NCBI GenBank assembly: GCA_019695235.1
Contig: JAIBAI010000013.1
Span: forward strand, 1 to 57,681
Length of the DNA stretch: 57,681 bases
Source: Bacteroidia bacterium
GTDB taxonomy: Bacteria; Bacteroidota; Bacteroidia; M30B66
Direction of reading: 5' to 3'
Shown here: positions 1 through 57,681 of the stretch, piece by piece
Layout of the letters: each line of letters starts with the position of its first letter
Position numbering within the stretch: position 1 is the stretch's first letter
Position numbers and translations under genes: made by a program
Notes under the pieces: model-generated
The model's database searches: none
Seen by the model: only the letters and a program-made list of their open reading frames with translations
Told to the model about the DNA's origin: nothing

Positions 1-181
1 TGTTAGCCGTACCGTATGAATTGGTTTGTCCGGCCATCACATAGCCCCCGTCAGACGCTTCCACCAGGGCATAAGCTTTGTCATCGGCAGGCCCTCCATA
101 GCTTCGGCAGAGCTGTGTCTGACCGTTAACATGTTGGCTTATCAGATGGAAGACAAGGCCAAAAAGAATGCGTTTTAACAA
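1..181 (-). CDS. Exported repeat protein, N-terminal part (cut by window edge)
   Basis: Only the first 60 codons are present. Reading leftward from a TTG at 181 gives a hydrophobic signal-peptide-like start (MLKRILFGLVFHLISQ), then a segment containing YGGPADDKAYALVEASDGG and a following YVMAGQTNSYGT. That YGG...D.A......DGGY..AG.TNS.G pattern is typical of the propeller-like repeats in Bacteroidota T9SS cargo, so an exported surface protein is inferred; the sorting domain itself would lie outside the window. The TTG is chosen because no ATG in this frame precedes the signal peptide and an exact TAnnTTTG -7 box sits 26 nt upstream. It could equally be a delta-60-repeat protein of another export route. 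Confidence 0.6.
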   Translation of the reverse strand, partial: MLKRILFGLVFHLISQHVNGQTQLCRSYGGPADDKAYALVEASDGGYVMAGQTNSYGTAN

Positions 182-207
182 GCGGCTAAGGGTTTGAAAT
201 TTATAGT

Positions 208-215
208 CAAATGTA
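208..215 (-). promoter_or_regulatory. -7 element TACATTTG
   Basis: Exact match on the minus strand to the Bacteroidota TAnnTTTG box, 26 nt before the TTG start of the left-edge gene. TTTG motifs lie a little further upstream but are closer than the usual 19-22 nt spacing. Confidence 0.45.
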
Positions 216-361
216 GTTTTTTTGAACAAACAAATGTCGCACGTACTGTTTCAGAGAACAGGAAATGGCAATTGTTTGATTTGCCGAAATTATCTACCGT
301 TTTTTTAGCCATGAATAGGTTGGGGCTTGTTTGATTTTGATGGCAGGAAGTGCTGATTGAT

Positions 362-395
362 TTTGCAATGAAATTAAAGTCTAAGTTTACCTTTG
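362..395 (+). promoter_or_regulatory. dnaG promoter (TTTG-N22-TACCTTTG)
   Basis: A -33 TTTG at 362-365 and a -7 TACCTTTG at 388-395 fit the Bacteroidota housekeeping promoter. Only 5 nt separate the -7 box from the dnaG ATG at 401, so transcription would begin at or almost at the start codon. Confidence 0.6.
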
Positions 396-400
396 CACAG

Positions 401-2362
401 ATGATTTCACCCAAAACCATACATCAAGTCATGGATGCCGCCCGGATAGAGGAGGTGGTAGGCGATTTTGTGGTGCTGAAAAGACGGGGTGCTAATTTGC
501 TTGGTCTTTGTCCCTTTCACAACGAAAAAACACCTTCGTTCAATGTCTCTCCGGCAAAGGGTATTTTCAAGTGCTTTGGTTGTGGACAGGCAGGAAACGC
601 CGTAGGTTTTGTGATGGAGCATGAGAAGCTCAGTTACCCCGATGCCATTCGGTATCTGGCCAAACGATACCAGATTGATGTATTGGAGGAAGGCAATTCG
701 GAGGAGGTACGCCAGGAGGTGATGGACCGTGAATCAATGTACCTGCTCAATCAGTATGCTGCTAATTATTTTGCTGAGCAGCTTTGGCATACTGAAACAG
801 GGCAGGCTGTGGGTCTAAGTTATTTCCGTGAGCGTGGCTTTACCGATGAAACCATCCGGAAGTTCCAGTTAGGCTATCATCCGGAAGCACGTTCGGAGTT
901 CACTGATACAGCATTAAAAGCAGGGTATAACAAACATTTCCTCAAACTTACCGGGCTCACTATAGAGCGAGATGACGGCGCATGCATTGACCGCTTTAGA
1001 GGGCGGGTGATGTTCCCGATACATCAGGTGTCGGGTAAGGTGACAGGTTTTGGCGGACGAATTCTTACAAGCGACAAGAAAATCGCCAAGTACCTGAATT
1101 CACCTGAATCGGAAGTGTACCATAAAAGCCAGGTACTGTACGGGATAAACCTGGCCCGTAAGGCAATGGTAAGCCACGACGCTTGCCTGTTAGTAGAAGG
1201 CTACACCGATGTAATTTCACTGCACCAGGCTGGTGTTGAGAATGTTGTTTCTTCATCCGGAACATCACTCACTGCTGACCAGATTCGTATCATTCAGCGG
1301 TACACCAAAAACATCACCTTCTTGTTCGACAGTGATGCGGCAGGCCTCAAGGCAGCTTTCAGGGGTATTGATATGGTGCTTGAACAGGGGATGCATGTAC
1401 GTATTGTGCAGTTCCCGGAAGGTGATGACCCCGACTCATTTGCCCGGAAGAACTCACCCTTGTATGTTCAGGATTATATCCGTGAAAAAGCCACCGATTT
1501 TATACAGTTCAAGACCGCGGTACTGTTGAGCGAGGCAGGGGCCGACCCCATCCGAACCGCTGAGGTAATACGCGATATTATTCAGACCCTTTCACTGGTA
1601 GCCGACCCCATCATCCGCTCGCTCTATGTGCGCGAATGTTCACGTTTGCTTGATATGCCCGAGCAAACCCTGATAGCTGAGCTGAATAAAACCATTCGCA
1701 GTCGAAGGCAAAAAGCAGATGAACGCTTAGCTGCACCATTTGAACCTGAATTTCCTCCGGATAGCCCTCCGGATGACGCTACACAAGAGCAAGTTATACC
1801 TTCAGCGCTCATCTCAGAGGCGCAGGAGGCCGACCTGATAAGGATTCTCATCAAGTATGCCAACCGTGAATTTATTTTTCATGGCCGTAATGAAGCCAAT
1901 GAGCCGATAGATATTCAGGTACGTGTTGGCGATTTTATACTGAACGAATTGATTACAGACCACCTCGAGCCGGAAAACGAGGCATACAGACGCATTTACA
2001 ATTTTGTACTTGAAACCGGAGATGGTGACTTCCCTGAAGAAACCTGGTATTTACAACATCCGGAGCCGGAAGTAGTGGTAACAGCCATTCATCTGACCAG
2101 TGTACAACATGTTTTAAGCGAACAATGGCGCGAGATGCATGGCGTTTATGTAAGCACAGAAGATGCTACACTGGGCAAAACCGTCATGGAGTCGGTCTAT
2201 GCATTTAAGCTGCGGCGCGTACAAATGATGCTCAATGCCTTAAGGCAACAAATGGGCAGTACAAGCGATGAGTCAGAACTCATGCAAATGCTTGAACAGT
2301 ATGTTAGCCTTGAGAACGCCAAGAAAGAACTGGCCGGTCAGCTTTCTTACGTAATTCTTTAA
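401..2362 (+). CDS. dnaG: DNA primase DnaG
   Basis: Makes RNA primers at the replication fork. The 653-residue protein starts MISPKTIHQVMDAARIEEVV, the usual DnaG beginning; the frame is open 17 codons further up but those residues are not family-like, and the promoter -7 box lies inside them. The CHC2 zinc finger is C37, H40, C58, C61. The TOPRIM core shows EGYTDV and FDSDAAG with the acidic metal ligands. The C-terminal part, after an acidic linker, matches the variable DnaB-interacting region. Length is normal for Bacteroidota primases. Its stop overlaps the stop of the convergent Lrp/AsnC gene by 4 nt. Identity is secure; the start is inferred from family alignment and promoter position. 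Confidence 0.96.
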   Translation: MISPKTIHQVMDAARIEEVVGDFVVLKRRGANLLGLCPFHNEKTPSFNVSPAKGIFKCFGCGQAGNAVGFVMEHEKLSYPDAIRYLAKRYQIDVLEEGNSEEVRQEVMDRESMYLLNQYAANYFAEQLWHTETGQAVGLSYFRERGFTDETIRKFQLGYHPEARSEFTDTALKAGYNKHFLKLTGLTIERDDGACIDRFRGRVMFPIHQVSGKVTGFGGRILTSDKKIAKYLNSPESEVYHKSQVLYGINLARKAMVSHDACLLVEGYTDVISLHQAGVENVVSSSGTSLTADQIRIIQRYTKNITFLFDSDAAGLKAAFRGIDMVLEQGMHVRIVQFPEGDDPDSFARKNSPLYVQDYIREKATDFIQFKTAVLLSEAGADPIRTAEVIRDIIQTLSLVADPIIRSLYVRECSRLLDMPEQTLIAELNKTIRSRRQKADERLAAPFEPEFPPDSPPDDATQEQVIPSALISEAQEADLIRILIKYANREFIFHGRNEANEPIDIQVRVGDFILNELITDHLEPENEAYRRIYNFVLETGDGDFPEETWYLQHPEPEVVVTAIHLTSVQHVLSEQWREMHGVYVSTEDATLGKTVMESVYAFKLRRVQMMLNALRQQMGSTSDESELMQMLEQYVSLENAKKELAGQLSYVIL

Positions 2363-2367
2363 AGAAT
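2354..2367. other. 14-bp palindrome at convergent gene ends
   Basis: ATTCTTTAAAGAAT is a perfect inverted repeat containing both the dnaG stop (TAA, plus strand) and the Lrp/AsnC stop (TAA, minus strand). It is AT-rich and has no loop or T tract, so it is not a typical terminator. The symmetry partly follows from both genes ending I-L-stop with the same codons. Confidence 0.5.
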
Positions 2368-2823
2368 ATTGATTTGTCTTGAAAATCCCTGCTCAAGGGT
2401 AATGAAGGTTTCGGTGCGCTGAATTCCTGCAATAGGCTGCACCTTTTCATTCAACACCTCACGCAAGTGGTTGGTGTCACGGCATAGTACCTTGGCAAAG
2501 ATGCTGTAAACCCCGGTGGTATAATGCAGTTCAACTATTTCCGGAATCTGACGCATCATCTCACGAACATCTGAATAGGCAGAGCCTTTGTCGAGAAAAA
2601 TACCGATAAAAGCACAAATGTCGTAGCCTATAATGGTCGGATTTACAATCAGTTGTGAGCCAACCACCACGCCCATTTCAGTTAATTTCTTCATGCGAAC
2701 ATGAATTGTTCCGGCCGAAACATCTAATTGTTTCGAAATCTCAGTGTACGGAACCACTGCATCATTCATCAGAATGGTGAGAATCTTCCTGTCGAGCAGG
2801 TCTATTTCAGCTTGTTTGCTCAT
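2359..2823 (-). CDS. Lrp/AsnC family transcriptional regulator
   Basis: A 154-residue DNA-binding regulator of the feast/famine family. Residues about 5-65 form the winged helix-turn-helix (LLDRKILTILMNDAVVPYTE, then ISKQLDVSAGTIHVRMKKL), and about 70-150 the ligand-binding RAM/AsnC domain that makes dimers and octamers and senses amino acids. Full length for the family. The neighbour transcribed from the same strand upstream is proC, 64 nt away, which suggests but does not prove a link to amino acid metabolism. A TATATTTG -7 box lies 17 nt before the ATG. The effector cannot be told from sequence. Confidence 0.92.
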   Translation of the reverse strand: MSKQAEIDLLDRKILTILMNDAVVPYTEISKQLDVSAGTIHVRMKKLTEMGVVVGSQLIVNPTIIGYDICAFIGIFLDKGSAYSDVREMMRQIPEIVELHYTTGVYSIFAKVLCRDTNHLREVLNEKVQPIAGIQRTETFITLEQGFSRQINIL

Positions 2824-2840
2824 ATTTTAACAGAATGGCA

Positions 2841-2848
2841 CAAATATA
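2841..2848 (-). promoter_or_regulatory. -7 element TATATTTG of the Lrp/AsnC gene
   Basis: Exact TAnnTTTG match on the minus strand, 17 nt before the start codon. No clear TTTG is seen at the expected -33 position. Confidence 0.45.
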
Positions 2849-2887
2849 GAAATAGTTTAAAGAATTCACATGAACAACCAAAAACCA

Positions 2888-3691
2888 TTAACTTTTTGAT
2901 AATTCCTTCGCCCTTTGTTCAGCCTTGAAAATAGCTTGTTGTAGGTTTTCGCCGATTTGTTGTTCTTCGAAGACACGAAATGCCGCTTCTGTGGTGCCGC
3001 CCTTTGACGTTACCGCATGAATTAGTTCATCAAGGCTTTGTTCAGCCTGGTTTATCAAATGAAATGAGCCGTTCATTGTTTGCTTTACCAACATAGCTGC
3101 AACTCCTTCGTCAATACCCATCGCCTTTCCGGCTTCAATCATGTGCTTTACGATATAGAAGAAGTAAGCCGGTCCGCTGCCGCTCAATGCAGTTACGGCG
3201 TCTAACTGCGACTCCTGCTCCATAAAAACGGTTCTTCCTGTTGTTGACAGCACGTGTTCTGCTTTGCGCAATTGCTCTGCACTTGTTGCCGGATGGGCAA
3301 TCAATGCAGTAACTCCCATACCCAATCCGGCAGGAGAATTAGGCATTGCTCTTACCAATGATTTGTGTTGAAGCAGGTTTTCAAGATAAGCAAGTGTAAT
3401 ACCTGCCATAATGGAGAGTACCACAATACCAGGCTTTAGGTGTTGCTGAAGGCTTTGTGCCAATGCCGGAAAATCTTGCGGCTTTACGGCTATCAGTATC
3501 AGCTCGCTCTCACCAATTGCAGCATTGTCAGGGGTAACCACTGTTCCCAATCGTAGCTTTTCAAGCTCTTCTACCCGATGAGCGTTTTTCTCAACCAACA
3601 GTAATTTATCGGCTTTGATGATATCGTATTTTATAAAGGCCCGGGCATAAATAAGGCCCATATTGCCACAACCTACCAGCGTGATGCGCAT
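2888..3691 (-). CDS. proC: Pyrroline-5-carboxylate reductase ProC
   Basis: Catalyses the last step of proline synthesis, reducing 1-pyrroline-5-carboxylate with NAD(P)H in the cytoplasm. The 267-residue protein opens with the Rossmann motif MRITLVGCGNMGLIYARAF (GxGxMG). It has the conserved VRAMPNSPAGLGMGVTAL segment and the signature DAVTALSGSGPAYFFYIVKH, followed by the C-terminal dimerisation helices with TSKGGTTEAA. Length is normal. It lies 12 nt downstream of the large metalloprotease gene on the same strand, so co-transcription with it is possible although the functions are unrelated. The ATG fits the family start. Confidence 0.95.
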   Translation of the reverse strand: MRITLVGCGNMGLIYARAFIKYDIIKADKLLLVEKNAHRVEELEKLRLGTVVTPDNAAIGESELILIAVKPQDFPALAQSLQQHLKPGIVVLSIMAGITLAYLENLLQHKSLVRAMPNSPAGLGMGVTALIAHPATSAEQLRKAEHVLSTTGRTVFMEQESQLDAVTALSGSGPAYFFYIVKHMIEAGKAMGIDEGVAAMLVKQTMNGSFHLINQAEQSLDELIHAVTSKGGTTEAAFRVFEEQQIGENLQQAIFKAEQRAKELSKS

Positions 3692-3703
3692 CTTTTAAAG
3701 GTT

Positions 3704-6700
3704 TTAATGAGATTCATTTGAAGAACGTAGTACCAGCTTGCCACTGCCCTGCACAAGCTGTTCTGTGACCAGTGTATAGAAATAGATACCACTTTCAAGT
3801 CCGGCAGCAGACAGCATTACCTGCTGCAAGCCTCTTCCGGCAACAGGTATAGAACGTACCATTCTGCCATCAATTGAATAAAGGAGAATCATTGCAGAAC
3901 TTACGCCCGAAGGAATATAACACTGAATACTCGTTTGCGATGTAAACGGATTGGGCCGGGCATGCAGCATATACCCATTGCTGATTTCTGCCTGTTTAGT
4001 AGCAATATCAATAGTTACCTGACGTGTGCCTGCTGCCCATGTGCTGTCGCCACAGGCATCCTGGGCAGGTATTACCATGCAGGCATAGCTTGTGCTGGCG
4101 CTGATTAGCGGAGGGTCATAAGTGGCGGCTTCTGCGCCCTCAATGGCTACCCAACGACTGGCAGCAATAGCTGTTGCTGTTACAACCAGGGTGTCGGCTG
4201 CATACCATTGGTAGGAGAAATTTGTTGCTCCGTCGGGCAATGTTTCAAAGTTAATTGGGTCGGGGTCGCCCATGCTAACGAAGTACTGATCGTTTGCTTC
4301 GAGGGCACCATAGCTAACTTCCGGAAGTAGGTTGATTTGCTGGCATCCTTCGGCCCATTGAGCCGTGCCGCAACCAGGGTTCCCGCCCGGTGTAATCATT
4401 ACGGCAAAGCTGCGGGCTGTGTTAATACTGCCCGGAGCAATGCTGCTTTCTGTGTCATCTCCTATCGGTGTCCAGCCTGTAGTGTCATCACCCGAAGGAC
4501 AGTTTACATTCGTTCCGGGCTTGTAATACCATTGGTAACTGTATAAACCAGAGCCGGAGGGCAGGGTTTGCATATATACCAATTCGGCATCATGATTGGG
4601 ACAAACCGCCTGATTCCCGGAAGCCACTTCACCCGGGTCGAACAAAGGTAAAACGCGCACCTGAATGCAACCTTCAGCCCAGCTACCTTCCTGCATAAGG
4701 CCACCTAAAGAAATGAAACAAGCAAAGGTGATGTCTTCGGTTTGTGCCCCGGGGGTATAAACTGAGTCGGTAGCACCTGAAATGACAATCCATTCAGGTT
4801 TGTAGTTGCCAATAGGGGCATCGTGAATACCCAAACGGTAACACCAGCGGTATTGGTAATTCCTGCTGCCGGGTTGGCCGCCGCTTTGCCCTCCCCGATA
4901 CGGCAGACTGTCGAAATGCAATTGAGCAGGAACTCCACCAAAGCAGATTGTTGAATCAGTTCTTGCAAGTTTTCCGGTGTCGAACCAACTGGAAACAACC
5001 ATCACCTGTTTGGCACCGCTTGCCCAGCCTGCACTTCCGCATGGAGGATTCCCCAATGGACTTACAAAGCAGGCAAAAGTGGTGTTTTGGGTAATGGGTC
5101 CCGGGTCAAAAGGCATGGTAGTCCCTGCCGGAATGAGTGTCCAGCCTGCCGTTGAGGTGCCTGTAGGTGCAGCAGCCAGTCCGGTTTTGAAGTACCATTG
5201 ATATGCAAATCCACGGTCGCCGGCGGCTTGCGGGTAGAGACTTAAGAAACCCGGGCTGGTACCACTAAGGACTGTCATGCTGCCATAGGAAAAACCTCCA
5301 TTGCTTGCAGCGGGAAGTACAATCGTATAATGAGCACCTGCCGCCCAGTTAGGGTCACCTGAACCGTAGCTTACCTGACAGGCATAGGTGCGACTTGCCT
5401 GAAGGCCTGCAGGTGGGGTGTATTGGTTGCTGGTGGCGCCGTTTACGGCAATCCAGCCACTACTGAACTGACCCAGCGGGGGGTTGAACACCCCCACCTT
5501 ATAGTACCATTGGAATTGGGGGTTGCTTCCGTTGGGCAGCACCGCAAACCCGGCTTGGGTTGCGCTGCCTTCATAGCAGATAGTATCTCTGATGCCGGCA
5601 ACGATGCCTGCCAAAGGAGACGATTCTTTAAACACCAGGCTATAATCTTCCGCCTGACCCAGCTGGAAGGGGCCGCAAGGCTGCGGGTCAGTGTTTGTCT
5701 GTGCATCGCTGATGACCCGCAGCCTTATCGGCGTCGCCAGCGACGCATTCACCGGAACGGTGAAGGCCCCGTTGTGTGTTTGATAATTTGTATTCCCGTT
5801 TGATGAAAATATTTTCTCTGAAGGCTCAAAAGTGCCGTTGTTGTTGTAGTCAATATATGCACGTACGTTTTGAGGTCGCACCTGGGTACTTACTGAAATA
5901 TTGTAGCTGACATTCCTGAAAAGGGTATCCTGCTGAGAGCATGATTTATCTAAAAGTGCTCCTTCAAAAAGGGCATAGGTACTTGAAAAGTCAATATTGT
6001 TCAGTTTTACCCTGTTGATACCAACACCCGAATAGGTGGTTGAATCCAGCAGTACCGGGGTACAGGCACTCGCCGGAAGCGTACCCGGAGGCAGCCAGGC
6101 AATAGAGTTCATCAGGGTGCTGCGCAGCGAAAATGCTGCAATAAACCGTTCACGTTGCCCAGGGGTGAAACGGTTCTTACAGCTTGAGTAGTTCATGATA
6201 TTGAACTGAGTATTGTTGTATGACTGGCCGGTACAGGGGTTGGGGTCAGTCGGACAGCCACTTGGGCGCCGGTGGGGCTCGGTATCGCACACCATATCAC
6301 CCCAGGTAGCGCAGTCTCTGGAGGTATCAGGGCATGCACTGCCATCGTTATCACCTTCGAAGGTATGTTTTAGGTTAAAACCATGGCCAAGTTCATGCGC
6401 GAGTACGGTATTAAGGCTATTGATAGAGCTAACCCGAATTACAGTGCCGTCAATACTGGCACCTGCACCCGGATAATAGGCGTAGCCTTCATAGCTTTGG
6501 ATGGAATGTACCACCCAAATATTGTAGTAGTCGGTATTTGGCCAGCGACTCAGGTTTTTGATGCTCAGATCGGTGGCGTAGCCTACACCACCAGTTGACG
6601 AAACCCCTTTCTCTGCATAACCTGGAACTACACTACCATCAACACGTAAGATTCCGTTAGTTGCCTGGCAATCAGGGCTTCTACGTGCGAGTACAAATTT

Positions 6701-7084
6701 TACCGGAAAGGGTACGCTTGAAGAAAAGCCCGCTCCGGCGGCAAAGATTTTATTGGTATGGTCAATGGCAGCCTGCACTTTTGCATCAGTGGGGTTGCGT
6801 GAAGAACCAACTGCTTCACCGGTATGGATGATATGCACCACCACAGGCACATAGTAAATCCCATCGGCACCGAAGCTGGCCTTACGAGGCAGTTCGCCTC
6901 GACTTATTAGCCGCCGGGTCAGTGCTTCGTTTTCGATTTGGGCTTCACGGTAGCCGTTGTTTTGTTCCAATGCAAGTCGGTGCAAGTTGTCGGTACCGCA
7001 GGCATCTTGCGCAGAAAGGGTAACTGCTGAAAGCAGGATTGTTGCAATGGCTGCAAAAAAGGACTGTTTTGAAATAAACATCAT
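3704..7084 (-). CDS. Exported M43 (pappalysin-like) metalloprotease with five repeats and T9SS type A signal
   Basis: A 1126-residue secreted zinc protease. Residues 1-25 are a signal peptide ending LSAQ. The catalytic domain (about 65-330) carries HELGHGFNLKH at 230-240, the extended HExxHxxxxxH zinc site of metzincins, and a Met-turn in NIMNYS near 297. A GEVED-type domain follows (about 400-485). From about 490 to 1028 there are five degenerate repeats of roughly 100-115 residues, each with QWYY/RWCY and WAAG/WAEG motifs, probably Ig-like. The last about 85 residues (ARPNPFTSQTSIQ to KLVLRSS) are a T9SS type A sorting domain. It should be exported through the T9SS to the surface or medium. 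Substrate unknown. Confidence 0.9.
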   Translation of the reverse strand: MMFISKQSFFAAIATILLSAVTLSAQDACGTDNLHRLALEQNNGYREAQIENEALTRRLISRGELPRKASFGADGIYYVPVVVHIIHTGEAVGSSRNPTDAKVQAAIDHTNKIFAAGAGFSSSVPFPVKFVLARRSPDCQATNGILRVDGSVVPGYAEKGVSSTGGVGYATDLSIKNLSRWPNTDYYNIWVVHSIQSYEGYAYYPGAGASIDGTVIRVSSINSLNTVLAHELGHGFNLKHTFEGDNDGSACPDTSRDCATWGDMVCDTEPHRRPSGCPTDPNPCTGQSYNNTQFNIMNYSSCKNRFTPGQRERFIAAFSLRSTLMNSIAWLPPGTLPASACTPVLLDSTTYSGVGINRVKLNNIDFSSTYALFEGALLDKSCSQQDTLFRNVSYNISVSTQVRPQNVRAYIDYNNNGTFEPSEKIFSSNGNTNYQTHNGAFTVPVNASLATPIRLRVISDAQTNTDPQPCGPFQLGQAEDYSLVFKESSPLAGIVAGIRDTICYEGSATQAGFAVLPNGSNPQFQWYYKVGVFNPPLGQFSSGWIAVNGATSNQYTPPAGLQASRTYACQVSYGSGDPNWAAGAHYTIVLPAASNGGFSYGSMTVLSGTSPGFLSLYPQAAGDRGFAYQWYFKTGLAAAPTGTSTAGWTLIPAGTTMPFDPGPITQNTTFACFVSPLGNPPCGSAGWASGAKQVMVVSSWFDTGKLARTDSTICFGGVPAQLHFDSLPYRGGQSGGQPGSRNYQYRWCYRLGIHDAPIGNYKPEWIVISGATDSVYTPGAQTEDITFACFISLGGLMQEGSWAEGCIQVRVLPLFDPGEVASGNQAVCPNHDAELVYMQTLPSGSGLYSYQWYYKPGTNVNCPSGDDTTGWTPIGDDTESSIAPGSINTARSFAVMITPGGNPGCGTAQWAEGCQQINLLPEVSYGALEANDQYFVSMGDPDPINFETLPDGATNFSYQWYAADTLVVTATAIAASRWVAIEGAEAATYDPPLISASTSYACMVIPAQDACGDSTWAAGTRQVTIDIATKQAEISNGYMLHARPNPFTSQTSIQCYIPSGVSSAMILLYSIDGRMVRSIPVAGRGLQQVMLSAAGLESGIYFYTLVTEQLVQGSGKLVLRSSNESH

Positions 7085-7231
7085 ATCATTTTATTACGAA
7101 AATCTATGGCAGGGGTTTTGCCGGAAAAATGAATTGTAAAAATCTTAAAATCATAGCTGAATTTTATGCTTAAGATAAATAGTTTTACAACATCATTGTT
7201 TTACAAATGACCTGACAGGGTTTGTCTACAG

Positions 7232-7588
7232 ATGAAGTTTGAAAATCGTAAACAAAAATTGATTCCCTTTCCGCTTTTTCTTAAGCGGATGGGGCGTTTC
7301 AGTGTATTTTCACTGAGTCTTATAGCCTTGTCGGTACTGGCAGGGACACTCGGTTACCGCTACTTCGGCGGAATGTCATGGCTTAACAGTTTTTATATGG
7401 CTTCTATGATTCTTTCGGGCATGGGGCCCATAGCCGACCTGAACAGTGTTGCGGGGAAGCTGTTTTCTTCGTTTTATGCATTGTATAGCGGGCTTGCTTT
7501 TTTAAGCATTTCAGCCATCTTCTTCACACCCATTGTACACCGAATTTTGCACGCCCTACATATAGAACAGGAGGGACGGCAGGAATGA
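7232..7588 (+). CDS. Small membrane protein resembling a K+-channel pore module without the filter
   Basis: 118 residues with two long hydrophobic segments (about 22-44 and 78-103) flanking a shorter semi-hydrophobic stretch (about 52-66, LNSFYMASMILSGMGPI). That arrangement resembles the TM1-pore loop-TM2 module of two-TM potassium channels, but the TVGYGD selectivity filter is absent; the equivalent place reads LSGMGPIAD. Its stop overlaps the start of the T9SS plug-domain gene by 4 nt (ATGA), so the two are probably translationally coupled. The family is not recognised with certainty. A membrane protein of unknown function is the safe call; a channel-derived scaffold is an inference from layout only. 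Confidence 0.65.
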   Translation: MKFENRKQKLIPFPLFLKRMGRFSVFSLSLIALSVLAGTLGYRYFGGMSWLNSFYMASMILSGMGPIADLNSVAGKLFSSFYALYSGLAFLSISAIFFTPIVHRILHALHIEQEGRQE

Positions 7589-8862
7589 AACCCTGGAATT
7601 TGATTCAATATTTTATTGTATTGCTGGCCTTTTTAGCCAGAAATACTAAAGCAGAAATCTGGAAAGACTCAGTATATCGTTCGTCAATTCATACGGTGAT
7701 GCTTCAGATAAAAGGGGCTGAGGGAACTTTCCCGATTATTGAACTGGGCAGCGGCGATCAGTTTTATCTTCAATTCGATGACTTGGATACCGAGCAGAAG
7801 CAACTTTATTATACGATTGAACACTGCAATGCCGACTGGTCGTCATCGAATACCATGTTCTCTTATTATTTGCAGGGTCTTCAGCAGGATTTGATTCAAG
7901 ATTTCAGGTATTCGTTTAATACCCGCAAGCAGTACCTGCATTATGACCTGGTGTTCCCGAACGATCAGATGCGCATTATTTTAAGCGGCAATTATATTTT
8001 AAAGGTATTTGAAGACGGCGATCGTGATAATCTGGTATTAACACGGCGTTTTATGATTTACCAGAACCAGGTAAAGATTTCAGCCAAGGTGAAGCGTCCT
8101 TCGGTCATTGATTTGCGAGATACCCATCAGGAAGTAGATGCATTGGTACAATTAGAGCAGTATCGCGCCATTAATCCGGCCCAGAGCATGAAGCTGGTAA
8201 TCATGCAGAATTTCAGGTGGGACAATCCCATTCAGTTAAAACCTTTTGGCATAAACCAGTCGCAGCTCAATTACGACTACGACGACGGCAGTAATTGTTT
8301 TCCCGGAGGCAATGAATACCGTGCCTTTGACATCCGGAGTCTTCGACAGCAAAGTATTTCAGTACAGCGATTCGACCGCGAAGGAGAGTTGGTAGAGGTT
8401 ACGCTTTTGGCTGATCCGATAAGGCGTTTTAGGGAATATCAGTTTTTACAGGAGGCAAATGGTCGTTATTTTATTCGTAACAGCGACGGGGGAGGGGAGC
8501 CTGAAGTTGATGCAGACTATGCCTGGGTGCGGTTTCGACTGCCTTTTGAGGCACCTTTAAAAGAGGGTAACCTTTTTTTGTTTGGCTCGTTTACCGACTG
8601 GCAATTGAAAGAGGCGTTCAGGCTCGAATACGATTTTAACTTAAGGGCGTATACAGGTCGTTTCTTACTCAAGCAAGGAATTTACAATTACAGTTATGCT
8701 TTTGGGGCTTCAAAAGGCAGCAAACCGGATGAAAGTTTCATAGAAGGGAGCTTTTACAATACCGAGAATGATTACCTGCTTCTTATGTATGGCAGGGCTT
8801 ACACGAATAATTTCGATGAGTTAATCGGAATAAGCAGGGTACAAACGCTGAGAGCACCCTAA
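7585..8862 (+). CDS. Type IX secretion system plug-domain protein (DUF5103)
   Basis: A 425-residue protein with a signal peptide (about 1-23) and the DUF5103 architecture: an N-terminal beta-rich domain (EHCNADW, PNDQMRIILSGNYILKVFE, RFMIYQ) and a C-terminal domain with LFLFGSFTDWQLKEAFRLEYD and the YTGRFLLKQGIYNYSYAF pattern. This family was characterised as the periplasmic plug that closes the SprA translocon of the T9SS in Flavobacterium johnsoniae. Length matches the family. It is coupled to the pore-like gene in front of it. Together with the T9SS cargo genes in the window, a secretion role is likely. Which SprA partner it serves cannot be seen here. Confidence 0.85.
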   Translation: MKPWNLIQYFIVLLAFLARNTKAEIWKDSVYRSSIHTVMLQIKGAEGTFPIIELGSGDQFYLQFDDLDTEQKQLYYTIEHCNADWSSSNTMFSYYLQGLQQDLIQDFRYSFNTRKQYLHYDLVFPNDQMRIILSGNYILKVFEDGDRDNLVLTRRFMIYQNQVKISAKVKRPSVIDLRDTHQEVDALVQLEQYRAINPAQSMKLVIMQNFRWDNPIQLKPFGINQSQLNYDYDDGSNCFPGGNEYRAFDIRSLRQQSISVQRFDREGELVEVTLLADPIRRFREYQFLQEANGRYFIRNSDGGGEPEVDADYAWVRFRLPFEAPLKEGNLFLFGSFTDWQLKEAFRLEYDFNLRAYTGRFLLKQGIYNYSYAFGASKGSKPDESFIEGSFYNTENDYLLLMYGRAYTNNFDELIGISRVQTLRAP

Positions 8863-8881
8863 AAAAAATTTCACATGTAAT

Positions 8882-8908
8882 TTTGATGTAAGAAAATTTA
8901 TATATTTG
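8882..8908 (+). promoter_or_regulatory. Candidate apaG promoter (TTTG-N15-TATATTTG)
   Basis: TTTG at 8882-8885 and TATATTTG at 8901-8908. The 15-nt spacing is shorter than usual. It would give apaG a leader of about 120 nt. Confidence 0.35.
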
Positions 8909-9034
8909 TCAAGGTAATAGTTGTTTTGACGTGAGTTGTTCGAAAAACACAGTAATGACAAGGGTTACAGAGGATGCAAATTTGTTTTGTCGGATGGAAT
9001 GTGCCTAATATTGCATCAACAAAACGCAACGAAC

Positions 9035-9421
9035 ATGACAACACAAGTTACACACGGCATCAGGGTTACAGTAGAAACCCGTTTTCAGGAGCTCTATTCT
9101 GATCCTGCTAAATTGTACTACCTGTTCACGTATAAAATCACAATCGAGAACACCGGAGATTATGACGTTCAATTGTTGCGTCGTAACTGGAACATCTTCG
9201 ACTCTATTTCAGAACACCGCACTGTAGAGGGGGCTGGTGTGGTAGGTCAGCAACCGGTATTACGTCCGGGTGAGGTTTACCAGTATGAATCAGCCTGCAA
9301 CCTCAAGTCAGAATTGGGCAAGATGGGTGGGGCCTATACATTTGAGCGCCTGGTTGACGGTGAGAAGTTCAAAGTAAGCATCCCTGAGTTCCGCATGACG
9401 GTACCCTACCGGATGAATTAA
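9035..9421 (+). CDS. apaG: ApaG domain protein
   Basis: A 128-residue cytoplasmic protein of the ApaG family, a single FnIII-like beta sandwich. The start MTTQVTHGIRVTVETRFQEL matches the family; the frame is open 33 codons further up, but those residues are unlike ApaG and full family length is reached from this ATG. The core motifs are visible: YTITIENTGDY-like strand (YKITIENTGDYDVQLL), RRNWNIFDS, GVVGQQPVLRPGEVYQYESA and MGGAYTFERLVDGEKF. In enterobacteria ApaG is linked to cobalt/magnesium resistance and diadenosine tetraphosphate metabolism; its biochemical role is not settled. A strong terminator follows the stop. Confidence 0.93.
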   Translation: MTTQVTHGIRVTVETRFQELYSDPAKLYYLFTYKITIENTGDYDVQLLRRNWNIFDSISEHRTVEGAGVVGQQPVLRPGEVYQYESACNLKSELGKMGGAYTFERLVDGEKFKVSIPEFRMTVPYRMN

Positions 9422-9468
9422 TAGCCAATCAGCACATTGACCCCGAGTGCATTTGCACCCGGATCTGC

Positions 9469-9490
9469 GCCGGCGTAAGCCGGCTTTTTT
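9469..9490 (+). terminator. Rho-independent terminator of apaG
   Basis: GCCGGC (9469-9474), loop GTAA, GCCGGC (9479-9484), then six T. A strong GC stem plus U tract 48 nt after the apaG stop. There is no matching A tract on the left side, so it works only for plus-strand transcription. Confidence 0.85.
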
Positions 9491-9532
9491 ATTCGATTAT
9501 CTTGCCTTTATTGCTTTGTACCGCTTAAGCGA

Positions 9533-10012
9533 TTAATCAGTTTCTTCAAAATAATCTACATTGAGACCTTCTAAGCCCAGGGAGATTTCAATATCATCGC
9601 CTTCTTCAAATTTAAGCACAATGCTATCGTTAATCATGCCTTTTTCGTGTTTAACCAAACTGGGTATGATGGGTTTACCAAGGTTTTCGGCCCAAATTTT
9701 ATGCGAAGAAACATTACGTGATTCCAGGGTGACCACACCTTTGAATTCATCACGCAGGTTTGAGCGTATCAGCTCAAAATCAGGCTCTCCTAATTTGATA
9801 CCATCGGTTTCAACCCCTGCGGTTAAGAACATTTTATGCCCGCTCTCGAATTGAAGCTCAATCCAGTCGAGCACTTCAAAATTTTGCCCCTGGGCTTTGT
9901 TTACCCAAAAGTGATAATTTATACCCGAAAGGGTTTCATTTACCAGTGCAAGTAGCTGATATACTTCATCGGTACTAAATAGGTCGTCATTGCCAGGATA
10001 TTCTTCTTCCAT
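9533..10012 (-). CDS. Acidic cytoplasmic protein of unknown function
   Basis: 159 residues, strongly acidic (begins MEEEYPGNDDLFSTDEVYQL, ends YFEETD), no signal peptide and no membrane segment. The middle has alternating beta-strand-like stretches (WVNKAQGQNFEVLDWIELQF; HKMFLTAGVETDGIKLGE), suggesting a compact beta-rich fold. I do not recognise the family. It stands alone: the terminator of apaG lies downstream on the other strand and the peptidase pair ends 105 nt upstream. A TAGTTTTG -7 box 16 nt before the ATG and coherent codon use support a real gene. Confidence 0.75.
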   Translation of the reverse strand: MEEEYPGNDDLFSTDEVYQLLALVNETLSGINYHFWVNKAQGQNFEVLDWIELQFESGHKMFLTAGVETDGIKLGEPDFELIRSNLRDEFKGVVTLESRNVSSHKIWAENLGKPIIPSLVKHEKGMINDSIVLKFEEGDDIEISLGLEGLNVDYFEETD

Positions 10013-10028
10013 TGATTTTATGTTAGTT

Positions 10029-10036
10029 CAAAACTA
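10029..10036 (-). promoter_or_regulatory. -7 element TAGTTTTG of the acidic unknown gene
   Basis: Exact TAnnTTTG match on the minus strand, 16 nt upstream of the ATG at 10012. No TTTG is evident at -33. Confidence 0.45.
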
Positions 10037-10117
10037 CGAAAATTTTGCCGCCTGCTTTTGTCAGATTATTCTTTCTGCGCTTGATTAAAGGGGTTGAAAT
10101 TGGTGTTTAATTGCCTG

Positions 10118-12223
10118 TTACTTAGTGTTGTACAAAATAAATGAATACACATCAGCGCTGATAGCAATAGATTTACTGAGTGCGGTTCCGGCGCCATGAC
10201 CGGCATCTGTTTCAATGCGTATTAACACCGGCATACCGGCGGTTTGGTTTTGCTGAAGTGCCGCTGCAAACTTATACGAATGAGCCGGTACCACTCTGTC
10301 GTCGTGATCAGCAGTGGTTATCAGTGTTGCCGGATAAGGGGCGGGGGTTACATTGTGCAGCGGAGAATATTCGAGCAGGTATTTGAACTGAGAGGCATCG
10401 TCAGATGAACCATATTCGCTTACCCAGCCCCAGCCGATGGTAAACTTCTGAAACCGCAACATATCCAATACACCTACCTGGGGAATGGCAACCCTGAATA
10501 AATCGGGTCTTTGGGTCATCACTGCGCCAACGAGTAAGCCCCCGTTTGAACGCCCCTGAATTGCAAGTTTTGAGGGCGAGGTGTATTGATTGTTTTGAAG
10601 GTATTCGGCACAAGCAATAAAGTCGTTGAATACATTTTGTTTTTTCTCCAGCATACCTGCTTCGTGCCAGTGTTTACCGTATTCACCGCCCCCACGAATA
10701 TTCGCCAGCACATAAACACCACCACGCTCAATGAACGCAATCAGTGCAGGGTTAAACTGGGGCCTGATACTGATGTTAAAGCCCCCATAACCATATAACA
10801 GGGTAGGGTTGGTGCCATTGAGTACAAGCCCTTTTTTACAGACAATAAAGATGGGGATGCGTACACCATCAGCTTCAGTAACAAATTCCTGCTTTACCTC
10901 CAGCTCATCAGGGTTAAATTTTAACGGTGGTTGGCGGAAAATACGGGAGGTTTTGTGTTTAATGTTGTAGCTGAATATTAAAGGTGGAGTATTAAATGAT
11001 GTATAAGAATAAAAGACAACACTGTCTTCCTTTGTGCCTGAAAACCCATCTGTTGTCCCCAATCCGGGCAGTTGTATCTCATGTTCGCGTTCTCCTTTTA
11101 GAGAGTATTGGTAACACCTGCTTGTTACGTCAACCATATACTGGAGAAATAGCTTTCCACCGGCACTAGTAACTTGTTGTAGGATGTTTTTGTCTTCTTT
11201 TATCAATTCAACCCAGTTGTCTTTCGAAGGTTTTTTGGGGTCAACCAATACAAGCCGGTAATGGGGGGCACCTTCATCGGTAAGAACAATCAGTTTCCCG
11301 TGTTGGTGGTCAATTACACGGTTTTTATTTCGAAAACCGGTAAAGAGGGGTTTAAATTGTTTGTCGCCTGATTTGAGGTCGCGGTACCAGGTTTCGTAGC
11401 CATCTGTTCCTTCGCTGATGGTGAGCAGTTGAAAACGACCGTCTTCTGTGGCGCTTAAACCATGATACCGAAGTGGATGCTCCATGTCATGGTAAATCAA
11501 TTTGTCTTTTTCCTGACGCTCTCCCAGTTTGTGGTAATACACACTGTGGTGTTTATTGATACCTGACAGTTCATTGCCTTTATCAGGTGCGGGATAACGT
11601 GAATAATAAAACCCTTTTCCATCCCATGTAACTGCTGAAAATTTTACCCATCGAATTACATCAGGCAGTTCTTTGCCTTGCATATCCCGTATGCGGATTT
11701 CAGACCAATCGCTACCTGCTTTGCTATGATGCAGGGCGACATATTTTTTGTCTTTCGAAAATGATGCAATTGAAACTGATTCTGTTCCGCCTTTGCTTCT
11801 GGCAGAAGGGTCAAGGAACACCGACTCCGGGCCATACAAGCCTTGCTGCTGGTATAAAACAGGCTGTTCCTGCAAGCCTGAATTTGCTTGAAAGAACAGA
11901 TACTGCCCACACACCGAAGGTACTGACCAACGGGGGAAATTGGTTAGCTCGGTGATGCGTGCTTTGATTTCGTTTCTGAATGGTATCTGCGCAAGGTATT
12001 CATTCGTGACTTTGTTTTGTGCTGTAACCCAAGTACGTGTGTCAAGTGCGGTGTCATTTTCGAGCCATCTGAAAGAATCACTTACCGAAATACCGTGGTA
12101 TTTTTCAGTAACTGGGTCTTTTCTGCTTTCAGGGTATTTGATACGCTCAGGTGTTTGAGCATACACATCCAACTGAGTGCATACAAGCAATCCTGATATA
12201 ATCAGACACTTTGCAAGCCACAT
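10118..12223 (-). CDS. Prolyl oligopeptidase (S9A family), exported
   Basis: Cleaves after proline in short peptides. The 701-residue protein has a signal peptide (1-22, ending DVYAQ), an N-terminal seven-bladed propeller (about 80-420) and a C-terminal alpha/beta-hydrolase domain. The catalytic triad is S559 in GRSNGG, Asp in TADHDDRVVP (641/642) and H676 in DAGHGAG. YGYGGFNIS and NIRGGGEYGKHWHEAG are typical of the family. Full length. The ATG overlaps the TAA of the M16 peptidase gene by one base (TAATG), so the two are translationally coupled. The signal peptide places it in the periplasm or as an anchored envelope enzyme, probably digesting peptides released by the partner protease. Confidence 0.94.
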   Translation of the reverse strand: MWLAKCLIISGLLVCTQLDVYAQTPERIKYPESRKDPVTEKYHGISVSDSFRWLENDTALDTRTWVTAQNKVTNEYLAQIPFRNEIKARITELTNFPRWSVPSVCGQYLFFQANSGLQEQPVLYQQQGLYGPESVFLDPSARSKGGTESVSIASFSKDKKYVALHHSKAGSDWSEIRIRDMQGKELPDVIRWVKFSAVTWDGKGFYYSRYPAPDKGNELSGINKHHSVYYHKLGERQEKDKLIYHDMEHPLRYHGLSATEDGRFQLLTISEGTDGYETWYRDLKSGDKQFKPLFTGFRNKNRVIDHQHGKLIVLTDEGAPHYRLVLVDPKKPSKDNWVELIKEDKNILQQVTSAGGKLFLQYMVDVTSRCYQYSLKGEREHEIQLPGLGTTDGFSGTKEDSVVFYSYTSFNTPPLIFSYNIKHKTSRIFRQPPLKFNPDELEVKQEFVTEADGVRIPIFIVCKKGLVLNGTNPTLLYGYGGFNISIRPQFNPALIAFIERGGVYVLANIRGGGEYGKHWHEAGMLEKKQNVFNDFIACAEYLQNNQYTSPSKLAIQGRSNGGLLVGAVMTQRPDLFRVAIPQVGVLDMLRFQKFTIGWGWVSEYGSSDDASQFKYLLEYSPLHNVTPAPYPATLITTADHDDRVVPAHSYKFAAALQQNQTAGMPVLIRIETDAGHGAGTALSKSIAISADVYSFILYNTK

Positions 12224-15030
12224 TAGTTTTGCTCAACTTCAACCAGTTCGTAACCCAGTTTTTTTAGGGGTTCCAGAATGTTATCCCTGTCGCCAACTAC
12301 TACGATGACCATTTTCTCAAGGGGCAGATATCGCTTTGCGTACATATCAACCTCGTTCTTGGTCATCTGCTGCAAAATTGTATTTTGTCTGTCGGCAAAG
12401 TTTTTATCCAGGTTGTAATCTATTACCCTTTGTAAAAACGAAGCTTTCTTGAAAGGCGTTTCATATTTCAAAGCATCCTGCTGTCCGCGTGAGTTTTTGG
12501 TAAATTTAAGTTCTTCATCTGTGATACCTCCATCACGGTATTTGCTCATTTCGCTAAAGAAATCAACCAGGGCAGAGTCTGTTTTTTCAGCCTTTACGCC
12601 GGCAGCGGCGGTAAAAGGCCCGCGGAACATCGTGCCTGAAAAGCCTGTATTGGCGCCATAAGTAAAGCCACGAATTTCGCGCAACATGATATTGATTCGA
12701 CTGTTAAAGTTGCCCCCCAAAACATAATTCATGATGCCGCACTTGTAAAACTCGCCATCGGCATCATAAGGAAGCGCGAGGTAACCAATGCGTATATCCG
12801 ACTGAGGTGAATTGTCTTTGTGCGCAAAATAGATTTTGGTTTTTTCAATCTCCGGGGTAGCAGGATAAACAGGGCGAACAGGAGCCTTTCCGGCCCAAGT
12901 CTGAAGCCCTGAGAGATGGCTGATAATCTCGTTCTGGTTCACATGACCTACAATTACCAAGCTGGCAAAGTTTGGGATAACATGTTTCCAGTAAAATTCT
13001 TTTACAGCATCCAGTGTGATGCTACTTACGCTTGATGCTGTTCCATTCACCGGTACGCCAAAAATATGTTCTCCGTAGAGTAATTTGTTATACACATTGT
13101 TTGCAATGCTTGAGCCTCTGGTGCTTTCATTGTTGATGGCTGCCAGCAATTGTGATTTTTCAATACGAAATTCTGAAGAATCGAACTTAGGATGGAACAG
13201 GTTTTCTTCAAAAATCGCAAGGGTTTGCGCCAGGTTCTTTTTCAACGAAAATACCTTTACATAAATATTCTCTCTGTCGGCACTGAAACTCAGCTCACTG
13301 CCCAGTTTTTCCAATGCTTCTGTTTTCTGCTCGGTGGTATATTTGTCGGTCGATTGCCCTAACATACCGGCCAGAATTTGCGCTATACCCGAATTTTCTT
13401 TTGTTTCAACTGCGTGTCCGGCAGGTATGGTAAGCAACAGGGAGACCGTTGGTAAATCATTGTCTTCAGTTCCAATCAGGCGTATGCCATTTGCCCATTC
13501 ATGTCGCCAGAATTCAGGCAGTTTAACCAATGGATTTGGACCCGGTTGTGGCTGAATACTTCTGTTGAAGGTATCAACTGCTTTTACATATTTCAGATTC
13601 TTGTACTCTGCACCTTCGGTACCATCGGCATCAGAAGCAATTTTAGGGACGAAATTGTCATCTTTTGCCACATCTTTCTTGCCTTTTTCGTAAACACTTA
13701 AAATAACAGCAAATTTATTTTTAAGGTATTGGTTATAGACCCTTATTACGTCCTCTTTCTTTAACTTTTGAAGTGCTTCATAGTCCTTCCGGATATAATT
13801 TGGATTGTTTCTGAAAGTTTGATAATAGGCCAGTTTAGAGGCTTTGCCCGAAACGCTTTCAAGGCCTTGAATCATATCAGATTCAGCCTTGTTACGAAAA
13901 CGTTCGAGGTCGGCATCACTGACCCCTGTTTTTTCGAACTGGGCGATGGCTTCACGTACAAGTTTCTCCATTTCTGCAAGGCTTTTTCCCGGCTGTGGCA
14001 AAGCCTGGATGATAAATGCACCGGCCAGTTCCTGGCATGGGTTAAAAGCATTCGCTTGCAGGGCGATATTGGTTTTCACCAGACTTTGGTATAGCAGTGA
14101 AGTATTTCCGCCACCGATAATTTCAGCCAAAAGATCAAGAGGTAATTCATCCGGATGGCCAGATGGCACTGTTGGGAAGCTCATGCTTAGCATTGGGTAA
14201 CGGATGTTGTCGCCATAAGAGATATAACGGTCGGCATCTAATTTCACGGCAGCCACCTTTTGAGCTTTTACCTCCGGACCGCGTGGAATACCTCCGTAAT
14301 ATTTTTCGGCAAGCCTTACAACTTCAGCAGGGTCAACATCACCCGCTACGGTTAACACAGCATTGTTTGGGCCATACCAGCGAAGAAAGAAACGTTTCAA
14401 ATCATCTACATTTACCCTGTCAAGATCTTTCAGGTAGCCGATGGTTGGCCATGAGTAAGGGTGACCATAGGGATATAAAGCCTGGCCAATTTTTTCGTAA
14501 ACCAGGCCATAGGGGCGGTTGTCAAAATTTTGGCCACGTTCATTCTTTACTGTGGCACGTTGAATTTCAAACTTTTGCTGCGTTACTGCATCTAATAAAA
14601 AGCCCATACGGTCGGCTTCGAGCCACAGCGCTACTTCTAATTGATTAGAAGGCAGGGTTTCAAAATAATTGGTTCTGTCTGAATTGGTGGTTCCATTGAG
14701 GGTGCCACCTGCTTCGCTTACAATTTTAAAATGTTCTTCATCGGCCACATTGTCAGAGCCTTGGAACATCATGTGCTCAAAGAAATGGGCAAATCCTGAC
14801 CTGCCAAGTGATTCTCTTGCAGAGCCTACATGGTAGGTTACATCTACGTGTACAATCGGGTCGCTCTTGTCAACATGAACCAATACCGTTAAACCATTAC
14901 CCAACTGGTATTTTTCGTATGGGATACAGATTTCATCGCCTTTACGGGTGACCTTTTCAATAGGCTTCATTTGAGCAGAAAGCAGGAAGCTGTTTAACAG
15001 GATGGTCGCAATAAGAAGTGCCTTTGTCAT
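12223..15030 (-). CDS. M16 family zinc peptidase (two fused M16 domains), exported
   Basis: A 935-residue zinc protease of the pitrilysin/insulinase type with both halves in one chain. A signal peptide covers residues 1-19 (LLSAQ). The inverted zinc motif HFFEH is at 82-86 and the downstream Glu ligand is in the VKNERGQNFDNRPYG region. The second half (about 480-935) keeps the fold (IGYLALPYDAD, LREIRGFTYGANTGFSG) but lacks HxxEH, as expected for the inactive partner domain. The prolyl oligopeptidase follows with a one-base overlap. The pair looks like a periplasmic peptide-degradation unit. Length and domain order are normal for the Bacteroidota family. Confidence 0.93.
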   Translation of the reverse strand: MTKALLIATILLNSFLLSAQMKPIEKVTRKGDEICIPYEKYQLGNGLTVLVHVDKSDPIVHVDVTYHVGSARESLGRSGFAHFFEHMMFQGSDNVADEEHFKIVSEAGGTLNGTTNSDRTNYFETLPSNQLEVALWLEADRMGFLLDAVTQQKFEIQRATVKNERGQNFDNRPYGLVYEKIGQALYPYGHPYSWPTIGYLKDLDRVNVDDLKRFFLRWYGPNNAVLTVAGDVDPAEVVRLAEKYYGGIPRGPEVKAQKVAAVKLDADRYISYGDNIRYPMLSMSFPTVPSGHPDELPLDLLAEIIGGGNTSLLYQSLVKTNIALQANAFNPCQELAGAFIIQALPQPGKSLAEMEKLVREAIAQFEKTGVSDADLERFRNKAESDMIQGLESVSGKASKLAYYQTFRNNPNYIRKDYEALQKLKKEDVIRVYNQYLKNKFAVILSVYEKGKKDVAKDDNFVPKIASDADGTEGAEYKNLKYVKAVDTFNRSIQPQPGPNPLVKLPEFWRHEWANGIRLIGTEDNDLPTVSLLLTIPAGHAVETKENSGIAQILAGMLGQSTDKYTTEQKTEALEKLGSELSFSADRENIYVKVFSLKKNLAQTLAIFEENLFHPKFDSSEFRIEKSQLLAAINNESTRGSSIANNVYNKLLYGEHIFGVPVNGTASSVSSITLDAVKEFYWKHVIPNFASLVIVGHVNQNEIISHLSGLQTWAGKAPVRPVYPATPEIEKTKIYFAHKDNSPQSDIRIGYLALPYDADGEFYKCGIMNYVLGGNFNSRINIMLREIRGFTYGANTGFSGTMFRGPFTAAAGVKAEKTDSALVDFFSEMSKYRDGGITDEELKFTKNSRGQQDALKYETPFKKASFLQRVIDYNLDKNFADRQNTILQQMTKNEVDMYAKRYLPLEKMVIVVVGDRDNILEPLKKLGYELVEVEQN

Positions 15031-15182
15031 GAGAAAAAATGAATTTGCAAGTTTAGCGAAACCTTGGTTAAGATTGCAATTTAACCTTGATATCGCCTGA
15101 AGGGGCTGATTGTTTTGAGGTTGCTGAAAGGGTATCGGGTTAAAATGTTTATTTTCGTTGGCTCATATTGATTGTATTAACG

Positions 15183-18100
15183 ATGTACAAAAACATTGCC
15201 ACGGTAGTTCTGGTTTTTCTTCATACATTTTTATTGGCCGGAGAGCCTTTGGGGCGAGGCTTTATACCCAATCAGGGGCAATGGCCTGCGCATGTTCGCT
15301 ACAAAACGGATGTCCCCTCGGGTCAATTGTACCTGGGCGACAATACGTTCACCTGGAACTTTTACGATGCGGGCGCATTGCACCGGCACCACGGGGGCGC
15401 AGAGAAAGAAACTCCGGCAGAGAGCCTGAAGGGGCATGTAGTACAGATGCGGTTTCTGAACAGCCTGCAACCCAAAGCCCTTGTAAGAGAACTTCCGGGA
15501 ACCACGAAGTTCAGCTATTTCTTAGGAAACGACAAAACCAAATGGGCTTCCGGCCTCTATTCTTATGAGGCAGTGACCTATAAAGAACTATACAAAGGCA
15601 CGGATCTGCGTATCATGCATAACCAGGCAGGGATTAAATATTCATATTACCTTGAAGCAGGTGCTGACCCCGAAGCGATTGCTGTACAATACGAAGGGGC
15701 AGATAAGCTGCGCCTGGAAAACGGGAGATTTATTGCAGAAACCGGAATTATCACCCTGGGAGAAACTGCTCCTATCGCATGGCAAACCGAACATGGAAAG
15801 AGGATTCCGGTAACTTGTTCATTTAAATTAGAGGGCAATGTGCTGAAATTCAATTTGGGTGATTACCGCAATGATTTGCCATTAGTGATTGACCCACAGT
15901 TTATTTTCTCATCTTATTCCGGCTCTACTGCAGATAACTGGGGTTATACGGCAACTTATGATGATTTCGGGAATGGTTATTCGGGGGGGATTGTTTTTGG
16001 AGCAGGTTTCCCAGTAACCACCGGAGCCTATAAAACAACATTTGGCGGAGGCGCTACCGGGCCATTTACGGCTGGGTTTGATATCGGTATCCTCAAGTAC
16101 AAGCCAGATGGGTCTGGTTTATTGTTTGCTACCTACCTTGGTGGAAGTGGCAATGAGTTTCCTCACAGTATCGTGGTGAACGACCAGAATGAATTGCTGG
16201 TGTTCGGCGTTACTTCATCAGCAAATTTTCCTGTGGGTGACGATGCATATAGCAAACTCTTTAAGGGTGGCCCATCAGTGATGGTGCTCGACGGAGAATT
16301 GCCCTGCCCAACAGGTACTGACATGTACATTGCCCGGCTCAGCTTCGATGGTACGCAGCTTCTTGCTGGTACATTCATTGGCGGCACAGGCACTGATGGC
16401 GCCAATCTGGCAAACACACTCGATTATAATTACGGCGATGTTTCACGCGGAGCTATCAATGTAGACCACCAAAACAATATTGTGATTGTTTCAAATACGG
16501 CGTCAAACGACCTGCCGGTTACCTCCAATGCTATTCAATCAACCTATGGAGGTGGCGGTCAGGATGGACTTATCATGAAGTTTGACCAGGGCCTGAGCCA
16601 GTTGCTATGGTCAAGCTACCTTGGCGGCAGTGGTGATGATGGAGTGTACGGCCTTGCATTCAGTCCGCAAAATGATATTGTAATCACCGGCGGCACAACA
16701 TCTACCAACTTCCCTGTTACCACAGGGAGCGTTTCCGGCACCTATGGTGGTGGTCCTGCAGATGCCTTTGTTACTGTAATAAATGCAAATACATTTGCTA
16801 TCCAGGCATCTTCGTACTGGGGCACCTCGTCATACGACCAGGCCTATCTGGTTGACACAGATAAATCGGGTAGTATCTTTCTGTTTGGGCAAACAACTTC
16901 CGGAGGTGATTACTTCATCAAAGATGTTGGCTTCTTTAATACCGGAGGGAATCAGTTTATCAGCAAATTTAATCCGGCGCTTACTGAAGTGGTATGGTCA
17001 ACAGCGTTTGGGAATGCTACAGGCATACCTGATTTGGTGCCTTGTGCCCTTCAGGTGGATGTATGCAACAAGGTATATATTTCAGGCTGGGGAGGTACAA
17101 CAAACTCTGTTCCTGGTACTACTGCAGGTTTGCCAACTACTGCCGATGCTGTAAGGAAAGTCAGTGACGGGTCGGATTTTTATCTGATGGTGATTGATGA
17201 CCAGGCGCAAAACCTGTTATACGGCACTTTTCTGGGGGTTAACGGGGCATTTTATGTGGGCGACCACGTAGATGGTGGCACAAGCCGCTTTGACCCGCGT
17301 GGTGTTATTTACCAATCAGTTTGTGCCGGATGCGGTGGCAACGATAATTTCCCGACTACTCCTACCGCCTGGTCGCGCACCAATAACAGCAGCAACTGTA
17401 ACGAGGCTTTAATGAAATTTGATTTTGAATATCCGATTACCATTGCTGCTTTTGCTTTTGAACCTCCTCCGGTAAGCTGTGACCCTAAAACGGTATTGTT
17501 TACCAACCAAAGTACCAATGCAACCTCCTACAAGTGGTTGGTGAACGGACAAGCTGTAAGCACAGATAAAGATCTCAATCATACCTTCAACAGTCTTGGA
17601 AATTACCTGATTACCCTGGTGGCCATTAACGAAGGCTCATGCAATATTTCAGATACTGTTTCAAGAAATGTTGAAATAAACGCTCCTAAGGCGTTGGCTG
17701 CTGATGCTACCTACGAGAAGTTTGGTACTTGTACGGGTGTTGATGTTTTACTCAGTGGCAGCGGTGCAGAAGGCATCAAATGGCTTTTTCCGGGAGGCAC
17801 GAGTACAGAGGGGGCAAATACCAAAGTTAATGTGCCATACAGCGACACATTGCAGGTGAAATTAATAGTTTATGAGGGCATGTGTTCAGATACCGCCAAT
17901 GTTACAGAAATTCTTAAAGGGCTTGCAGAGTACTACAAACAAAATGATGCGAATGCATTTTCACCAAACGGGGATGGGAAAAATGATTGTTTTAGTCCGG
18001 CGCTGCAACTACAGCCAGTGCCCTACGACAAAGCGTTTTTAGAGTGCTCCGAGCTTTATGTACACAACCGTTGGGGTGAGCTGGTGTTCGATAGCCCGAA

Positions 18101-18230
18101 AGCAAGTGGTGATGGTTGTTGGGATGGGAAAACAACTGCTGGTTCAGCGCTTCCAGAAGGGGTTTATTTTTACCGTTATCTTTTTCAGGGCAAAGAATAT
18201 CCGGGTACGGTGCATTTGAGGTTGAACTGA
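15183..18230 (+). CDS. T9SS cargo: SBBP-type beta-propeller with PKD domain and type B sorting signal
   Basis: A 1015-residue exported protein starting MYKNIATVVLVFLHTFLLAG (signal peptide); an ATG five codons upstream is less likely. The N-terminal domain has GFIPNQGQWP and YFLGNDKTKWASGL, typical of the DUF7948/SBBP group. A propeller follows with repeated YLGGSGDDGVYG-like and ITGGTTSTNFPVTT-like blades (about 250-750). A PKD-like domain (about 765-850) and a gliding-motility-type C-terminal domain end it: NAFSPNGDGKND, HNRWGELVFDS, WDGK, LPEGVYFYRYLF, i.e. T9SS type B (CHU_C). It is a paralogue of the gene at 19051-23292, which has extra repeats. It probably acts at the cell surface; binding partner unknown. 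Confidence 0.9.
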   Translation: MYKNIATVVLVFLHTFLLAGEPLGRGFIPNQGQWPAHVRYKTDVPSGQLYLGDNTFTWNFYDAGALHRHHGGAEKETPAESLKGHVVQMRFLNSLQPKALVRELPGTTKFSYFLGNDKTKWASGLYSYEAVTYKELYKGTDLRIMHNQAGIKYSYYLEAGADPEAIAVQYEGADKLRLENGRFIAETGIITLGETAPIAWQTEHGKRIPVTCSFKLEGNVLKFNLGDYRNDLPLVIDPQFIFSSYSGSTADNWGYTATYDDFGNGYSGGIVFGAGFPVTTGAYKTTFGGGATGPFTAGFDIGILKYKPDGSGLLFATYLGGSGNEFPHSIVVNDQNELLVFGVTSSANFPVGDDAYSKLFKGGPSVMVLDGELPCPTGTDMYIARLSFDGTQLLAGTFIGGTGTDGANLANTLDYNYGDVSRGAINVDHQNNIVIVSNTASNDLPVTSNAIQSTYGGGGQDGLIMKFDQGLSQLLWSSYLGGSGDDGVYGLAFSPQNDIVITGGTTSTNFPVTTGSVSGTYGGGPADAFVTVINANTFAIQASSYWGTSSYDQAYLVDTDKSGSIFLFGQTTSGGDYFIKDVGFFNTGGNQFISKFNPALTEVVWSTAFGNATGIPDLVPCALQVDVCNKVYISGWGGTTNSVPGTTAGLPTTADAVRKVSDGSDFYLMVIDDQAQNLLYGTFLGVNGAFYVGDHVDGGTSRFDPRGVIYQSVCAGCGGNDNFPTTPTAWSRTNNSSNCNEALMKFDFEYPITIAAFAFEPPPVSCDPKTVLFTNQSTNATSYKWLVNGQAVSTDKDLNHTFNSLGNYLITLVAINEGSCNISDTVSRNVEINAPKALAADATYEKFGTCTGVDVLLSGSGAEGIKWLFPGGTSTEGANTKVNVPYSDTLQVKLIVYEGMCSDTANVTEILKGLAEYYKQNDANAFSPNGDGKNDCFSPALQLQPVPYDKAFLECSELYVHNRWGELVFDSPKASGDGCWDGKTTAGSALPEGVYFYRYLFQGKEYPGTVHLRLN

Positions 18231-18239
18231 GCTTAGACA

Positions 18240-18259
18240 GCAGCTGCAAGGTCAGCTGC
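18240..18259 (+). terminator. Possible hairpin after the propeller gene
   Basis: GCAGCTG (18240-18246), loop CAAGGT, CAGCTGC (18253-18259): a 7-bp perfect stem 9 nt after the stop. No T tract follows, so it is at best a weak or factor-dependent terminator. Confidence 0.3.
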
Positions 18260-18277
18260 ACCAGCCGGATACACTTG

Positions 18278-18424
18278 GGCTTGCGCGTCTTTTATGAGGA
18301 GCATACGGATGCATCAGATTTGTATAAAATTCATCATGATCGCAATACATTCAAATCCGGATTGCATATTTTGCGTTTAAAAACCAATAATGAGGTTTTA
18401 AACACTAAATTTATTGTTCGTTAA
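18278..18424 (+). pseudogene. Remnant of a T9SS type A sorting domain
   Basis: The plus-strand frame ending at 18424 reads GLRVFYEEHTDASDLYKIHH, then DRNTFKSGLHILRLKTNNEV and finally LNTKFIVR before the stop. The pattern F.SGL.IL.LKTNN.V...KFIV is the standard end of a type A T9SS C-terminal domain. It has no credible start of its own: upstream the frame runs antisense-like through the end of the propeller gene. It is therefore read as the 3' stump of a lost cargo gene. Chance similarity is possible because only about 48 codons remain. Confidence 0.5.
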
Positions 18425-18503
18425 CAAGTGAGCCATCTACCTTAATGGTATTACCGGTTGATTTGCATAAGTCAAGCAATCCATAAGAAGAAGGCAATTT
18501 AAC
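18411..18503 (-). pseudogene. Possible remnant of a short-chain dehydrogenase C-terminus, in frame after the hemoglobin stop
   Basis: Directly after the TAG stop of the truncated hemoglobin, the same minus-strand frame continues for 30 codons: VKLPSSYGLLDLCK, then STGNTIKVDGSLVNEQ, then TAA. The TGxTIxVDGxLV pattern recalls the C-terminal strand of SDR enzymes (usually TGQxxxVDGG). Its stop overlaps the end of the plus-strand sorting-domain remnant by 14 nt, as two convergent old genes would. Alternatives are chance, or an extension of the hemoglobin by stop readthrough. Confidence 0.3.
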
Positions 18504-18893
18504 CTATACCAGTGGAGTAGCTGAGCTGTTTTGCTGGTAATATTCAATTTTGATTAAGAACATCTCAGCCATCCGGCGGCCTTGCCATTTGGCTCTTTCA
18601 GCTTTTTCTCCTGTAAAGAGTTCATCAACTGTTGCATCAAAAAGTTGCACCCAGTGTTCAAAATGTGGTTTGCCTACCGGAAGTTTGGCGTGAGGTACAA
18701 AAGGTGCCCCAAAATAGGTATGCTCTTCAAGCAGTACAGTTTGCCAGAAGCGCACCATTTTCTCAAGATGTTCAGGCCAGCGGTCCTGAATTATATGGTT
18801 GAATATCGGCCCTAATAACTCATCGGTACGAATTTTACCATAGAACCCATCTACCAGGGCTTTTATATCATCAATGTGTTGAATGTCGTTCAT
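18504..18893 (-). CDS. Group III truncated hemoglobin
   Basis: A 129-residue cytoplasmic heme protein with the 2-over-2 globin fold. Motifs of group III are visible: FYGKIRTDELLGPIFN (B helix), the Trp-rich HLEKMVRFWQTVLL segment, FVPHAKLPV, and GKPHFEHWVQLFDATVDELF containing the proximal histidine of the F helix. Such proteins bind O2 or NO and are linked to nitrosative-stress defence or microaerobic life in other bacteria. Length is typical. It sits alone between two paralogous surface-protein genes and points the opposite way, with its own TAGGTTTG -7 box 31 nt upstream. The stop is followed by an in-frame 30-codon open stretch described separately. Confidence 0.93.
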   Translation of the reverse strand: MNDIQHIDDIKALVDGFYGKIRTDELLGPIFNHIIQDRWPEHLEKMVRFWQTVLLEEHTYFGAPFVPHAKLPVGKPHFEHWVQLFDATVDELFTGEKAERAKWQGRRMAEMFLIKIEYYQQNSSATPLV

Positions 18894-18924
18894 GGCTATA
18901 ATGTGTAGCAGTACTTATTTTGTG

Positions 18925-18932
18925 CAAACCTA
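18925..18932 (-). promoter_or_regulatory. -7 element TAGGTTTG of the truncated hemoglobin gene
   Basis: Exact TAnnTTTG match on the minus strand, 31 nt before the ATG at 18893. No clear -33 TTTG. Confidence 0.4.
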
Positions 18933-19050
18933 CGCATCTAAACCTTGAATGGATAAAAAGGTTTTGAGACGGCATATAATATTCGCCTTAAAATGCGTGA
19001 TTATTTGTACTTTACGTTCAGTTTTCTCTACATTCGTAATAAGGTTTAAT

Positions 19051-22000
19051 ATGAAAAAATTCTTACTGAGTATTCTTTTGATATTCGGCTTTATTGTCTT
19101 GTATGCCAACGAACCGGGTGGTTCTAATGGTTTTATTCCCAATGGAGGGCAATGGCATCCACAAGTTTTATACCGGATGTCAATCCCCAATGGAGCAATG
19201 TTTCTTGAAAACGGAGGCTTTAGTTATACCTTTTACGATGGCAGTTTATTCGCAGAGCACCATTTAAAGGAGATAAAAGACGTTCCGGAAAAAATTAAAA
19301 CACATACTGTAAGGGTGAAGCTCGAAGGTGCTTTGCAACACGGGAGCCTGAATGCAGAGCAAGGCTCTGTTACCAGGTACAACTATTATCTTGGCAATGA
19401 CCAAACAAAATGGGCTTCCGGGCTTCAGGCATTTCAAACCGTTACCTACCCCGAAGTGTATCCGGGTACTGATTTAAAGTTTTATCTGACTAAGAACCGG
19501 GTGAAGTATGATTTTATACTTGAACCGGGCGCGAATCCGGCATCCATCAGAATGAATTATCAGGGTGCTGAGTCGGTGGTAATCCGTGAAGGAAAATTAT
19601 GGGTAAAGACCAGCCTTGGTGATATTACTGAACAGGCACCGGTTGCATGGCAGACCAACGGTGTTGAAAAAATACCGGTCAGGTGCAATTTTGTTCAAAA
19701 TGAAGATGGCACCATTGGCTTTGAAACTGAAACATTGCATCCAGCTTACAACCTAATAATTGACCCCCAGATTGTTTTTGCAACCTATTCAGGCTCTATT
19801 GATGATAACTGGGGCTTTACAGCCACCAACGACAATGAGGGAAACGGATATGCAGCAGGCGTGGTTTTTGGTGCAAATTTTCAGACGACCACCGGAGCCG
19901 CTCAGGAAAACTTTGGCGGTGGCACGGTAGATATCGGAGTGATTAAGTACAACCCTACGGGTACACAGGCACTTTATATCACCTATCTGGGAGGCAATCG
20001 CTCTGAGTTCCCACATAGCTTGATTGTGAATGAATTCAATGAATTACTGATGTTTGGAAGTACCGGTTCGGCAAATTTTCCAACAACCTCCGGCGCTTAT
20101 TCAAGTACTTTCATGGGAGGCACTTCTACCGGCTTCTCCATCATGACCATGCCCAACGGCTCGGATATTTTCATCAGCCGCTTTGCGGTTAATGGCGATA
20201 TTCTGCTGGCTTCATCGCTTGTTGGAGGAACTAAGAATGACGGGCTGAACGTTGGGAACAACAACGACCTTGTGCGCAATTATGCCGACCAGACACGCGG
20301 GGCACTTTGGGTTGATGCCGACAATAACGTGTACGTGGGTACCAGCACCCTGAGCGACGATTTCCCCGGAACCACCGGGCGCTTCCAGGCAACTTATGGT
20401 GGGGGCGGGCAGGATGGGATTGTACTGAAAATGAACGGTAATCTGAGCAAGTTGCTTTGGGCAAGCTATCTGGGAGGTGAGGCAAGCGATGGTATCTTTT
20501 ACCTGACGGTTGACAATGACATGTCTGTGGTGGTTACCGGAGGTACCCGCTCAAACAATTTCCCGGTAAGTACCAATGCATGGAAGAAGACCTTTGGAGG
20601 TGGAGTTGAACCTGATGGCTTTGTGACAAAACTCGATTCATCCGGTACTCAAATGATTGCCAGCACATACGTTGGCACGGCACAGTATGACCAGTCGTAC
20701 ATTGCCGGGACAGACCATACCGATAATATATACTTGTTCGGACAAACAAGCTCAACAGGTACTGATTTTGTTGTTAATTCACCCATTGCAGTGGCGGGAG
20801 GCAACCAGTTTATCATCAAGTTTAGTCCGATGCTCGACCAGGTGGTATGGAGTACTACCTTCGGGAAAGCCACAGGCAGGCCGGATATTTCACCTACCGC
20901 CCTTTTAGTGGATGTTTGTGATAAAATTTACGTTTGTGGCTGGGGGGGCTATCTCAATGGTCCGTTCGGGGCTTCAATCAGCGGTCTGGTAACCACACCG
21001 GGAGCAATAAAAAACGTTACAGATGGGAATGATTTCTATTTGTATGTTATTAATAGTCAGGCAAGTACGCTTGAGTATGCTTCGTTTTTCGGAGGCAACC
21101 TGAGCCGTGATCACGTAGATGGCGGTACATCGAGGTTTGATAAGAAAGGTATCATTTACCAGGCTATTTGCGCCAGTTGTGGTGGTTACGATGACCTGCC
21201 TGTAACGCCGGGGGCCTACTCACCTACCAATAATTCTTCCAATTGTAATAACGCACTAATCAAGATTGACCTTGAATCACCCATTGTTATTTCTTCGTTT
21301 GTATTATCAAACCCTGATGGGGTGAATCTTTCGGCACCGGTTGGATGTGCGCCTTTCAATGTTAAATTCAAGAACACAAGTATCAATGCTACTTTATTTA
21401 CCTGGAAGATAAATGGAGAGGTTGTTTCAAGTGACAAAGACCTGATACACCTGTTTAACAACAGCGGCACTTATGAGATTACGCTCATTGTTAATTCATC
21501 TGCATCTTGTAATGTGTTTGATACCAGCGCCATGACCCTTACCGTGTTTGCAGCAATTGAAAGTTCGCTGTCTGACCTGAAGGCATGCAAGGGCACACAG
21601 GTTCGTTTAGGCCCGGAAGGTCTCGATGACCCCTATTACACTTTTAACTGGACGCCCACCATAGGCCTTGATAACCCCAAAGGTCGGAGGCCAAAGCTGA
21701 ATGCTTCTGTTGATACCACCTATCGTTTGGTAGTGAGTATGGGTGCCTGTACGGATACTTTATTTCAGAAGATTCATATTGAGGGCAGCCGGATTGATTT
21801 GGCTGCATTGGGTCTATGCCAGGGTGATACCACCAGCATCGGCATTACGGAGCCGGCGCCTGATTCAACCATATTTTCTTGGTCGCCTACCGGAAGTTTG
21901 AGCAATCCGGCAGTATTTAATCCAAAGGCTTTTCCCGGTGTTACAACTACTTACCGGATGTTGATGCAGAAAGAAGGACAAGTTTGTCCGGATACTGTTG

Positions 22001-23292
22001 TTCAACGTATTGACGTAGGTCAGGGGAGTCGTTCAACACTTCCTGTTGCAAAAGCCTGTTTGGGCGACAGTATTCAGATGGGTCCCAATCCGGCGCTTCC
22101 CAATGCGGTTTCAGCTACATGGTCTCCTGCAAGTGGCTTAAGCAATCCGGCAGTTCAAAATCCCAAAGCCATAGCTACTGTAAGCAAGGATTATGTTTTG
22201 GTGCTTGCGAAAACCGGATGCAATGATACCCTTGAGCAGCGGCTGGAAGTAAGCGGTCAGGTGTTGCCTGATTTCACTCTTGTGGAGGCCTGTATGGGTG
22301 ACTCGGCCCAGATTGGTTTTGTGAACCCTCTTGCTGGAACCGGGATAAGCTATACCTGGTTGCCTGCCAGCCAGTACAGCAACAACGCTGCATACAATCC
22401 CATGGTACTTATTGATGGTGATCATACCTACACTTTAGTAGTTGGCTGGCCTTTGCCCGGATGTGAAGACACGCTGGAAGCGCCTGTGAAAGCATTGCTC
22501 GACCCCTTTAATGCGGGTGCTGATGTTACAGCATGCCCCGGACTCCCGGCAAGTATTGGCATACCTGATCAAAGCGGGCAGTACACCTATGCATGGTCGC
22601 CGGCATCATTGGCTGTTACGCCACAGAGTGCTGCCACAATGGTTCAGGTAACTGAAGCCACATGGTTTTACCTGTTAAGAACTCCGGCAGGTACTACCCC
22701 TGGTTGCAAAGGAGTAGACTCTTTGCTGGTGAGTCTTGAAGAGCAGCCAATTGCCGGCTTTGGAATGGCAATTATCCCTGCATGCAATGAGTTGGGAGTG
22801 CAATTGATTGATTCAAGCCAATCGGCAAGTGACATTAGCTGGATGTTAGGAGAGGTGGTGCTGAATGGACAGGATGCACCATTTTTACACGTGCCTTACG
22901 GTGACTCACTGCAAATTACACAAATTGCCATCAATGGGGTTTGTCGCGATAGTTTACTGAAAGCAGAGAAGCTTAAAAACATTGAAGATTATTACAAGCT
23001 ACAGGATGTCAATGCTTTTTCTCCGAATGGTGATGGGAAAAACGATTGTTTTAGTCCGGCCTTGCAACCGCTCTCAAATGGAACAGCCGATACTACTTTT
23101 GTTGAATGTTCTACACTGCTTATCTTCAATCGTTGGGGCGACAAGCTTTTCGACAGTGAACAGGAGCAGGCAGCAGCATGTTGGGACGGGCGCAGCAGTG
23201 GTGGCAATGAAGTACCTGAAGGGGTTTACTATTTCAGTTATTCGTTTAAGGGAGTTGTGCAGACAGGCTACGTACACCTGCGGCGTAACTAA
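19051..23292 (+). CDS. T9SS cargo: large SBBP propeller protein with five Ig-like repeats and type B sorting signal
   Basis: A 1413-residue paralogue of the gene at 15183. The ATG at 19051 starts a clear signal peptide (MKKFLLSILLIFGFIVLYAN); the frame is open 34 codons upstream but those residues are not signal-like. Residues 25-245 are the GFIPNGGQW/LGNDQTKWASGL domain, about 245-745 the propeller, about 755-835 a PKD domain. Then come five repeats of about 70-80 residues (840-1235) with C.G....IG and SWSPTGSLSNPAVFNPKA-like motifs, absent from the shorter paralogue. The end (from about 1320) is the type B sorting domain with VNAFSPNGDGKND, FNRWGDKLFDS, WDGR and VPEGVYYFSYSFK. Likely displayed or released through the T9SS. 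Confidence 0.9.
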   Translation: MKKFLLSILLIFGFIVLYANEPGGSNGFIPNGGQWHPQVLYRMSIPNGAMFLENGGFSYTFYDGSLFAEHHLKEIKDVPEKIKTHTVRVKLEGALQHGSLNAEQGSVTRYNYYLGNDQTKWASGLQAFQTVTYPEVYPGTDLKFYLTKNRVKYDFILEPGANPASIRMNYQGAESVVIREGKLWVKTSLGDITEQAPVAWQTNGVEKIPVRCNFVQNEDGTIGFETETLHPAYNLIIDPQIVFATYSGSIDDNWGFTATNDNEGNGYAAGVVFGANFQTTTGAAQENFGGGTVDIGVIKYNPTGTQALYITYLGGNRSEFPHSLIVNEFNELLMFGSTGSANFPTTSGAYSSTFMGGTSTGFSIMTMPNGSDIFISRFAVNGDILLASSLVGGTKNDGLNVGNNNDLVRNYADQTRGALWVDADNNVYVGTSTLSDDFPGTTGRFQATYGGGGQDGIVLKMNGNLSKLLWASYLGGEASDGIFYLTVDNDMSVVVTGGTRSNNFPVSTNAWKKTFGGGVEPDGFVTKLDSSGTQMIASTYVGTAQYDQSYIAGTDHTDNIYLFGQTSSTGTDFVVNSPIAVAGGNQFIIKFSPMLDQVVWSTTFGKATGRPDISPTALLVDVCDKIYVCGWGGYLNGPFGASISGLVTTPGAIKNVTDGNDFYLYVINSQASTLEYASFFGGNLSRDHVDGGTSRFDKKGIIYQAICASCGGYDDLPVTPGAYSPTNNSSNCNNALIKIDLESPIVISSFVLSNPDGVNLSAPVGCAPFNVKFKNTSINATLFTWKINGEVVSSDKDLIHLFNNSGTYEITLIVNSSASCNVFDTSAMTLTVFAAIESSLSDLKACKGTQVRLGPEGLDDPYYTFNWTPTIGLDNPKGRRPKLNASVDTTYRLVVSMGACTDTLFQKIHIEGSRIDLAALGLCQGDTTSIGITEPAPDSTIFSWSPTGSLSNPAVFNPKAFPGVTTTYRMLMQKEGQVCPDTVVQRIDVGQGSRSTLPVAKACLGDSIQMGPNPALPNAVSATWSPASGLSNPAVQNPKAIATVSKDYVLVLAKTGCNDTLEQRLEVSGQVLPDFTLVEACMGDSAQIGFVNPLAGTGISYTWLPASQYSNNAAYNPMVLIDGDHTYTLVVGWPLPGCEDTLEAPVKALLDPFNAGADVTACPGLPASIGIPDQSGQYTYAWSPASLAVTPQSAATMVQVTEATWFYLLRTPAGTTPGCKGVDSLLVSLEEQPIAGFGMAIIPACNELGVQLIDSSQSASDISWMLGEVVLNGQDAPFLHVPYGDSLQITQIAINGVCRDSLLKAEKLKNIEDYYKLQDVNAFSPNGDGKNDCFSPALQPLSNGTADTTFVECSTLLIFNRWGDKLFDSEQEQAAACWDGRSSGGNEVPEGVYYFSYSFKGVVQTGYVHLRRN

Positions 23293-23301
23293 CATACGTG
23301 C

Positions 23302-26181
23302 TTAGGGATGCCCATGTGGCGGAGGGCCGTGGGGTGGGCCGAATTGTGAATTTCCGCTTTGCAACTTTTTCTTCTCTCCTTCCATTGCCAGGTTCCGAAG
23401 GTTCCAGGTGAAGGTAAGCATGAAATACCGTGTTAACACGGTGGTACGGCTGTCGTCAATGTAGTTTTCATTGACAATACGTGCAATGCTTGTATTTTGC
23501 CCGAGAATATCAAATGCGCTCAGGCGAATTTCAGCAGCCTGATTTTTCATGAACTTATAGCCAACTCCGGCATTCCAAAGGAGGAACTCCTGGTTGAAAT
23601 TATTGAGTCCGTCGAAGCGTGAGTAGGTTAGTTCAGTATTGATTACAAGCCATTTCCAGGGCAGCCAGTTACCTTTAGCTGCGGCGCTTTGAATGAAATA
23701 TTTATTGTTGAGTTGTGGTTGCAGTGAATTTTCAACCTGATTCAGTCCGCCGTTATAACTCAGGGTAAAGTCAATTTTCTCGTTGATATTACTGGCAAGC
23801 ACAAGCCCGCCTGTATAACCGTAATTATTGGTTTCGTTCACAAGGCCATTGCGCATCCCCGGTGTTTTTGCATAATTCATACCTGCCTGCAGGTTGAAGT
23901 TGCTGCGCAGAGGTTTAATGGGCATGCTGTAGGTAAGCATTGAACGGAGGTTAATGTACCCATCGAGATTTACCGGCCTTGAAAGCTGTGCCCCATTGAG
24001 CAGGCGGATGCCATCAGGCAGTGTGGTGTCGGAAGTAGCTATAAAAATTGAATTGGCGATATACCTTTTGGTAAATGTACCACCCACATTCAGGAAGAGC
24101 GAGCGAGCGCTTTCGAGTTTTGCGGTACCAAAGCGCATATTAAAGTGATGTGAGTAGTCTTGCCGGAGGTTGGGGTTTCCGGTGCTTAGTTGCAAAGGGT
24201 TGCTGTTGTCAACCACATTTTGCAATTGATTGATATAAGGGGTGTAATTGCTGGTACGGTAGAAAATGCGCAGATTGGTGCTTTTGCTAAACTTGTAATT
24301 AAACATACCCATTGGCAGGAAGTTGCGAAATGTTACCTGTATGTCCTGATTAAAAGGGTACGACTGAAACCCACCCAACACAAGGTGTTCATAGCGGAGG
24401 TTTCCCATCATAGTGATTTTCTTGGTGTTTAAGCGCAAACCTGCTCCACCTTGTTGGGTGTTCATTACCTTCACAAAGCGGTTAGAAAGAAGTGTGTCGA
24501 GCCTTGTAAAAAGGCCGCTGGCAGGGTCGTAGTCGCGTGTATTTTTTTCAGAAATACCGATGGTGCGTGAAGGGCTGTAAGAAACAAATAGCTGTATTGC
24601 CTTCGCCAAAGGCTCAGTGTAGCTCAGATTACCTGAGTAGGTTCGGCTGCTGTAATAGGTTTCAGCATCTTGCCGTAGTGCCAGCGTATCTGTAAGTCCG
24701 TTGTTTATCAGTGAGGTATTGAATGAGTTCAATCCGTTTTCTCCATTTTTTTCCTGCGTATCTGTATTCAAAACCAGTGATAATGTTCGGCCTTGCTTTT
24801 TAAATTTATGGCGGAGCAGCAGGTTATGCCCCATGCTGTAACCCGAATTGTTCGCATGATTTGCTGTGGCAGAACGGCTTTGTTCAAGCAATGCCTCAAG
24901 GGTGGTACCATTCAGTGAACTGCCTTTTTGGTTGCCTTGCCAGCTCAGGCGGGGGGTGTAGATCAATGAGTTTAAGCTGTCGAAACTCACTTCCAGTCGC
25001 AGATTCAGGCGGTGATTCAGGTTATTGCTCCAGTCATCGGAAGTTTCGTTATAGTTGCGGCTGAGGGTGTCTTTAGAGAAGAATGTTCGGTCAAGGTCTT
25101 TGAGAGTATTATTTGCACTGTTGTTAAAGAAATAGCTTCCGGTGAGCAGTGCTTTTTTACCTAATGAATCAGAATAGTTGATACCCAGTGCGTTTGTCAG
25201 GTTGATACCACTTTGTTGCCCCACCATAAAGTTCGAAGGGTCGTTGGCTCCTGGCGCAACGCCCATCATGCGGTTCATGCGGTTGCCCATTCCACCACTG
25301 GTACCGGCAGTAAGCCCTAACAGGTCTTCCCCTGAGAAGTTTTGCTGGTTGATATTGTTAGTTTGGCTTAAGAATGTAAGCCGGCGTGTGCCCGAAAATC
25401 GGTTATAGATAGCGCCAGCCTGATAACGTTCGTTGCTTCCTCCTCCGGCATAAAATTTACCAAAAGTTGCATTTTTCAAGCCCCCACCCTTGGTGACGAT
25501 GTTCATTGTTTTACGCGAGTTGCCATCGTCAAAACCGGTAAACTGTGCCTGGTCGCTGAGTTTGTCGAACAGTTGAATTTTATCAACCACTTCAGCCGGA
25601 AGGTTTTTCACAGCTGATGAAACATCGTCGCCGAAAAACTCTTTACCATCAATTAAAACCTTTTTCACCTCCTCGCCCTGGGCTTTCACCTTTCCGTCTT
25701 CGATAGTGATACCGGGCATTTTCTTTATCAGGTCTTCGGTGGTGGCATCCTGATTTACCTTAAAAGCTCCGGCATTGAGTTCGGTGGTGTCACCTTTCTG
25801 AACGGCACGTATTTGCTGGGCTTCAATAGTTACGCCTTGCAGGTTGGTGGCATTGCTTTGCAGTATTACTGCAAATTCATTCTTTCCGGCAGTTAATGTA
25901 ATTTCTTTATAGAAGGTTTTATAGCCTAAAAAGGAGGCTTTTAGAATGATTCTACCCGGATTGAGTGGGCTGAGCAGGAAATGGCCATCAGCATCGCTTG
26001 CAACTCCTGAAATAATGGTTGAATCATTTGGATTTAAAGCAACAACAGCCGAACCGGGCAAGACTTTCGTCTTATCAGTTTCAGAAACGGTGCCACTCAG
26101 GGTGGTTTGAGCGAAAAGCCCTTGTGATATGCCAGTGAAAAGAAAAAGACAAAGCGAAAAGCGACAGAAAAGGTTCAACAT
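23302..26181 (-). CDS. TonB-dependent-receptor-like outer-membrane beta-barrel protein
   Basis: 959 residues with a signal peptide (1-25, GLFAQ), a carboxypeptidase-regulatory-like Ig domain (about 26-115, TLSGTVSETD, SDADGHFLLSPLNPGRIILK), a plug-like domain (about 120-225, DLIKKMPGITIEDGKVKAQG, KVLIDGKEFFGDDVSSAVKN) and a long beta-barrel domain of the OMP_b-brl_3 type. This group shares the receptor fold, but substrates are mostly unknown. The tail is a GPPHGPPPHGHP low-complexity end rather than the usual aromatic barrel end. No SusD-like partner is next to it. The gene ends 9 nt from the end of the convergent propeller gene. Confidence 0.88.
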   Translation of the reverse strand: MLNLFCRFSLCLFLFTGISQGLFAQTTLSGTVSETDKTKVLPGSAVVALNPNDSTIISGVASDADGHFLLSPLNPGRIILKASFLGYKTFYKEITLTAGKNEFAVILQSNATNLQGVTIEAQQIRAVQKGDTTELNAGAFKVNQDATTEDLIKKMPGITIEDGKVKAQGEEVKKVLIDGKEFFGDDVSSAVKNLPAEVVDKIQLFDKLSDQAQFTGFDDGNSRKTMNIVTKGGGLKNATFGKFYAGGGSNERYQAGAIYNRFSGTRRLTFLSQTNNINQQNFSGEDLLGLTAGTSGGMGNRMNRMMGVAPGANDPSNFMVGQQSGINLTNALGINYSDSLGKKALLTGSYFFNNSANNTLKDLDRTFFSKDTLSRNYNETSDDWSNNLNHRLNLRLEVSFDSLNSLIYTPRLSWQGNQKGSSLNGTTLEALLEQSRSATANHANNSGYSMGHNLLLRHKFKKQGRTLSLVLNTDTQEKNGENGLNSFNTSLINNGLTDTLALRQDAETYYSSRTYSGNLSYTEPLAKAIQLFVSYSPSRTIGISEKNTRDYDPASGLFTRLDTLLSNRFVKVMNTQQGGAGLRLNTKKITMMGNLRYEHLVLGGFQSYPFNQDIQVTFRNFLPMGMFNYKFSKSTNLRIFYRTSNYTPYINQLQNVVDNSNPLQLSTGNPNLRQDYSHHFNMRFGTAKLESARSLFLNVGGTFTKRYIANSIFIATSDTTLPDGIRLLNGAQLSRPVNLDGYINLRSMLTYSMPIKPLRSNFNLQAGMNYAKTPGMRNGLVNETNNYGYTGGLVLASNINEKIDFTLSYNGGLNQVENSLQPQLNNKYFIQSAAAKGNWLPWKWLVINTELTYSRFDGLNNFNQEFLLWNAGVGYKFMKNQAAEIRLSAFDILGQNTSIARIVNENYIDDSRTTVLTRYFMLTFTWNLRNLAMEGEKKKLQSGNSQFGPPHGPPPHGHP

Positions 26182-26267
26182 AATGGCAACAGCCCGCAGA
26201 TAAAAATTGAATAAACGAGTGAATAAACCAAATAGTGTGCCGTTTTGTTTAAGGCTAGCCCAAAACC

Positions 26268-27035
26268 TTATTCATCGTATTCATCGCGTCCGCTGCCATA
26301 GCCTGAATTGTATTCATCATCATCACCGCCAAATTCATCGTCGTCATTTCCATATTCGTCATCGTCATGCGATTCATCCTCGCCTACTTCGGTGGTATTG
26401 TTGAACTCCTCAGCAAGTTTTGCAATTTCATTGTCGGTTTCAAGGTCAAGATCCGCTGGCAGGTCGAGTGATATCTCTTCAGGTGCTGAATCTGATATCT
26501 CACCCCCTTCGCTCAGCGCATCTTCATCATCATCCATGGCCGCAATTGCCATAAGGGCATCATCATCTGTATCTGACTTTCTTCTGCGGCTCCTGCTTTC
26601 GGTTTGTTCACGTACCGGAATGATGAGATTTTCTTTGTACTGTACCGGGGCTGTACCGGCTGATACAACGAGACGCGGGTAATTTACATGACCATCAGGA
26701 CTGCTAATCAGACGAATCAATTCGATGGTAAAATTCCATCTTGCTTCAAGGTCGTACGTAAAAAGAAAGCGTTGGTGAGGGTCGTCAATAAAGTTTATAA
26801 GTGCTGTTTCGGCTAACTTGCCTTTGCTGTCGCCGGCATTTACTTCACCAATCCTGTCGCCTTTTCTCCAATTATGGTCGGCAAGGAAAAATTCACTGTT
26901 GTGCTTGTTGTCAAATTGAATTGATTGCAAAATAATTGCGAGCAAATCGGCAAATGTATGATCATCCTTAAGGTCAATATCTCTATGGATATCATCGTAA
27001 TCTTCAAAAGACACCCTGAAACGTAAAATACTCAT
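26268..27035 (-). CDS. pRiA4b ORF-3-like (IS1096 passenger TnpR-type) protein with acidic tail
   Basis: 255 residues. The first about 145 resemble the PRiA4_ORF3 domain: MSILRFRVSFEDYDD, then DHTFADLLAIILQSIQFDN, EFFLADHNWRKG and FLFTYDLEARWNFTIELI. The domain is often annotated as an IS1096 passenger protein, yet here no transposase is nearby. The remaining about 110 residues are a low-complexity acidic tail (DDDEYGNDDDEFGGDDDEYN) with a short basic SRSRRRK patch before it, coded by GAT/GAA-rich repeats. Its ATG overlaps the stop of the CCA-adding enzyme by 4 nt (ATGA), so it is translated from the same mRNA. Function unknown; an RNA-related partner role is only a guess from context. Confidence 0.75.
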   Translation of the reverse strand: MSILRFRVSFEDYDDIHRDIDLKDDHTFADLLAIILQSIQFDNKHNSEFFLADHNWRKGDRIGEVNAGDSKGKLAETALINFIDDPHQRFLFTYDLEARWNFTIELIRLISSPDGHVNYPRLVVSAGTAPVQYKENLIIPVREQTESRSRRRKSDTDDDALMAIAAMDDDEDALSEGGEISDSAPEEISLDLPADLDLETDNEIAKLAEEFNNTTEVGEDESHDDDEYGNDDDEFGGDDDEYNSGYGSGRDEYDE

Positions 27036-28483
27036 GGCTTGTTTTCGTGAGGTTGAGGAGTTGAATGTGTTATATTTTTTACCGGATGAAGGCCGAGTTT
27101 TCTCCCTTCATCAAGCATAAGTTGGTAAGCTGATTCAAATTCATTGTTGATTTGTCCATCGAGGATGGCTTCGCGAATCACGGTTTTAATAATACCAATT
27201 TCGCGTCCGGGGCCTATACCGAAGGTTTCCATGATATCACTGCCGCTAACCGGTGGTTGCCAGTTGCGAATCCGGTCTTTTTCTTCTATTTCGATGAGTT
27301 TTTGTTCCACCAGTTCGAAGTTAGCAATATATCGTTTGACTTTCTCCGGATTTTTTGAAGTGATGTCGGCCCGACAAAGTGCCATCAGGTGGTCAATATC
27401 TTCTCCGGCTTCAAATAAAAGCCTTCTGACGGCAGAATCGGTAACGGTGTCTTTGCTGAGCACGATAGGCCGCAAGTGAAGCTGCACTAATTTCTGAACG
27501 AATTTCATTTTTTCATTCAGGGGCAATTTGAGCCGTCGGAAAATACCTGCAACCATTCGAGCCCCTTTGTCTTCATGTCCGTGGAAAGTCCATCCATGGC
27601 CAGGTTCAAATTTCTTGGTAAGGGGCTTTGCAATATCATGAAGTATGGCAGCCCAACGTAACCAAAGGTCATTTGAATGGCGGCTAACATTGTCGAGCAC
27701 CTCCAGGGTATGGTAGAAATTGTCTTTATGCCCTTTGCCTTGTACGACCTCTACGCCATGTAAAGCCATCATTTCAGGGAAAATAAGTGCTAAGATGCCT
27801 GAATCTGAGAGCAGTTTGAAGCCTTTTGAAGGTTTGGGTGAAAGGATAATTTTGTTCAGTTCATCGGTTATCCGTTCGGCTGAAACGATGCTGATGCGGT
27901 CTTTGCAAGTTTGGATGGCATTGAGTGAGCTTTCTTCAATGCTAAACCCAAGCTGACAGGCGAACCGAATGGCACGCATCATGCGCAGGGGGTCATCGCT
28001 GTATGTTGTTTCCGGATTGCCGGGCGTGCGGAGTATCTTTTGCTGGAGATCGTCAATGCCGTTAAAAGGGTCGGTAACTTTATCAGACCAGGGGTTTAGT
28101 GGAATCGCCAGCGCATTAATTGTAAAATCGCGCCTTGCCTGGTCTTCTGCGATGGTTCCGTTTTCAACAGCTGGTTTTCTTGAGTTCCTGTTGTAAGATT
28201 CTTTTCTTGCCCCAACAAACTCAAGGTCCCAGCCTTCGAAATGAATCATGGCGGTGCCGAAATTACGGAACACATGTACATGGATACCTTCACCAAGTTC
28301 GGCGGCCAGATGCTCTGCCAATTGTATGCCGCTTCCTTCCACAACAACGTCAACGTCTTTGCAGGGTCTTTCAAGCAACATGTCGCGCACATAACCTCCC
28401 ACAACAAATGCGGGCATATTTAATCGCCGGGCTGCATCAGCGATTTTTTTGAAAATTGGGTCTTTTAATGCAATATTGGCCAA
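27032..28483 (-). CDS. CCA-adding tRNA nucleotidyltransferase with HD domain
   Basis: A 483-residue class II nucleotidyltransferase that builds or repairs the 3' CCA end of tRNA. The head has AFVVGGYVRDMLLERPCKDVD with the two metal-binding Asp, then RRDFTINALAIPL and the DPFNGIDDL and DDPLRMMRAIRFACQLGF motifs. The C-terminal HD domain shows FYHTLEVLDNVSRH and WAAILHDIAKP, then GHEDKGARM. Length is normal for HD-bearing Bacteroidota enzymes. The start is TTG (28483-28481): it gives the expected N-terminus and lies 7 nt after a TAATTTTG -7 box, so the mRNA would be nearly leaderless. A poly(A) polymerase is the less likely alternative. Confidence 0.92.
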   Translation of the reverse strand: MANIALKDPIFKKIADAARRLNMPAFVVGGYVRDMLLERPCKDVDVVVEGSGIQLAEHLAAELGEGIHVHVFRNFGTAMIHFEGWDLEFVGARKESYNRNSRKPAVENGTIAEDQARRDFTINALAIPLNPWSDKVTDPFNGIDDLQQKILRTPGNPETTYSDDPLRMMRAIRFACQLGFSIEESSLNAIQTCKDRISIVSAERITDELNKIILSPKPSKGFKLLSDSGILALIFPEMMALHGVEVVQGKGHKDNFYHTLEVLDNVSRHSNDLWLRWAAILHDIAKPLTKKFEPGHGWTFHGHEDKGARMVAGIFRRLKLPLNEKMKFVQKLVQLHLRPIVLSKDTVTDSAVRRLLFEAGEDIDHLMALCRADITSKNPEKVKRYIANFELVEQKLIEIEEKDRIRNWQPPVSGSDIMETFGIGPGREIGIIKTVIREAILDGQINNEFESAYQLMLDEGRKLGLHPVKNITHSTPQPHENKP

Positions 28484-28490
28484 AACGGGG

Positions 28491-28498
28491 CAAAATTA
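28491..28498 (-). promoter_or_regulatory. -7 element TAATTTTG of the CCA enzyme gene
   Basis: Exact TAnnTTTG match on the minus strand, only 7 nt before the TTG start codon. A TTTTTG lies 13 nt upstream, closer than normal for a -33 element. Confidence 0.5.
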
Positions 28499-28628
28499 AG
28501 GCTTTGTGCAGCAAAAATCTAAGCATTTAAAGAATTTTGAGATATAAATTCCCTTGTCTCTTTGTTAAGAACTTAAAATGAATTTCATTCGGTTTGCTTG
28601 TCAGGAATGATAAATTGTGTAGAATCAT

Positions 28629-28636
28629 TATGTTTG
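28629..28636 (+). promoter_or_regulatory. Candidate -7 element TATGTTTG upstream of the MBOAT gene
   Basis: Exact TAnnTTTG match inside the 258-nt divergent gap (28484-28741), 105 nt before the MBOAT start. No correctly spaced -33 TTTG. Nothing else was recognised in this gap. Confidence 0.3.
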
Positions 28637-28741
28637 CCTGTGGAAGAAAATGAAGCAATATTGGCAGATAAATCTGCTATAAAGTGGCAACATGCGACAG
28701 TATTTATAGCCCGTTCGTTAAGTTAGTAAGCAACAAGCCGG

Positions 28742-30193
28742 ATGCTATTTAACTCCCTTGACTTTGCATTTTTTTTTCCACTGGTATTTTTTCTGTACTG
28801 GTTTGTTGTAAAAAAACAGTTACAAGCGCAGAATTTTCTGTTACTGGCGGCAAGTTATTTCTTTTATGCCTGTTGGGATTGGCGGTTTTTATTCCTGCTA
28901 ATGTTTTCAACATTACTAGATTATTTTACCGGAATAAAGATGCGTGAAGCTGGCAACATACGGTGGAAGCGCATTTGGTTTTGGCTAAGTATTGTTATCA
29001 ATCTGGGCTTTTTGGGGGTATTTAAGTATTATAATTTCTTCGCAGAATCTTTGGCTGAATCGCTTTCGTATATTGGGTTTCATATAGATTTATTGACATT
29101 AAACATCATTCTTCCGGTAGGCATTTCGTTTTATACCTTCCATGGTTTGTCGTATGTGATTGATGTTTACAAAGAGCGCATTGAGCCAGAGCGCAATTTT
29201 GTTGATTATGCCGTTTTTGTGAGTTTTTTTCCGCTATTGGTTGCCGGCCCCATTGAAAGAGCGCAGCATTTATTGCCGCAGATAAAACGGACGCGCATTT
29301 TTAATTCAGAACAGGCCGTAGATGGGATGCGACAGATTCTTTGGGGTTTGTTTAAAAAGATAGTTATCGCAGATAATTGTGCCACCTTTGCCAATGAAAT
29401 ATTTAATCATTCTGACGCTTATTCTGGCAGCACCCTTGTGTTGGGTACACTGTTTTTTGCTTTTCAGATTTATGGTGATTTCTCCGGATATTCTGATATC
29501 GCCTTAGGCACTGCACGGCTGTTGGGGATAGAGTTGTTGCGCAATTTTGCATTCCCTTATTTCTCTCGTGACATTGCAGAATTTTGGAGAAGGTGGCATA
29601 TCTCTCTTTCAACCTGGTTCAGAGATTATTTGTACATTCCTTTGGGAGGCAGCAGGGGGGGGATATGGATGAAGGTCAGGAATACCTTTGTGATATTTTT
29701 GGTGAGCGGCTTTTGGCACGGAGCCAACTGGACTTTCATTGTGTGGGGGGCATTACATGCATTATATTATATGCCCCTGCTTGTTAGCGGGAATAATCGG
29801 AACAACCTTGCAACAGTAGCGCAGGGTAAGTTGTTCCCGGATGTGAAAGAATTTGGGCAGATGGTGCTTACCTTCGGTTTAACCTGTCTGGCATGGATTT
29901 TCTTCAGGGCTGAGAATGTGGGTCATGCTTGGTCATATATTTCTGAAATATTCTCTCAAAGTATCATTGAAATACCACGGTTTCCCGGTATGAAGAAGGC
30001 GCTGACAACCATTATGCTTGTTACATTCTTTATGGCTGTTGAATGGCATGGCAGGGAGCATCAATTTGCAATACAAAGATCATTTTCTCAAAAGAACCGT
30101 ATTGTCAGATGGTCATTTTATGCCTTTATTGTTTTCCTGATCGGTATGTTTATGCCAACTGAAGAAACACCATTCATCTATTTTCAATTCTGA
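28742..30193 (+). CDS. MBOAT family O-acyltransferase (AlgI-like)
   Basis: A 483-residue polytopic inner-membrane protein that transfers acyl groups, usually acetyl, to exported polysaccharide. It starts MLFNSLDFAFFFPLVFFLYW as AlgI-like proteins do, has about ten hydrophobic segments, the GDFSGYSDIALGTARLLGI and FRDYLYIPLGGSRGG motifs, and the catalytic His within FWHGANWTFIVWGALHALYY. Length is normal. The stop and the ATG of the SGNH partner share one base (TGATG), so the two proteins are made together. A run of eight G lies in the coding sequence at 29655-29662. The acceptor glycan is unknown; no polymer-synthesis cluster is adjacent. Confidence 0.93.
   Translation: MLFNSLDFAFFFPLVFFLYWFVVKKQLQAQNFLLLAASYFFYACWDWRFLFLLMFSTLLDYFTGIKMREAGNIRWKRIWFWLSIVINLGFLGVFKYYNFFAESLAESLSYIGFHIDLLTLNIILPVGISFYTFHGLSYVIDVYKERIEPERNFVDYAVFVSFFPLLVAGPIERAQHLLPQIKRTRIFNSEQAVDGMRQILWGLFKKIVIADNCATFANEIFNHSDAYSGSTLVLGTLFFAFQIYGDFSGYSDIALGTARLLGIELLRNFAFPYFSRDIAEFWRRWHISLSTWFRDYLYIPLGGSRGGIWMKVRNTFVIFLVSGFWHGANWTFIVWGALHALYYMPLLVSGNNRNNLATVAQGKLFPDVKEFGQMVLTFGLTCLAWIFFRAENVGHAWSYISEIFSQSIIEIPRFPGMKKALTTIMLVTFFMAVEWHGREHQFAIQRSFSQKNRIVRWSFYAFIVFLIGMFMPTEETPFIYFQF
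29655..29662. repeat. G8 homopolymer in the MBOAT gene
   Basis: Eight consecutive G coding the SRGG part of the conserved LGGSRGG motif. A one-base slip would truncate the acyltransferase near its active-site region. Confidence 0.7.
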
Positions 30194-31131
30194 TGAAAAG
30201 TTTCCTGAAATATACCTTTTTGTTTGCGCTCTTTGCCGGAGTGTTTTATGTTTTTGCGCTATTAGTATGGGGTATTGTAATGCCTGAGAAGATTAAATCG
30301 AACCTGAATTACCGGATAGGCTCGTATGGCCACATGTACACACGGTTAAAAGAAGTGAATCAATATAAGGACCTTGACATCCTTTTTCTTGGGTCATCAC
30401 ATGCCTATCGTGGCTTTGATACGCGTATATTTCAGAAAGAGGGCTTGAAGACCTTTAACCTTGGTTCGAGTTCACAATCACCTGTGCAGACAAAAATCCT
30501 GCTTGAACGGCATGTAAATCAGCTTCGTCCGAAATTAGTCGTAATTGACGTGTCGCCACTAATTTTATCAGGTGATGGGGTGGAGGCAGCGCTTGATTTA
30601 ATTGCTAACGGGCCGGTAGATAAGTATTGTTTTGAGATGGCATTAGAGTTGGGGCATCCGAAGGTGTACAACACGCTTGTATTTGGGATGTTATCGTCTT
30701 TTTTTTCACTCCATAAAAATTATACAGAACCATTGCAAAAGGGTGATGACAACTACATTCAAGGAGGGTATGTAGAGCGAAGATTAGACTATTATCATCC
30801 GGTACAACTGCCTGTTAAAACGATAGAATTAAATCAAGAACTTGTGAATTCATTAATTGATTGCTTGCAATTATTGTCAGAAAAGCAGATACCTGTTTGG
30901 TTGGTATATACACCGATAGCACCCTCAAATTTCAGGCGTTATATTGGAAATCATTTGTTTGATAAACAAATGGGGCGATTAGGTATGTATGATAATTTCA
31001 ATAATATTCTATCACTTAATGATTCGCTTTACTTCTATGATGCCGACCACCTGAATCAAAATGGAGTTGAGCTTTTTAATAAAAGGATGATTGAGGTGAT
31101 GAAGGAACATAAATTACTGGAAGCAAATTAA
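30193..31131 (+). CDS. SGNH-like acyltransferase partner of the MBOAT protein
   Basis: 312 residues with one N-terminal membrane anchor (about 7-30) and a periplasmic SGNH-like domain. LFLGSSHAYRGFD carries the nucleophile Ser block, FNLGSSSQSP the Gly/Asn region, and YDADHLNQNGVELFN the C-terminal DxxH block with catalytic Asp and His. This matches the AlgJ/AlgX-type or DltD-like partner that completes acyl transfer to a polysaccharide in the periplasm. The one-base overlap with the upstream MBOAT gene supports a two-protein acylation machine. The following 43 nt to the convergent gene show no clear terminator. Confidence 0.83.
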   Translation: MKSFLKYTFLFALFAGVFYVFALLVWGIVMPEKIKSNLNYRIGSYGHMYTRLKEVNQYKDLDILFLGSSHAYRGFDTRIFQKEGLKTFNLGSSSQSPVQTKILLERHVNQLRPKLVVIDVSPLILSGDGVEAALDLIANGPVDKYCFEMALELGHPKVYNTLVFGMLSSFFSLHKNYTEPLQKGDDNYIQGGYVERRLDYYHPVQLPVKTIELNQELVNSLIDCLQLLSEKQIPVWLVYTPIAPSNFRRYIGNHLFDKQMGRLGMYDNFNNILSLNDSLYFYDADHLNQNGVELFNKRMIEVMKEHKLLEAN

Positions 31132-31174
31132 TTTAACTGCCTGATACACAATGTTATCAAGTTGAAAAAAGCTT

Positions 31175-32881
31175 TCAAGGCAAAACAATTACAGGTGTAA
31201 CACTTCTATACAAGACAGATGTGTCTTTTATTTCAAGGAAGTACATACCGGCACCCGGAGCAATAATTTGCGCTCCTAAGTCAGAGCCAGACACAGAACC
31301 AGGCTTTGATACCTCCGCTCCTTTTGAATCAAAGAATGTAAAAGTGTAATGCTTATTTGTTTCGAGCCCATGAATGGATATTGTACTTCCCGCATGAATC
31401 GGATTGGGGAATACAGTTGAAATTCTTTTTTCTGATTGCAACACCTTTCCGGTTGGTAATGCCATCAAGGAGAACCGCACTTCGTTGCCCGAAATACAAA
31501 CGGTATCATTGCAACCGGTAGAATCGTTGTGAAGCACCTGACAAATTACTTCATCTGCTAATGTTGCGATGTTTACCAGGAGTGTATCTGTGTTTTCGTA
31601 AATTGTATCTCCAACAATCCATGAGCGTTGGTTTTGTGGGTTGCTTGCTTGTCCGGATAAGAACGTGATTGCATCTTGTGTGCCCTGAACTGTAAAGCCG
31701 AATCCGGCATGGCATGGGTCATGCATGATTGATGTATATACAGAATCACAAAATTGCTCAGAGCATGTTCCATCAAGATGGCTTACTTCAAGGCATACCT
31801 TCCATGCGCCAATTGTTGTATCTGCAAAGTCATGACTAGAATAGGGTCCGGTTGAACTTATGCCATCGCCAAATGTCCATGAATAAATAAGACTGTCTGT
31901 TTGAAAACTTGTGGAACTAAAATGAAAATTCTCATTAAATGAATCATACCAATAATAGAAATGGGGGTCACAATTCCTGACTCCTTCACACGCACCATCT
32001 GACCATTTGAGTAAGCCGGCATTTTTTGCAAAACAATCGTTTTCATAAGTTATGCCATCACAACCGCAAACTGGTTTGTACAGGGCATAACAAGGGCAGT
32101 CGGAACAAATTTTAGTACTATCAATACAAGTGAATGTAGTATCCCGGCACACGCCCAGGGTCCAGCTACTAACTCCTTCACGAAGAGCTTCACAAGGGTT
32201 CCCATAGGATATTCCATCACAGCCGCAAACAGGGTCATAATATTCAGGGCAGGCACAGTCTGTGCAGGCTATCTCAGGGTCAATGCAGCCGGGCTTGTCT
32301 GAATAACTGATTGCCATTTCATCAACCAAGAAATAGGTGCCCTCAGCGACAAATCCACATCCCCCATAAACACTGCCGCCAAAGATACTTACCCTGCATG
32401 AGTCGAATTGTGTTGATTGTTGGCTAACAGGTATACTTGTGTGGGTGTATTCAGAAGTTTCTTTTGAGCTTTCCCATAGACCTGCATCAACAACTTTCCC
32501 TTCGAACAATATTTCTACCAACACCCTTACGGTATCTTTTTCATGAAAATTTGAATCATTAACACAAGGGGCGAAATGCAGTTTATGCCAAAAGTGAAGC
32601 TGTTTCGGATGTGTATATAGCCGGAATTCAGTTTTAGCTTCTGCCCTGAACATGCCATTTGCATATAACCCGGCAGCCAGCTTGCCGGAATAGGCTTGTG
32701 AATCTTGTCTGACAATATAGGGTTCCCAGGGAGGAAGTGTTTGTGGCCGGCTGTTGGTTTTCCAATTACGCAAAACGGGGCCTTCATCCCAAAACTCCAT
32801 GCCGCCATTGGGCAATTGCGCATTCAGGGTGAAGCAGAAGCCCAAAAGTAAAGTCAGCAGGGTATGTGCGCACCGAATCAT
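31175..32881 (-). CDS. Exported Kazal-inhibitor protein with PKD domain and T9SS type A signal
   Basis: 568 residues. Signal peptide 1-21 (LNAQ); an N-terminal beta-rich domain (about 22-195, PNGGMEFWDE, LHFWHKLHF) of the kind seen in carbohydrate-binding-like Bacteroidota modules. Two Kazal-type modules follow at about 209-245 and 262-298, each with C.C...Y.PVCGCDGI.Y.N.C and a closing Cys. A PKD domain with WTFGDG sits near 335. The end (from about 480, VFPNPIHAGSTISIHGL) is a type A sorting domain. Kazal modules normally block serine proteases, so a surface or secreted protease inhibitor is inferred; whether the reactive loops inhibit cannot be told. The BNR-like gene lies 42 nt upstream. 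Confidence 0.88.
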   Translation of the reverse strand: MIRCAHTLLTLLLGFCFTLNAQLPNGGMEFWDEGPVLRNWKTNSRPQTLPPWEPYIVRQDSQAYSGKLAAGLYANGMFRAEAKTEFRLYTHPKQLHFWHKLHFAPCVNDSNFHEKDTVRVLVEILFEGKVVDAGLWESSKETSEYTHTSIPVSQQSTQFDSCRVSIFGGSVYGGCGFVAEGTYFLVDEMAISYSDKPGCIDPEIACTDCACPEYYDPVCGCDGISYGNPCEALREGVSSWTLGVCRDTTFTCIDSTKICSDCPCYALYKPVCGCDGITYENDCFAKNAGLLKWSDGACEGVRNCDPHFYYWYDSFNENFHFSSTSFQTDSLIYSWTFGDGISSTGPYSSHDFADTTIGAWKVCLEVSHLDGTCSEQFCDSVYTSIMHDPCHAGFGFTVQGTQDAITFLSGQASNPQNQRSWIVGDTIYENTDTLLVNIATLADEVICQVLHNDSTGCNDTVCISGNEVRFSLMALPTGKVLQSEKRISTVFPNPIHAGSTISIHGLETNKHYTFTFFDSKGAEVSKPGSVSGSDLGAQIIAPGAGMYFLEIKDTSVLYRSVTPVIVLP

Positions 32882-32923
32882 GACCTTCTCAAAGAAGCAT
32901 AAAGGTACAAAAAGGAAGTTAAT

Positions 32924-34117
32924 TTATTGCAGTATAATTTTCCCGGTGCTGATTCCCATACGCCACACATAAATCCCCGGTTTAAGCCCCTTGAGGTCAA
33001 TCGCCTTTCCGGGTGAAGATACACGTTCAGTTAAAACGGTTTGTCCGGTAACATTTAACAAAAGGAAATCGTCGCTTTTATGGCAGGAAGAAACAAACAA
33101 TTGCGCTGTTGCAGGGTTTGGAAATACTTTCACGTTTGTATTATTCAGTTGAGGTGCTGCAATATTAACGGGGTTGGGGGTACGTGGAGCATAGATGTAC
33201 CCGGTTTCTGTGTGCCAGTACATTGCACTGTCAGTGGCAGCAATATAGTTGTTGTAAATGCTTACTTGTGCGGGCCCAGGTACAGTGCGAATATTTGTCC
33301 ATGTTGCACCATTGCTTAAATTGTTTGAGGTAAAAAAACCATAAGCACTGGTACAGAAAGAAGCAAGATCCGGGCTTACATGTAAACTGGTAATAATTGA
33401 GGTAAATGGTAAGGTTATTACGTGCCAAATTGTATCATTTTCAGTTGTAAAATGTAAAGAAGAGCCAGTTTGAAAATAAATTTTATCATTGAGTGCCCAT
33501 AGATGTTGTTCATGCCATGCATTGCCAGAGTATTTTTTAGAAAGGTCTGTCCAGTTGGTTCCATTGTTTGTTGAGAAGTACAATTTCACGCTATCAGAGA
33601 GCATATACAAGGTTCCTTCAGCACTTCTTGCCACACTAAATACCGTGTCGGGTGTTGATACATTTGTGAAGTTTGCACCATCATCAGTTGAAAATGCAAA
33701 GCCGCCCGTGATGGAGTAAAACAGGTTGCCATACTGGTCGCGCTGAAATACCCTACCTGCCACACCTGTTATTTCAGTGAATGTGCTGCCGTTATTCACG
33801 CTCTTGTATAGGTGCGGATTGAAGCTGTTGGTGTCAGTGTTTTCAACAAGATACAGGTCACCATTGTTTGCATAAAATGCAGTGACATATAAACCCTGCC
33901 CTACCAAATTGAAACTTCCTCCTGTAGTGTTTTGTGCAAATACCGAATCGCTATGTAACACGGGTATCAGAATTTTCTTGTCAGAATAATAATCCGCAAC
34001 AAGGCGGTAGTTGGGGTTATCTGTTCGCGCAGGCACTGGATACTGTTGAAATGTAACCTGGGCAAATCCGGTGAAAAACAAGAGTGTAAAAAGCGCTAAG
34101 AGGCTTCTCTTTTTCAT
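32924..34117 (-). CDS. Exported BNR/sortilin-like repeat protein with T9SS type A signal
   Basis: 397 residues from the ATG at 34117, which starts a proper signal peptide (MKKRSLLALFTLLFFTGFAQ); the longer frame adds 19 residues that spoil it. The body is a propeller of BNR-like blades: LYKSVNNGSTFTEIT, AFSTDDGANFTNVS, LYFSTNNGTNWTDLS, FTSNNLSNGATWTNI, each with the S.DxGxxW-type Asp box. The last about 70 residues (VFPNPATAQLFVSS to GKIILQ) are a type A T9SS domain. No sialidase catalytic residues are evident, so a binding or structural surface protein is more likely than an enzyme. It belongs to a same-strand run with the zinc-ribbon gene (32 nt upstream) and the Kazal gene. Confidence 0.87.
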   Translation of the reverse strand: MKKRSLLALFTLLFFTGFAQVTFQQYPVPARTDNPNYRLVADYYSDKKILIPVLHSDSVFAQNTTGGSFNLVGQGLYVTAFYANNGDLYLVENTDTNSFNPHLYKSVNNGSTFTEITGVAGRVFQRDQYGNLFYSITGGFAFSTDDGANFTNVSTPDTVFSVARSAEGTLYMLSDSVKLYFSTNNGTNWTDLSKKYSGNAWHEQHLWALNDKIYFQTGSSLHFTTENDTIWHVITLPFTSIITSLHVSPDLASFCTSAYGFFTSNNLSNGATWTNIRTVPGPAQVSIYNNYIAATDSAMYWHTETGYIYAPRTPNPVNIAAPQLNNTNVKVFPNPATAQLFVSSCHKSDDFLLLNVTGQTVLTERVSSPGKAIDLKGLKPGIYVWRMGISTGKIILQ

Positions 34118-34149
34118 GGAGAGCAATTGATGGGGGATTAGAAATGTTT

Positions 34150-34404
34150 TTAATCGAACAAATCGTTCAGCCAATGCTTTTTCCGGTGGTACTTGTGCTG
34201 GTCATGGTATTTATCGTCTTTGTAATACGTCTGTTGTGGAGGTGCTGGCTGGTTTGCTTTTTCTCCTGCAATGACCTTGTCAATAATTTTGTCCATCTCG
34301 CCCCGGTCGAGCCAGATGCCTCTGCATTGTGGGCAATAATCAATCTCAACTCCCTGACGTTCAGACATTACCAAGTCTGTATTGGTGCAAGTAGGACATT
34401 TCAT
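34150..34404 (-). CDS. zf-TFIIB domain protein
   Basis: 84 residues. It begins MKCPTCTNTDLVMSERQGVE and continues IDYCPQCRGIWLDRGEMDKI: two CxxC pairs forming a TFIIB-type zinc ribbon, with the GIWLDRGE signature of this small-protein family. The rest is a hydrophilic, His/Lys/Tyr-rich tail (YHDQHKYHRKKH) ending LNDLFD. Cytoplasmic; the role of these proteins is not established, and metal or nucleic-acid binding is presumed. It sits between the GT-C-like gene (65 nt upstream) and the BNR-like gene. A near-consensus TATCTTGC lies about 25 nt before its ATG. Confidence 0.88.
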   Translation of the reverse strand: MKCPTCTNTDLVMSERQGVEIDYCPQCRGIWLDRGEMDKIIDKVIAGEKANQPAPPQQTYYKDDKYHDQHKYHRKKHWLNDLFD

Positions 34405-34469
34405 TTTATCGAATTTTAATGTTGCAAGATAGGCGCAAGATTTGATTAAACCAAAATGAATCTGGTGCT

Positions 34470-35753
34470 TTAAGGCAGTTTCAGGAAATTATCGAAATAT
34501 TGCTGCCGTGTGGTATCCTCCCAGTGTATCAGGTAATAGCGGTATTGGTATATCTGAAATTGGCATAGCATTACCAGCACAGTCAAAATGATCAGACGAG
34601 GTATACGTTTTTTTTGTTGACTGAGCCATGTTGTAAGGGGCAGCGCAAAGAGAGGCAGGTATTCAACCAGTACCCTTGATGAAAAACTCCCCCCGTACCA
34701 CCAGTTGTTCCATGATGATAAAATAATACAAACCGCCAGCATGTAAACGAACCAATATATAGCCCGGAAGCGCGATTTGTGGTACAAGCTCAATAGACCC
34801 AACACCGCAATAAGAAGAATAGGGGTATATAAAAAAGCACCTTTTTTGAAGCTGAATAAAAAGTCAAACAGGTGAGGAGGGCCGAAGTGTTCTCCTGGAT
34901 AGGTATCAATAAAAAGCACACCGGTTTGCATGTACCACAATAATGGCTGGATAAAAGCAATTGCAATAAAAATCAGAAGTGGAACTAAAAGGCGGATACC
35001 TGTATCTTTTATTTGTCTGAAAAAGGTGATTTCATTTTCAATAACAAGCGGGAAGCTTGCCAAAAGAATAACATTCATTGGCCTGACCAATACAATGCAA
35101 CCCGCCACAAGTGCTATTGCCAGTATTGTTTTGGCTTGTGTTTTTTGAGCCCATTGCTGAATCAATAAAAGATAACATGTTGCTAAAAAGAAGGAATAAA
35201 TATGCGACATGCCCGGTTCAATGACCGCATAATAGAACAGGTTGGTGCCAAATAAAAGTACCGGAAGGATGATTGCTACGATAGTATCACCTGCTCCTGC
35301 CCGGGTTAATATACGACCAAGCAACCATAAGCCAGCCAGTGCATAAAAGAGTGCAGCAAGAGAAATAAACACCGGATATAGATAGGAGTAACCATCTGTA
35401 GGCCCCCCCCATATCCAGCTTCCCAGATGAGCAGCCAGAAAGAAAGGAAGTTCAAGAAAGGCCGTCCCGACTGAATATTTGTTTACGGTTTGCCTGTTAA
35501 CCTGTAAACGGTAATCGAACCATGTTTCTGGAGTCAGGTATTTTTGTTCAACGGTATCAAAGAATCCGAAATGGATATCCTGGTAAATAAAAACTGCCGG
35601 AAGCCAGGCATAATATCCCTTTGCATCAGCTTCGATAACGGAAGGCGAATATTTCTCAGGCCAGTTGAGGTTGATTGTGGTAAGTAACAAAATCAGTGCA
35701 GACAGCACCCATGTGAGAAACTGTGGTTTTGCTGAATACATGAATTTGCTCAC
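34470..35753 (-). CDS. Polytopic membrane protein, GT-C/family 39-like glycosyltransferase
   Basis: 427 residues with about ten to eleven hydrophobic segments. After the first segment comes VIEADAKGYYAWLPAVF, placing acidic residues in the first periplasmic loop as in GT-C enzymes that use lipid-linked sugars. Later loops contain LLFGTNLFYYAVIEPGMSHI and SSWNNWWYGGSFSSR. No family-defining catalytic motif beyond this is clear, so the transferase assignment is tentative. The start is GTG (35753) or the ATG four codons inside; a TATCTTTG box lies 24 nt before the GTG. A run of eight C (eight G in the coding strand) lies at 35403-35410. Confidence 0.75.
   Translation of the reverse strand: MSKFMYSAKPQFLTWVLSALILLLTTINLNWPEKYSPSVIEADAKGYYAWLPAVFIYQDIHFGFFDTVEQKYLTPETWFDYRLQVNRQTVNKYSVGTAFLELPFFLAAHLGSWIWGGPTDGYSYLYPVFISLAALFYALAGLWLLGRILTRAGAGDTIVAIILPVLLFGTNLFYYAVIEPGMSHIYSFFLATCYLLLIQQWAQKTQAKTILAIALVAGCIVLVRPMNVILLASFPLVIENEITFFRQIKDTGIRLLVPLLIFIAIAFIQPLLWYMQTGVLFIDTYPGEHFGPPHLFDFLFSFKKGAFLYTPILLIAVLGLLSLYHKSRFRAIYWFVYMLAVCIILSSWNNWWYGGSFSSRVLVEYLPLFALPLTTWLSQQKKRIPRLIILTVLVMLCQFQIYQYRYYLIHWEDTTRQQYFDNFLKLP
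35403..35410. repeat. G8/C8 homopolymer in the GT-C-like gene
   Basis: Eight consecutive C on the plus strand, coding WGGP in the minus-strand gene. Slippage here would shift the frame near codon 116. Confidence 0.7.
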
Positions 35754-35777
35754 ATTTTATTCGACGGCAACATTTTT

Positions 35778-35785
35778 CAAAGATA
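35778..35785 (-). promoter_or_regulatory. -7 element TATCTTTG of the GT-C-like gene
   Basis: Exact TAnnTTTG match on the minus strand, 24 nt before the GTG start at 35753. Confidence 0.45.
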
Positions 35786-35809
35786 GGTATTCAAGGCTTG
35801 TAAGTGACA

Positions 35810-35859
35810 TTTCGCCCCGCTGGGGCTAGAAGGATTTCGCTCCGCTGGGGCTAGAAGGA
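35810..35859. repeat. Tandem 25-bp palindromic (REP-like) repeat, two copies
   Basis: Units at 35810-35834 and 35835-35859 differ at one base (CGCCCCGC versus CGCTCCGC). Each holds a GC-rich hairpin (GCCCC-GCT-GGGGC in unit 1) followed by CTAGAAGGA. They lie just past the 3' end of the transposase gene, and degenerate copies lie on its other side, as in REP/RAYT loci. Confidence 0.8.
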
Positions 35860-35884
35860 TGGAAGTGGCTACAAACAATTAGCA

Positions 35885-36385
35885 CTATGACTTAGCATCA
35901 TGATTGTTTAGCTCCGAAGGAGCGGCACCAAAATCTTCAAAAATGTATTCGGGTCTGAATTCTATTTGATATGCTTCTAAAAATTCAATGTACTCTTGTC
36001 TGAATGTTTTCTTTTGGTGGTGATCTTCCTGATTAAGAATGTATTTGACCTCCGTTTGAATTTGCGATTGTGCTACAGAAAATGCCCCAAATCCTGCTTG
36101 CCATTCGAATTTACCTGTTACCAATTTGTTTTCATTTATCCATTTCGACGAATTGGCTTTAACATCCCGAATCAAACCGGAAAGATTGCATTCGGGTTTT
36201 AACCCGATGAGTATATGAATATGGTCGGGCATACCGTTGATGATCATCAGTTTTTGGTTTTTGTTGGTGATGATACCGGTGATGTATTGGTACAAGTTCT
36301 CTTTCCATGATTTAGCCATGAGATTGGCTCTGCCTTTTACGGCAAATATTACATGTACGTATAATTGGGTGTAGGTATATGGCAT
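35885..36385 (-). CDS. IS200/RAYT-type Y1 HUH transposase
   Basis: A 166-residue single-strand DNA transposase. The HUH motif is H55-I-H57 in MPDHIHIL; the catalytic tyrosine is probably Y115 in VKYILNQEDHH, with the conserved N..HH after it. The W-rich KFEWQAGFGAFSV motif is also present. Size and the flanking palindromes fit the REP-associated tyrosine transposase (RAYT) branch rather than a mobile IS200/IS605 element with TnpB, which is absent. All catalytic residues are present, so it may be active. The 3' end of the coding region itself carries a GCTCC-GAA-GGAGC palindrome (35911-35923) that encodes AAPSEL. Such enzymes in other genomes nick and shuffle REP hairpins. Confidence 0.88.
   Translation of the reverse strand: MPYTYTQLYVHVIFAVKGRANLMAKSWKENLYQYITGIITNKNQKLMIINGMPDHIHILIGLKPECNLSGLIRDVKANSSKWINENKLVTGKFEWQAGFGAFSVAQSQIQTEVKYILNQEDHHQKKTFRQEYIEFLEAYQIEFRPEYIFEDFGAAPSELNNHDAKS
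35911..35923. repeat. Palindrome inside the transposase 3' end
   Basis: GCTCC (35911-35915), GAA, GGAGC (35919-35923). Same 5-bp-stem, 3-nt-loop design as the external repeats but another sequence. Confidence 0.6.
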
Positions 36386-36403
36386 GATTCGTTTTTATTA
36401 ATG

Positions 36404-36447
36404 TTTCGCCCCGTTGGGCCTATGTTGATATCGCCGGGGCTAGGTGG
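36404..36447. repeat. Degenerate REP-like copies upstream of the transposase
   Basis: TTTCGCCCCGTTGGGCC (36404-36420) and TATCGCCGGGGCTAGGTGGA (36428-36447) are diverged copies of the 25-bp unit found downstream. Together the copies bracket the transposase gene. Confidence 0.6.
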
Positions 36448-36586
36448 ATGCTTCTTTCACGTCGTGAGGCAAATAGTAGCGCACAACCGCGTCAGGAGCG
36501 GCATTAATGGTATCTTTTGCTTTTACCGGGTTAACATGCGTAAAAAAATGTGGGTTATCATTAAATAGCGCCGATAAAGTATGGTT
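36440..36586 (-). pseudogene. Gene remnant adjoining the palindromic repeats
   Basis: A minus-strand frame of 48 codons with protein-like composition: NHTLSALFNDNPHFFTHVNP, then VKAKDTINAAPDAVV, then RYYLPHDVKEAST and a stop that falls inside a repeat copy (GGGGCTAGG). It has no start codon. The APDAVVRYYLPHDVKEA part resembles the linker after the propeller in exported sortilin/VPS10-like proteins (APGxxVxYYLPxxxxE). It looks like an internal piece of a gene cut by repeat insertion, with the rest deleted. The match is from memory of family patterns and is weak. Confidence 0.35.
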
Positions 36587-36635
36587 TTATATCATTGAGA
36601 TTGCTTTACGACATAATTCGCTGTCACCTCAATTC

Positions 36636-37862
36636 TCATTCTTCATAAATCAGGTATTTCTTGCGTATTTGGTTAAATTTAATTAAATCGTTTTTCCATG
36701 AATCGCTGATTTCCTGTTCGGTTTTGCCTGCTATGATTGCTTTGCGCAGCTTGTCGGTGCCGGCGTGTTGGTCGAATGTTTTTGTAAAAAAGACATTCTT
36801 GTCTTTTGCTGCCTTGTACATATTGAGCAGCCAGAATAAATAAACCTTGCGTGAATCACGGATAAAATTCTCACCAAAACCGTTCAGGTCAAAGCCGGTA
36901 CATTCTTTTCCTTCGTACATCGGATGCTTGCTTCCACGTACCGGTTGGGGGGTGAAATGGTATTTTCCTTCTGAGCATCCGGGGAAGCCGATTTTTTCAA
37001 ATGGATTTGCGGTCCCACGACCAACGCTTACCGTAGTACCTTCAAACAAACCCAGTGAAGGGTACAAGTAGATGGCATTCATAGTCGTAAGATTCGGTGA
37101 GGGAGCTGTGGTAATCTGGTAGTAAAAGCGGTGTTTCCAGCCTTTGCAGGGGATAACTTTCAAGGTGCTTTTTACTTTTCCTTTCAACCATCCTTCGCCA
37201 TTCACCATTTGGGCATATTCACCCACCGTCATCCCGTGCACAAGGGGCACTGGGTGCATGCCGAGGAAGGAGCGAAAAGCAGTATCCAGCACCGGCCCGT
37301 CAACATAATGGCCATTCGGGTTAGGACGGTCGAGCACATAGAAAGGGATTTTTTGTTCAGCACATGCTTCCATCACGTAAGTCATGGTGCTGATATAAGT
37401 ATAAAAGCGGACACCCACATCCTGTATATCAAACACCACCAGGTCAACATCCTGAAGATGTTCCGGGAGAGGTTTTTTCTGTTTCCCGTAGAGTGAAACC
37501 AGGGGGATGCCTGTTTTGGCATCCTTGCCTGAGGCAACGTGTTCACCCGCATCGGCATCGCCTCTAAAGCCATGTTCAGGAGCAAAGACACAGTTTATTT
37601 TTAGTCCTTTGCTCAGGAGGGTATCTACCAGATGGGTTTTGCCGATGAGCGATGAGTGGTTGGCTACCACAGCAATTCGTTTTCCTTTAAATTCAGGCAG
37701 ATACAGGTCCATTTGGGAGGCACCGGTTTGCACTTCTTTGTCGCTCACTATTACCAATTCGGTTCTGTTGGGGTTTTGTGCATTGATAAATCCGGCAAAA
37801 AAGAAGGCAAGAAGGAGAAACCCGGGGCATTTATTACCTTTCGGGCGCTTAATATAATTCAT
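36636..37862 (-). CDS. DUF1343 exo-beta-N-acetylmuramidase (NamZ/YbbC-like)
   Basis: A 408-residue exported enzyme of the NamZ group, which removes N-acetylmuramic acid from the non-reducing end of peptidoglycan fragments. An N-terminal signal segment (about 12-28, FLLLAFFFAGFINAQ) is followed by the family motifs RIAVVANHSSLIG, VFAPEHGFRGDADAGEHV, LVVFDIQDVGVRFYTYISTM, FYVLDRPNPNG, HPVPLVHGMTVGEYA and the C-terminal GFDLNGFGENF region. Length is typical. It is transcribed divergently from the LolC/E-like gene with only 6 bp between the two start codons, so promoters must lie within the neighbouring coding sequence. Likely role: cell-wall recycling or use of foreign peptidoglycan. Confidence 0.92.
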   Translation of the reverse strand: MNYIKRPKGNKCPGFLLLAFFFAGFINAQNPNRTELVIVSDKEVQTGASQMDLYLPEFKGKRIAVVANHSSLIGKTHLVDTLLSKGLKINCVFAPEHGFRGDADAGEHVASGKDAKTGIPLVSLYGKQKKPLPEHLQDVDLVVFDIQDVGVRFYTYISTMTYVMEACAEQKIPFYVLDRPNPNGHYVDGPVLDTAFRSFLGMHPVPLVHGMTVGEYAQMVNGEGWLKGKVKSTLKVIPCKGWKHRFYYQITTAPSPNLTTMNAIYLYPSLGLFEGTTVSVGRGTANPFEKIGFPGCSEGKYHFTPQPVRGSKHPMYEGKECTGFDLNGFGENFIRDSRKVYLFWLLNMYKAAKDKNVFFTKTFDQHAGTDKLRKAIIAGKTEQEISDSWKNDLIKFNQIRKKYLIYEE

Positions 37863-37868
37863 CTGGGT

Positions 37869-39098
37869 TTGAGGTTTTCGTGGTTTATAGCAAGACGTAT
37901 GTTGCGGCAGGGAGGCGATAAAAGCCGTATTTCCGGTCCGGTTGTGCGGATATCTATTGGAGCAATTGCGATAAGTCTGGCGGTGATGATCATTTCAGTG
38001 GCAATTGTTACAGGTTTTCAGCAGGCAATCCGGGCGAAAGTTATAGGATTCGGAGCGCATATTCAACTTAGCAATTTTGATTCCAATCATTCGCTTGAAT
38101 CAAAACCGATCGAAAGAGATGCGGCATTGGAGCAAAAATTACTGCAAAATCCTGAAATAAAACACTTGCAGGTATTCTCTGTAAAGCCTGGTATCATTAA
38201 GTCTTCAGGCGCTATTGAAGGTCTTTTGTTTAAAGGGATTGACAAACAATACGACACCTCGTTTCTGAAGAAGCATTTGGTAAAAGGAAGGCTGCCAGTT
38301 TTTGAAGATACATCGAAAAGTGCTGAGGTACTTATTTCTGCGACCCAGGCCCGCCTGCTGCATTTAGCGGTTGACAGCAGTTTTGTGATGTATTTTGTGC
38401 AGGACCCACCAAAGGCAAGAAAGTTCAGGGTAGCCGGGATTTACGACACCGGTTTGGGCGAGAATGATTTTGACCGTTTGTATATCTGGGGTGATGTCCG
38501 TGTTGTAAATGGTCTTGCCAGGTGGGAACCCGGGCAGGTGAGTGGTTATGAAATCAGCCTGCATAACCTTGAGCATTTGGCTGAAACAGAAGCATGGGTA
38601 TATGAACAAATTCCGCAGGAGTGGAACTCAGAGACCATTGGCATGCGTTATCCACAAATATTCAGCTGGCTTGAGCTGATGGACACCAATGTGATGATTA
38701 TCATCGCACTGATGCTGGTGGTATCGGTAGTAAATATGGTCACTTGTTTGCTTATTCTGATTCTTGAAAAGGCACGCATGGTGGGTATTCTAAAAGTGTT
38801 GGGGGCGGATAACCGCAGGGTTGCCGGTATCTTTCTACGGCAATCATCAGTAATGATTTTGGGCGGTATGTTGATTGGCAATATCCTTGCTTTTTTGCTT
38901 TGTTATATCCAGATTGAGACAGGGATGATTACACTCAACAAGGAGACCTATTATTTATCGGTGGTTCCCATTCATATTGATTGGCTGCATGTGTTGCTGA
39001 TTAATGCACTGACCTTTGTTATATCGTATTTATCACTGTTGTTGCCTGTGTATATCGTTTCCGGAATCAGGCCTGCCAGGGTAATTCGCTTTGATTAA
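37869..39098 (+). CDS. LolC/LolE-like ABC transporter permease (FtsX/MacB type)
   Basis: 409 residues from a TTG start at 37869, chosen because family members begin a few residues before FIARRML; the first ATG (37899) would remove that segment, and the open frame further up runs antisense to namZ. The protein has an N-terminal membrane helix (about 27-50, ISIGAIAISLAVMIISVAIV), a large periplasmic domain with GFGAHIQLSNFDSNHS, and three C-terminal helices of the FtsX domain (from about 275, MIIIALMLVVSVVNMVTCLL; VLGADNRRVAGIFLRQSSVM). It probably releases lipoproteins from the inner membrane with an ATPase encoded elsewhere. A single permease gene suggests a homodimer. Confidence 0.85.
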   Translation: MRFSWFIARRMLRQGGDKSRISGPVVRISIGAIAISLAVMIISVAIVTGFQQAIRAKVIGFGAHIQLSNFDSNHSLESKPIERDAALEQKLLQNPEIKHLQVFSVKPGIIKSSGAIEGLLFKGIDKQYDTSFLKKHLVKGRLPVFEDTSKSAEVLISATQARLLHLAVDSSFVMYFVQDPPKARKFRVAGIYDTGLGENDFDRLYIWGDVRVVNGLARWEPGQVSGYEISLHNLEHLAETEAWVYEQIPQEWNSETIGMRYPQIFSWLELMDTNVMIIIALMLVVSVVNMVTCLLILILEKARMVGILKVLGADNRRVAGIFLRQSSVMILGGMLIGNILAFLLCYIQIETGMITLNKETYYLSVVPIHIDWLHVLLINALTFVISYLSLLLPVYIVSGIRPARVIRFD

Positions 39099-39117
39099 GC
39101 CGACCAACATACGGCCG

Positions 39118-39131
39118 TTAAATTAATTTAA
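39118..39131. other. 14-bp AT palindrome between convergent genes
   Basis: TTAAATTAATTTAA is perfectly self-complementary and sits in the 29-nt gap where the permease and EamA genes meet, including the EamA stop. AT-only, so a weak structure at most. Confidence 0.4.
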
Positions 39132-40024
39132 TGCTGAGGTGTCTTGTTTTGCAGGTAAGTCAGAAGAATATCTCCGGAAACAGCTAAAAAAATCAAAGCA
39201 GCACCCCAATAAAAATTAGGGCCGAACAGTTCGTATTCGTTGAATAACCAGAATGCAAGTGCGATGCCATAGACCGGTTCAAGATTAATTGCAAGGTTCA
39301 CTGAAAAAGGGCTGAGTACTTTGAGTGATTTTATTGAAAGGCTGAATGCAAGTACCGTACAAAATGAGCTTAGCAGAAACAGATACAACCAGTCAGAAGC
39401 ATTCGGAATGAAATTCCCTGTTGGCCAGTATGAATTCATCAGAGGGAGCAGTATGCTGAGCGCAACAAATCCGGCACTTAGCTCATACAAAGTAAGCAGG
39501 CGAACATCGTATTTATGTACTACCGTTTTGTTGAGAACCGTAAACAAGGCGCTGAAGAATGCTGCAGCAAGGCCCAGTAAAATTCCGTTTAGGGCACTGT
39601 GTTGTGTTCCGACCATCAGCCAAATTCCGGCAATTACCAATGAACTAAAAAAAAGATGTGTTTTTGAGAGTGATTTCCTGAGAATGAGTGGTTCGAGCAG
39701 GGCAGAGAAAAATGCAATAGCCGAAAGGCATATCATAGCAACCGAAACGCCAGCAACCTTGATTGTTTGGTAAAACAGCAACCAGTGGAATGTAATTGCA
39801 AGTGAAAACAATGAAAGGCGCAAAGTTTCTGCCTTGCTGAGCAGTCTGAAACTTCCTGATAAGCGTGTAAGGAGGTACATCATCAGGGCAGTCATCCATA
39901 AACGGTGCCAAACCAATACGCCGGCCTGCAGGCTTATCAGGCGCCCCAAAATTCCAGTGAACCCAAATAAGAACACAGCGCTATGCAGTTCGGCATAAGC
40001 CCTGCGGATTACCGGATTGTCCAT
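39128..40024 (-). CDS. EamA/DMT family transporter
   Basis: A 298-residue inner-membrane protein with ten predicted helices arranged as two EamA repeats of five, the second starting near 150 (ILLGLAAAFFSALFTVLNKT). Conserved features include the first-helix GFTGILGRLI, the PLILRK loop between repeats and the NLEPVYGIALAFWLFNE motif near the end. Family members export amino acids, nucleosides or other metabolites; the substrate cannot be read from sequence. Only 2 nt separate it from the lipA stop, so it is the last gene of an OMP-lipA-eamA run. Confidence 0.9.
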   Translation of the reverse strand: MDNPVIRRAYAELHSAVFLFGFTGILGRLISLQAGVLVWHRLWMTALMMYLLTRLSGSFRLLSKAETLRLSLFSLAITFHWLLFYQTIKVAGVSVAMICLSAIAFFSALLEPLILRKSLSKTHLFFSSLVIAGIWLMVGTQHSALNGILLGLAAAFFSALFTVLNKTVVHKYDVRLLTLYELSAGFVALSILLPLMNSYWPTGNFIPNASDWLYLFLLSSFCTVLAFSLSIKSLKVLSPFSVNLAINLEPVYGIALAFWLFNEYELFGPNFYWGAALIFLAVSGDILLTYLQNKTPQH

Positions 40025-40026
40025 GT

Positions 40027-40905
40027 TTAGATATGCTTTTCAGCATGGTACGAGGAGCGCACCAATGGACCACTTTCTACGTAGCGGATACCTTTTTTCA
40101 AACCATATTCCTTGTACTGGGCAAAGCGTTCGGGGGTAACAAACTCAGCTACCGGAAGATGCTTAGGGGTAGGTTGGAGATACTGTCCGATTGTTAGAAT
40201 CTCGATACCTGCTTTGTGTAAATCGTCAATAGTTTCGAGAATTTCTTCGTGTGTTTCACCAAGGCCCAGCATGATGCCTGATTTTGTTACACAACCTCCG
40301 GCTTTTAGACGTTGCAAGACTTCAAGGCTACGGTCGTATCGCGCCTGGATTCGTACTTCGCGGGTCAGTCGCCGAACAGTTTCGAGGTTATGGGAAACAA
40401 TTTCCGGCATAATATCAATAATTCTTTGAAGGTTTTCCCATTTTCCGGCAAAATCAGGAATCAGTGTTTCAAGCGTTGTTTCAGGGCTTGTTTCGCGCAC
40501 TGCTTTAACTGTTTCGGCCCATAATATTGAGCCGCCGTCTTTCAGGTCATCGCGGTCAACCGAGGTTATTACGCAATGTTTTACGCTCATGAGTTTCACC
40601 GAATTGGCTACCCTGCCTGGTTCCTGCCAGTCTACTCCACTGGGCATACCTGTTGCAACGGCACAGAAACCGCATGAGCGGGTGCAGATATTACCCAGAA
40701 TCATAAATGTAGCGGTTCCGGCACCCCAGCATTCGCCCATATTAGGGCAGTTGCCACTCTCGCAAATGGTATGCAGCTGGTGTTCATCAACGATTTTGCG
40801 AAGCTGAAGATATTCCGGCCCTGTAGGGAGTTTCACCCTCAGCCATGAAGGTTTGTGCGTTCTTGTTTGTGCTGTTTTGCTATCGTCTGTCAGGGGTGAT
40901 TCCAT
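40027..40905 (-). CDS. lipA: Lipoyl synthase LipA
   Basis: A 292-residue radical-SAM enzyme that inserts two sulfurs into octanoyl groups on lipoate-dependent proteins. Both iron-sulfur clusters are visible: the auxiliary cluster [12 protein letters not shown] (CX4CX5C) and the radical-SAM CTRSCGFC (CX3CX2C). The C-terminal RSSYHAEKH supplies the conserved Ser ligand. [11 protein letters not shown] and GLGETHEEI are further family motifs. Full length. The ATG lies 16 nt inside the end of the upstream outer-membrane-like gene and the EamA gene starts 2 nt after its stop, so the three are probably one transcript. Confidence 0.97.
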
Positions 40906-41648
40906 TGTTTGCCAAAAATAAACCGGATGAAGAAATTGAAAAAAAGGTACTGCCCCGGCTGATTGTCAGCCATGATGCTGATTTTTGCCGGGTATGCATT
41001 TAAAGAGATGCCTGTTTCGAGCATTTTGATTTTTTCTTCCTGGCTTCCGAAAGAGCAGTTGATTTGCCAGGTGCCATAGAGGCCGGGGTAAAAGCGACTT
41101 TGCTGAAAACCTTTAAAAAAGGGAGCCCGGCTGGAGATATTATCGGGGAAATGTTTTTCCGGATTGTAGCGTTCAAGTTTTTCCTGTATTCCTTCCATGT
41201 CAGACTGATGAAAGATATAGAGGTATACTGGCTTGGCCATAGCCAGTGAAAAACCTCCAAACCAGGAGTAGCCGATTGCTATGCTTTTTGTGTCGTTTTT
41301 AGGGTAGATGGTTTTCTGTATTCCTGCACCCAGTTGAATTGCGTTGAGGCTGATGAGTTTGCCATAAAGAAAGCCATTGCTGTTCTTGCTAAATGCATTC
41401 ACTGATTTTACTTCTTTAGGGTGCTTTAGATTTTGAAGGGAGCAATCGTAGAGAAAAGTTTTGGTATAGTGGAGTTTTTTCCCTTTCCGGAAGTGAAGGC
41501 CCAGGCCACGGCTGTTAAGGCTTACACCGCCCTGCACCACATTTCGGTAAATGATTTTACTTTCATCCACACCCTTTACCAGCTGCGCATTCAACCGGGG
41601 TGACCACAGCATGAAAAGTGCACTAAAGATAAAAAGCAAGCGACCCAT
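40890..41648 (-). CDS. Exported, probably outer-membrane, protein of unknown function
   Basis: 252 residues from the ATG at 41648, which begins a signal peptide ([20 protein letters not shown], cleavage after NAQ); the frame is open 34 codons upstream but a -7 promoter box lies there. The mature part has alternating aromatic/polar strands ([37 protein letters not shown]) and ends with a barrel-like [13 protein letters not shown] stretch, suggesting a small beta barrel. I do not recognise a named family, though similar hypothetical proteins occur widely in Bacteroidota. It overlaps lipA by 16 nt and shares a 48-bp divergent promoter region with osmC. Confidence 0.72.
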
Positions 41649-41659
41649 GGTAGAGAGGG

Positions 41660-41667
41660 CAAAGATA
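41660..41667 (-). promoter_or_regulatory. -7 element TATCTTTG of the OMP-lipA-eamA run
   Basis: Exact match on the minus strand, 11 nt before the ATG at 41648. A TTTA lies near the -33 position. Confidence 0.55.
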
Positions 41668-41684
41668 CAACAGAATAAAGGTAT

Positions 41685-41692
41685 TATCTTTG
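41685..41692 (+). promoter_or_regulatory. -7 element TATCTTTG of osmC
   Basis: Exact match only 4 nt before the osmC ATG, identical in sequence to the divergent box 17 bp away. Implies a leaderless or nearly leaderless osmC mRNA. Confidence 0.55.
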
Positions 41693-41696
41693 TGCA

Positions 41697-42104
41697 ATGG
41701 CAACACTTCATACCCGCTACCTTGGCGAATTGCGCACCGAAGTTACCCATCTGGCCAGTGGGGCGTCGTTTATTACCGATGCACCGCTTGACAATCAGGG
41801 GAAAGGTGAATCAATTTCGCCCACAGATACACTCTGCGCAGCATTTACCTCCTGCATGTTTACCCTGATGGGCATTGCAGCCCGTACACATGGGATAGAC
41901 ATTGACGGCATCAGGGCAGATACCACCAAACACATGGGAACAGAACCCAGGCGGGTTGTTCGAATAGAAGTTCGGATTTTTGGATTCCCGAAGGTTTATA
42001 CTGAAAAGGAGAAAATCATTCTGGAGCGTGCAGCCAGAACCTGTCCGGTGGCAATGAGTGTCCATCCGGATATAAAGCTTGAAGTAAGCTTTGAGTTTGA
42101 TTAA
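41697..42104 (+). CDS. OsmC/Ohr family protein
   Basis: A 135-residue thiol-dependent peroxidase-like protein. The two reactive cysteines of the family are both visible: one in the central helix (SPTDTLCAAFTSCMFTLMGI) and one near the end (AARTCPVAMSVHPDIK). The N-terminal strands YLGELRTEVTHLASG and ITDAPLDNQGKGESISP fit the YhfA-like OsmC branch. These proteins reduce organic hydroperoxides. Length is normal. It is divergent from the lipA run across 48 bp. Its stop overlaps the convergent stop of a tiny lipoprotein gene by 4 nt. Confidence 0.92.
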   Translation: MATLHTRYLGELRTEVTHLASGASFITDAPLDNQGKGESISPTDTLCAAFTSCMFTLMGIAARTHGIDIDGIRADTTKHMGTEPRRVVRIEVRIFGFPKVYTEKEKIILERAARTCPVAMSVHPDIKLEVSFEFD

Positions 42105-42232
42105 GCCGGACGCTCAGAAGAAGCAACCGGATGTTTGCCGTATGCGGGGCAGTCAACTTTCTTGGCTCTACAAGAGCTGAAGCTAAGAACGAAAAGTACT
42201 AAGCAGGCTGAAACAACAAGAAACTTCCTCAT
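42101..42232 (-). CDS. Tiny lipoprotein 1 with KVDCPAY motif
   Basis: 43 residues: MRKFLVVSACLVLFVLSFSS, lipobox Cys at 21, then RAKKVDCPAYGKHPVASSER and PA. The basic start, hydrophobic stretch and SSC make a lipoprotein signal (the -3 residue is Phe, not the usual Leu). The mature peptide is only about 23 residues with one further Cys. It aligns without gaps to the neighbour at 42267-42407 from Cys21 through KVDCPAYxKH. A TAATTTTG -7 box lies 19 nt before the ATG. The stop is shared with the convergent osmC end. It would sit in the outer or inner membrane. Function unknown. Confidence 0.75.
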   Translation of the reverse strand: MRKFLVVSACLVLFVLSFSSCRAKKVDCPAYGKHPVASSERPA

Positions 42233-42251
42233 CTGGTTCTGAAAATTCCTG

Positions 42252-42259
42252 CAAAATTA
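42252..42259 (-). promoter_or_regulatory. -7 element TAATTTTG of tiny lipoprotein 1
   Basis: Exact TAnnTTTG match on the minus strand, 19 nt before the ATG at 42232 and just past the stop of the second lipoprotein gene. Confidence 0.45.
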
Positions 42260-42266
42260 ACATATT

Positions 42267-42407
42267 TTAAGACTTGAATAACGTATTTGATTTTTTTGTT
42301 GCAGAATGCTTGCTATAGGCCGGGCAATCTACTTTTGAGCTCATGCAGGAGCTCAGGATACAGGTAAAAAAGAGGAGCAACATGGAAGCTGTCAGGTACC
42401 TTTTCAT
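42267..42407 (-). CDS. Tiny lipoprotein 2 with KVDCPAY motif
   Basis: 46 residues: MKRYLTASMLLLFFTCILSS, lipobox Cys at 21 (LSSC), then MSSKVDCPAYSKHSATKKSN and TLFKS. A clear signal-peptidase II site with Leu at -3. KVDCPAY occupies residues 25-31, exactly as in the neighbouring gene, so the two are tandem paralogues 34 nt apart. The tail differs: basic here, acidic/proline-containing in the other. No exact TAnnTTTG box is seen in front of it. Conservation of motif spacing across two copies argues strongly that both are genes despite their size. Confidence 0.75.
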   Translation of the reverse strand: MKRYLTASMLLLFFTCILSSCMSSKVDCPAYSKHSATKKSNTLFKS

Positions 42408-42527
42408 GGTTTCTAAGGTTTGGTTATGACGTGCTGCTTCGATAGATATGTATTAAGAACAATGAAGATTTATACGGTGTTGTCGGATGGGGGTTACAAA
42501 AGAAGAACGTAATTTCAGGCTTCTGCG

Positions 42528-42535
42528 TATGTTTG
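42528..42535 (+). promoter_or_regulatory. -7 element TATGTTTG of ung
   Basis: Exact TAnnTTTG match 21 nt before the ung ATG at 42557. No -33 TTTG at the expected spacing. Confidence 0.45.
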
Positions 42536-42556
42536 CATACCGGATATTTTTTTAAC

Positions 42557-43240
42557 ATGGCTTCAGAAACCCTTGTTCCCCGTATAAATGAAGGTTGGAA
42601 GCAAGCTTTGAAGGTTGAATTTGCAGCGCCTTATTTTCATACGCTAAAAGCCTTTTTGCTTCAGGAAAAGGCGACCCATACAGTATTTCCGCCCGGTAAT
42701 CAGATTTTCGCGGCCCTTGATTTATGTCCGCCTGAAAAGGTAAAAGTGGTAATTGTAGGTCAGGACCCCTATCATGGTCCGGGTCAGGCGAATGGTCTGT
42801 GTTTTTCGGTTGCAGCGGGTGTTCGGTTGCCCCCTTCGCTACAGAACATTTTTAAAGAGATAAAGACTGACCTTGGCTGTGACAACGGCAAGCAGGGAGA
42901 TTTAAGCTCATGGGCACGTCAGGGGGTACTTTTGCTCAATACCTCACTCACGGTAAGGGCTGCGTCGCCCGCTTCACACAGCAATAAGGGTTGGGAACAG
43001 TTTACTGATGCGGTGATACGTTATTTGTCGGCCCAAAAACAAGGGCTTGTTTTTTTGCTTTGGGGTGGTCATGCACGGCAAAAAGAGAAGCTGATTGACA
43101 GCAGCCGGCATTTTGTATTACAGGCAGCGCATCCTTCACCACTTTCGGCTTACAATGGCTTTTTTGGCTGCCGTCATTTCAGCCAGGCCAATAAGATTTT
43201 ACTTGATCAGGGGCGCGAGCCAATTCAGTGGTGTCTTTGA
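42557..43240 (+). CDS. ung: Uracil-DNA glycosylase (family 1)
   Basis: Removes uracil from DNA in base-excision repair. The 227-residue protein carries the water-activating loop GQDPYHG with catalytic D70, the uracil-pocket LCFSV and LLLNTSLTV motifs, LLWGGHARQK, and the DNA-intercalating loop HPSPLSAYNGFFG with its essential His. Length is typical. The ATG at 42557 is chosen because the eight upstream codons run into the promoter box. Its TGA shares one base with the ATG of the next gene (TGATG), coupling it to the outer-membrane barrel protein, an unusual pairing of repair and envelope functions. Confidence 0.97.
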   Translation: MASETLVPRINEGWKQALKVEFAAPYFHTLKAFLLQEKATHTVFPPGNQIFAALDLCPPEKVKVVIVGQDPYHGPGQANGLCFSVAAGVRLPPSLQNIFKEIKTDLGCDNGKQGDLSSWARQGVLLLNTSLTVRAASPASHSNKGWEQFTDAVIRYLSAQKQGLVFLLWGGHARQKEKLIDSSRHFVLQAAHPSPLSAYNGFFGCRHFSQANKILLDQGREPIQWCL

Positions 43241-44961
43241 TGGGCATGTACCGGATAATAATTTTTGTTTTTTTGTTTGGTGCACAATTGCTTTCGGCGC
43301 AAACGTACTGGTTGCGGGTGGTGCCGGCGGAGCCGCTGAAGTTGAATTATCCGAATAAACGGGTAGGCGAAAAGGAGCATTGGCAAGTGCTTGAAAGTTT
43401 ATTAGCTGACTTGCGTTCAAAAGGCATGTTAGAAGCAAGTATAGATTCAAGCTTCCTGAGCGGTGATACCTTATTGGCTTATTTGCATGTGGGTAAGGTT
43501 TACAAATGGGCAAAACTTTCTGCCGGAAACCTTGAAGAGGGGGCGCGTTCGGCCAGTGGCCTCAGGGAGAAGCTGTTTAGAAACGCTGTGCTGAACCCTT
43601 TGCAGGTTTCAAAATTACTAAAAAAGACGCTTGTTTATTACCAGAACAATGGCTACCCCTTTGCCAGCGTTGGTTTCGATAGTGTGCAGCTCGAGGGTAT
43701 TTATTTTCGGGCAAGTGTAAAGGCCACAACAGGCGACCGCTTTCTGGTAGATAGTCTGAACCATCGTGGTGATGCCCGCATCAGCAAAACATATCTTGAA
43801 AATTACCTGGGGATAAAACCAGGAGATCTATACCGTGAAAATCTCATTTCGGCAATTCAGACTCGTCTGAAAGAGATTCCATTTGTGCAGGTGTACCGTC
43901 CGCCAGATGTGTTTCTGACAGGTCGTTCGGCACTTATCCGGCTTTATTTGAATAACCGGAAAGCAAGTAATTTTAGTGGAATCATTGGTGTATTGCCGAA
44001 TAGTACGAACGGCGGGAAGCTATTAATTACCGGTGAAGCCAATCTGAAAGTAAAAAATGGTTTGGGGCGCGGAGAGTCAATAGATGCTGAATGGAGGCGG
44101 CTTCAGGCGGCTACCCAAAGTTTGAATGTTGCGGTAGCCTGGCCCTTTTTGTTCAATACGCCGTTTGGAGTTTCTGGCAAGTTTAATCTTTACAAAAAAG
44201 ACACCTCCTTTATAAATGTGCAGCCTCATCTTGGCCTCTTATTTTCTATGCGTGGAACAGATTATCTAAAAGCATTTTATGAGATGCGAAGTAGCGCTTT
44301 ACTGTCAACACGCGGCCTTTCGCATATCACTACCCTGCCTGATTTTGCTGATGTTTCAAATTCATTGTATGGTTTAGAGGTACATCTTAACCGTTTAGAT
44401 TACCGGTACAATCCCCGGAAAGGCTATCAAATACTTACCCGCCTTTCTGCGGGCCGGAAAAGGATTAAGAAAAACGCAAATGTCAATCCTGCGGTTTATC
44501 AAGGCTTAAAGCTGAATACCAATCAATTAAGTGCTTTACTCGAGGCTGATTTATTTGTCCCTCTGTTTAAACGTGCTACTTTTCGAACAGGGCTACTGGG
44601 GAGCTGGATGCAGGGGCAAACCCTGTTTGAGAACGAGTTGCCCCGGATTGGCGGCCTGAACAGTCTGCGCGGATTTAATGAAGAGAGCATTTTTGCATCG
44701 AGTTATGCTATTGTGAATTTAGAATACCGATATCTGTTTGAAGAAAACGCGTATTTGTTTGGCTTTGTAAATGGTGCCTGGTATGAGAACCGGGCCGTTA
44801 ACCGCAATCTATCAGATTTGCCTTATGGCTTTGGTGCAGGAATAAGTTTTGAAACAAAGGCAGGTATATTTAGTGTAAGCTATGCTTTGGGGAGCGAGCA
44901 TCAGCAGCCGGTTCAATTCAGGACTGCCAAGGTGCATTTTGGGTTGAGTAATTTGTTTTGA
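43240..44961 (+). CDS. BamA/TamA-type outer-membrane protein (POTRA + surface-antigen barrel)
   Basis: 573 residues from the ATG at 43240, in the TGATG overlap with ung (an ATG two codons later is also possible). Signal peptide about 1-22 (FGAQLLSAQ). The periplasmic part (about 23-240) has POTRA-like folds, e.g. FLVDSLNHRGDARISKTYLE followed by NYLGIKPGDLY. From about 260 to the end is a 16-strand-type barrel with the conserved LPRIGGLNSLRGFNEE loop (the VRGY/F motif) and a final strand ending FGLSNLF with a C-terminal Phe. Related proteins insert or export outer-membrane proteins, or lipids. Shorter than BamA (fewer POTRAs), so TamA-like. Partner unknown. Confidence 0.87.
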   Translation: MGMYRIIIFVFLFGAQLLSAQTYWLRVVPAEPLKLNYPNKRVGEKEHWQVLESLLADLRSKGMLEASIDSSFLSGDTLLAYLHVGKVYKWAKLSAGNLEEGARSASGLREKLFRNAVLNPLQVSKLLKKTLVYYQNNGYPFASVGFDSVQLEGIYFRASVKATTGDRFLVDSLNHRGDARISKTYLENYLGIKPGDLYRENLISAIQTRLKEIPFVQVYRPPDVFLTGRSALIRLYLNNRKASNFSGIIGVLPNSTNGGKLLITGEANLKVKNGLGRGESIDAEWRRLQAATQSLNVAVAWPFLFNTPFGVSGKFNLYKKDTSFINVQPHLGLLFSMRGTDYLKAFYEMRSSALLSTRGLSHITTLPDFADVSNSLYGLEVHLNRLDYRYNPRKGYQILTRLSAGRKRIKKNANVNPAVYQGLKLNTNQLSALLEADLFVPLFKRATFRTGLLGSWMQGQTLFENELPRIGGLNSLRGFNEESIFASSYAIVNLEYRYLFEENAYLFGFVNGAWYENRAVNRNLSDLPYGFGAGISFETKAGIFSVSYALGSEHQQPVQFRTAKVHFGLSNLF

Positions 44962-45009
44962 ATACTGGCGTTTCAATGGTCATAGAACAGGTGGATGATA
45001 TGTTTTAAT

Positions 45010-45017
45010 TACCTTTG
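45010..45017 (+). promoter_or_regulatory. -7 element TACCTTTG of gldA
   Basis: Exact match 4 nt before the gldA ATG at 45022, the same design as dnaG and osmC. No -33 TTTG at the usual distance. Confidence 0.5.
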
Positions 45018-45021
45018 AGCC

Positions 45022-45933
45022 ATGTCAGTAGTAGTTTCAAACGTTAGCAAATGGTATGGGTCGCAAAAGGCACTCGATGAAGTATCATTTCAGATAGGCA
45101 AGGGGGAGGTTTTGGCTTTTCTGGGGCCGAATGGTGCGGGGAAATCAACCATGATGAAAATTATCACCACCTTTATTGCTCCCACGAGTGGTTCGGTGAA
45201 GGTGTGTGATTTTGATATTATAGGGGCCTCACTAGAGGTACGCAAGCGGGTCGGATATCTTCCGGAGCATAATCCGCTATATGTGGATATGTATGTGCGG
45301 GAGTATTTGCAGTTTATCGCCGGATTGCACCGGATAAAGAACAGCGAAGGGCGTGTAAAAGAAATGATTGCGCTTACCGGGCTTGAACCTGAGCAACACA
45401 AGAAAATCGGGGCACTCTCAAGAGGATACCGGCAGCGTGTAGGTTTGGCACAGGCCATTATTCATGACCCGGAAGTGTTGATTTTAGATGAGCCAACCAG
45501 CGGTTTAGACCCGAATCAGCTAATAGAAATCAGGGCATTGATACGTCAGTTGGGCAAGGAAAAAACGGTGATGCTTTCTACACATATCATGCAGGAGGTA
45601 GAGGCGATTTGCGACAAGGTAATTATCATCAAACAGGGTAAGATTGTTGCAAATGAGAAAGCATCTGGTCTAAGAAGTCAGCAATCAGCAGCACTTGTTC
45701 GTGTTGAATTTCGTGAACCTGTTCAGTCGGTATTATTGCAGCAGATCAATGGTGTGCTGAATGTTGCTGATCAGGGTGCGAATCGTTGGGTATTAACCAG
45801 TAGGGAAGGAGAAGATATTCGTCAGGCAATTTTTCAGTTTGCTGTTGAACACCAGTTAACTGTACTAACAATTTCGCGTGAAGAGCGTGATATGGAGCAA
45901 GTGTTCAGAGAACTTACTCAAAACAAAGATTGA
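45022..45933 (+). CDS. gldA: Gliding-type ABC transporter ATP-binding protein GldA
   Basis: A 303-residue ATPase. Walker A is GPNGAGKST, the signature LSRGYRQRVGLAQA (SRGYRQR replaces the usual SGGQ, as in GldA), Walker B VLILDEPTSGLDP, and the switch His in MLSTHIMQEVEAICD. The N-terminus MSVVVSNVSKWYGSQKALDE and the C-terminal REERDMEQVFRELT tail match GldA of gliding Bacteroidota, where it works with the membrane proteins GldF and GldG. Those partners are not in this window. The stop overlaps the next gene by 4 nt (TTGA). It may serve gliding or another ABC export role in a non-gliding strain. Confidence 0.88.
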   Translation: MSVVVSNVSKWYGSQKALDEVSFQIGKGEVLAFLGPNGAGKSTMMKIITTFIAPTSGSVKVCDFDIIGASLEVRKRVGYLPEHNPLYVDMYVREYLQFIAGLHRIKNSEGRVKEMIALTGLEPEQHKKIGALSRGYRQRVGLAQAIIHDPEVLILDEPTSGLDPNQLIEIRALIRQLGKEKTVMLSTHIMQEVEAICDKVIIIKQGKIVANEKASGLRSQQSAALVRVEFREPVQSVLLQQINGVLNVADQGANRWVLTSREGEDIRQAIFQFAVEHQLTVLTISREERDMEQVFRELTQNKD

Positions 45934-46889
45934 AGCGCATACTCATCATTCAGACGGCCTATTTGGGTGATGTGGTACTGGCAACTGCATTGGCAGAGGC
46001 TTTACATGCCAGTCAACCGGGTGCTAGTATTGATTTCCTGATACGTAAGGGTGCGGAGGGCCTGTTAAACGGCCACCCTTTTTTAGGCCGGATAATGACC
46101 TTTGATAAGAAGGGCGGTCGGGCAGGGCAGCTATTCAGGTTGCTAGGTCAGATACGGGCGATGCGCTATGATTTGGTGGTAAATTGTCATCGTTTTGCAT
46201 CTTCAGGGTTTCTGGCGGCTTTCTCAGGTGCGAAGGTGGTTAGTGGTTTTCGCAAAAATCCTTTTTCCAGATTTTACCATTACCGTTATCCTCATGAGAT
46301 AGGAAACGGGATGCATGAAATTGACCGGAATGCTTTGTTGATATCATTTCTTCCGCATACAGTGCGTTTCCTGCCGAAGCTTTATCCACCTGCAAACAAT
46401 AGCCCGGGCATCAAGCCTTATGTATGTATTGCGCCTGCATCGGTTTGGTTTACCAAGCAATGGCCGGAGCATAAATGGGTAGAACTTATCAAAACTTTGC
46501 CGGCATCCTATACGGTATATTTACTGGGCAGCGGAGCGGATATTGCACTCTGCGAACGCATTCGGATTGCAGCCGGGAAGGAGCAGGTGATCAATTATGC
46601 CGGGCAGATGAATTTGCTGCAATCAGCTGGTTTTATGAAAGATGCTGAGATGAATTATGTAAACGATTCTGCGCCATTGCATCTGTGTTCAGCAGTCAAC
46701 GCACCTGTAAAAGCGATATTTTGCAGCACTATACCGGGTTTTGGGTTTGGTCCTTTGTCGGATTCTGCGCAAATAATAGAGATTGAGCAGCCGCTTTATT
46801 GCCGGCCTTGCGGTTTGCATGGCTTCAAAGCCTGTCCGGAAGGGCATTTCCGTTGTGCTGAAGAAATCAATGTAAAAAAGGTTATTTAG
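45930..46889 (+). CDS. Glycosyltransferase family 9 (heptosyltransferase-like)
   Basis: A 319-residue cytoplasmic enzyme of the WaaC/WaaF type, which adds heptose to the lipopolysaccharide inner core from an ADP-activated donor. The start is TTG (45930), overlapping gldA by 4 nt, and gives the family N-terminus MKRILIIQTAYLGDVVLATA. The donor-binding half has CIAPASVWFTKQWPEHKW, YLLGSGAD, and VNDSAPLHLCSAVNAPVKAI with the conserved nucleotide-sugar contacts, ending in a Cys cluster (YCRPCGLHGFKACPEGHFRC) usual in this branch. Length is normal. The exact sugar is not certain. Confidence 0.88.
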   Translation: MKRILIIQTAYLGDVVLATALAEALHASQPGASIDFLIRKGAEGLLNGHPFLGRIMTFDKKGGRAGQLFRLLGQIRAMRYDLVVNCHRFASSGFLAAFSGAKVVSGFRKNPFSRFYHYRYPHEIGNGMHEIDRNALLISFLPHTVRFLPKLYPPANNSPGIKPYVCIAPASVWFTKQWPEHKWVELIKTLPASYTVYLLGSGADIALCERIRIAAGKEQVINYAGQMNLLQSAGFMKDAEMNYVNDSAPLHLCSAVNAPVKAIFCSTIPGFGFGPLSDSAQIIEIEQPLYCRPCGLHGFKACPEGHFRCAEEINVKKVI

Positions 46890-46974
46890 GTCTTTTATTT
46901 GATAAAAACATTTTGTCGCTTCTGGAGATAGCATTGAACTGAAAGGGCAGATTGATTTACGTTATACACAAGGC

Positions 46975-47436
46975 ATGAGCAGTGAAGTCAAAACAAAGAT
47001 TGAACGATTCTGTGCTTATCAGGAACGCTGTCAGGAGGAGGTACGTCAAAAACTTGCTTCACTGCTGGTACGTGGCAGGGAGGCTGAAGCACTGATTGCT
47101 GATCTTATTGCAAATGGTTTTCTGAATGAAGAACGTTTTGCCCGAACATTTGCAAGAGGCAAGTTTCGAATGAAACATTGGGGAAGGCGTAAGATTGAAG
47201 CGGCGTTGCGTTCTAAAAAAGTATCGCCCCCCTGCATCCGGCTTGGTATGAAAGAAATTTCAGATATTGAATACAAAAGGCAACTGCTGAAACTCATCGA
47301 AAAAAGTCAGATAAAAACTCCTACCGATGCACGTAAATGTTTCCGTCAGCTGCAAGCAAAAGGCTACGAACCGGCCCTGATAAACGATCTCATGCGTAAC
47401 ACCGGTTTGACAGATGGTTTTTCAGAAGGGTTTTAG
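46975..47436 (+). CDS. recX: RecX family recombination regulator
   Basis: 153 residues made of three-helix repeats typical of RecX, which binds RecA filaments and limits their activity. The signature is visible: AYQERCQEEVRQKLASLL (first repeat), ADLIANGFLNEERFARTFAR then GKFRMKHWGRRKIEAALRSK (second), and RKCFRQLQAKGYEPALINDLM (third). Length is usual for Bacteroidota RecX. No exact -7 box is seen in the 85-nt gap upstream. recA is not in the window. Confidence 0.92.
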   Translation: MSSEVKTKIERFCAYQERCQEEVRQKLASLLVRGREAEALIADLIANGFLNEERFARTFARGKFRMKHWGRRKIEAALRSKKVSPPCIRLGMKEISDIEYKRQLLKLIEKSQIKTPTDARKCFRQLQAKGYEPALINDLMRNTGLTDGFSEGF

Positions 47437-47482
47437 CTGTTCAATGACATTTTAGCCTAAAAAAAGACTGGCAGGGATTTTG

Positions 47483-47490
47483 TACCTTTG
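47483..47490 (+). promoter_or_regulatory. -7 element TACCTTTG of the DUF4834 gene
   Basis: Exact match 18 nt before the ATG at 47509. It overlaps the first codons of the longer open frame, supporting the shorter start. Confidence 0.5.
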
Positions 47491-47508
47491 CCATTTCAAT
47501 CTATTGCC

Positions 47509-47742
47509 ATGCGTCTTCTGCTGATTATCTTAGGTATTTACATAGTGTACAGGTTGTTCTTTAACCTGATTCTTCCTTTGGTGGCACGCCATTTCATGCA
47601 AAAAGCGGCCCAATCAATGGAAGGGGCATTCAGACAACAAGGCTACCAAGCACCACCGCGCAAAGAAGGGGAGATACGCATCGAGACCCCGGGTGAAACC
47701 AGAAATGACGGCGAATACGTTGATTACACTGAGGTTCGTTAA
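47509..47742 (+). CDS. DUF4834 family small membrane protein
   Basis: 77 residues from the ATG at 47509. One N-terminal transmembrane helix (about 3-24, LLLIILGIYIVYRLFFNLIL), then ARHFMQKAAQSMEGAFRQQG and a short acidic/proline tail with EGEIRIETPGE and YVDYTEVR. This order of helix, amphipathic segment and short beta-like tail is characteristic of DUF4834, a Bacteroidota-specific family of unknown role. The upstream seven codons of the open frame are rejected because the promoter lies there. It faces the minus-strand membrane protein gene with no clear terminator between. Confidence 0.85.
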   Translation: MRLLLIILGIYIVYRLFFNLILPLVARHFMQKAAQSMEGAFRQQGYQAPPRKEGEIRIETPGETRNDGEYVDYTEVR

Positions 47743-47791
47743 AGCAAAGCAACTTATTCAGTTTCTTCACTTCCTATCAGCACCCTTTGTA

Positions 47792-48181
47792 TCAATAGTA
47801 TCTGGCCTTTTCCTTCCAAAAAAAACGCCTGAACAAATCACCTGATTTACAGGCGAAGCCGCCCACAACACCGCCCAGAAGTCCGGTAATGGGCACGAGC
47901 AACAAAGGCACATCCGGCAAAGGAAACAACTGAATCATCCGGGATGAAAGTATCTCATCGTTCTGCAAATCAAGGTAAAGCGCATACAGGCTCCATGTCA
48001 GAAATGCTGCTGAAAAGGCTGCCAAAAATGCAGAACGGCCCATGGGAGCAGTGAGGTATCCGGCCAATAGGCAAGCAATGACCAAGCCCCACCAGGGCAA
48101 AAAAATCTGATGCAGTACTATCGCGGCAACGATTATCCCGGTCCGCAACAAAAATGCGCTCTGCCTTTTATCCTTTTGCAT
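47792..48181 (-). CDS. Four-helix membrane protein of unknown function
   Basis: 129 residues with four hydrophobic segments (about 12-30, 33-47, 49-70, 88-110) and a basic cytoplasmic tail (RRFFWKEKARYY). The glycine-rich LVPITGLLGGVVGGFACKSG helix resembles small packing helices of envelope proteins. I do not recognise a family. Its start lies 14 nt inside the end of the penicillin-acylase gene, so it is the second gene of that operon and probably translated by coupling. Confidence 0.7.
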   Translation of the reverse strand: MQKDKRQSAFLLRTGIIVAAIVLHQIFLPWWGLVIACLLAGYLTAPMGRSAFLAAFSAAFLTWSLYALYLDLQNDEILSSRMIQLFPLPDVPLLLVPITGLLGGVVGGFACKSGDLFRRFFWKEKARYY

Positions 48182-50612
48182 AAATCAGGTATAAGATACG
48201 TTTTGCCTGTTCGTCTTTCCGCAGCATCCGAATTTTGAAATACTTGCCATTCACCCAGGTATTGATAAAATTATCGTAATACCTGCTCCCCGGATTGCCG
48301 CTTTGCCCTCCGGGATAAACACCGTAAGCTGCTCCTTGCGTGCCCGGACTTACAATCATCCGCCACGAAGGGCCGTTTTTATTGCTGCATGCGTTCACGA
48401 TACCCGAATTGCCCCCAATAAATAAATTTCCGACGCTGAATGCTTTTTGCCTGGTCAAATGTTGAATGTTAGTGTTTTTGAACCATGCCCAGGCCAGTGG
48501 CTTGCTTTGATTTTCAGATTGCCAGTGCCTTACCTCCTGAATTGCTGCCAAATATGACATCCGGCAAATAGCCTGCAGGTTTTCTTTTTCAGTTGTAGCT
48601 TTTATATCAGTGAATTGGTTTTCAGGAAAATGTTGCAGGTAGCGAATTGTTTGAAATGTACCCGGTTTTACAAGTACTTCTCCATCAGCCTGAAACTCAT
48701 CCCAAAGCAGCTCTGTAAAATGCTTCCACCAGGCTTCGAAATATACAGGAGCCACCTGACCGGGTGCATTCAGATAATCCCATTTGAGCAAATAACCAAC
48801 AGCCTGCCTGTCATCTTTGCTTAAGCTTTGAATATCAAGGTTTCGCAGAAGCATTGGCAAACTTTCGCGCGCATACAAGTTGAAGTTATCGTTTTGTATC
48901 TGCATCATATCTTCGGGTCTTGCCTTATTTAGCCCTGCCAACAGGCTGTTAATGCGCCTGTTGCGATAATACTCGTATATGCCGTGGTAATGATATGGCC
49001 AGGTGCTGTCAGTCGGGTGCTGGTTAGCCGAACTCACCCAAGCTCTTGGCGGATTCAATACTGCAGGATTGGCTGAATCGGGTATAAATCCCTGCCAGGC
49101 TGTGCTGCTGCGTGTGCCATCTAAAATAAACCTACCCTGATCGGGATAACGATTCACAAACAAACCCTGCTGGCGAATGGCGATATCTCCTGATGCAGAT
49201 GCAAAAACAAAGTTCTGTCCGGGGCAAACATAATGGCTCAGTGCTTCAGTGTAATCTTTGTAATTCTCTGCCCTGTTGAGCTGGTGAAATGTGAGCAACT
49301 CATTGCCCGGCTCATGAGCAGTCCAGCGTAAAGCAAGGTTTGCGGAGGTATTTCCATGATGAAACCAGGCATCATAGGTGAGTGGTCCGTAATGGGTATA
49401 TACAATGGTATCATATACCGGAGGCCTGCCTTTGACCACAATACGCTCAAGCACTTTTTTTGTCTTCAGCCACTTGCCGTCAGACAGATACTCATTCCGG
49501 CTTGCGTCACGAAACTGAATATCATACCAGTCTTTCACATCCATCGCTGCATTGGTAATTCCCCATGCAATTGAATCATTGAATCCGGAAATAACACAAG
49601 GCGCACCGGGGATGCTTACCCCGTATACATTCTGCTCCGGGCTGTTGAGTTGCACTTCAAACCATATTGAGGGGAGGTTCAATGGCAAATGGGGGTCATT
49701 ACTTAAAATAGGTTTTCCACTTTGCGTTCTGCTGCCTGCAACAGCCCAGTTATTGCTTCCCAAATCGGGTTCAGGGCGCTCAGCCGACGGAGCATACATG
49801 GCAGTTGTACGTATTGAATCAGGTAATGTGACAGGTGCAAGCGGACTTAGCACTGGTTTTGAAAAGGCAGTACCTATGGGTATAACCGGGTCAAGTAGGG
49901 TATCAGGGAAAACCGGGAAAAGTGTCTGGAAAACATTTTCGCCAAAACGGTTTACAGCATTGGTGTTTTCAAAATCATTCTCATAGCTGGTCAGCAGATT
50001 GGCCATGTACTTCAATAACAAAGCAGTTTTGTATGGCGACCAGGGTTCAGGCTGGTAATTGAGTAATTTGAATTCAAGGGGATATTCAGCGGGGAGCAGC
50101 TCATTTATCCGTGCATTCACGCCGGCAGCATAAGCTTCAAGTATTTCCTTGCTCGCAGGGTCGCTCATCATAAACGCTGCCGAGCGTTTTGCCGCATCCG
50201 GCAAGCCAAGCCGACGTGTAAGCTGGTCAGTCTGCAAGGTTTTCTCACCGGCAACTTCTGACAGGCGGCCCGCAGCAGCACGGCTTTGCATATCCATTTG
50301 CCATAACCTGAACCGTGCGCAGATGTACCCCTGCATGAAATACAAATCATGTGTATTTTCTGCAAAAATGCGTGGCACCATGCGCTCATCAAAATTGACG
50401 TAAACAGCACCTTTCAGGCCTTGAATATGCATCTCACCCGACTTAAAATGCAAGGGGCCTTCTGCATTCTGCCAGAACCCACCGAAAGGGTCAAAGAATT
50501 TCCCGGGTGGTGGGAGCGAGCCCTGTGGTTGCTGCAACACAATGGTTAAAACCACCGTGATCAGCAGGTTGATACTAAACAAGAATATCTTAGCAGGACT
50601 CGTTTGTTTCAC
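48168..50612 (-). CDS. Penicillin acylase family (Ntn-hydrolase) protein
   Basis: An 814-residue amidohydrolase that in characterised relatives matures by self-cleavage. An N-terminal membrane/signal helix (about 8-26) precedes the alpha-chain region (YFMQGYICARFRLWQMDMQS, AAGRLSEVAGE). The N-terminal nucleophile of the beta chain is the Ser in LGSNNWAVAGSRTQSGKPI, followed by LSNDPHL. GVSIPGAPCVISGFNDSIAWG is also typical. Length fits. The start is GTG (50612): the RBS region is poor, as usual in Bacteroidota, but no upstream ATG fits. Substrates of environmental members are often acyl-homoserine lactones, but this one is unknown. The four-helix protein gene overlaps its end. Confidence 0.92.
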   Translation of the reverse strand: MKQTSPAKIFLFSINLLITVVLTIVLQQPQGSLPPPGKFFDPFGGFWQNAEGPLHFKSGEMHIQGLKGAVYVNFDERMVPRIFAENTHDLYFMQGYICARFRLWQMDMQSRAAAGRLSEVAGEKTLQTDQLTRRLGLPDAAKRSAAFMMSDPASKEILEAYAAGVNARINELLPAEYPLEFKLLNYQPEPWSPYKTALLLKYMANLLTSYENDFENTNAVNRFGENVFQTLFPVFPDTLLDPVIPIGTAFSKPVLSPLAPVTLPDSIRTTAMYAPSAERPEPDLGSNNWAVAGSRTQSGKPILSNDPHLPLNLPSIWFEVQLNSPEQNVYGVSIPGAPCVISGFNDSIAWGITNAAMDVKDWYDIQFRDASRNEYLSDGKWLKTKKVLERIVVKGRPPVYDTIVYTHYGPLTYDAWFHHGNTSANLALRWTAHEPGNELLTFHQLNRAENYKDYTEALSHYVCPGQNFVFASASGDIAIRQQGLFVNRYPDQGRFILDGTRSSTAWQGFIPDSANPAVLNPPRAWVSSANQHPTDSTWPYHYHGIYEYYRNRRINSLLAGLNKARPEDMMQIQNDNFNLYARESLPMLLRNLDIQSLSKDDRQAVGYLLKWDYLNAPGQVAPVYFEAWWKHFTELLWDEFQADGEVLVKPGTFQTIRYLQHFPENQFTDIKATTEKENLQAICRMSYLAAIQEVRHWQSENQSKPLAWAWFKNTNIQHLTRQKAFSVGNLFIGGNSGIVNACSNKNGPSWRMIVSPGTQGAAYGVYPGGQSGNPGSRYYDNFINTWVNGKYFKIRMLRKDEQAKRILYLIYAKG

Positions 50613-50732
50613 CCCTGCAAGGTAAAATGTTTTGTCAAATCAATCATCCGGCATACACTAAACAGGTGAAACAATGTCTATAGTGCTCCATTTCCACGGT
50701 TTTTCTTACATTTCGCCCTTTCAAGCGATAAC

Positions 50733-53700
50733 ATGAATAAACTAATACTGCCTTTTTTATTGGCTTTTGTTGCAGCTGCTTACGGTCAGGCTTATGACCC
50801 CTTGCACCCACCCAATACTTATCAAAGTTCAGCGAACCCGAATTATTGGAAAAACAAAATGCCTTTTCCCGGATATTGGCAGCAGGATACCTATTACCAG
50901 ATTAAGGCAAATATTGATGAGCAAACAGATATCATCAGCGCTACACAGCAGTTAACCTATACCAATAATTCACCTGACACGCTGCATTTTGTGTTTTTTC
51001 ATCTTTACCAGAATGCTTTTCAGCCAGGGTCATACTCAGATGCGCTACACCATGCGAATAAGGTGAAACCAACTTATGGTAAATATGAAGAGCAGCTGCT
51101 GAATACCGTAGTTGAAAAAATGCAATGCAATGGTAATGACCTGAAGACTGAGCTCGACAATACCATTTTACGCGTATGGCTTGACAAACCACTACTGCCA
51201 AACACATCTGTTACGTTCGATATTGCTTTTAAAACCTATTTCGACAGTGGTACGGTGCGTAGGCGCATGAAGACCTTTGACGCCTACGGGAACAAACATT
51301 ACGATGGTGTACACTGGTATCCGCGTATTTGCGTTTATGACCGGAAATTTGGCTGGGAAACAGACCAGCACCTTGGAAAAGAATTTTACGGTGATTTTGG
51401 TGCTTATGATGTTGAATTAACCTTTGCCGATAACTATGTAATGGAGGCTACCGGCTATCTGTTGAACCGTGAAGAAGTGCTGCCGGATGAACTACGCCAG
51501 AAGCTCGACATAAAAAACTTCGCTAAAAAGCCCTGGGATGAAGCCCCTTCAATTATCACCCCTTACGACCCCAGCAAGCGCAAAACCTGGAAGTTTCACG
51601 CCGAGAATGTGCATGACTTTGCCTTTACAGCCGACCCAACCTACCGTATTGGCGAAGAAGAGTGGAACGGTATTCAGATCATTTCACTTGCTCAGGAACC
51701 CCATGCCAGTGGATGGCAAAACGCTGCTTCGTATACAGCCAAGGTAGTTGAAGTGTACTCCCGTGATTTTGGAATGTATGTGTACAACAAAATGGTAGTA
51801 GCTGATGCACGTGATGGAATGGAATACCCAATGATTACCCTCGACGGGGGCTCTGACCCTGGATACCGTGGTTTGCTTGCCCATGAAGTGGGGCATAACT
51901 GGTTTTTCGGTCAGGTAGGAAACAACGAAACCTACCGTGCTGCTCTCGATGAAGGTTTTACCCAGTTCTTAACCGTTTGGGCCGAGGAGCACATTGACGG
52001 CAAGGGCGGTCAGGCACCTGAGAAACCCAAAAATTACCAGCAACGTTATTACAAACCTCTTGAGAAACGTCTTGGAAGTGCTTACTATGGTTACCTTCGT
52101 GATGCCATTAGAGGAGACGAAACTACCCTGAATACCCATTCAGATGATTTTGATGGCGCTCTCAGGCATGGTGGTGGATATGGACAGGTGTATTACAAAA
52201 CCGCAGCGATGCTTTTTAATTTGCAATATGTACTTGGTGATGAGCTGTTTCTGAACGCAATGAAACATTACTTCAATCAGTGGAAAATTGCACATCCCTA
52301 CGTTGAAGACTTCCGGAACTCTATCATTCAATACACCAAGGTTGACCTGAATTGGTTTTTTGACCAGTGGCTCGAAACTGCCAAGACCATTGATTATAGT
52401 GTGCGTTGCGTGAAAAAGAAAAAAGACGGCCAATTTGAAATTCACTTCCGCCGTAATGGTGAGATGCAAATGCCCATTGATTTCTCAGTGTTTGACAAAG
52501 CAGGCAAACGCCATGATTTCTACATCCCAAACAACTGGTTTGAGAAAAAAACTGATGCCACAATATTGCCACGCTGGATAGGATGGGGTAAGTTGAAGAA
52601 TGACTACACCGCCAATGTAAAAATCACTGCAGGTATTGAAAAGATTGTTATTGACACAAGCTACCGCCTGGCCGATATCAACATGCTTAACAATAGCCGG
52701 AAAAAGCCGGTAGACCTTCGCTTTGATTCAAGGGTATCAAGTCCGTCAGATTGGCGAAACTACGAACTGTTTGCCAGGCCTGACCTTTGGTACAACTTTT
52801 TTGATGGAGTGAAATTTGGTTTTAATATCAATGGCAACTACATGAATTACCGCCATATTTTCGATTTCACAGTATGGCTCAACAGTGGCTTGGGAAAGGT
52901 TCGTGAAGGCTTTACCGATGTTTACAATGCATACAATCCTTTTTCGGTAAAAGGTTCATACCAAACGGCCACCGATAAAATTCTCAAAGGCTCGTCAGTT
53001 AATATCTCCGGGCGATACCTGGATGGCTTGATTGCAGCACAAGTCGGCTTTGAGGTAAAAAGCAGAAAAGGAGGCTCGGTATTTTACACCTATCTGAAGA
53101 GCCTTTACCGGGCTGATTCAAGTGATCTGAGTTACCTGATTTACCGGAACGACTGGGCAGCTGACCGCTGGAACGCCACCATCAATCTGGGTATTCGTCA
53201 TACCTACACCTACCGGAAAGGAAGCGGGCAAATAAACCTGCACCTGCGCTCTACCACGGTGGGTTCTGATTACGACTACTCACAGGTCTGGCTTACGGCA
53301 ATCAACCGCAACAAGCTTGGGAAACTCAGCCTTAACACCCGTTTCATTGCACAATGGGGGGCAGGCAATTACTTAGCACCTGAGTCGGCTTTGTTTCTTG
53401 CAGGTGCGAACCCCGAAGCCATGGTTGACAATAAATTTACACGCTCAAGGGCGTTCTTTCCACAGGAGTTGACTGGTTTTGGCAATGACATCAACCATTT
53501 TCATGCCGGTGGCGGACTTAATCTGAGAGGTTATTCAGGCTATTATGTACCGCACCTGCGTGCTGATGGGGCTATTGTATCAGCTTATAGTGGCAATTCA
53601 GGAGCTGCCTTCAATGCTGAGCTTGAGTTCGACAGGCTTTTTCCAATAAAACCCCGTTTTCTCAAAAACTGGCTAAAAGTAAACACCTATCTTTTTGGTG

Positions 53701-53930
53701 ATATTGGAACGATAAACGTCAATATGCCTGGCGAAGCACTTGCTTTCTCTGAAATTCGTGCTGATGCAGGTCTGGGAATTGCATTTACTATCAAAAAATG
53801 GGGGCCTTTATCAAAAGAGGCACCGCTCACGCTGCGTTTCGATATGCCTCTATGGCTCAACCGTACACCGGCAGTTTCACCCGACTTCCTGCAATTCCGA
53901 TGGCTCGTTGGCGTGAACAGGGCTTTCTAA
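50733..53930 (+). CDS. M1 family zinc aminopeptidase with long C-terminal domain, exported
   Basis: A 1065-residue gluzincin. Signal peptide about 1-18 (LLAFVAAAYGQ). The zinc site is HEVGHNWFFG at about residue 386 with the second Glu in AALDEGFTQF, and the substrate motif is GMEYPMI in place of GxMEN, the M1 pattern of this Bacteroidota branch. The last about 400 residues form a beta-rich region with many aromatic strands and a final FLQFRWLVGVNRAF that looks like an outer-membrane barrel. That suggests the peptidase is held at the outer membrane, an inference from the strand pattern. It is divergent from the penicillin acylase gene (120 nt). Confidence 0.9.
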   Translation: MNKLILPFLLAFVAAAYGQAYDPLHPPNTYQSSANPNYWKNKMPFPGYWQQDTYYQIKANIDEQTDIISATQQLTYTNNSPDTLHFVFFHLYQNAFQPGSYSDALHHANKVKPTYGKYEEQLLNTVVEKMQCNGNDLKTELDNTILRVWLDKPLLPNTSVTFDIAFKTYFDSGTVRRRMKTFDAYGNKHYDGVHWYPRICVYDRKFGWETDQHLGKEFYGDFGAYDVELTFADNYVMEATGYLLNREEVLPDELRQKLDIKNFAKKPWDEAPSIITPYDPSKRKTWKFHAENVHDFAFTADPTYRIGEEEWNGIQIISLAQEPHASGWQNAASYTAKVVEVYSRDFGMYVYNKMVVADARDGMEYPMITLDGGSDPGYRGLLAHEVGHNWFFGQVGNNETYRAALDEGFTQFLTVWAEEHIDGKGGQAPEKPKNYQQRYYKPLEKRLGSAYYGYLRDAIRGDETTLNTHSDDFDGALRHGGGYGQVYYKTAAMLFNLQYVLGDELFLNAMKHYFNQWKIAHPYVEDFRNSIIQYTKVDLNWFFDQWLETAKTIDYSVRCVKKKKDGQFEIHFRRNGEMQMPIDFSVFDKAGKRHDFYIPNNWFEKKTDATILPRWIGWGKLKNDYTANVKITAGIEKIVIDTSYRLADINMLNNSRKKPVDLRFDSRVSSPSDWRNYELFARPDLWYNFFDGVKFGFNINGNYMNYRHIFDFTVWLNSGLGKVREGFTDVYNAYNPFSVKGSYQTATDKILKGSSVNISGRYLDGLIAAQVGFEVKSRKGGSVFYTYLKSLYRADSSDLSYLIYRNDWAADRWNATINLGIRHTYTYRKGSGQINLHLRSTTVGSDYDYSQVWLTAINRNKLGKLSLNTRFIAQWGAGNYLAPESALFLAGANPEAMVDNKFTRSRAFFPQELTGFGNDINHFHAGGGLNLRGYSGYYVPHLRADGAIVSAYSGNSGAAFNAELEFDRLFPIKPRFLKNWLKVNTYLFGDIGTINVNMPGEALAFSEIRADAGLGIAFTIKKWGPLSKEAPLTLRFDMPLWLNRTPAVSPDFLQFRWLVGVNRAF

Positions 53931-53967
53931 TGCGCAATAAGGCAGCAGGAGGGAGTTTGGGTTTGTC

Positions 53968-54564
53968 CTATGACTGACTCAACACGATGGCATTGTCTTT
54001 CACAATCTTACGCAGATTGATCAAGGCATAGCGCATACGCCCCAATGCTGTATTTATGCTGACATTGGTATAGGCGGCAATCTCCTGAAAACTCATATCG
54101 GCATATAAACGCAGCATCAAAACTTGGCGTTGCTCTTCGGGCAATTCTTTGATCAGGCGTTTTACGTCGCGTAAAATTTGCTCTTTGATCATTTTGTCTT
54201 CCACATTATCGTCGAGCATACGAATGGTTCTGAATATGTCAAACTCCTCCTTACCTTGCTTCTGAATTTGTGGAAGCCGCTTTTCTCTCCTGAAATGGTC
54301 AATACTCAAGTTGTGTGCTATGCGCATTACCCAGGGAAGAAATTTGCCTTCCTCATTGTAGTTACCTGATTTCAAGGTATGTATCACCTTGACAAATACA
54401 TCCTGAAAGAGGTCTTCCGCCAAGGCAGCGTCCTTCACGAGCATCCGGATATACGCATATACCTTTTGCTTATGCCGATGGATTAATTCTGATAAAGCCT
54501 GTTCGTTGCCCTGGATGTAGCTGTGAACCAATTCCTGGTCCGGAGTCTGAACTGTAGTACGCAT
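53968..54564 (-). CDS. ECF-type RNA polymerase sigma factor
   Basis: A 198-residue sigma factor with the two ECF domains only. Sigma2 (about 20-95) contains LVKDAALAEDLFQDVFVKVI and LPWVMRIAHNLSIDHFRREKR; sigma4 (about 135-185) contains ELPEEQRQVLMLRLYADMSF followed by QEIAAYTNVSINTALGRMRY, the helix-turn-helix that reads the -35 region. It is linked to no anti-sigma factor gene in the window. Some Bacteroidota sigmas of this kind act without an anti-sigma partner. The 158-nt gap to uvrA holds both promoters. Confidence 0.93.
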   Translation of the reverse strand: MRTTVQTPDQELVHSYIQGNEQALSELIHRHKQKVYAYIRMLVKDAALAEDLFQDVFVKVIHTLKSGNYNEEGKFLPWVMRIAHNLSIDHFRREKRLPQIQKQGKEEFDIFRTIRMLDDNVEDKMIKEQILRDVKRLIKELPEEQRQVLMLRLYADMSFQEIAAYTNVSINTALGRMRYALINLRKIVKDNAIVLSQS

Positions 54565-54675
54565 AACCTCGCTTTTTTAAATGTTAGACTTGATTTAAAA
54601 AGTAGCGGTGTTATCTATATAGTTCGGTTTTATGGGAATATCCTTCCCGAGTTTACAACAAAGTAAATAAAGAAT

Positions 54676-54708
54676 TTTGAGAAAAGCAAATCTTTATTTA
54701 TAATTTTG
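54676..54708 (+). promoter_or_regulatory. uvrA promoter (TTTG-N21-TAATTTTG)
   Basis: -33 TTTG at 54676-54679 and -7 TAATTTTG at 54701-54708, both exact and correctly spaced, 14 nt before the uvrA ATG. The best full promoter in the window. Confidence 0.65.
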
Positions 54709-54722
54709 CCTCAACCTTACGT

Positions 54723-57569
54723 ATGACTGAATCTGTGAAGAGTACCCGCGCTGATGTTTCGATGATTCATATCAAAGGAGCAAGGGTACACAACCTAAAA
54801 AATGTAGAACTCCGCATACCACGCTTTAAGTTGGTAGTTTTTACCGGTTTGTCGGGTAGCGGAAAATCATCTTTGGCCTTTGACACGCTCTATGCCGAAG
54901 GGCAAAGGCGCTATGTAGAATCGCTCAGTTCTTACGCACGTCAGTTTTTGGGCAGGATTAACAAGCCTGATGTTGATTTTATACAGGGGATCTCTCCGGC
55001 AGTGGCAATAGAGCAGAAGGTCAATACAACGAATCCGCGTTCAACGGTAGGCACCTCCACCGAAATATATGATTACCTGAAACTGCTCTTTGCCCGAATT
55101 GGTAAAACATACTCGCCCGTATCAGGCCAATTGGTGAGCCGATTCACACCCGGCCAGGTTGTTGACCTTGTAAATGCCAGCCCGGCTGGAACACGCATTG
55201 TACTGTATGCTCCACTTGACCCTGAGCGTTTTGCCGGAAAGAACAAAAACTTAAGTGTGTTGCGACAACTGGGCTTCTCCCGACTTCGCATCAATGGGGA
55301 GATGAAAAAGATTGAAGATTGGGAAAAAGAAAAAACAGGTTTGAGTAAAAGCAAACTTGAACTGTTGATTGACCGCTTTCAGGTTGACCCGGATGATACT
55401 GACAACAATAGCCGTATTGTTGACTCGGTGCAAACCGCACTCTATGAGGGTCGTGATGTTTGCCTGCTTGAATTTATTTATCCGGATGGGAAAACTGAAA
55501 GCCGCACAGTCAGTGCACGTTTTGAAGCCGACGGGCTTGAATTTGAAGTACCCACAGTACATTTATTTAGCTTTAACAACCCTTTCGGAGCCTGTAAAAC
55601 CTGCGAAGGTTTTGGCAACGTGATAGGTATTGATGAAAATTTGGTTATACCTGATAAAAGTCTTTCTGTTTACGAAGGTTGTGTAGCTCCCTGGAAAGGT
55701 GAGAAAATGGGTGAATGGAGGGAACTTTTTGTTAAAAAGGCGATGAAATTCGATTTCCCGGTGCACAGAGCATATTATGACCTGAATGAAGAAGAAAGAA
55801 AGCACCTGTGGGAAGGCAACCAATATGTACAGGGCCTCAATGATTTCTTCCGGATGCTGGAAGAAAACGCATACAAGATTCAATACCGTGTGATGCTTTC
55901 ACGCTATCGTGGTAAAACAACCTGTAAAGATTGTAAGGGTACCCGGTTGCGCAAAGACGCCGGTTATGTGCAAGTGGGGGGGAAGAACCTTATTGACCTT
56001 GTACTGTTACCAGTTGAAAAGGTAAAAACGTTCTTTGAACAGTTTGAGCCTGAACACTATGAACAAGCAGTTTCCGGAAGAATTCTTTACGAAATCCGGA
56101 GCCGCTTAGGTTTTCTTTGCGATGTAGGGCTGGGTTATCTTACCCTGAACCGGGCAAGTGCAAGTCTCAGCGGTGGTGAAAGTCAGCGGATTAACCTGGC
56201 GACCTCTATCGGTTCAAGCCTTGAAAGTGCGCTTTACGTTCTTGATGAACCCAGTATTGGCCTGCATCCAAGAGATACCGAGCGCCTTATTACCGTACTT
56301 AAACGTCTTCGCGACCTGGGTAATACCGTGGTGGTAGTTGAACATGACGAAGAAATAATGCATGCTGCCGACTTATTGGTAGATATGGGCCCTGAAGCAG
56401 GAAGCCTTGGCGGGAACATTGTTTTTAATGGAACTCACAATGAATTAATCACTGCCGGGAAAAGCCTGACAGCTGATTATCTCACCGGAAGAAGGCAAAT
56501 CAAGGTGCCCACTGCACCACGAAAATGGCATCAGTTTGTCGGAATCAGTGGTGCCTCACATAATAACCTGAAACACATTGATGTGAAATTTCCACTCAAT
56601 GTACTTACTGTAGTAACAGGCGTCAGTGGTTCGGGTAAAAGTACCCTGGTAAATAAAATCCTCTATCCGGCACTAAAAAAACTTTTTGAAGGCTATCATG
56701 AGCCAACAGGGCAGTTTGACAAGCTTTATGGCGATTACAAGAAAATTGCAGCAGTTGAATACATTGACCAAAACCCCATTGGCAAGTCGAGCCGCAGTAA
56801 TCCGGTTACCTATGTAAAGGCTTATGATGAAATTCGTACCCTTTTTGCTACGCAGCCGCTTGCGAAGACCAGGAACTACAAACCATCAGTGTTCTCATTT
56901 AACGTAGAAGGCGGTCGCTGTGAAGAATGTGAAGGAGAAGGTTTTGTTACCATCTCGATGCAGTTTATGGCTGATGTAAAGCTTCAATGCGACCTTTGTG
57001 GCGGGCGGCGGTTCAAAGATGAGGTGCTTGAAATTCATTACAAAAACAAAAATATCTCCGACATCCTTGATCTGACCGTTGACGAAGCTATTGAGTTCTT
57101 CAAAGGAAAAGAGGCCGGAGCCACCGAAAAGAAAATTATTGCACGGCTGCAACCACTGGCCGACGTAGGTCTGGGCTATGTACACCTGGGTCAGGCCTCT
57201 TCTACGCTTTCAGGTGGAGAGGCACAAAGGATAAAACTTGCAGCTTTCCTAACACGTGGAACAAATCAGGCGAACACCCTGTTTATCTTTGACGAGCCTA
57301 CTACCGGATTGCATTTTCACGACATCAGCAAGCTGTTAAAGTCATTTGAAGCCCTTATCGCACAAGGCCACAGCCTGATTGTAATTGAACACAACCTTGA
57401 TGTGATTAAAATGGCCGACTGGGTAATTGACCTTGGGCCGGAAGGTGGTGAAGCCGGTGGCCAGCTTGTATTTGAAGGCACTCCGCACGACCTTGCTCAA
57501 CACAAAGGCTCACATACCGGAAGGTTTCTGCGTGATAAAATAAATCAACCCTCCTTACCTGCCAACTAA
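54723..57569 (+). CDS. uvrA: Excinuclease ABC subunit UvrA
   Basis: A 948-residue dimeric ATPase that finds bulky DNA damage for nucleotide-excision repair. Two ABC modules are present: Walker A GLSGSGKSS and GVSGSGKST, signatures LSGGESQRINLA and LSGGEAQRIKLA, Walker B VLDEPSIGLHPRD and FDEPTTGLHFHD. Zinc-binding Cys pairs are seen at CKTCEGFG, CKDCKGTR and CEECEGEGFVT...CDLCGGRRF, the last being the C-terminal zinc finger. Length matches E. coli UvrA (940). The ATG at 54723 is close to the promoter -7 box. Its TAA overlaps the next gene's ATG by one base (TAATG). Confidence 0.98.
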   Translation: MTESVKSTRADVSMIHIKGARVHNLKNVELRIPRFKLVVFTGLSGSGKSSLAFDTLYAEGQRRYVESLSSYARQFLGRINKPDVDFIQGISPAVAIEQKVNTTNPRSTVGTSTEIYDYLKLLFARIGKTYSPVSGQLVSRFTPGQVVDLVNASPAGTRIVLYAPLDPERFAGKNKNLSVLRQLGFSRLRINGEMKKIEDWEKEKTGLSKSKLELLIDRFQVDPDDTDNNSRIVDSVQTALYEGRDVCLLEFIYPDGKTESRTVSARFEADGLEFEVPTVHLFSFNNPFGACKTCEGFGNVIGIDENLVIPDKSLSVYEGCVAPWKGEKMGEWRELFVKKAMKFDFPVHRAYYDLNEEERKHLWEGNQYVQGLNDFFRMLEENAYKIQYRVMLSRYRGKTTCKDCKGTRLRKDAGYVQVGGKNLIDLVLLPVEKVKTFFEQFEPEHYEQAVSGRILYEIRSRLGFLCDVGLGYLTLNRASASLSGGESQRINLATSIGSSLESALYVLDEPSIGLHPRDTERLITVLKRLRDLGNTVVVVEHDEEIMHAADLLVDMGPEAGSLGGNIVFNGTHNELITAGKSLTADYLTGRRQIKVPTAPRKWHQFVGISGASHNNLKHIDVKFPLNVLTVVTGVSGSGKSTLVNKILYPALKKLFEGYHEPTGQFDKLYGDYKKIAAVEYIDQNPIGKSSRSNPVTYVKAYDEIRTLFATQPLAKTRNYKPSVFSFNVEGGRCEECEGEGFVTISMQFMADVKLQCDLCGGRRFKDEVLEIHYKNKNISDILDLTVDEAIEFFKGKEAGATEKKIIARLQPLADVGLGYVHLGQASSTLSGGEAQRIKLAAFLTRGTNQANTLFIFDEPTTGLHFHDISKLLKSFEALIAQGHSLIVIEHNLDVIKMADWVIDLGPEGGEAGGQLVFEGTPHDLAQHKGSHTGRFLRDKINQPSLPAN

Positions 57570-57681
57570 TGAAGGTACCTTATTTAAACGGACATATTTC
57601 TTACCGGGCTTCAGGGCAAGGGCCTGCAATTGTTTTTATTCACGGATTTCTCGAAAGTGCCCGTATCTGGAGGGCATTTGC
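57569..57681 (+). CDS. Alpha/beta hydrolase, N-terminal part (cut by window edge)
   Basis: The first 37 codons: MKVPYLNGHISYRASGQGPA followed by IVFIHGFLESARIWRAF. The short strand pair, G.GPAIVFIHGF with the oxyanion-hole HG motif, and a following S.xxW are the standard beginning of alpha/beta-hydrolase fold enzymes. The start sits in a TAATG overlap with uvrA, so it is translated from the same mRNA. The nucleophile elbow lies beyond the window, so the type of hydrolase cannot be told. Confidence 0.8.
   Translation, partial: MKVPYLNGHISYRASGQGPAIVFIHGFLESARIWRAF

Follow-up and report, generated by a model that had tools for sequence, protein, structure and literature searches.

A tandem gene pair for very small predicted lipoproteins belongs to a Cys-Pro-Ala-Tyr family found across the Bacteroidia

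The window analysed here is a stretch of 57,681 nucleotides from a Bacteroidia bacterium (contig JAIBAI010000013.1), in which two tiny genes are arranged in tandem on the minus strand between an OsmC-like gene and a uracil-DNA glycosylase (UDG) gene. The first transcribed of the pair is designated the upper copy and the second the lower copy. The following features were identified:

41697 to 42104, plus strand: gene for an OsmC-like protein, a conserved neighbor (PF02566; e-value: 6.8e-12; synteny)
42101 to 42104, shared by both strands: TTAA within the stop codons of the lower copy (minus) and the convergent OsmC-like gene (plus), from the sequence
42101 to 42232, minus strand: lower copy, encoding a 43-amino-acid predicted lipoprotein precursor, MRKFLVVSACLVLFVLSFSSCRAKKVDCPAYGKHPVASSERPA, with a predicted mature part from Cys21 (family profile e-value: 9.0e-18)
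42140 to 42160, minus strand: KVDCPAY motif of the lower copy, differing from that of the upper copy at silent positions only, by codon comparison
42267 to 42407, minus strand: upper copy, encoding a 46-amino-acid predicted lipoprotein precursor, MKRYLTASMLLLFFTCILSSCMSSKVDCPAYSKHSATKKSNTLFKS (family profile e-value: 1.3e-15)
42315 to 42335, minus strand: KVDCPAY motif of the upper copy, by codon comparison
42557 to 43240, plus strand: UDG gene, a divergent conserved neighbor (NCBIfam uracil-DNA glycosylase models; e-value: 1e-97; synteny), its start set at an internal ATG

Both small reading frames begin with ATG, and their coordinates and lengths (43 and 46 codons) agree with the first-pass annotation, which had interpreted them as tandem paralogous lipoproteins under selection. 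Each translated product has a basic N-terminus, then a hydrophobic stretch and an S-S-C lipobox with its cysteine at residue 21, after which the two align without gaps through KVDCPAY (residues 25-31) and KH (33-34) before the tails diverge, as had been described. A similarity beyond chance was likewise borne out when the 2.83-Mb genome was searched in six frames with the lower copy as query, the upper copy being retrieved with an e-value of 1.3e-7 and the next match with 0.32. Seventeen residues are identical between the copies and 12 of these are encoded by different codons, a pattern of coding selection; within KVDCPAY itself five of the seven codons differ, every change being silent. These silent differences, together with the lipobox-bearing relatives described below, uphold the interpretation of the pair as selected paralogs, and we consider it almost certain that both genes are real, under selection and encode lipoproteins of one family.

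A deficit of non-synonymous change, proposed earlier as a check on coding capacity, was found in two sets of comparisons. Across 38 similar pairs the pooled pN/pS is 0.16, or 0.24 with the motif codons left out; since these pairs were chosen for high identity the ratio is biased low, and it is taken as supportive rather than as a measurement. In pairs chosen by kinship only, drawn from two genome pairs of the taxonomic family to which the window's genome belongs, pN is also below pS (0.23 vs 0.68, 0.17 vs 0.41, 0.02 vs 0.33 and 0.04 vs 0.30).

Many homologs carrying both the motif and a lipobox were recovered, the opposite of the outcome that the first-pass annotation had named as refuting its reading. 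Relatives occur in 125 of 182 genomes across the Bacteroidia (E≤1e-4), a few of these matches covering the signal peptide only. Among 100 related genomes, the lower copy alone finds matches in 51 (E≤0.1), and a profile built from 34 members finds a convincing match in approximately 73. No convincing relative was found in other classes of Bacteroidota, where the matches listed are weak and for the most part cover the signal peptide alone; the phylum-wide search with the whole-family profile was swamped by lipoprotein signal peptides, and weak matches ending before the CPAY columns were excluded. As no stretch was conserved enough for back-translation from the alignment, a degenerate DNA pattern for C-[K/R]-x-H-E-x-C-P-A-Y-G was used in its place, and across a collection of 84,980 species it occurs in 98 stretches. 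Where titles were shown, these derive from Bacteroidota, except for two contigs of one metagenome-assembled genome labelled Paceibacterota. These Candidatus Paceibacterota contigs (L184 and L226) carry the Bacteroidia motif, within an open reading frame in L184, and are probably wrongly binned.

The family is class-wide and usually single-copy, with the consensus MKK...SSC[KR]xHExCPAYG[K]. Its members total about 35-66 amino acids, with a median mature part of about 22. CK[ST]HExCPAYGK is the commonest form and C-x(mostly 4-6)-C-P-A-Y-[GS] the wider one. KVDCPAY, the motif described in the first-pass annotation, is a spelling confined to the window's own family. Both window copies fall within the family when it is defined by a second cysteine soon after Cys+1, followed by P-A-Y or a close variant, in a protein of about 35-66 amino acids. 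Neither is matched by any Pfam or NCBIfam model (best e-value: 0.14, far under the curated cut-off), in agreement with the earlier statement that no function is known for the motif. A literature search for CPAY and lipoprotein returned nothing relevant, and no paper describing or testing any member was found in a corpus covering few of the subscription journals. The family appears to be undescribed; its proteins are very small, predicted to be lipid-anchored and marked by a single conserved cysteine. Should this prediction hold, a bacterial lipoprotein family that is among the shortest to be broadly conserved has been missed because its genes lie below gene-calling limits.

Every one of the ten genomes in the window's family has a lower copy of the form C[RK]A[KR]KVDCPAYG, and nine of the ten have an upper form with DCPAY[SG] (counterparts in 8/9 relatives). 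The gene tree of such tiny proteins is weak, with few forks resolved, and the copies are mostly not grouped by genome, which is consistent with a duplication early in this family after which both copies were kept. Other families have tandem pairs as well, in which some upper copies end in CPAYxIELIVK-like tails. Such a hydrophobic-tail sub-family, CPAY[ASK]IE(L/W/F)IVK or similar, usually occupies the upper position of a pair or stands alone before ytxJ, with members at L083:9372-9494 and L078:9552-9662 and in L117, L132, L190, L204 and L206.

Comparison of 41 regions and 96 named contigs revealed a conserved gene order in most lineages. Genes for an Omp85 protein and UDG are transcribed away from the CPAY gene, which is followed on its own strand by ytxJ/brxC where this is present, then by a convergent OsmC-like gene, and by a gene of unknown function and lipA, both oriented as the CPAY gene. 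UDG was seen in 75 of the 96 contigs, which are short. Other locations are seen in some lineages: the CPAY gene may follow a ribH-like gene and itself precede ytxJ, or follow an arginine decarboxylase-like gene with no ytxJ, both gene names being assigned by eye. In the window, a 286-amino-acid protein with a likely signal peptide (40890-41750, minus strand) matches no Pfam or NCBIfam model; many Bacteroidia genomes retain its gene between the OsmC-like gene and lipA. Further from the pair, the list of open reading frames contains two adjoining, very large secreted proteins (15168-18230 and 18949-23292, plus strand) that look paralogous, resembling each other at their starts and in their gliding-type C-terminal ends, and an open reading frame that by eye resembles an IS200/REP-type (Y1) transposase (35885-36385, minus strand).

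The sequence TAnnTTTG is the -7 promoter element of Bacteroidota. It occurs in 100 of 132 CPAY upstream regions, compared to 17.5 in composition shuffles, the regions being related sequences and the count thus one of non-independent cases. The matches peak about 40-50 bases before the CPAY start, and since UDG is divergent some of the sites may serve that gene. A scan of the region with a sigma-70 model, which is unsuited to Bacteroidota, showed no promoter. A further element, TGTTAAT, was observed in 38 of the 132 regions against about six in shuffles (e.g. L186, L172, L217 and L248) and could instead be an element of the divergent UDG gene.

The gene that follows CPAY in many genomes, ytxJ/brxC, encodes a monothiol bacilliredoxin (TIGR04019, PF11009). 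Neither this gene, which in relatives usually comes next, nor the conserved site is mentioned in the first-pass annotation. In Bacillus, BrxC acts with BrxB and Bdr in reducing mixed disulphides of bacillithiol (BSH), the occurrence of which is also known in Bacteroidetes (PMC10950700; PMC6282198). A CPAY gene is located just upstream of ytxJ, on the same strand and within about 240 bp, in 42 of 121 ytxJ-bearing genomes across the class, a count made by eye from profile-match coordinates for which about 0.005 would be expected by chance. The two are same-strand neighbors in 27 of the 96 named contigs, and a short two-cysteine lipoprotein gene directly precedes ytxJ in 29 of 57 ytxJ-bearing near relatives. 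Salibacter halophilus KCTC 52047 (L211) is an isolate with a CPAY gene immediately ahead of ytxJ. Nearly all adjacent CPAY-ytxJ pairs occupy the same ancestral site, so that the adjacency reflects mostly one inherited arrangement and not many events. Across the near relatives the presence of CPAY and that of ytxJ are not correlated (p=0.36); 29 of them, including the window's genome, have CPAY without ytxJ, and ytxJ often sits elsewhere without CPAY. CPAY was furthermore found in one of eight genomes lacking bshC and in 124 of 174 with bshC (p=0.001), raw counts that represent few independent lineages, five of the eight bshC-less genomes coming from one family.

In the family of the window, ytxJ directly follows the lower copy in all nine other genomes. 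In the window's genome two models detected no ytxJ anywhere, and the lower copy ends on the OsmC-like gene itself; the genome does keep bshC, as well as a member of the BrxA/BrxB family (PF06491). The TTAA overlap at 42101-42104 sits where the relatives carry ytxJ/brxC. As the pair is retained without ytxJ, CPAY has no strict need of this gene. No signal peptide was seen in YtxJ, which should therefore be cytosolic, and since the lipoprotein is predicted to be exported the two need not meet.

The anatomy of a lipoprotein, comprising a basic N-terminal end, a hydrophobic core and a lipobox of the form [LVIFA]-x-[SAG]-C, is found throughout the CPAY proteins. All 145 sequences have S, A or G at residue -1, most have L, F, Y, I, V or A at -3, and 125 have K or R at +2. 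Exactly two cysteines, including the one predicted to be lipidated (Cys+1; Cys21 in the window copies), occur in 142 of the 145, separated by a variable spacing of mostly 4 to 6 residues. With Cys21 predicted to be lipidated and the spacing variable, disulphide or metal pairing of the two cysteines is unlikely within one molecule, although an intermolecular disulphide, as in the dimers suggested earlier, or a bound ligand is possible. Each molecule would thus present one free thiol. Surface lipoproteins of Bacteroidota bear an acidic export signal right after Cys+1. No such signal is seen in the window copies, which read CRAKK and CMSSK at this position; the basic +2 residue usual in the family and the lack of acidic residues make the periplasmic face the default location under established sorting rules, probably at the outer membrane.

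The conservation of CPAY in these sets is partly by construction, as both the search profile and the pattern contain it. The ytxJ loci were collected without CPAY as a criterion, the upstream lipoproteins being chosen by eye from short upstream reading frames, and here the second cysteine is kept while PAY varies (CAAY, CDAY, CPAF, CPSY, CPTV, CQAK and CRGV). This suggests that the second cysteine is conserved independently of the motif.

Our best guess, to which we assign a probability of about one in three, is that the CPAY protein is a lipopeptide of the outer membrane that faces the periplasm and acts in envelope thiol redox through its lipid-proximal thiol. The precursor, with a signal peptide of about 20 residues and a mature part of about 22, would be secreted, lipidated at the lipobox cysteine and by default remain oriented towards the periplasm, probably in the outer membrane. 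Its only conserved part would adjoin the lipid, with the basic +2 residue followed by one free cysteine in C-P-A-Y-[GS], and would place a thiol near the membrane in a basic and therefore reactive setting. This thiol would form mixed disulphides with an envelope partner, or bind a partner, and so contribute to thiol and oxidative homeostasis in bacillithiol-making Bacteroidia. Such a role would explain why CPAY often heads a unit with ytxJ/brxC, with which it may share a transcript. The more specific proposal that this lipid-anchored single-thiol peptide is a periplasmic thiol cofactor or sensor linking the envelope to the bacillithiol system is decidedly unlikely; if true, it would represent a class-wide membrane-tethered thiol of a kind undescribed before. 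If the prediction holds, the family would offer a directly testable way into periplasmic thiol chemistry, a subject that is poorly known in this phylum.

The main rival, next after the envelope-thiol reading and itself possible but doubtful, is a docking or mimicry peptide like LptM of E. coli, whose acyl chains and lipid-proximal motif would plug into a barrel or translocon, LptD or an Omp85 protein, the cysteine mattering for shape or for disulphide maturation of the partner. LptM is a ~6-kDa outer-membrane lipoprotein with a conserved short N-terminal region that promotes the oxidative folding of LptD (PMC10567701). The shared anatomy and the Omp85 gene behind UDG at the CPAY site of many genomes are in keeping with this, but the Omp85 gene is transcribed divergently and is not close to CPAY in every genome, the CPAY proteins match neither PF13627 nor any other Pfam model, and LptM-type genes have been reported in Gamma- and Alphaproteobacteria (PMC10567701). 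A general envelope-stabilizing role without specific thiol chemistry, as for HP0135, a protein of similar size and anatomy whose deletion yields outer-membrane vesicles and mini-cells (PMC11768039), is unlikely, as it leaves the conservation of Cys-Pro-Ala-Tyr unexplained.

It is very unlikely that the peptide binds heme or a metal through a Cys-Pro motif, with the free cysteine, a nearby histidine and the tyrosine as ligands. Cys-Pro preceded by R or K, as is often the case here, resembles heme regulatory motifs, and the second cysteine often has a histidine a few residues ahead of it (KTHERC), but neither window copy has this histidine, the spacing of the cysteines varies and 22 residues offer few ligands. 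A leader or translation-arrest peptide controlling ytxJ is highly improbable, even though many genomes have a small secreted reading frame just a few bp ahead of ytxJ. CPAY is kept without a same-strand follower in the window and in many families (UDG/CPAY/OsmC), and conservation lies at the lipobox and CPAY and not at the C-terminal end; with the regulated gene not always directly downstream, this candidate is largely refuted. Chance reading frames or a non-coding repeat, for which only the short length speaks, are refuted by the family-wide conservation, the silent codon differences and the synteny.

Among known systems, the entericidins EcnA and EcnB are a tandem pair of lipoproteins of 40-48 amino acids and in this resemble the window copies, but no Pfam match links them to CPAY, most CPAY genes are single-copy and we know of no CPAY-like motif in either. 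LptM (YifL) of Enterobacteriaceae (PF13627) is likewise a tiny lipoprotein with a short lipid-adjacent motif and a variable tail, but its mature part is about twice the length, lacks CPAY and shows no profile match. HP0135 of Helicobacter pylori, compared by its description, is an outer-membrane-associated lipoprotein of 28 amino acids when mature. YtxJ/BrxC is often encoded by the next gene on the same strand, within the same bacterial class, but at about 110 amino acids it is a different protein altogether, a neighbor of CPAY and no relative.
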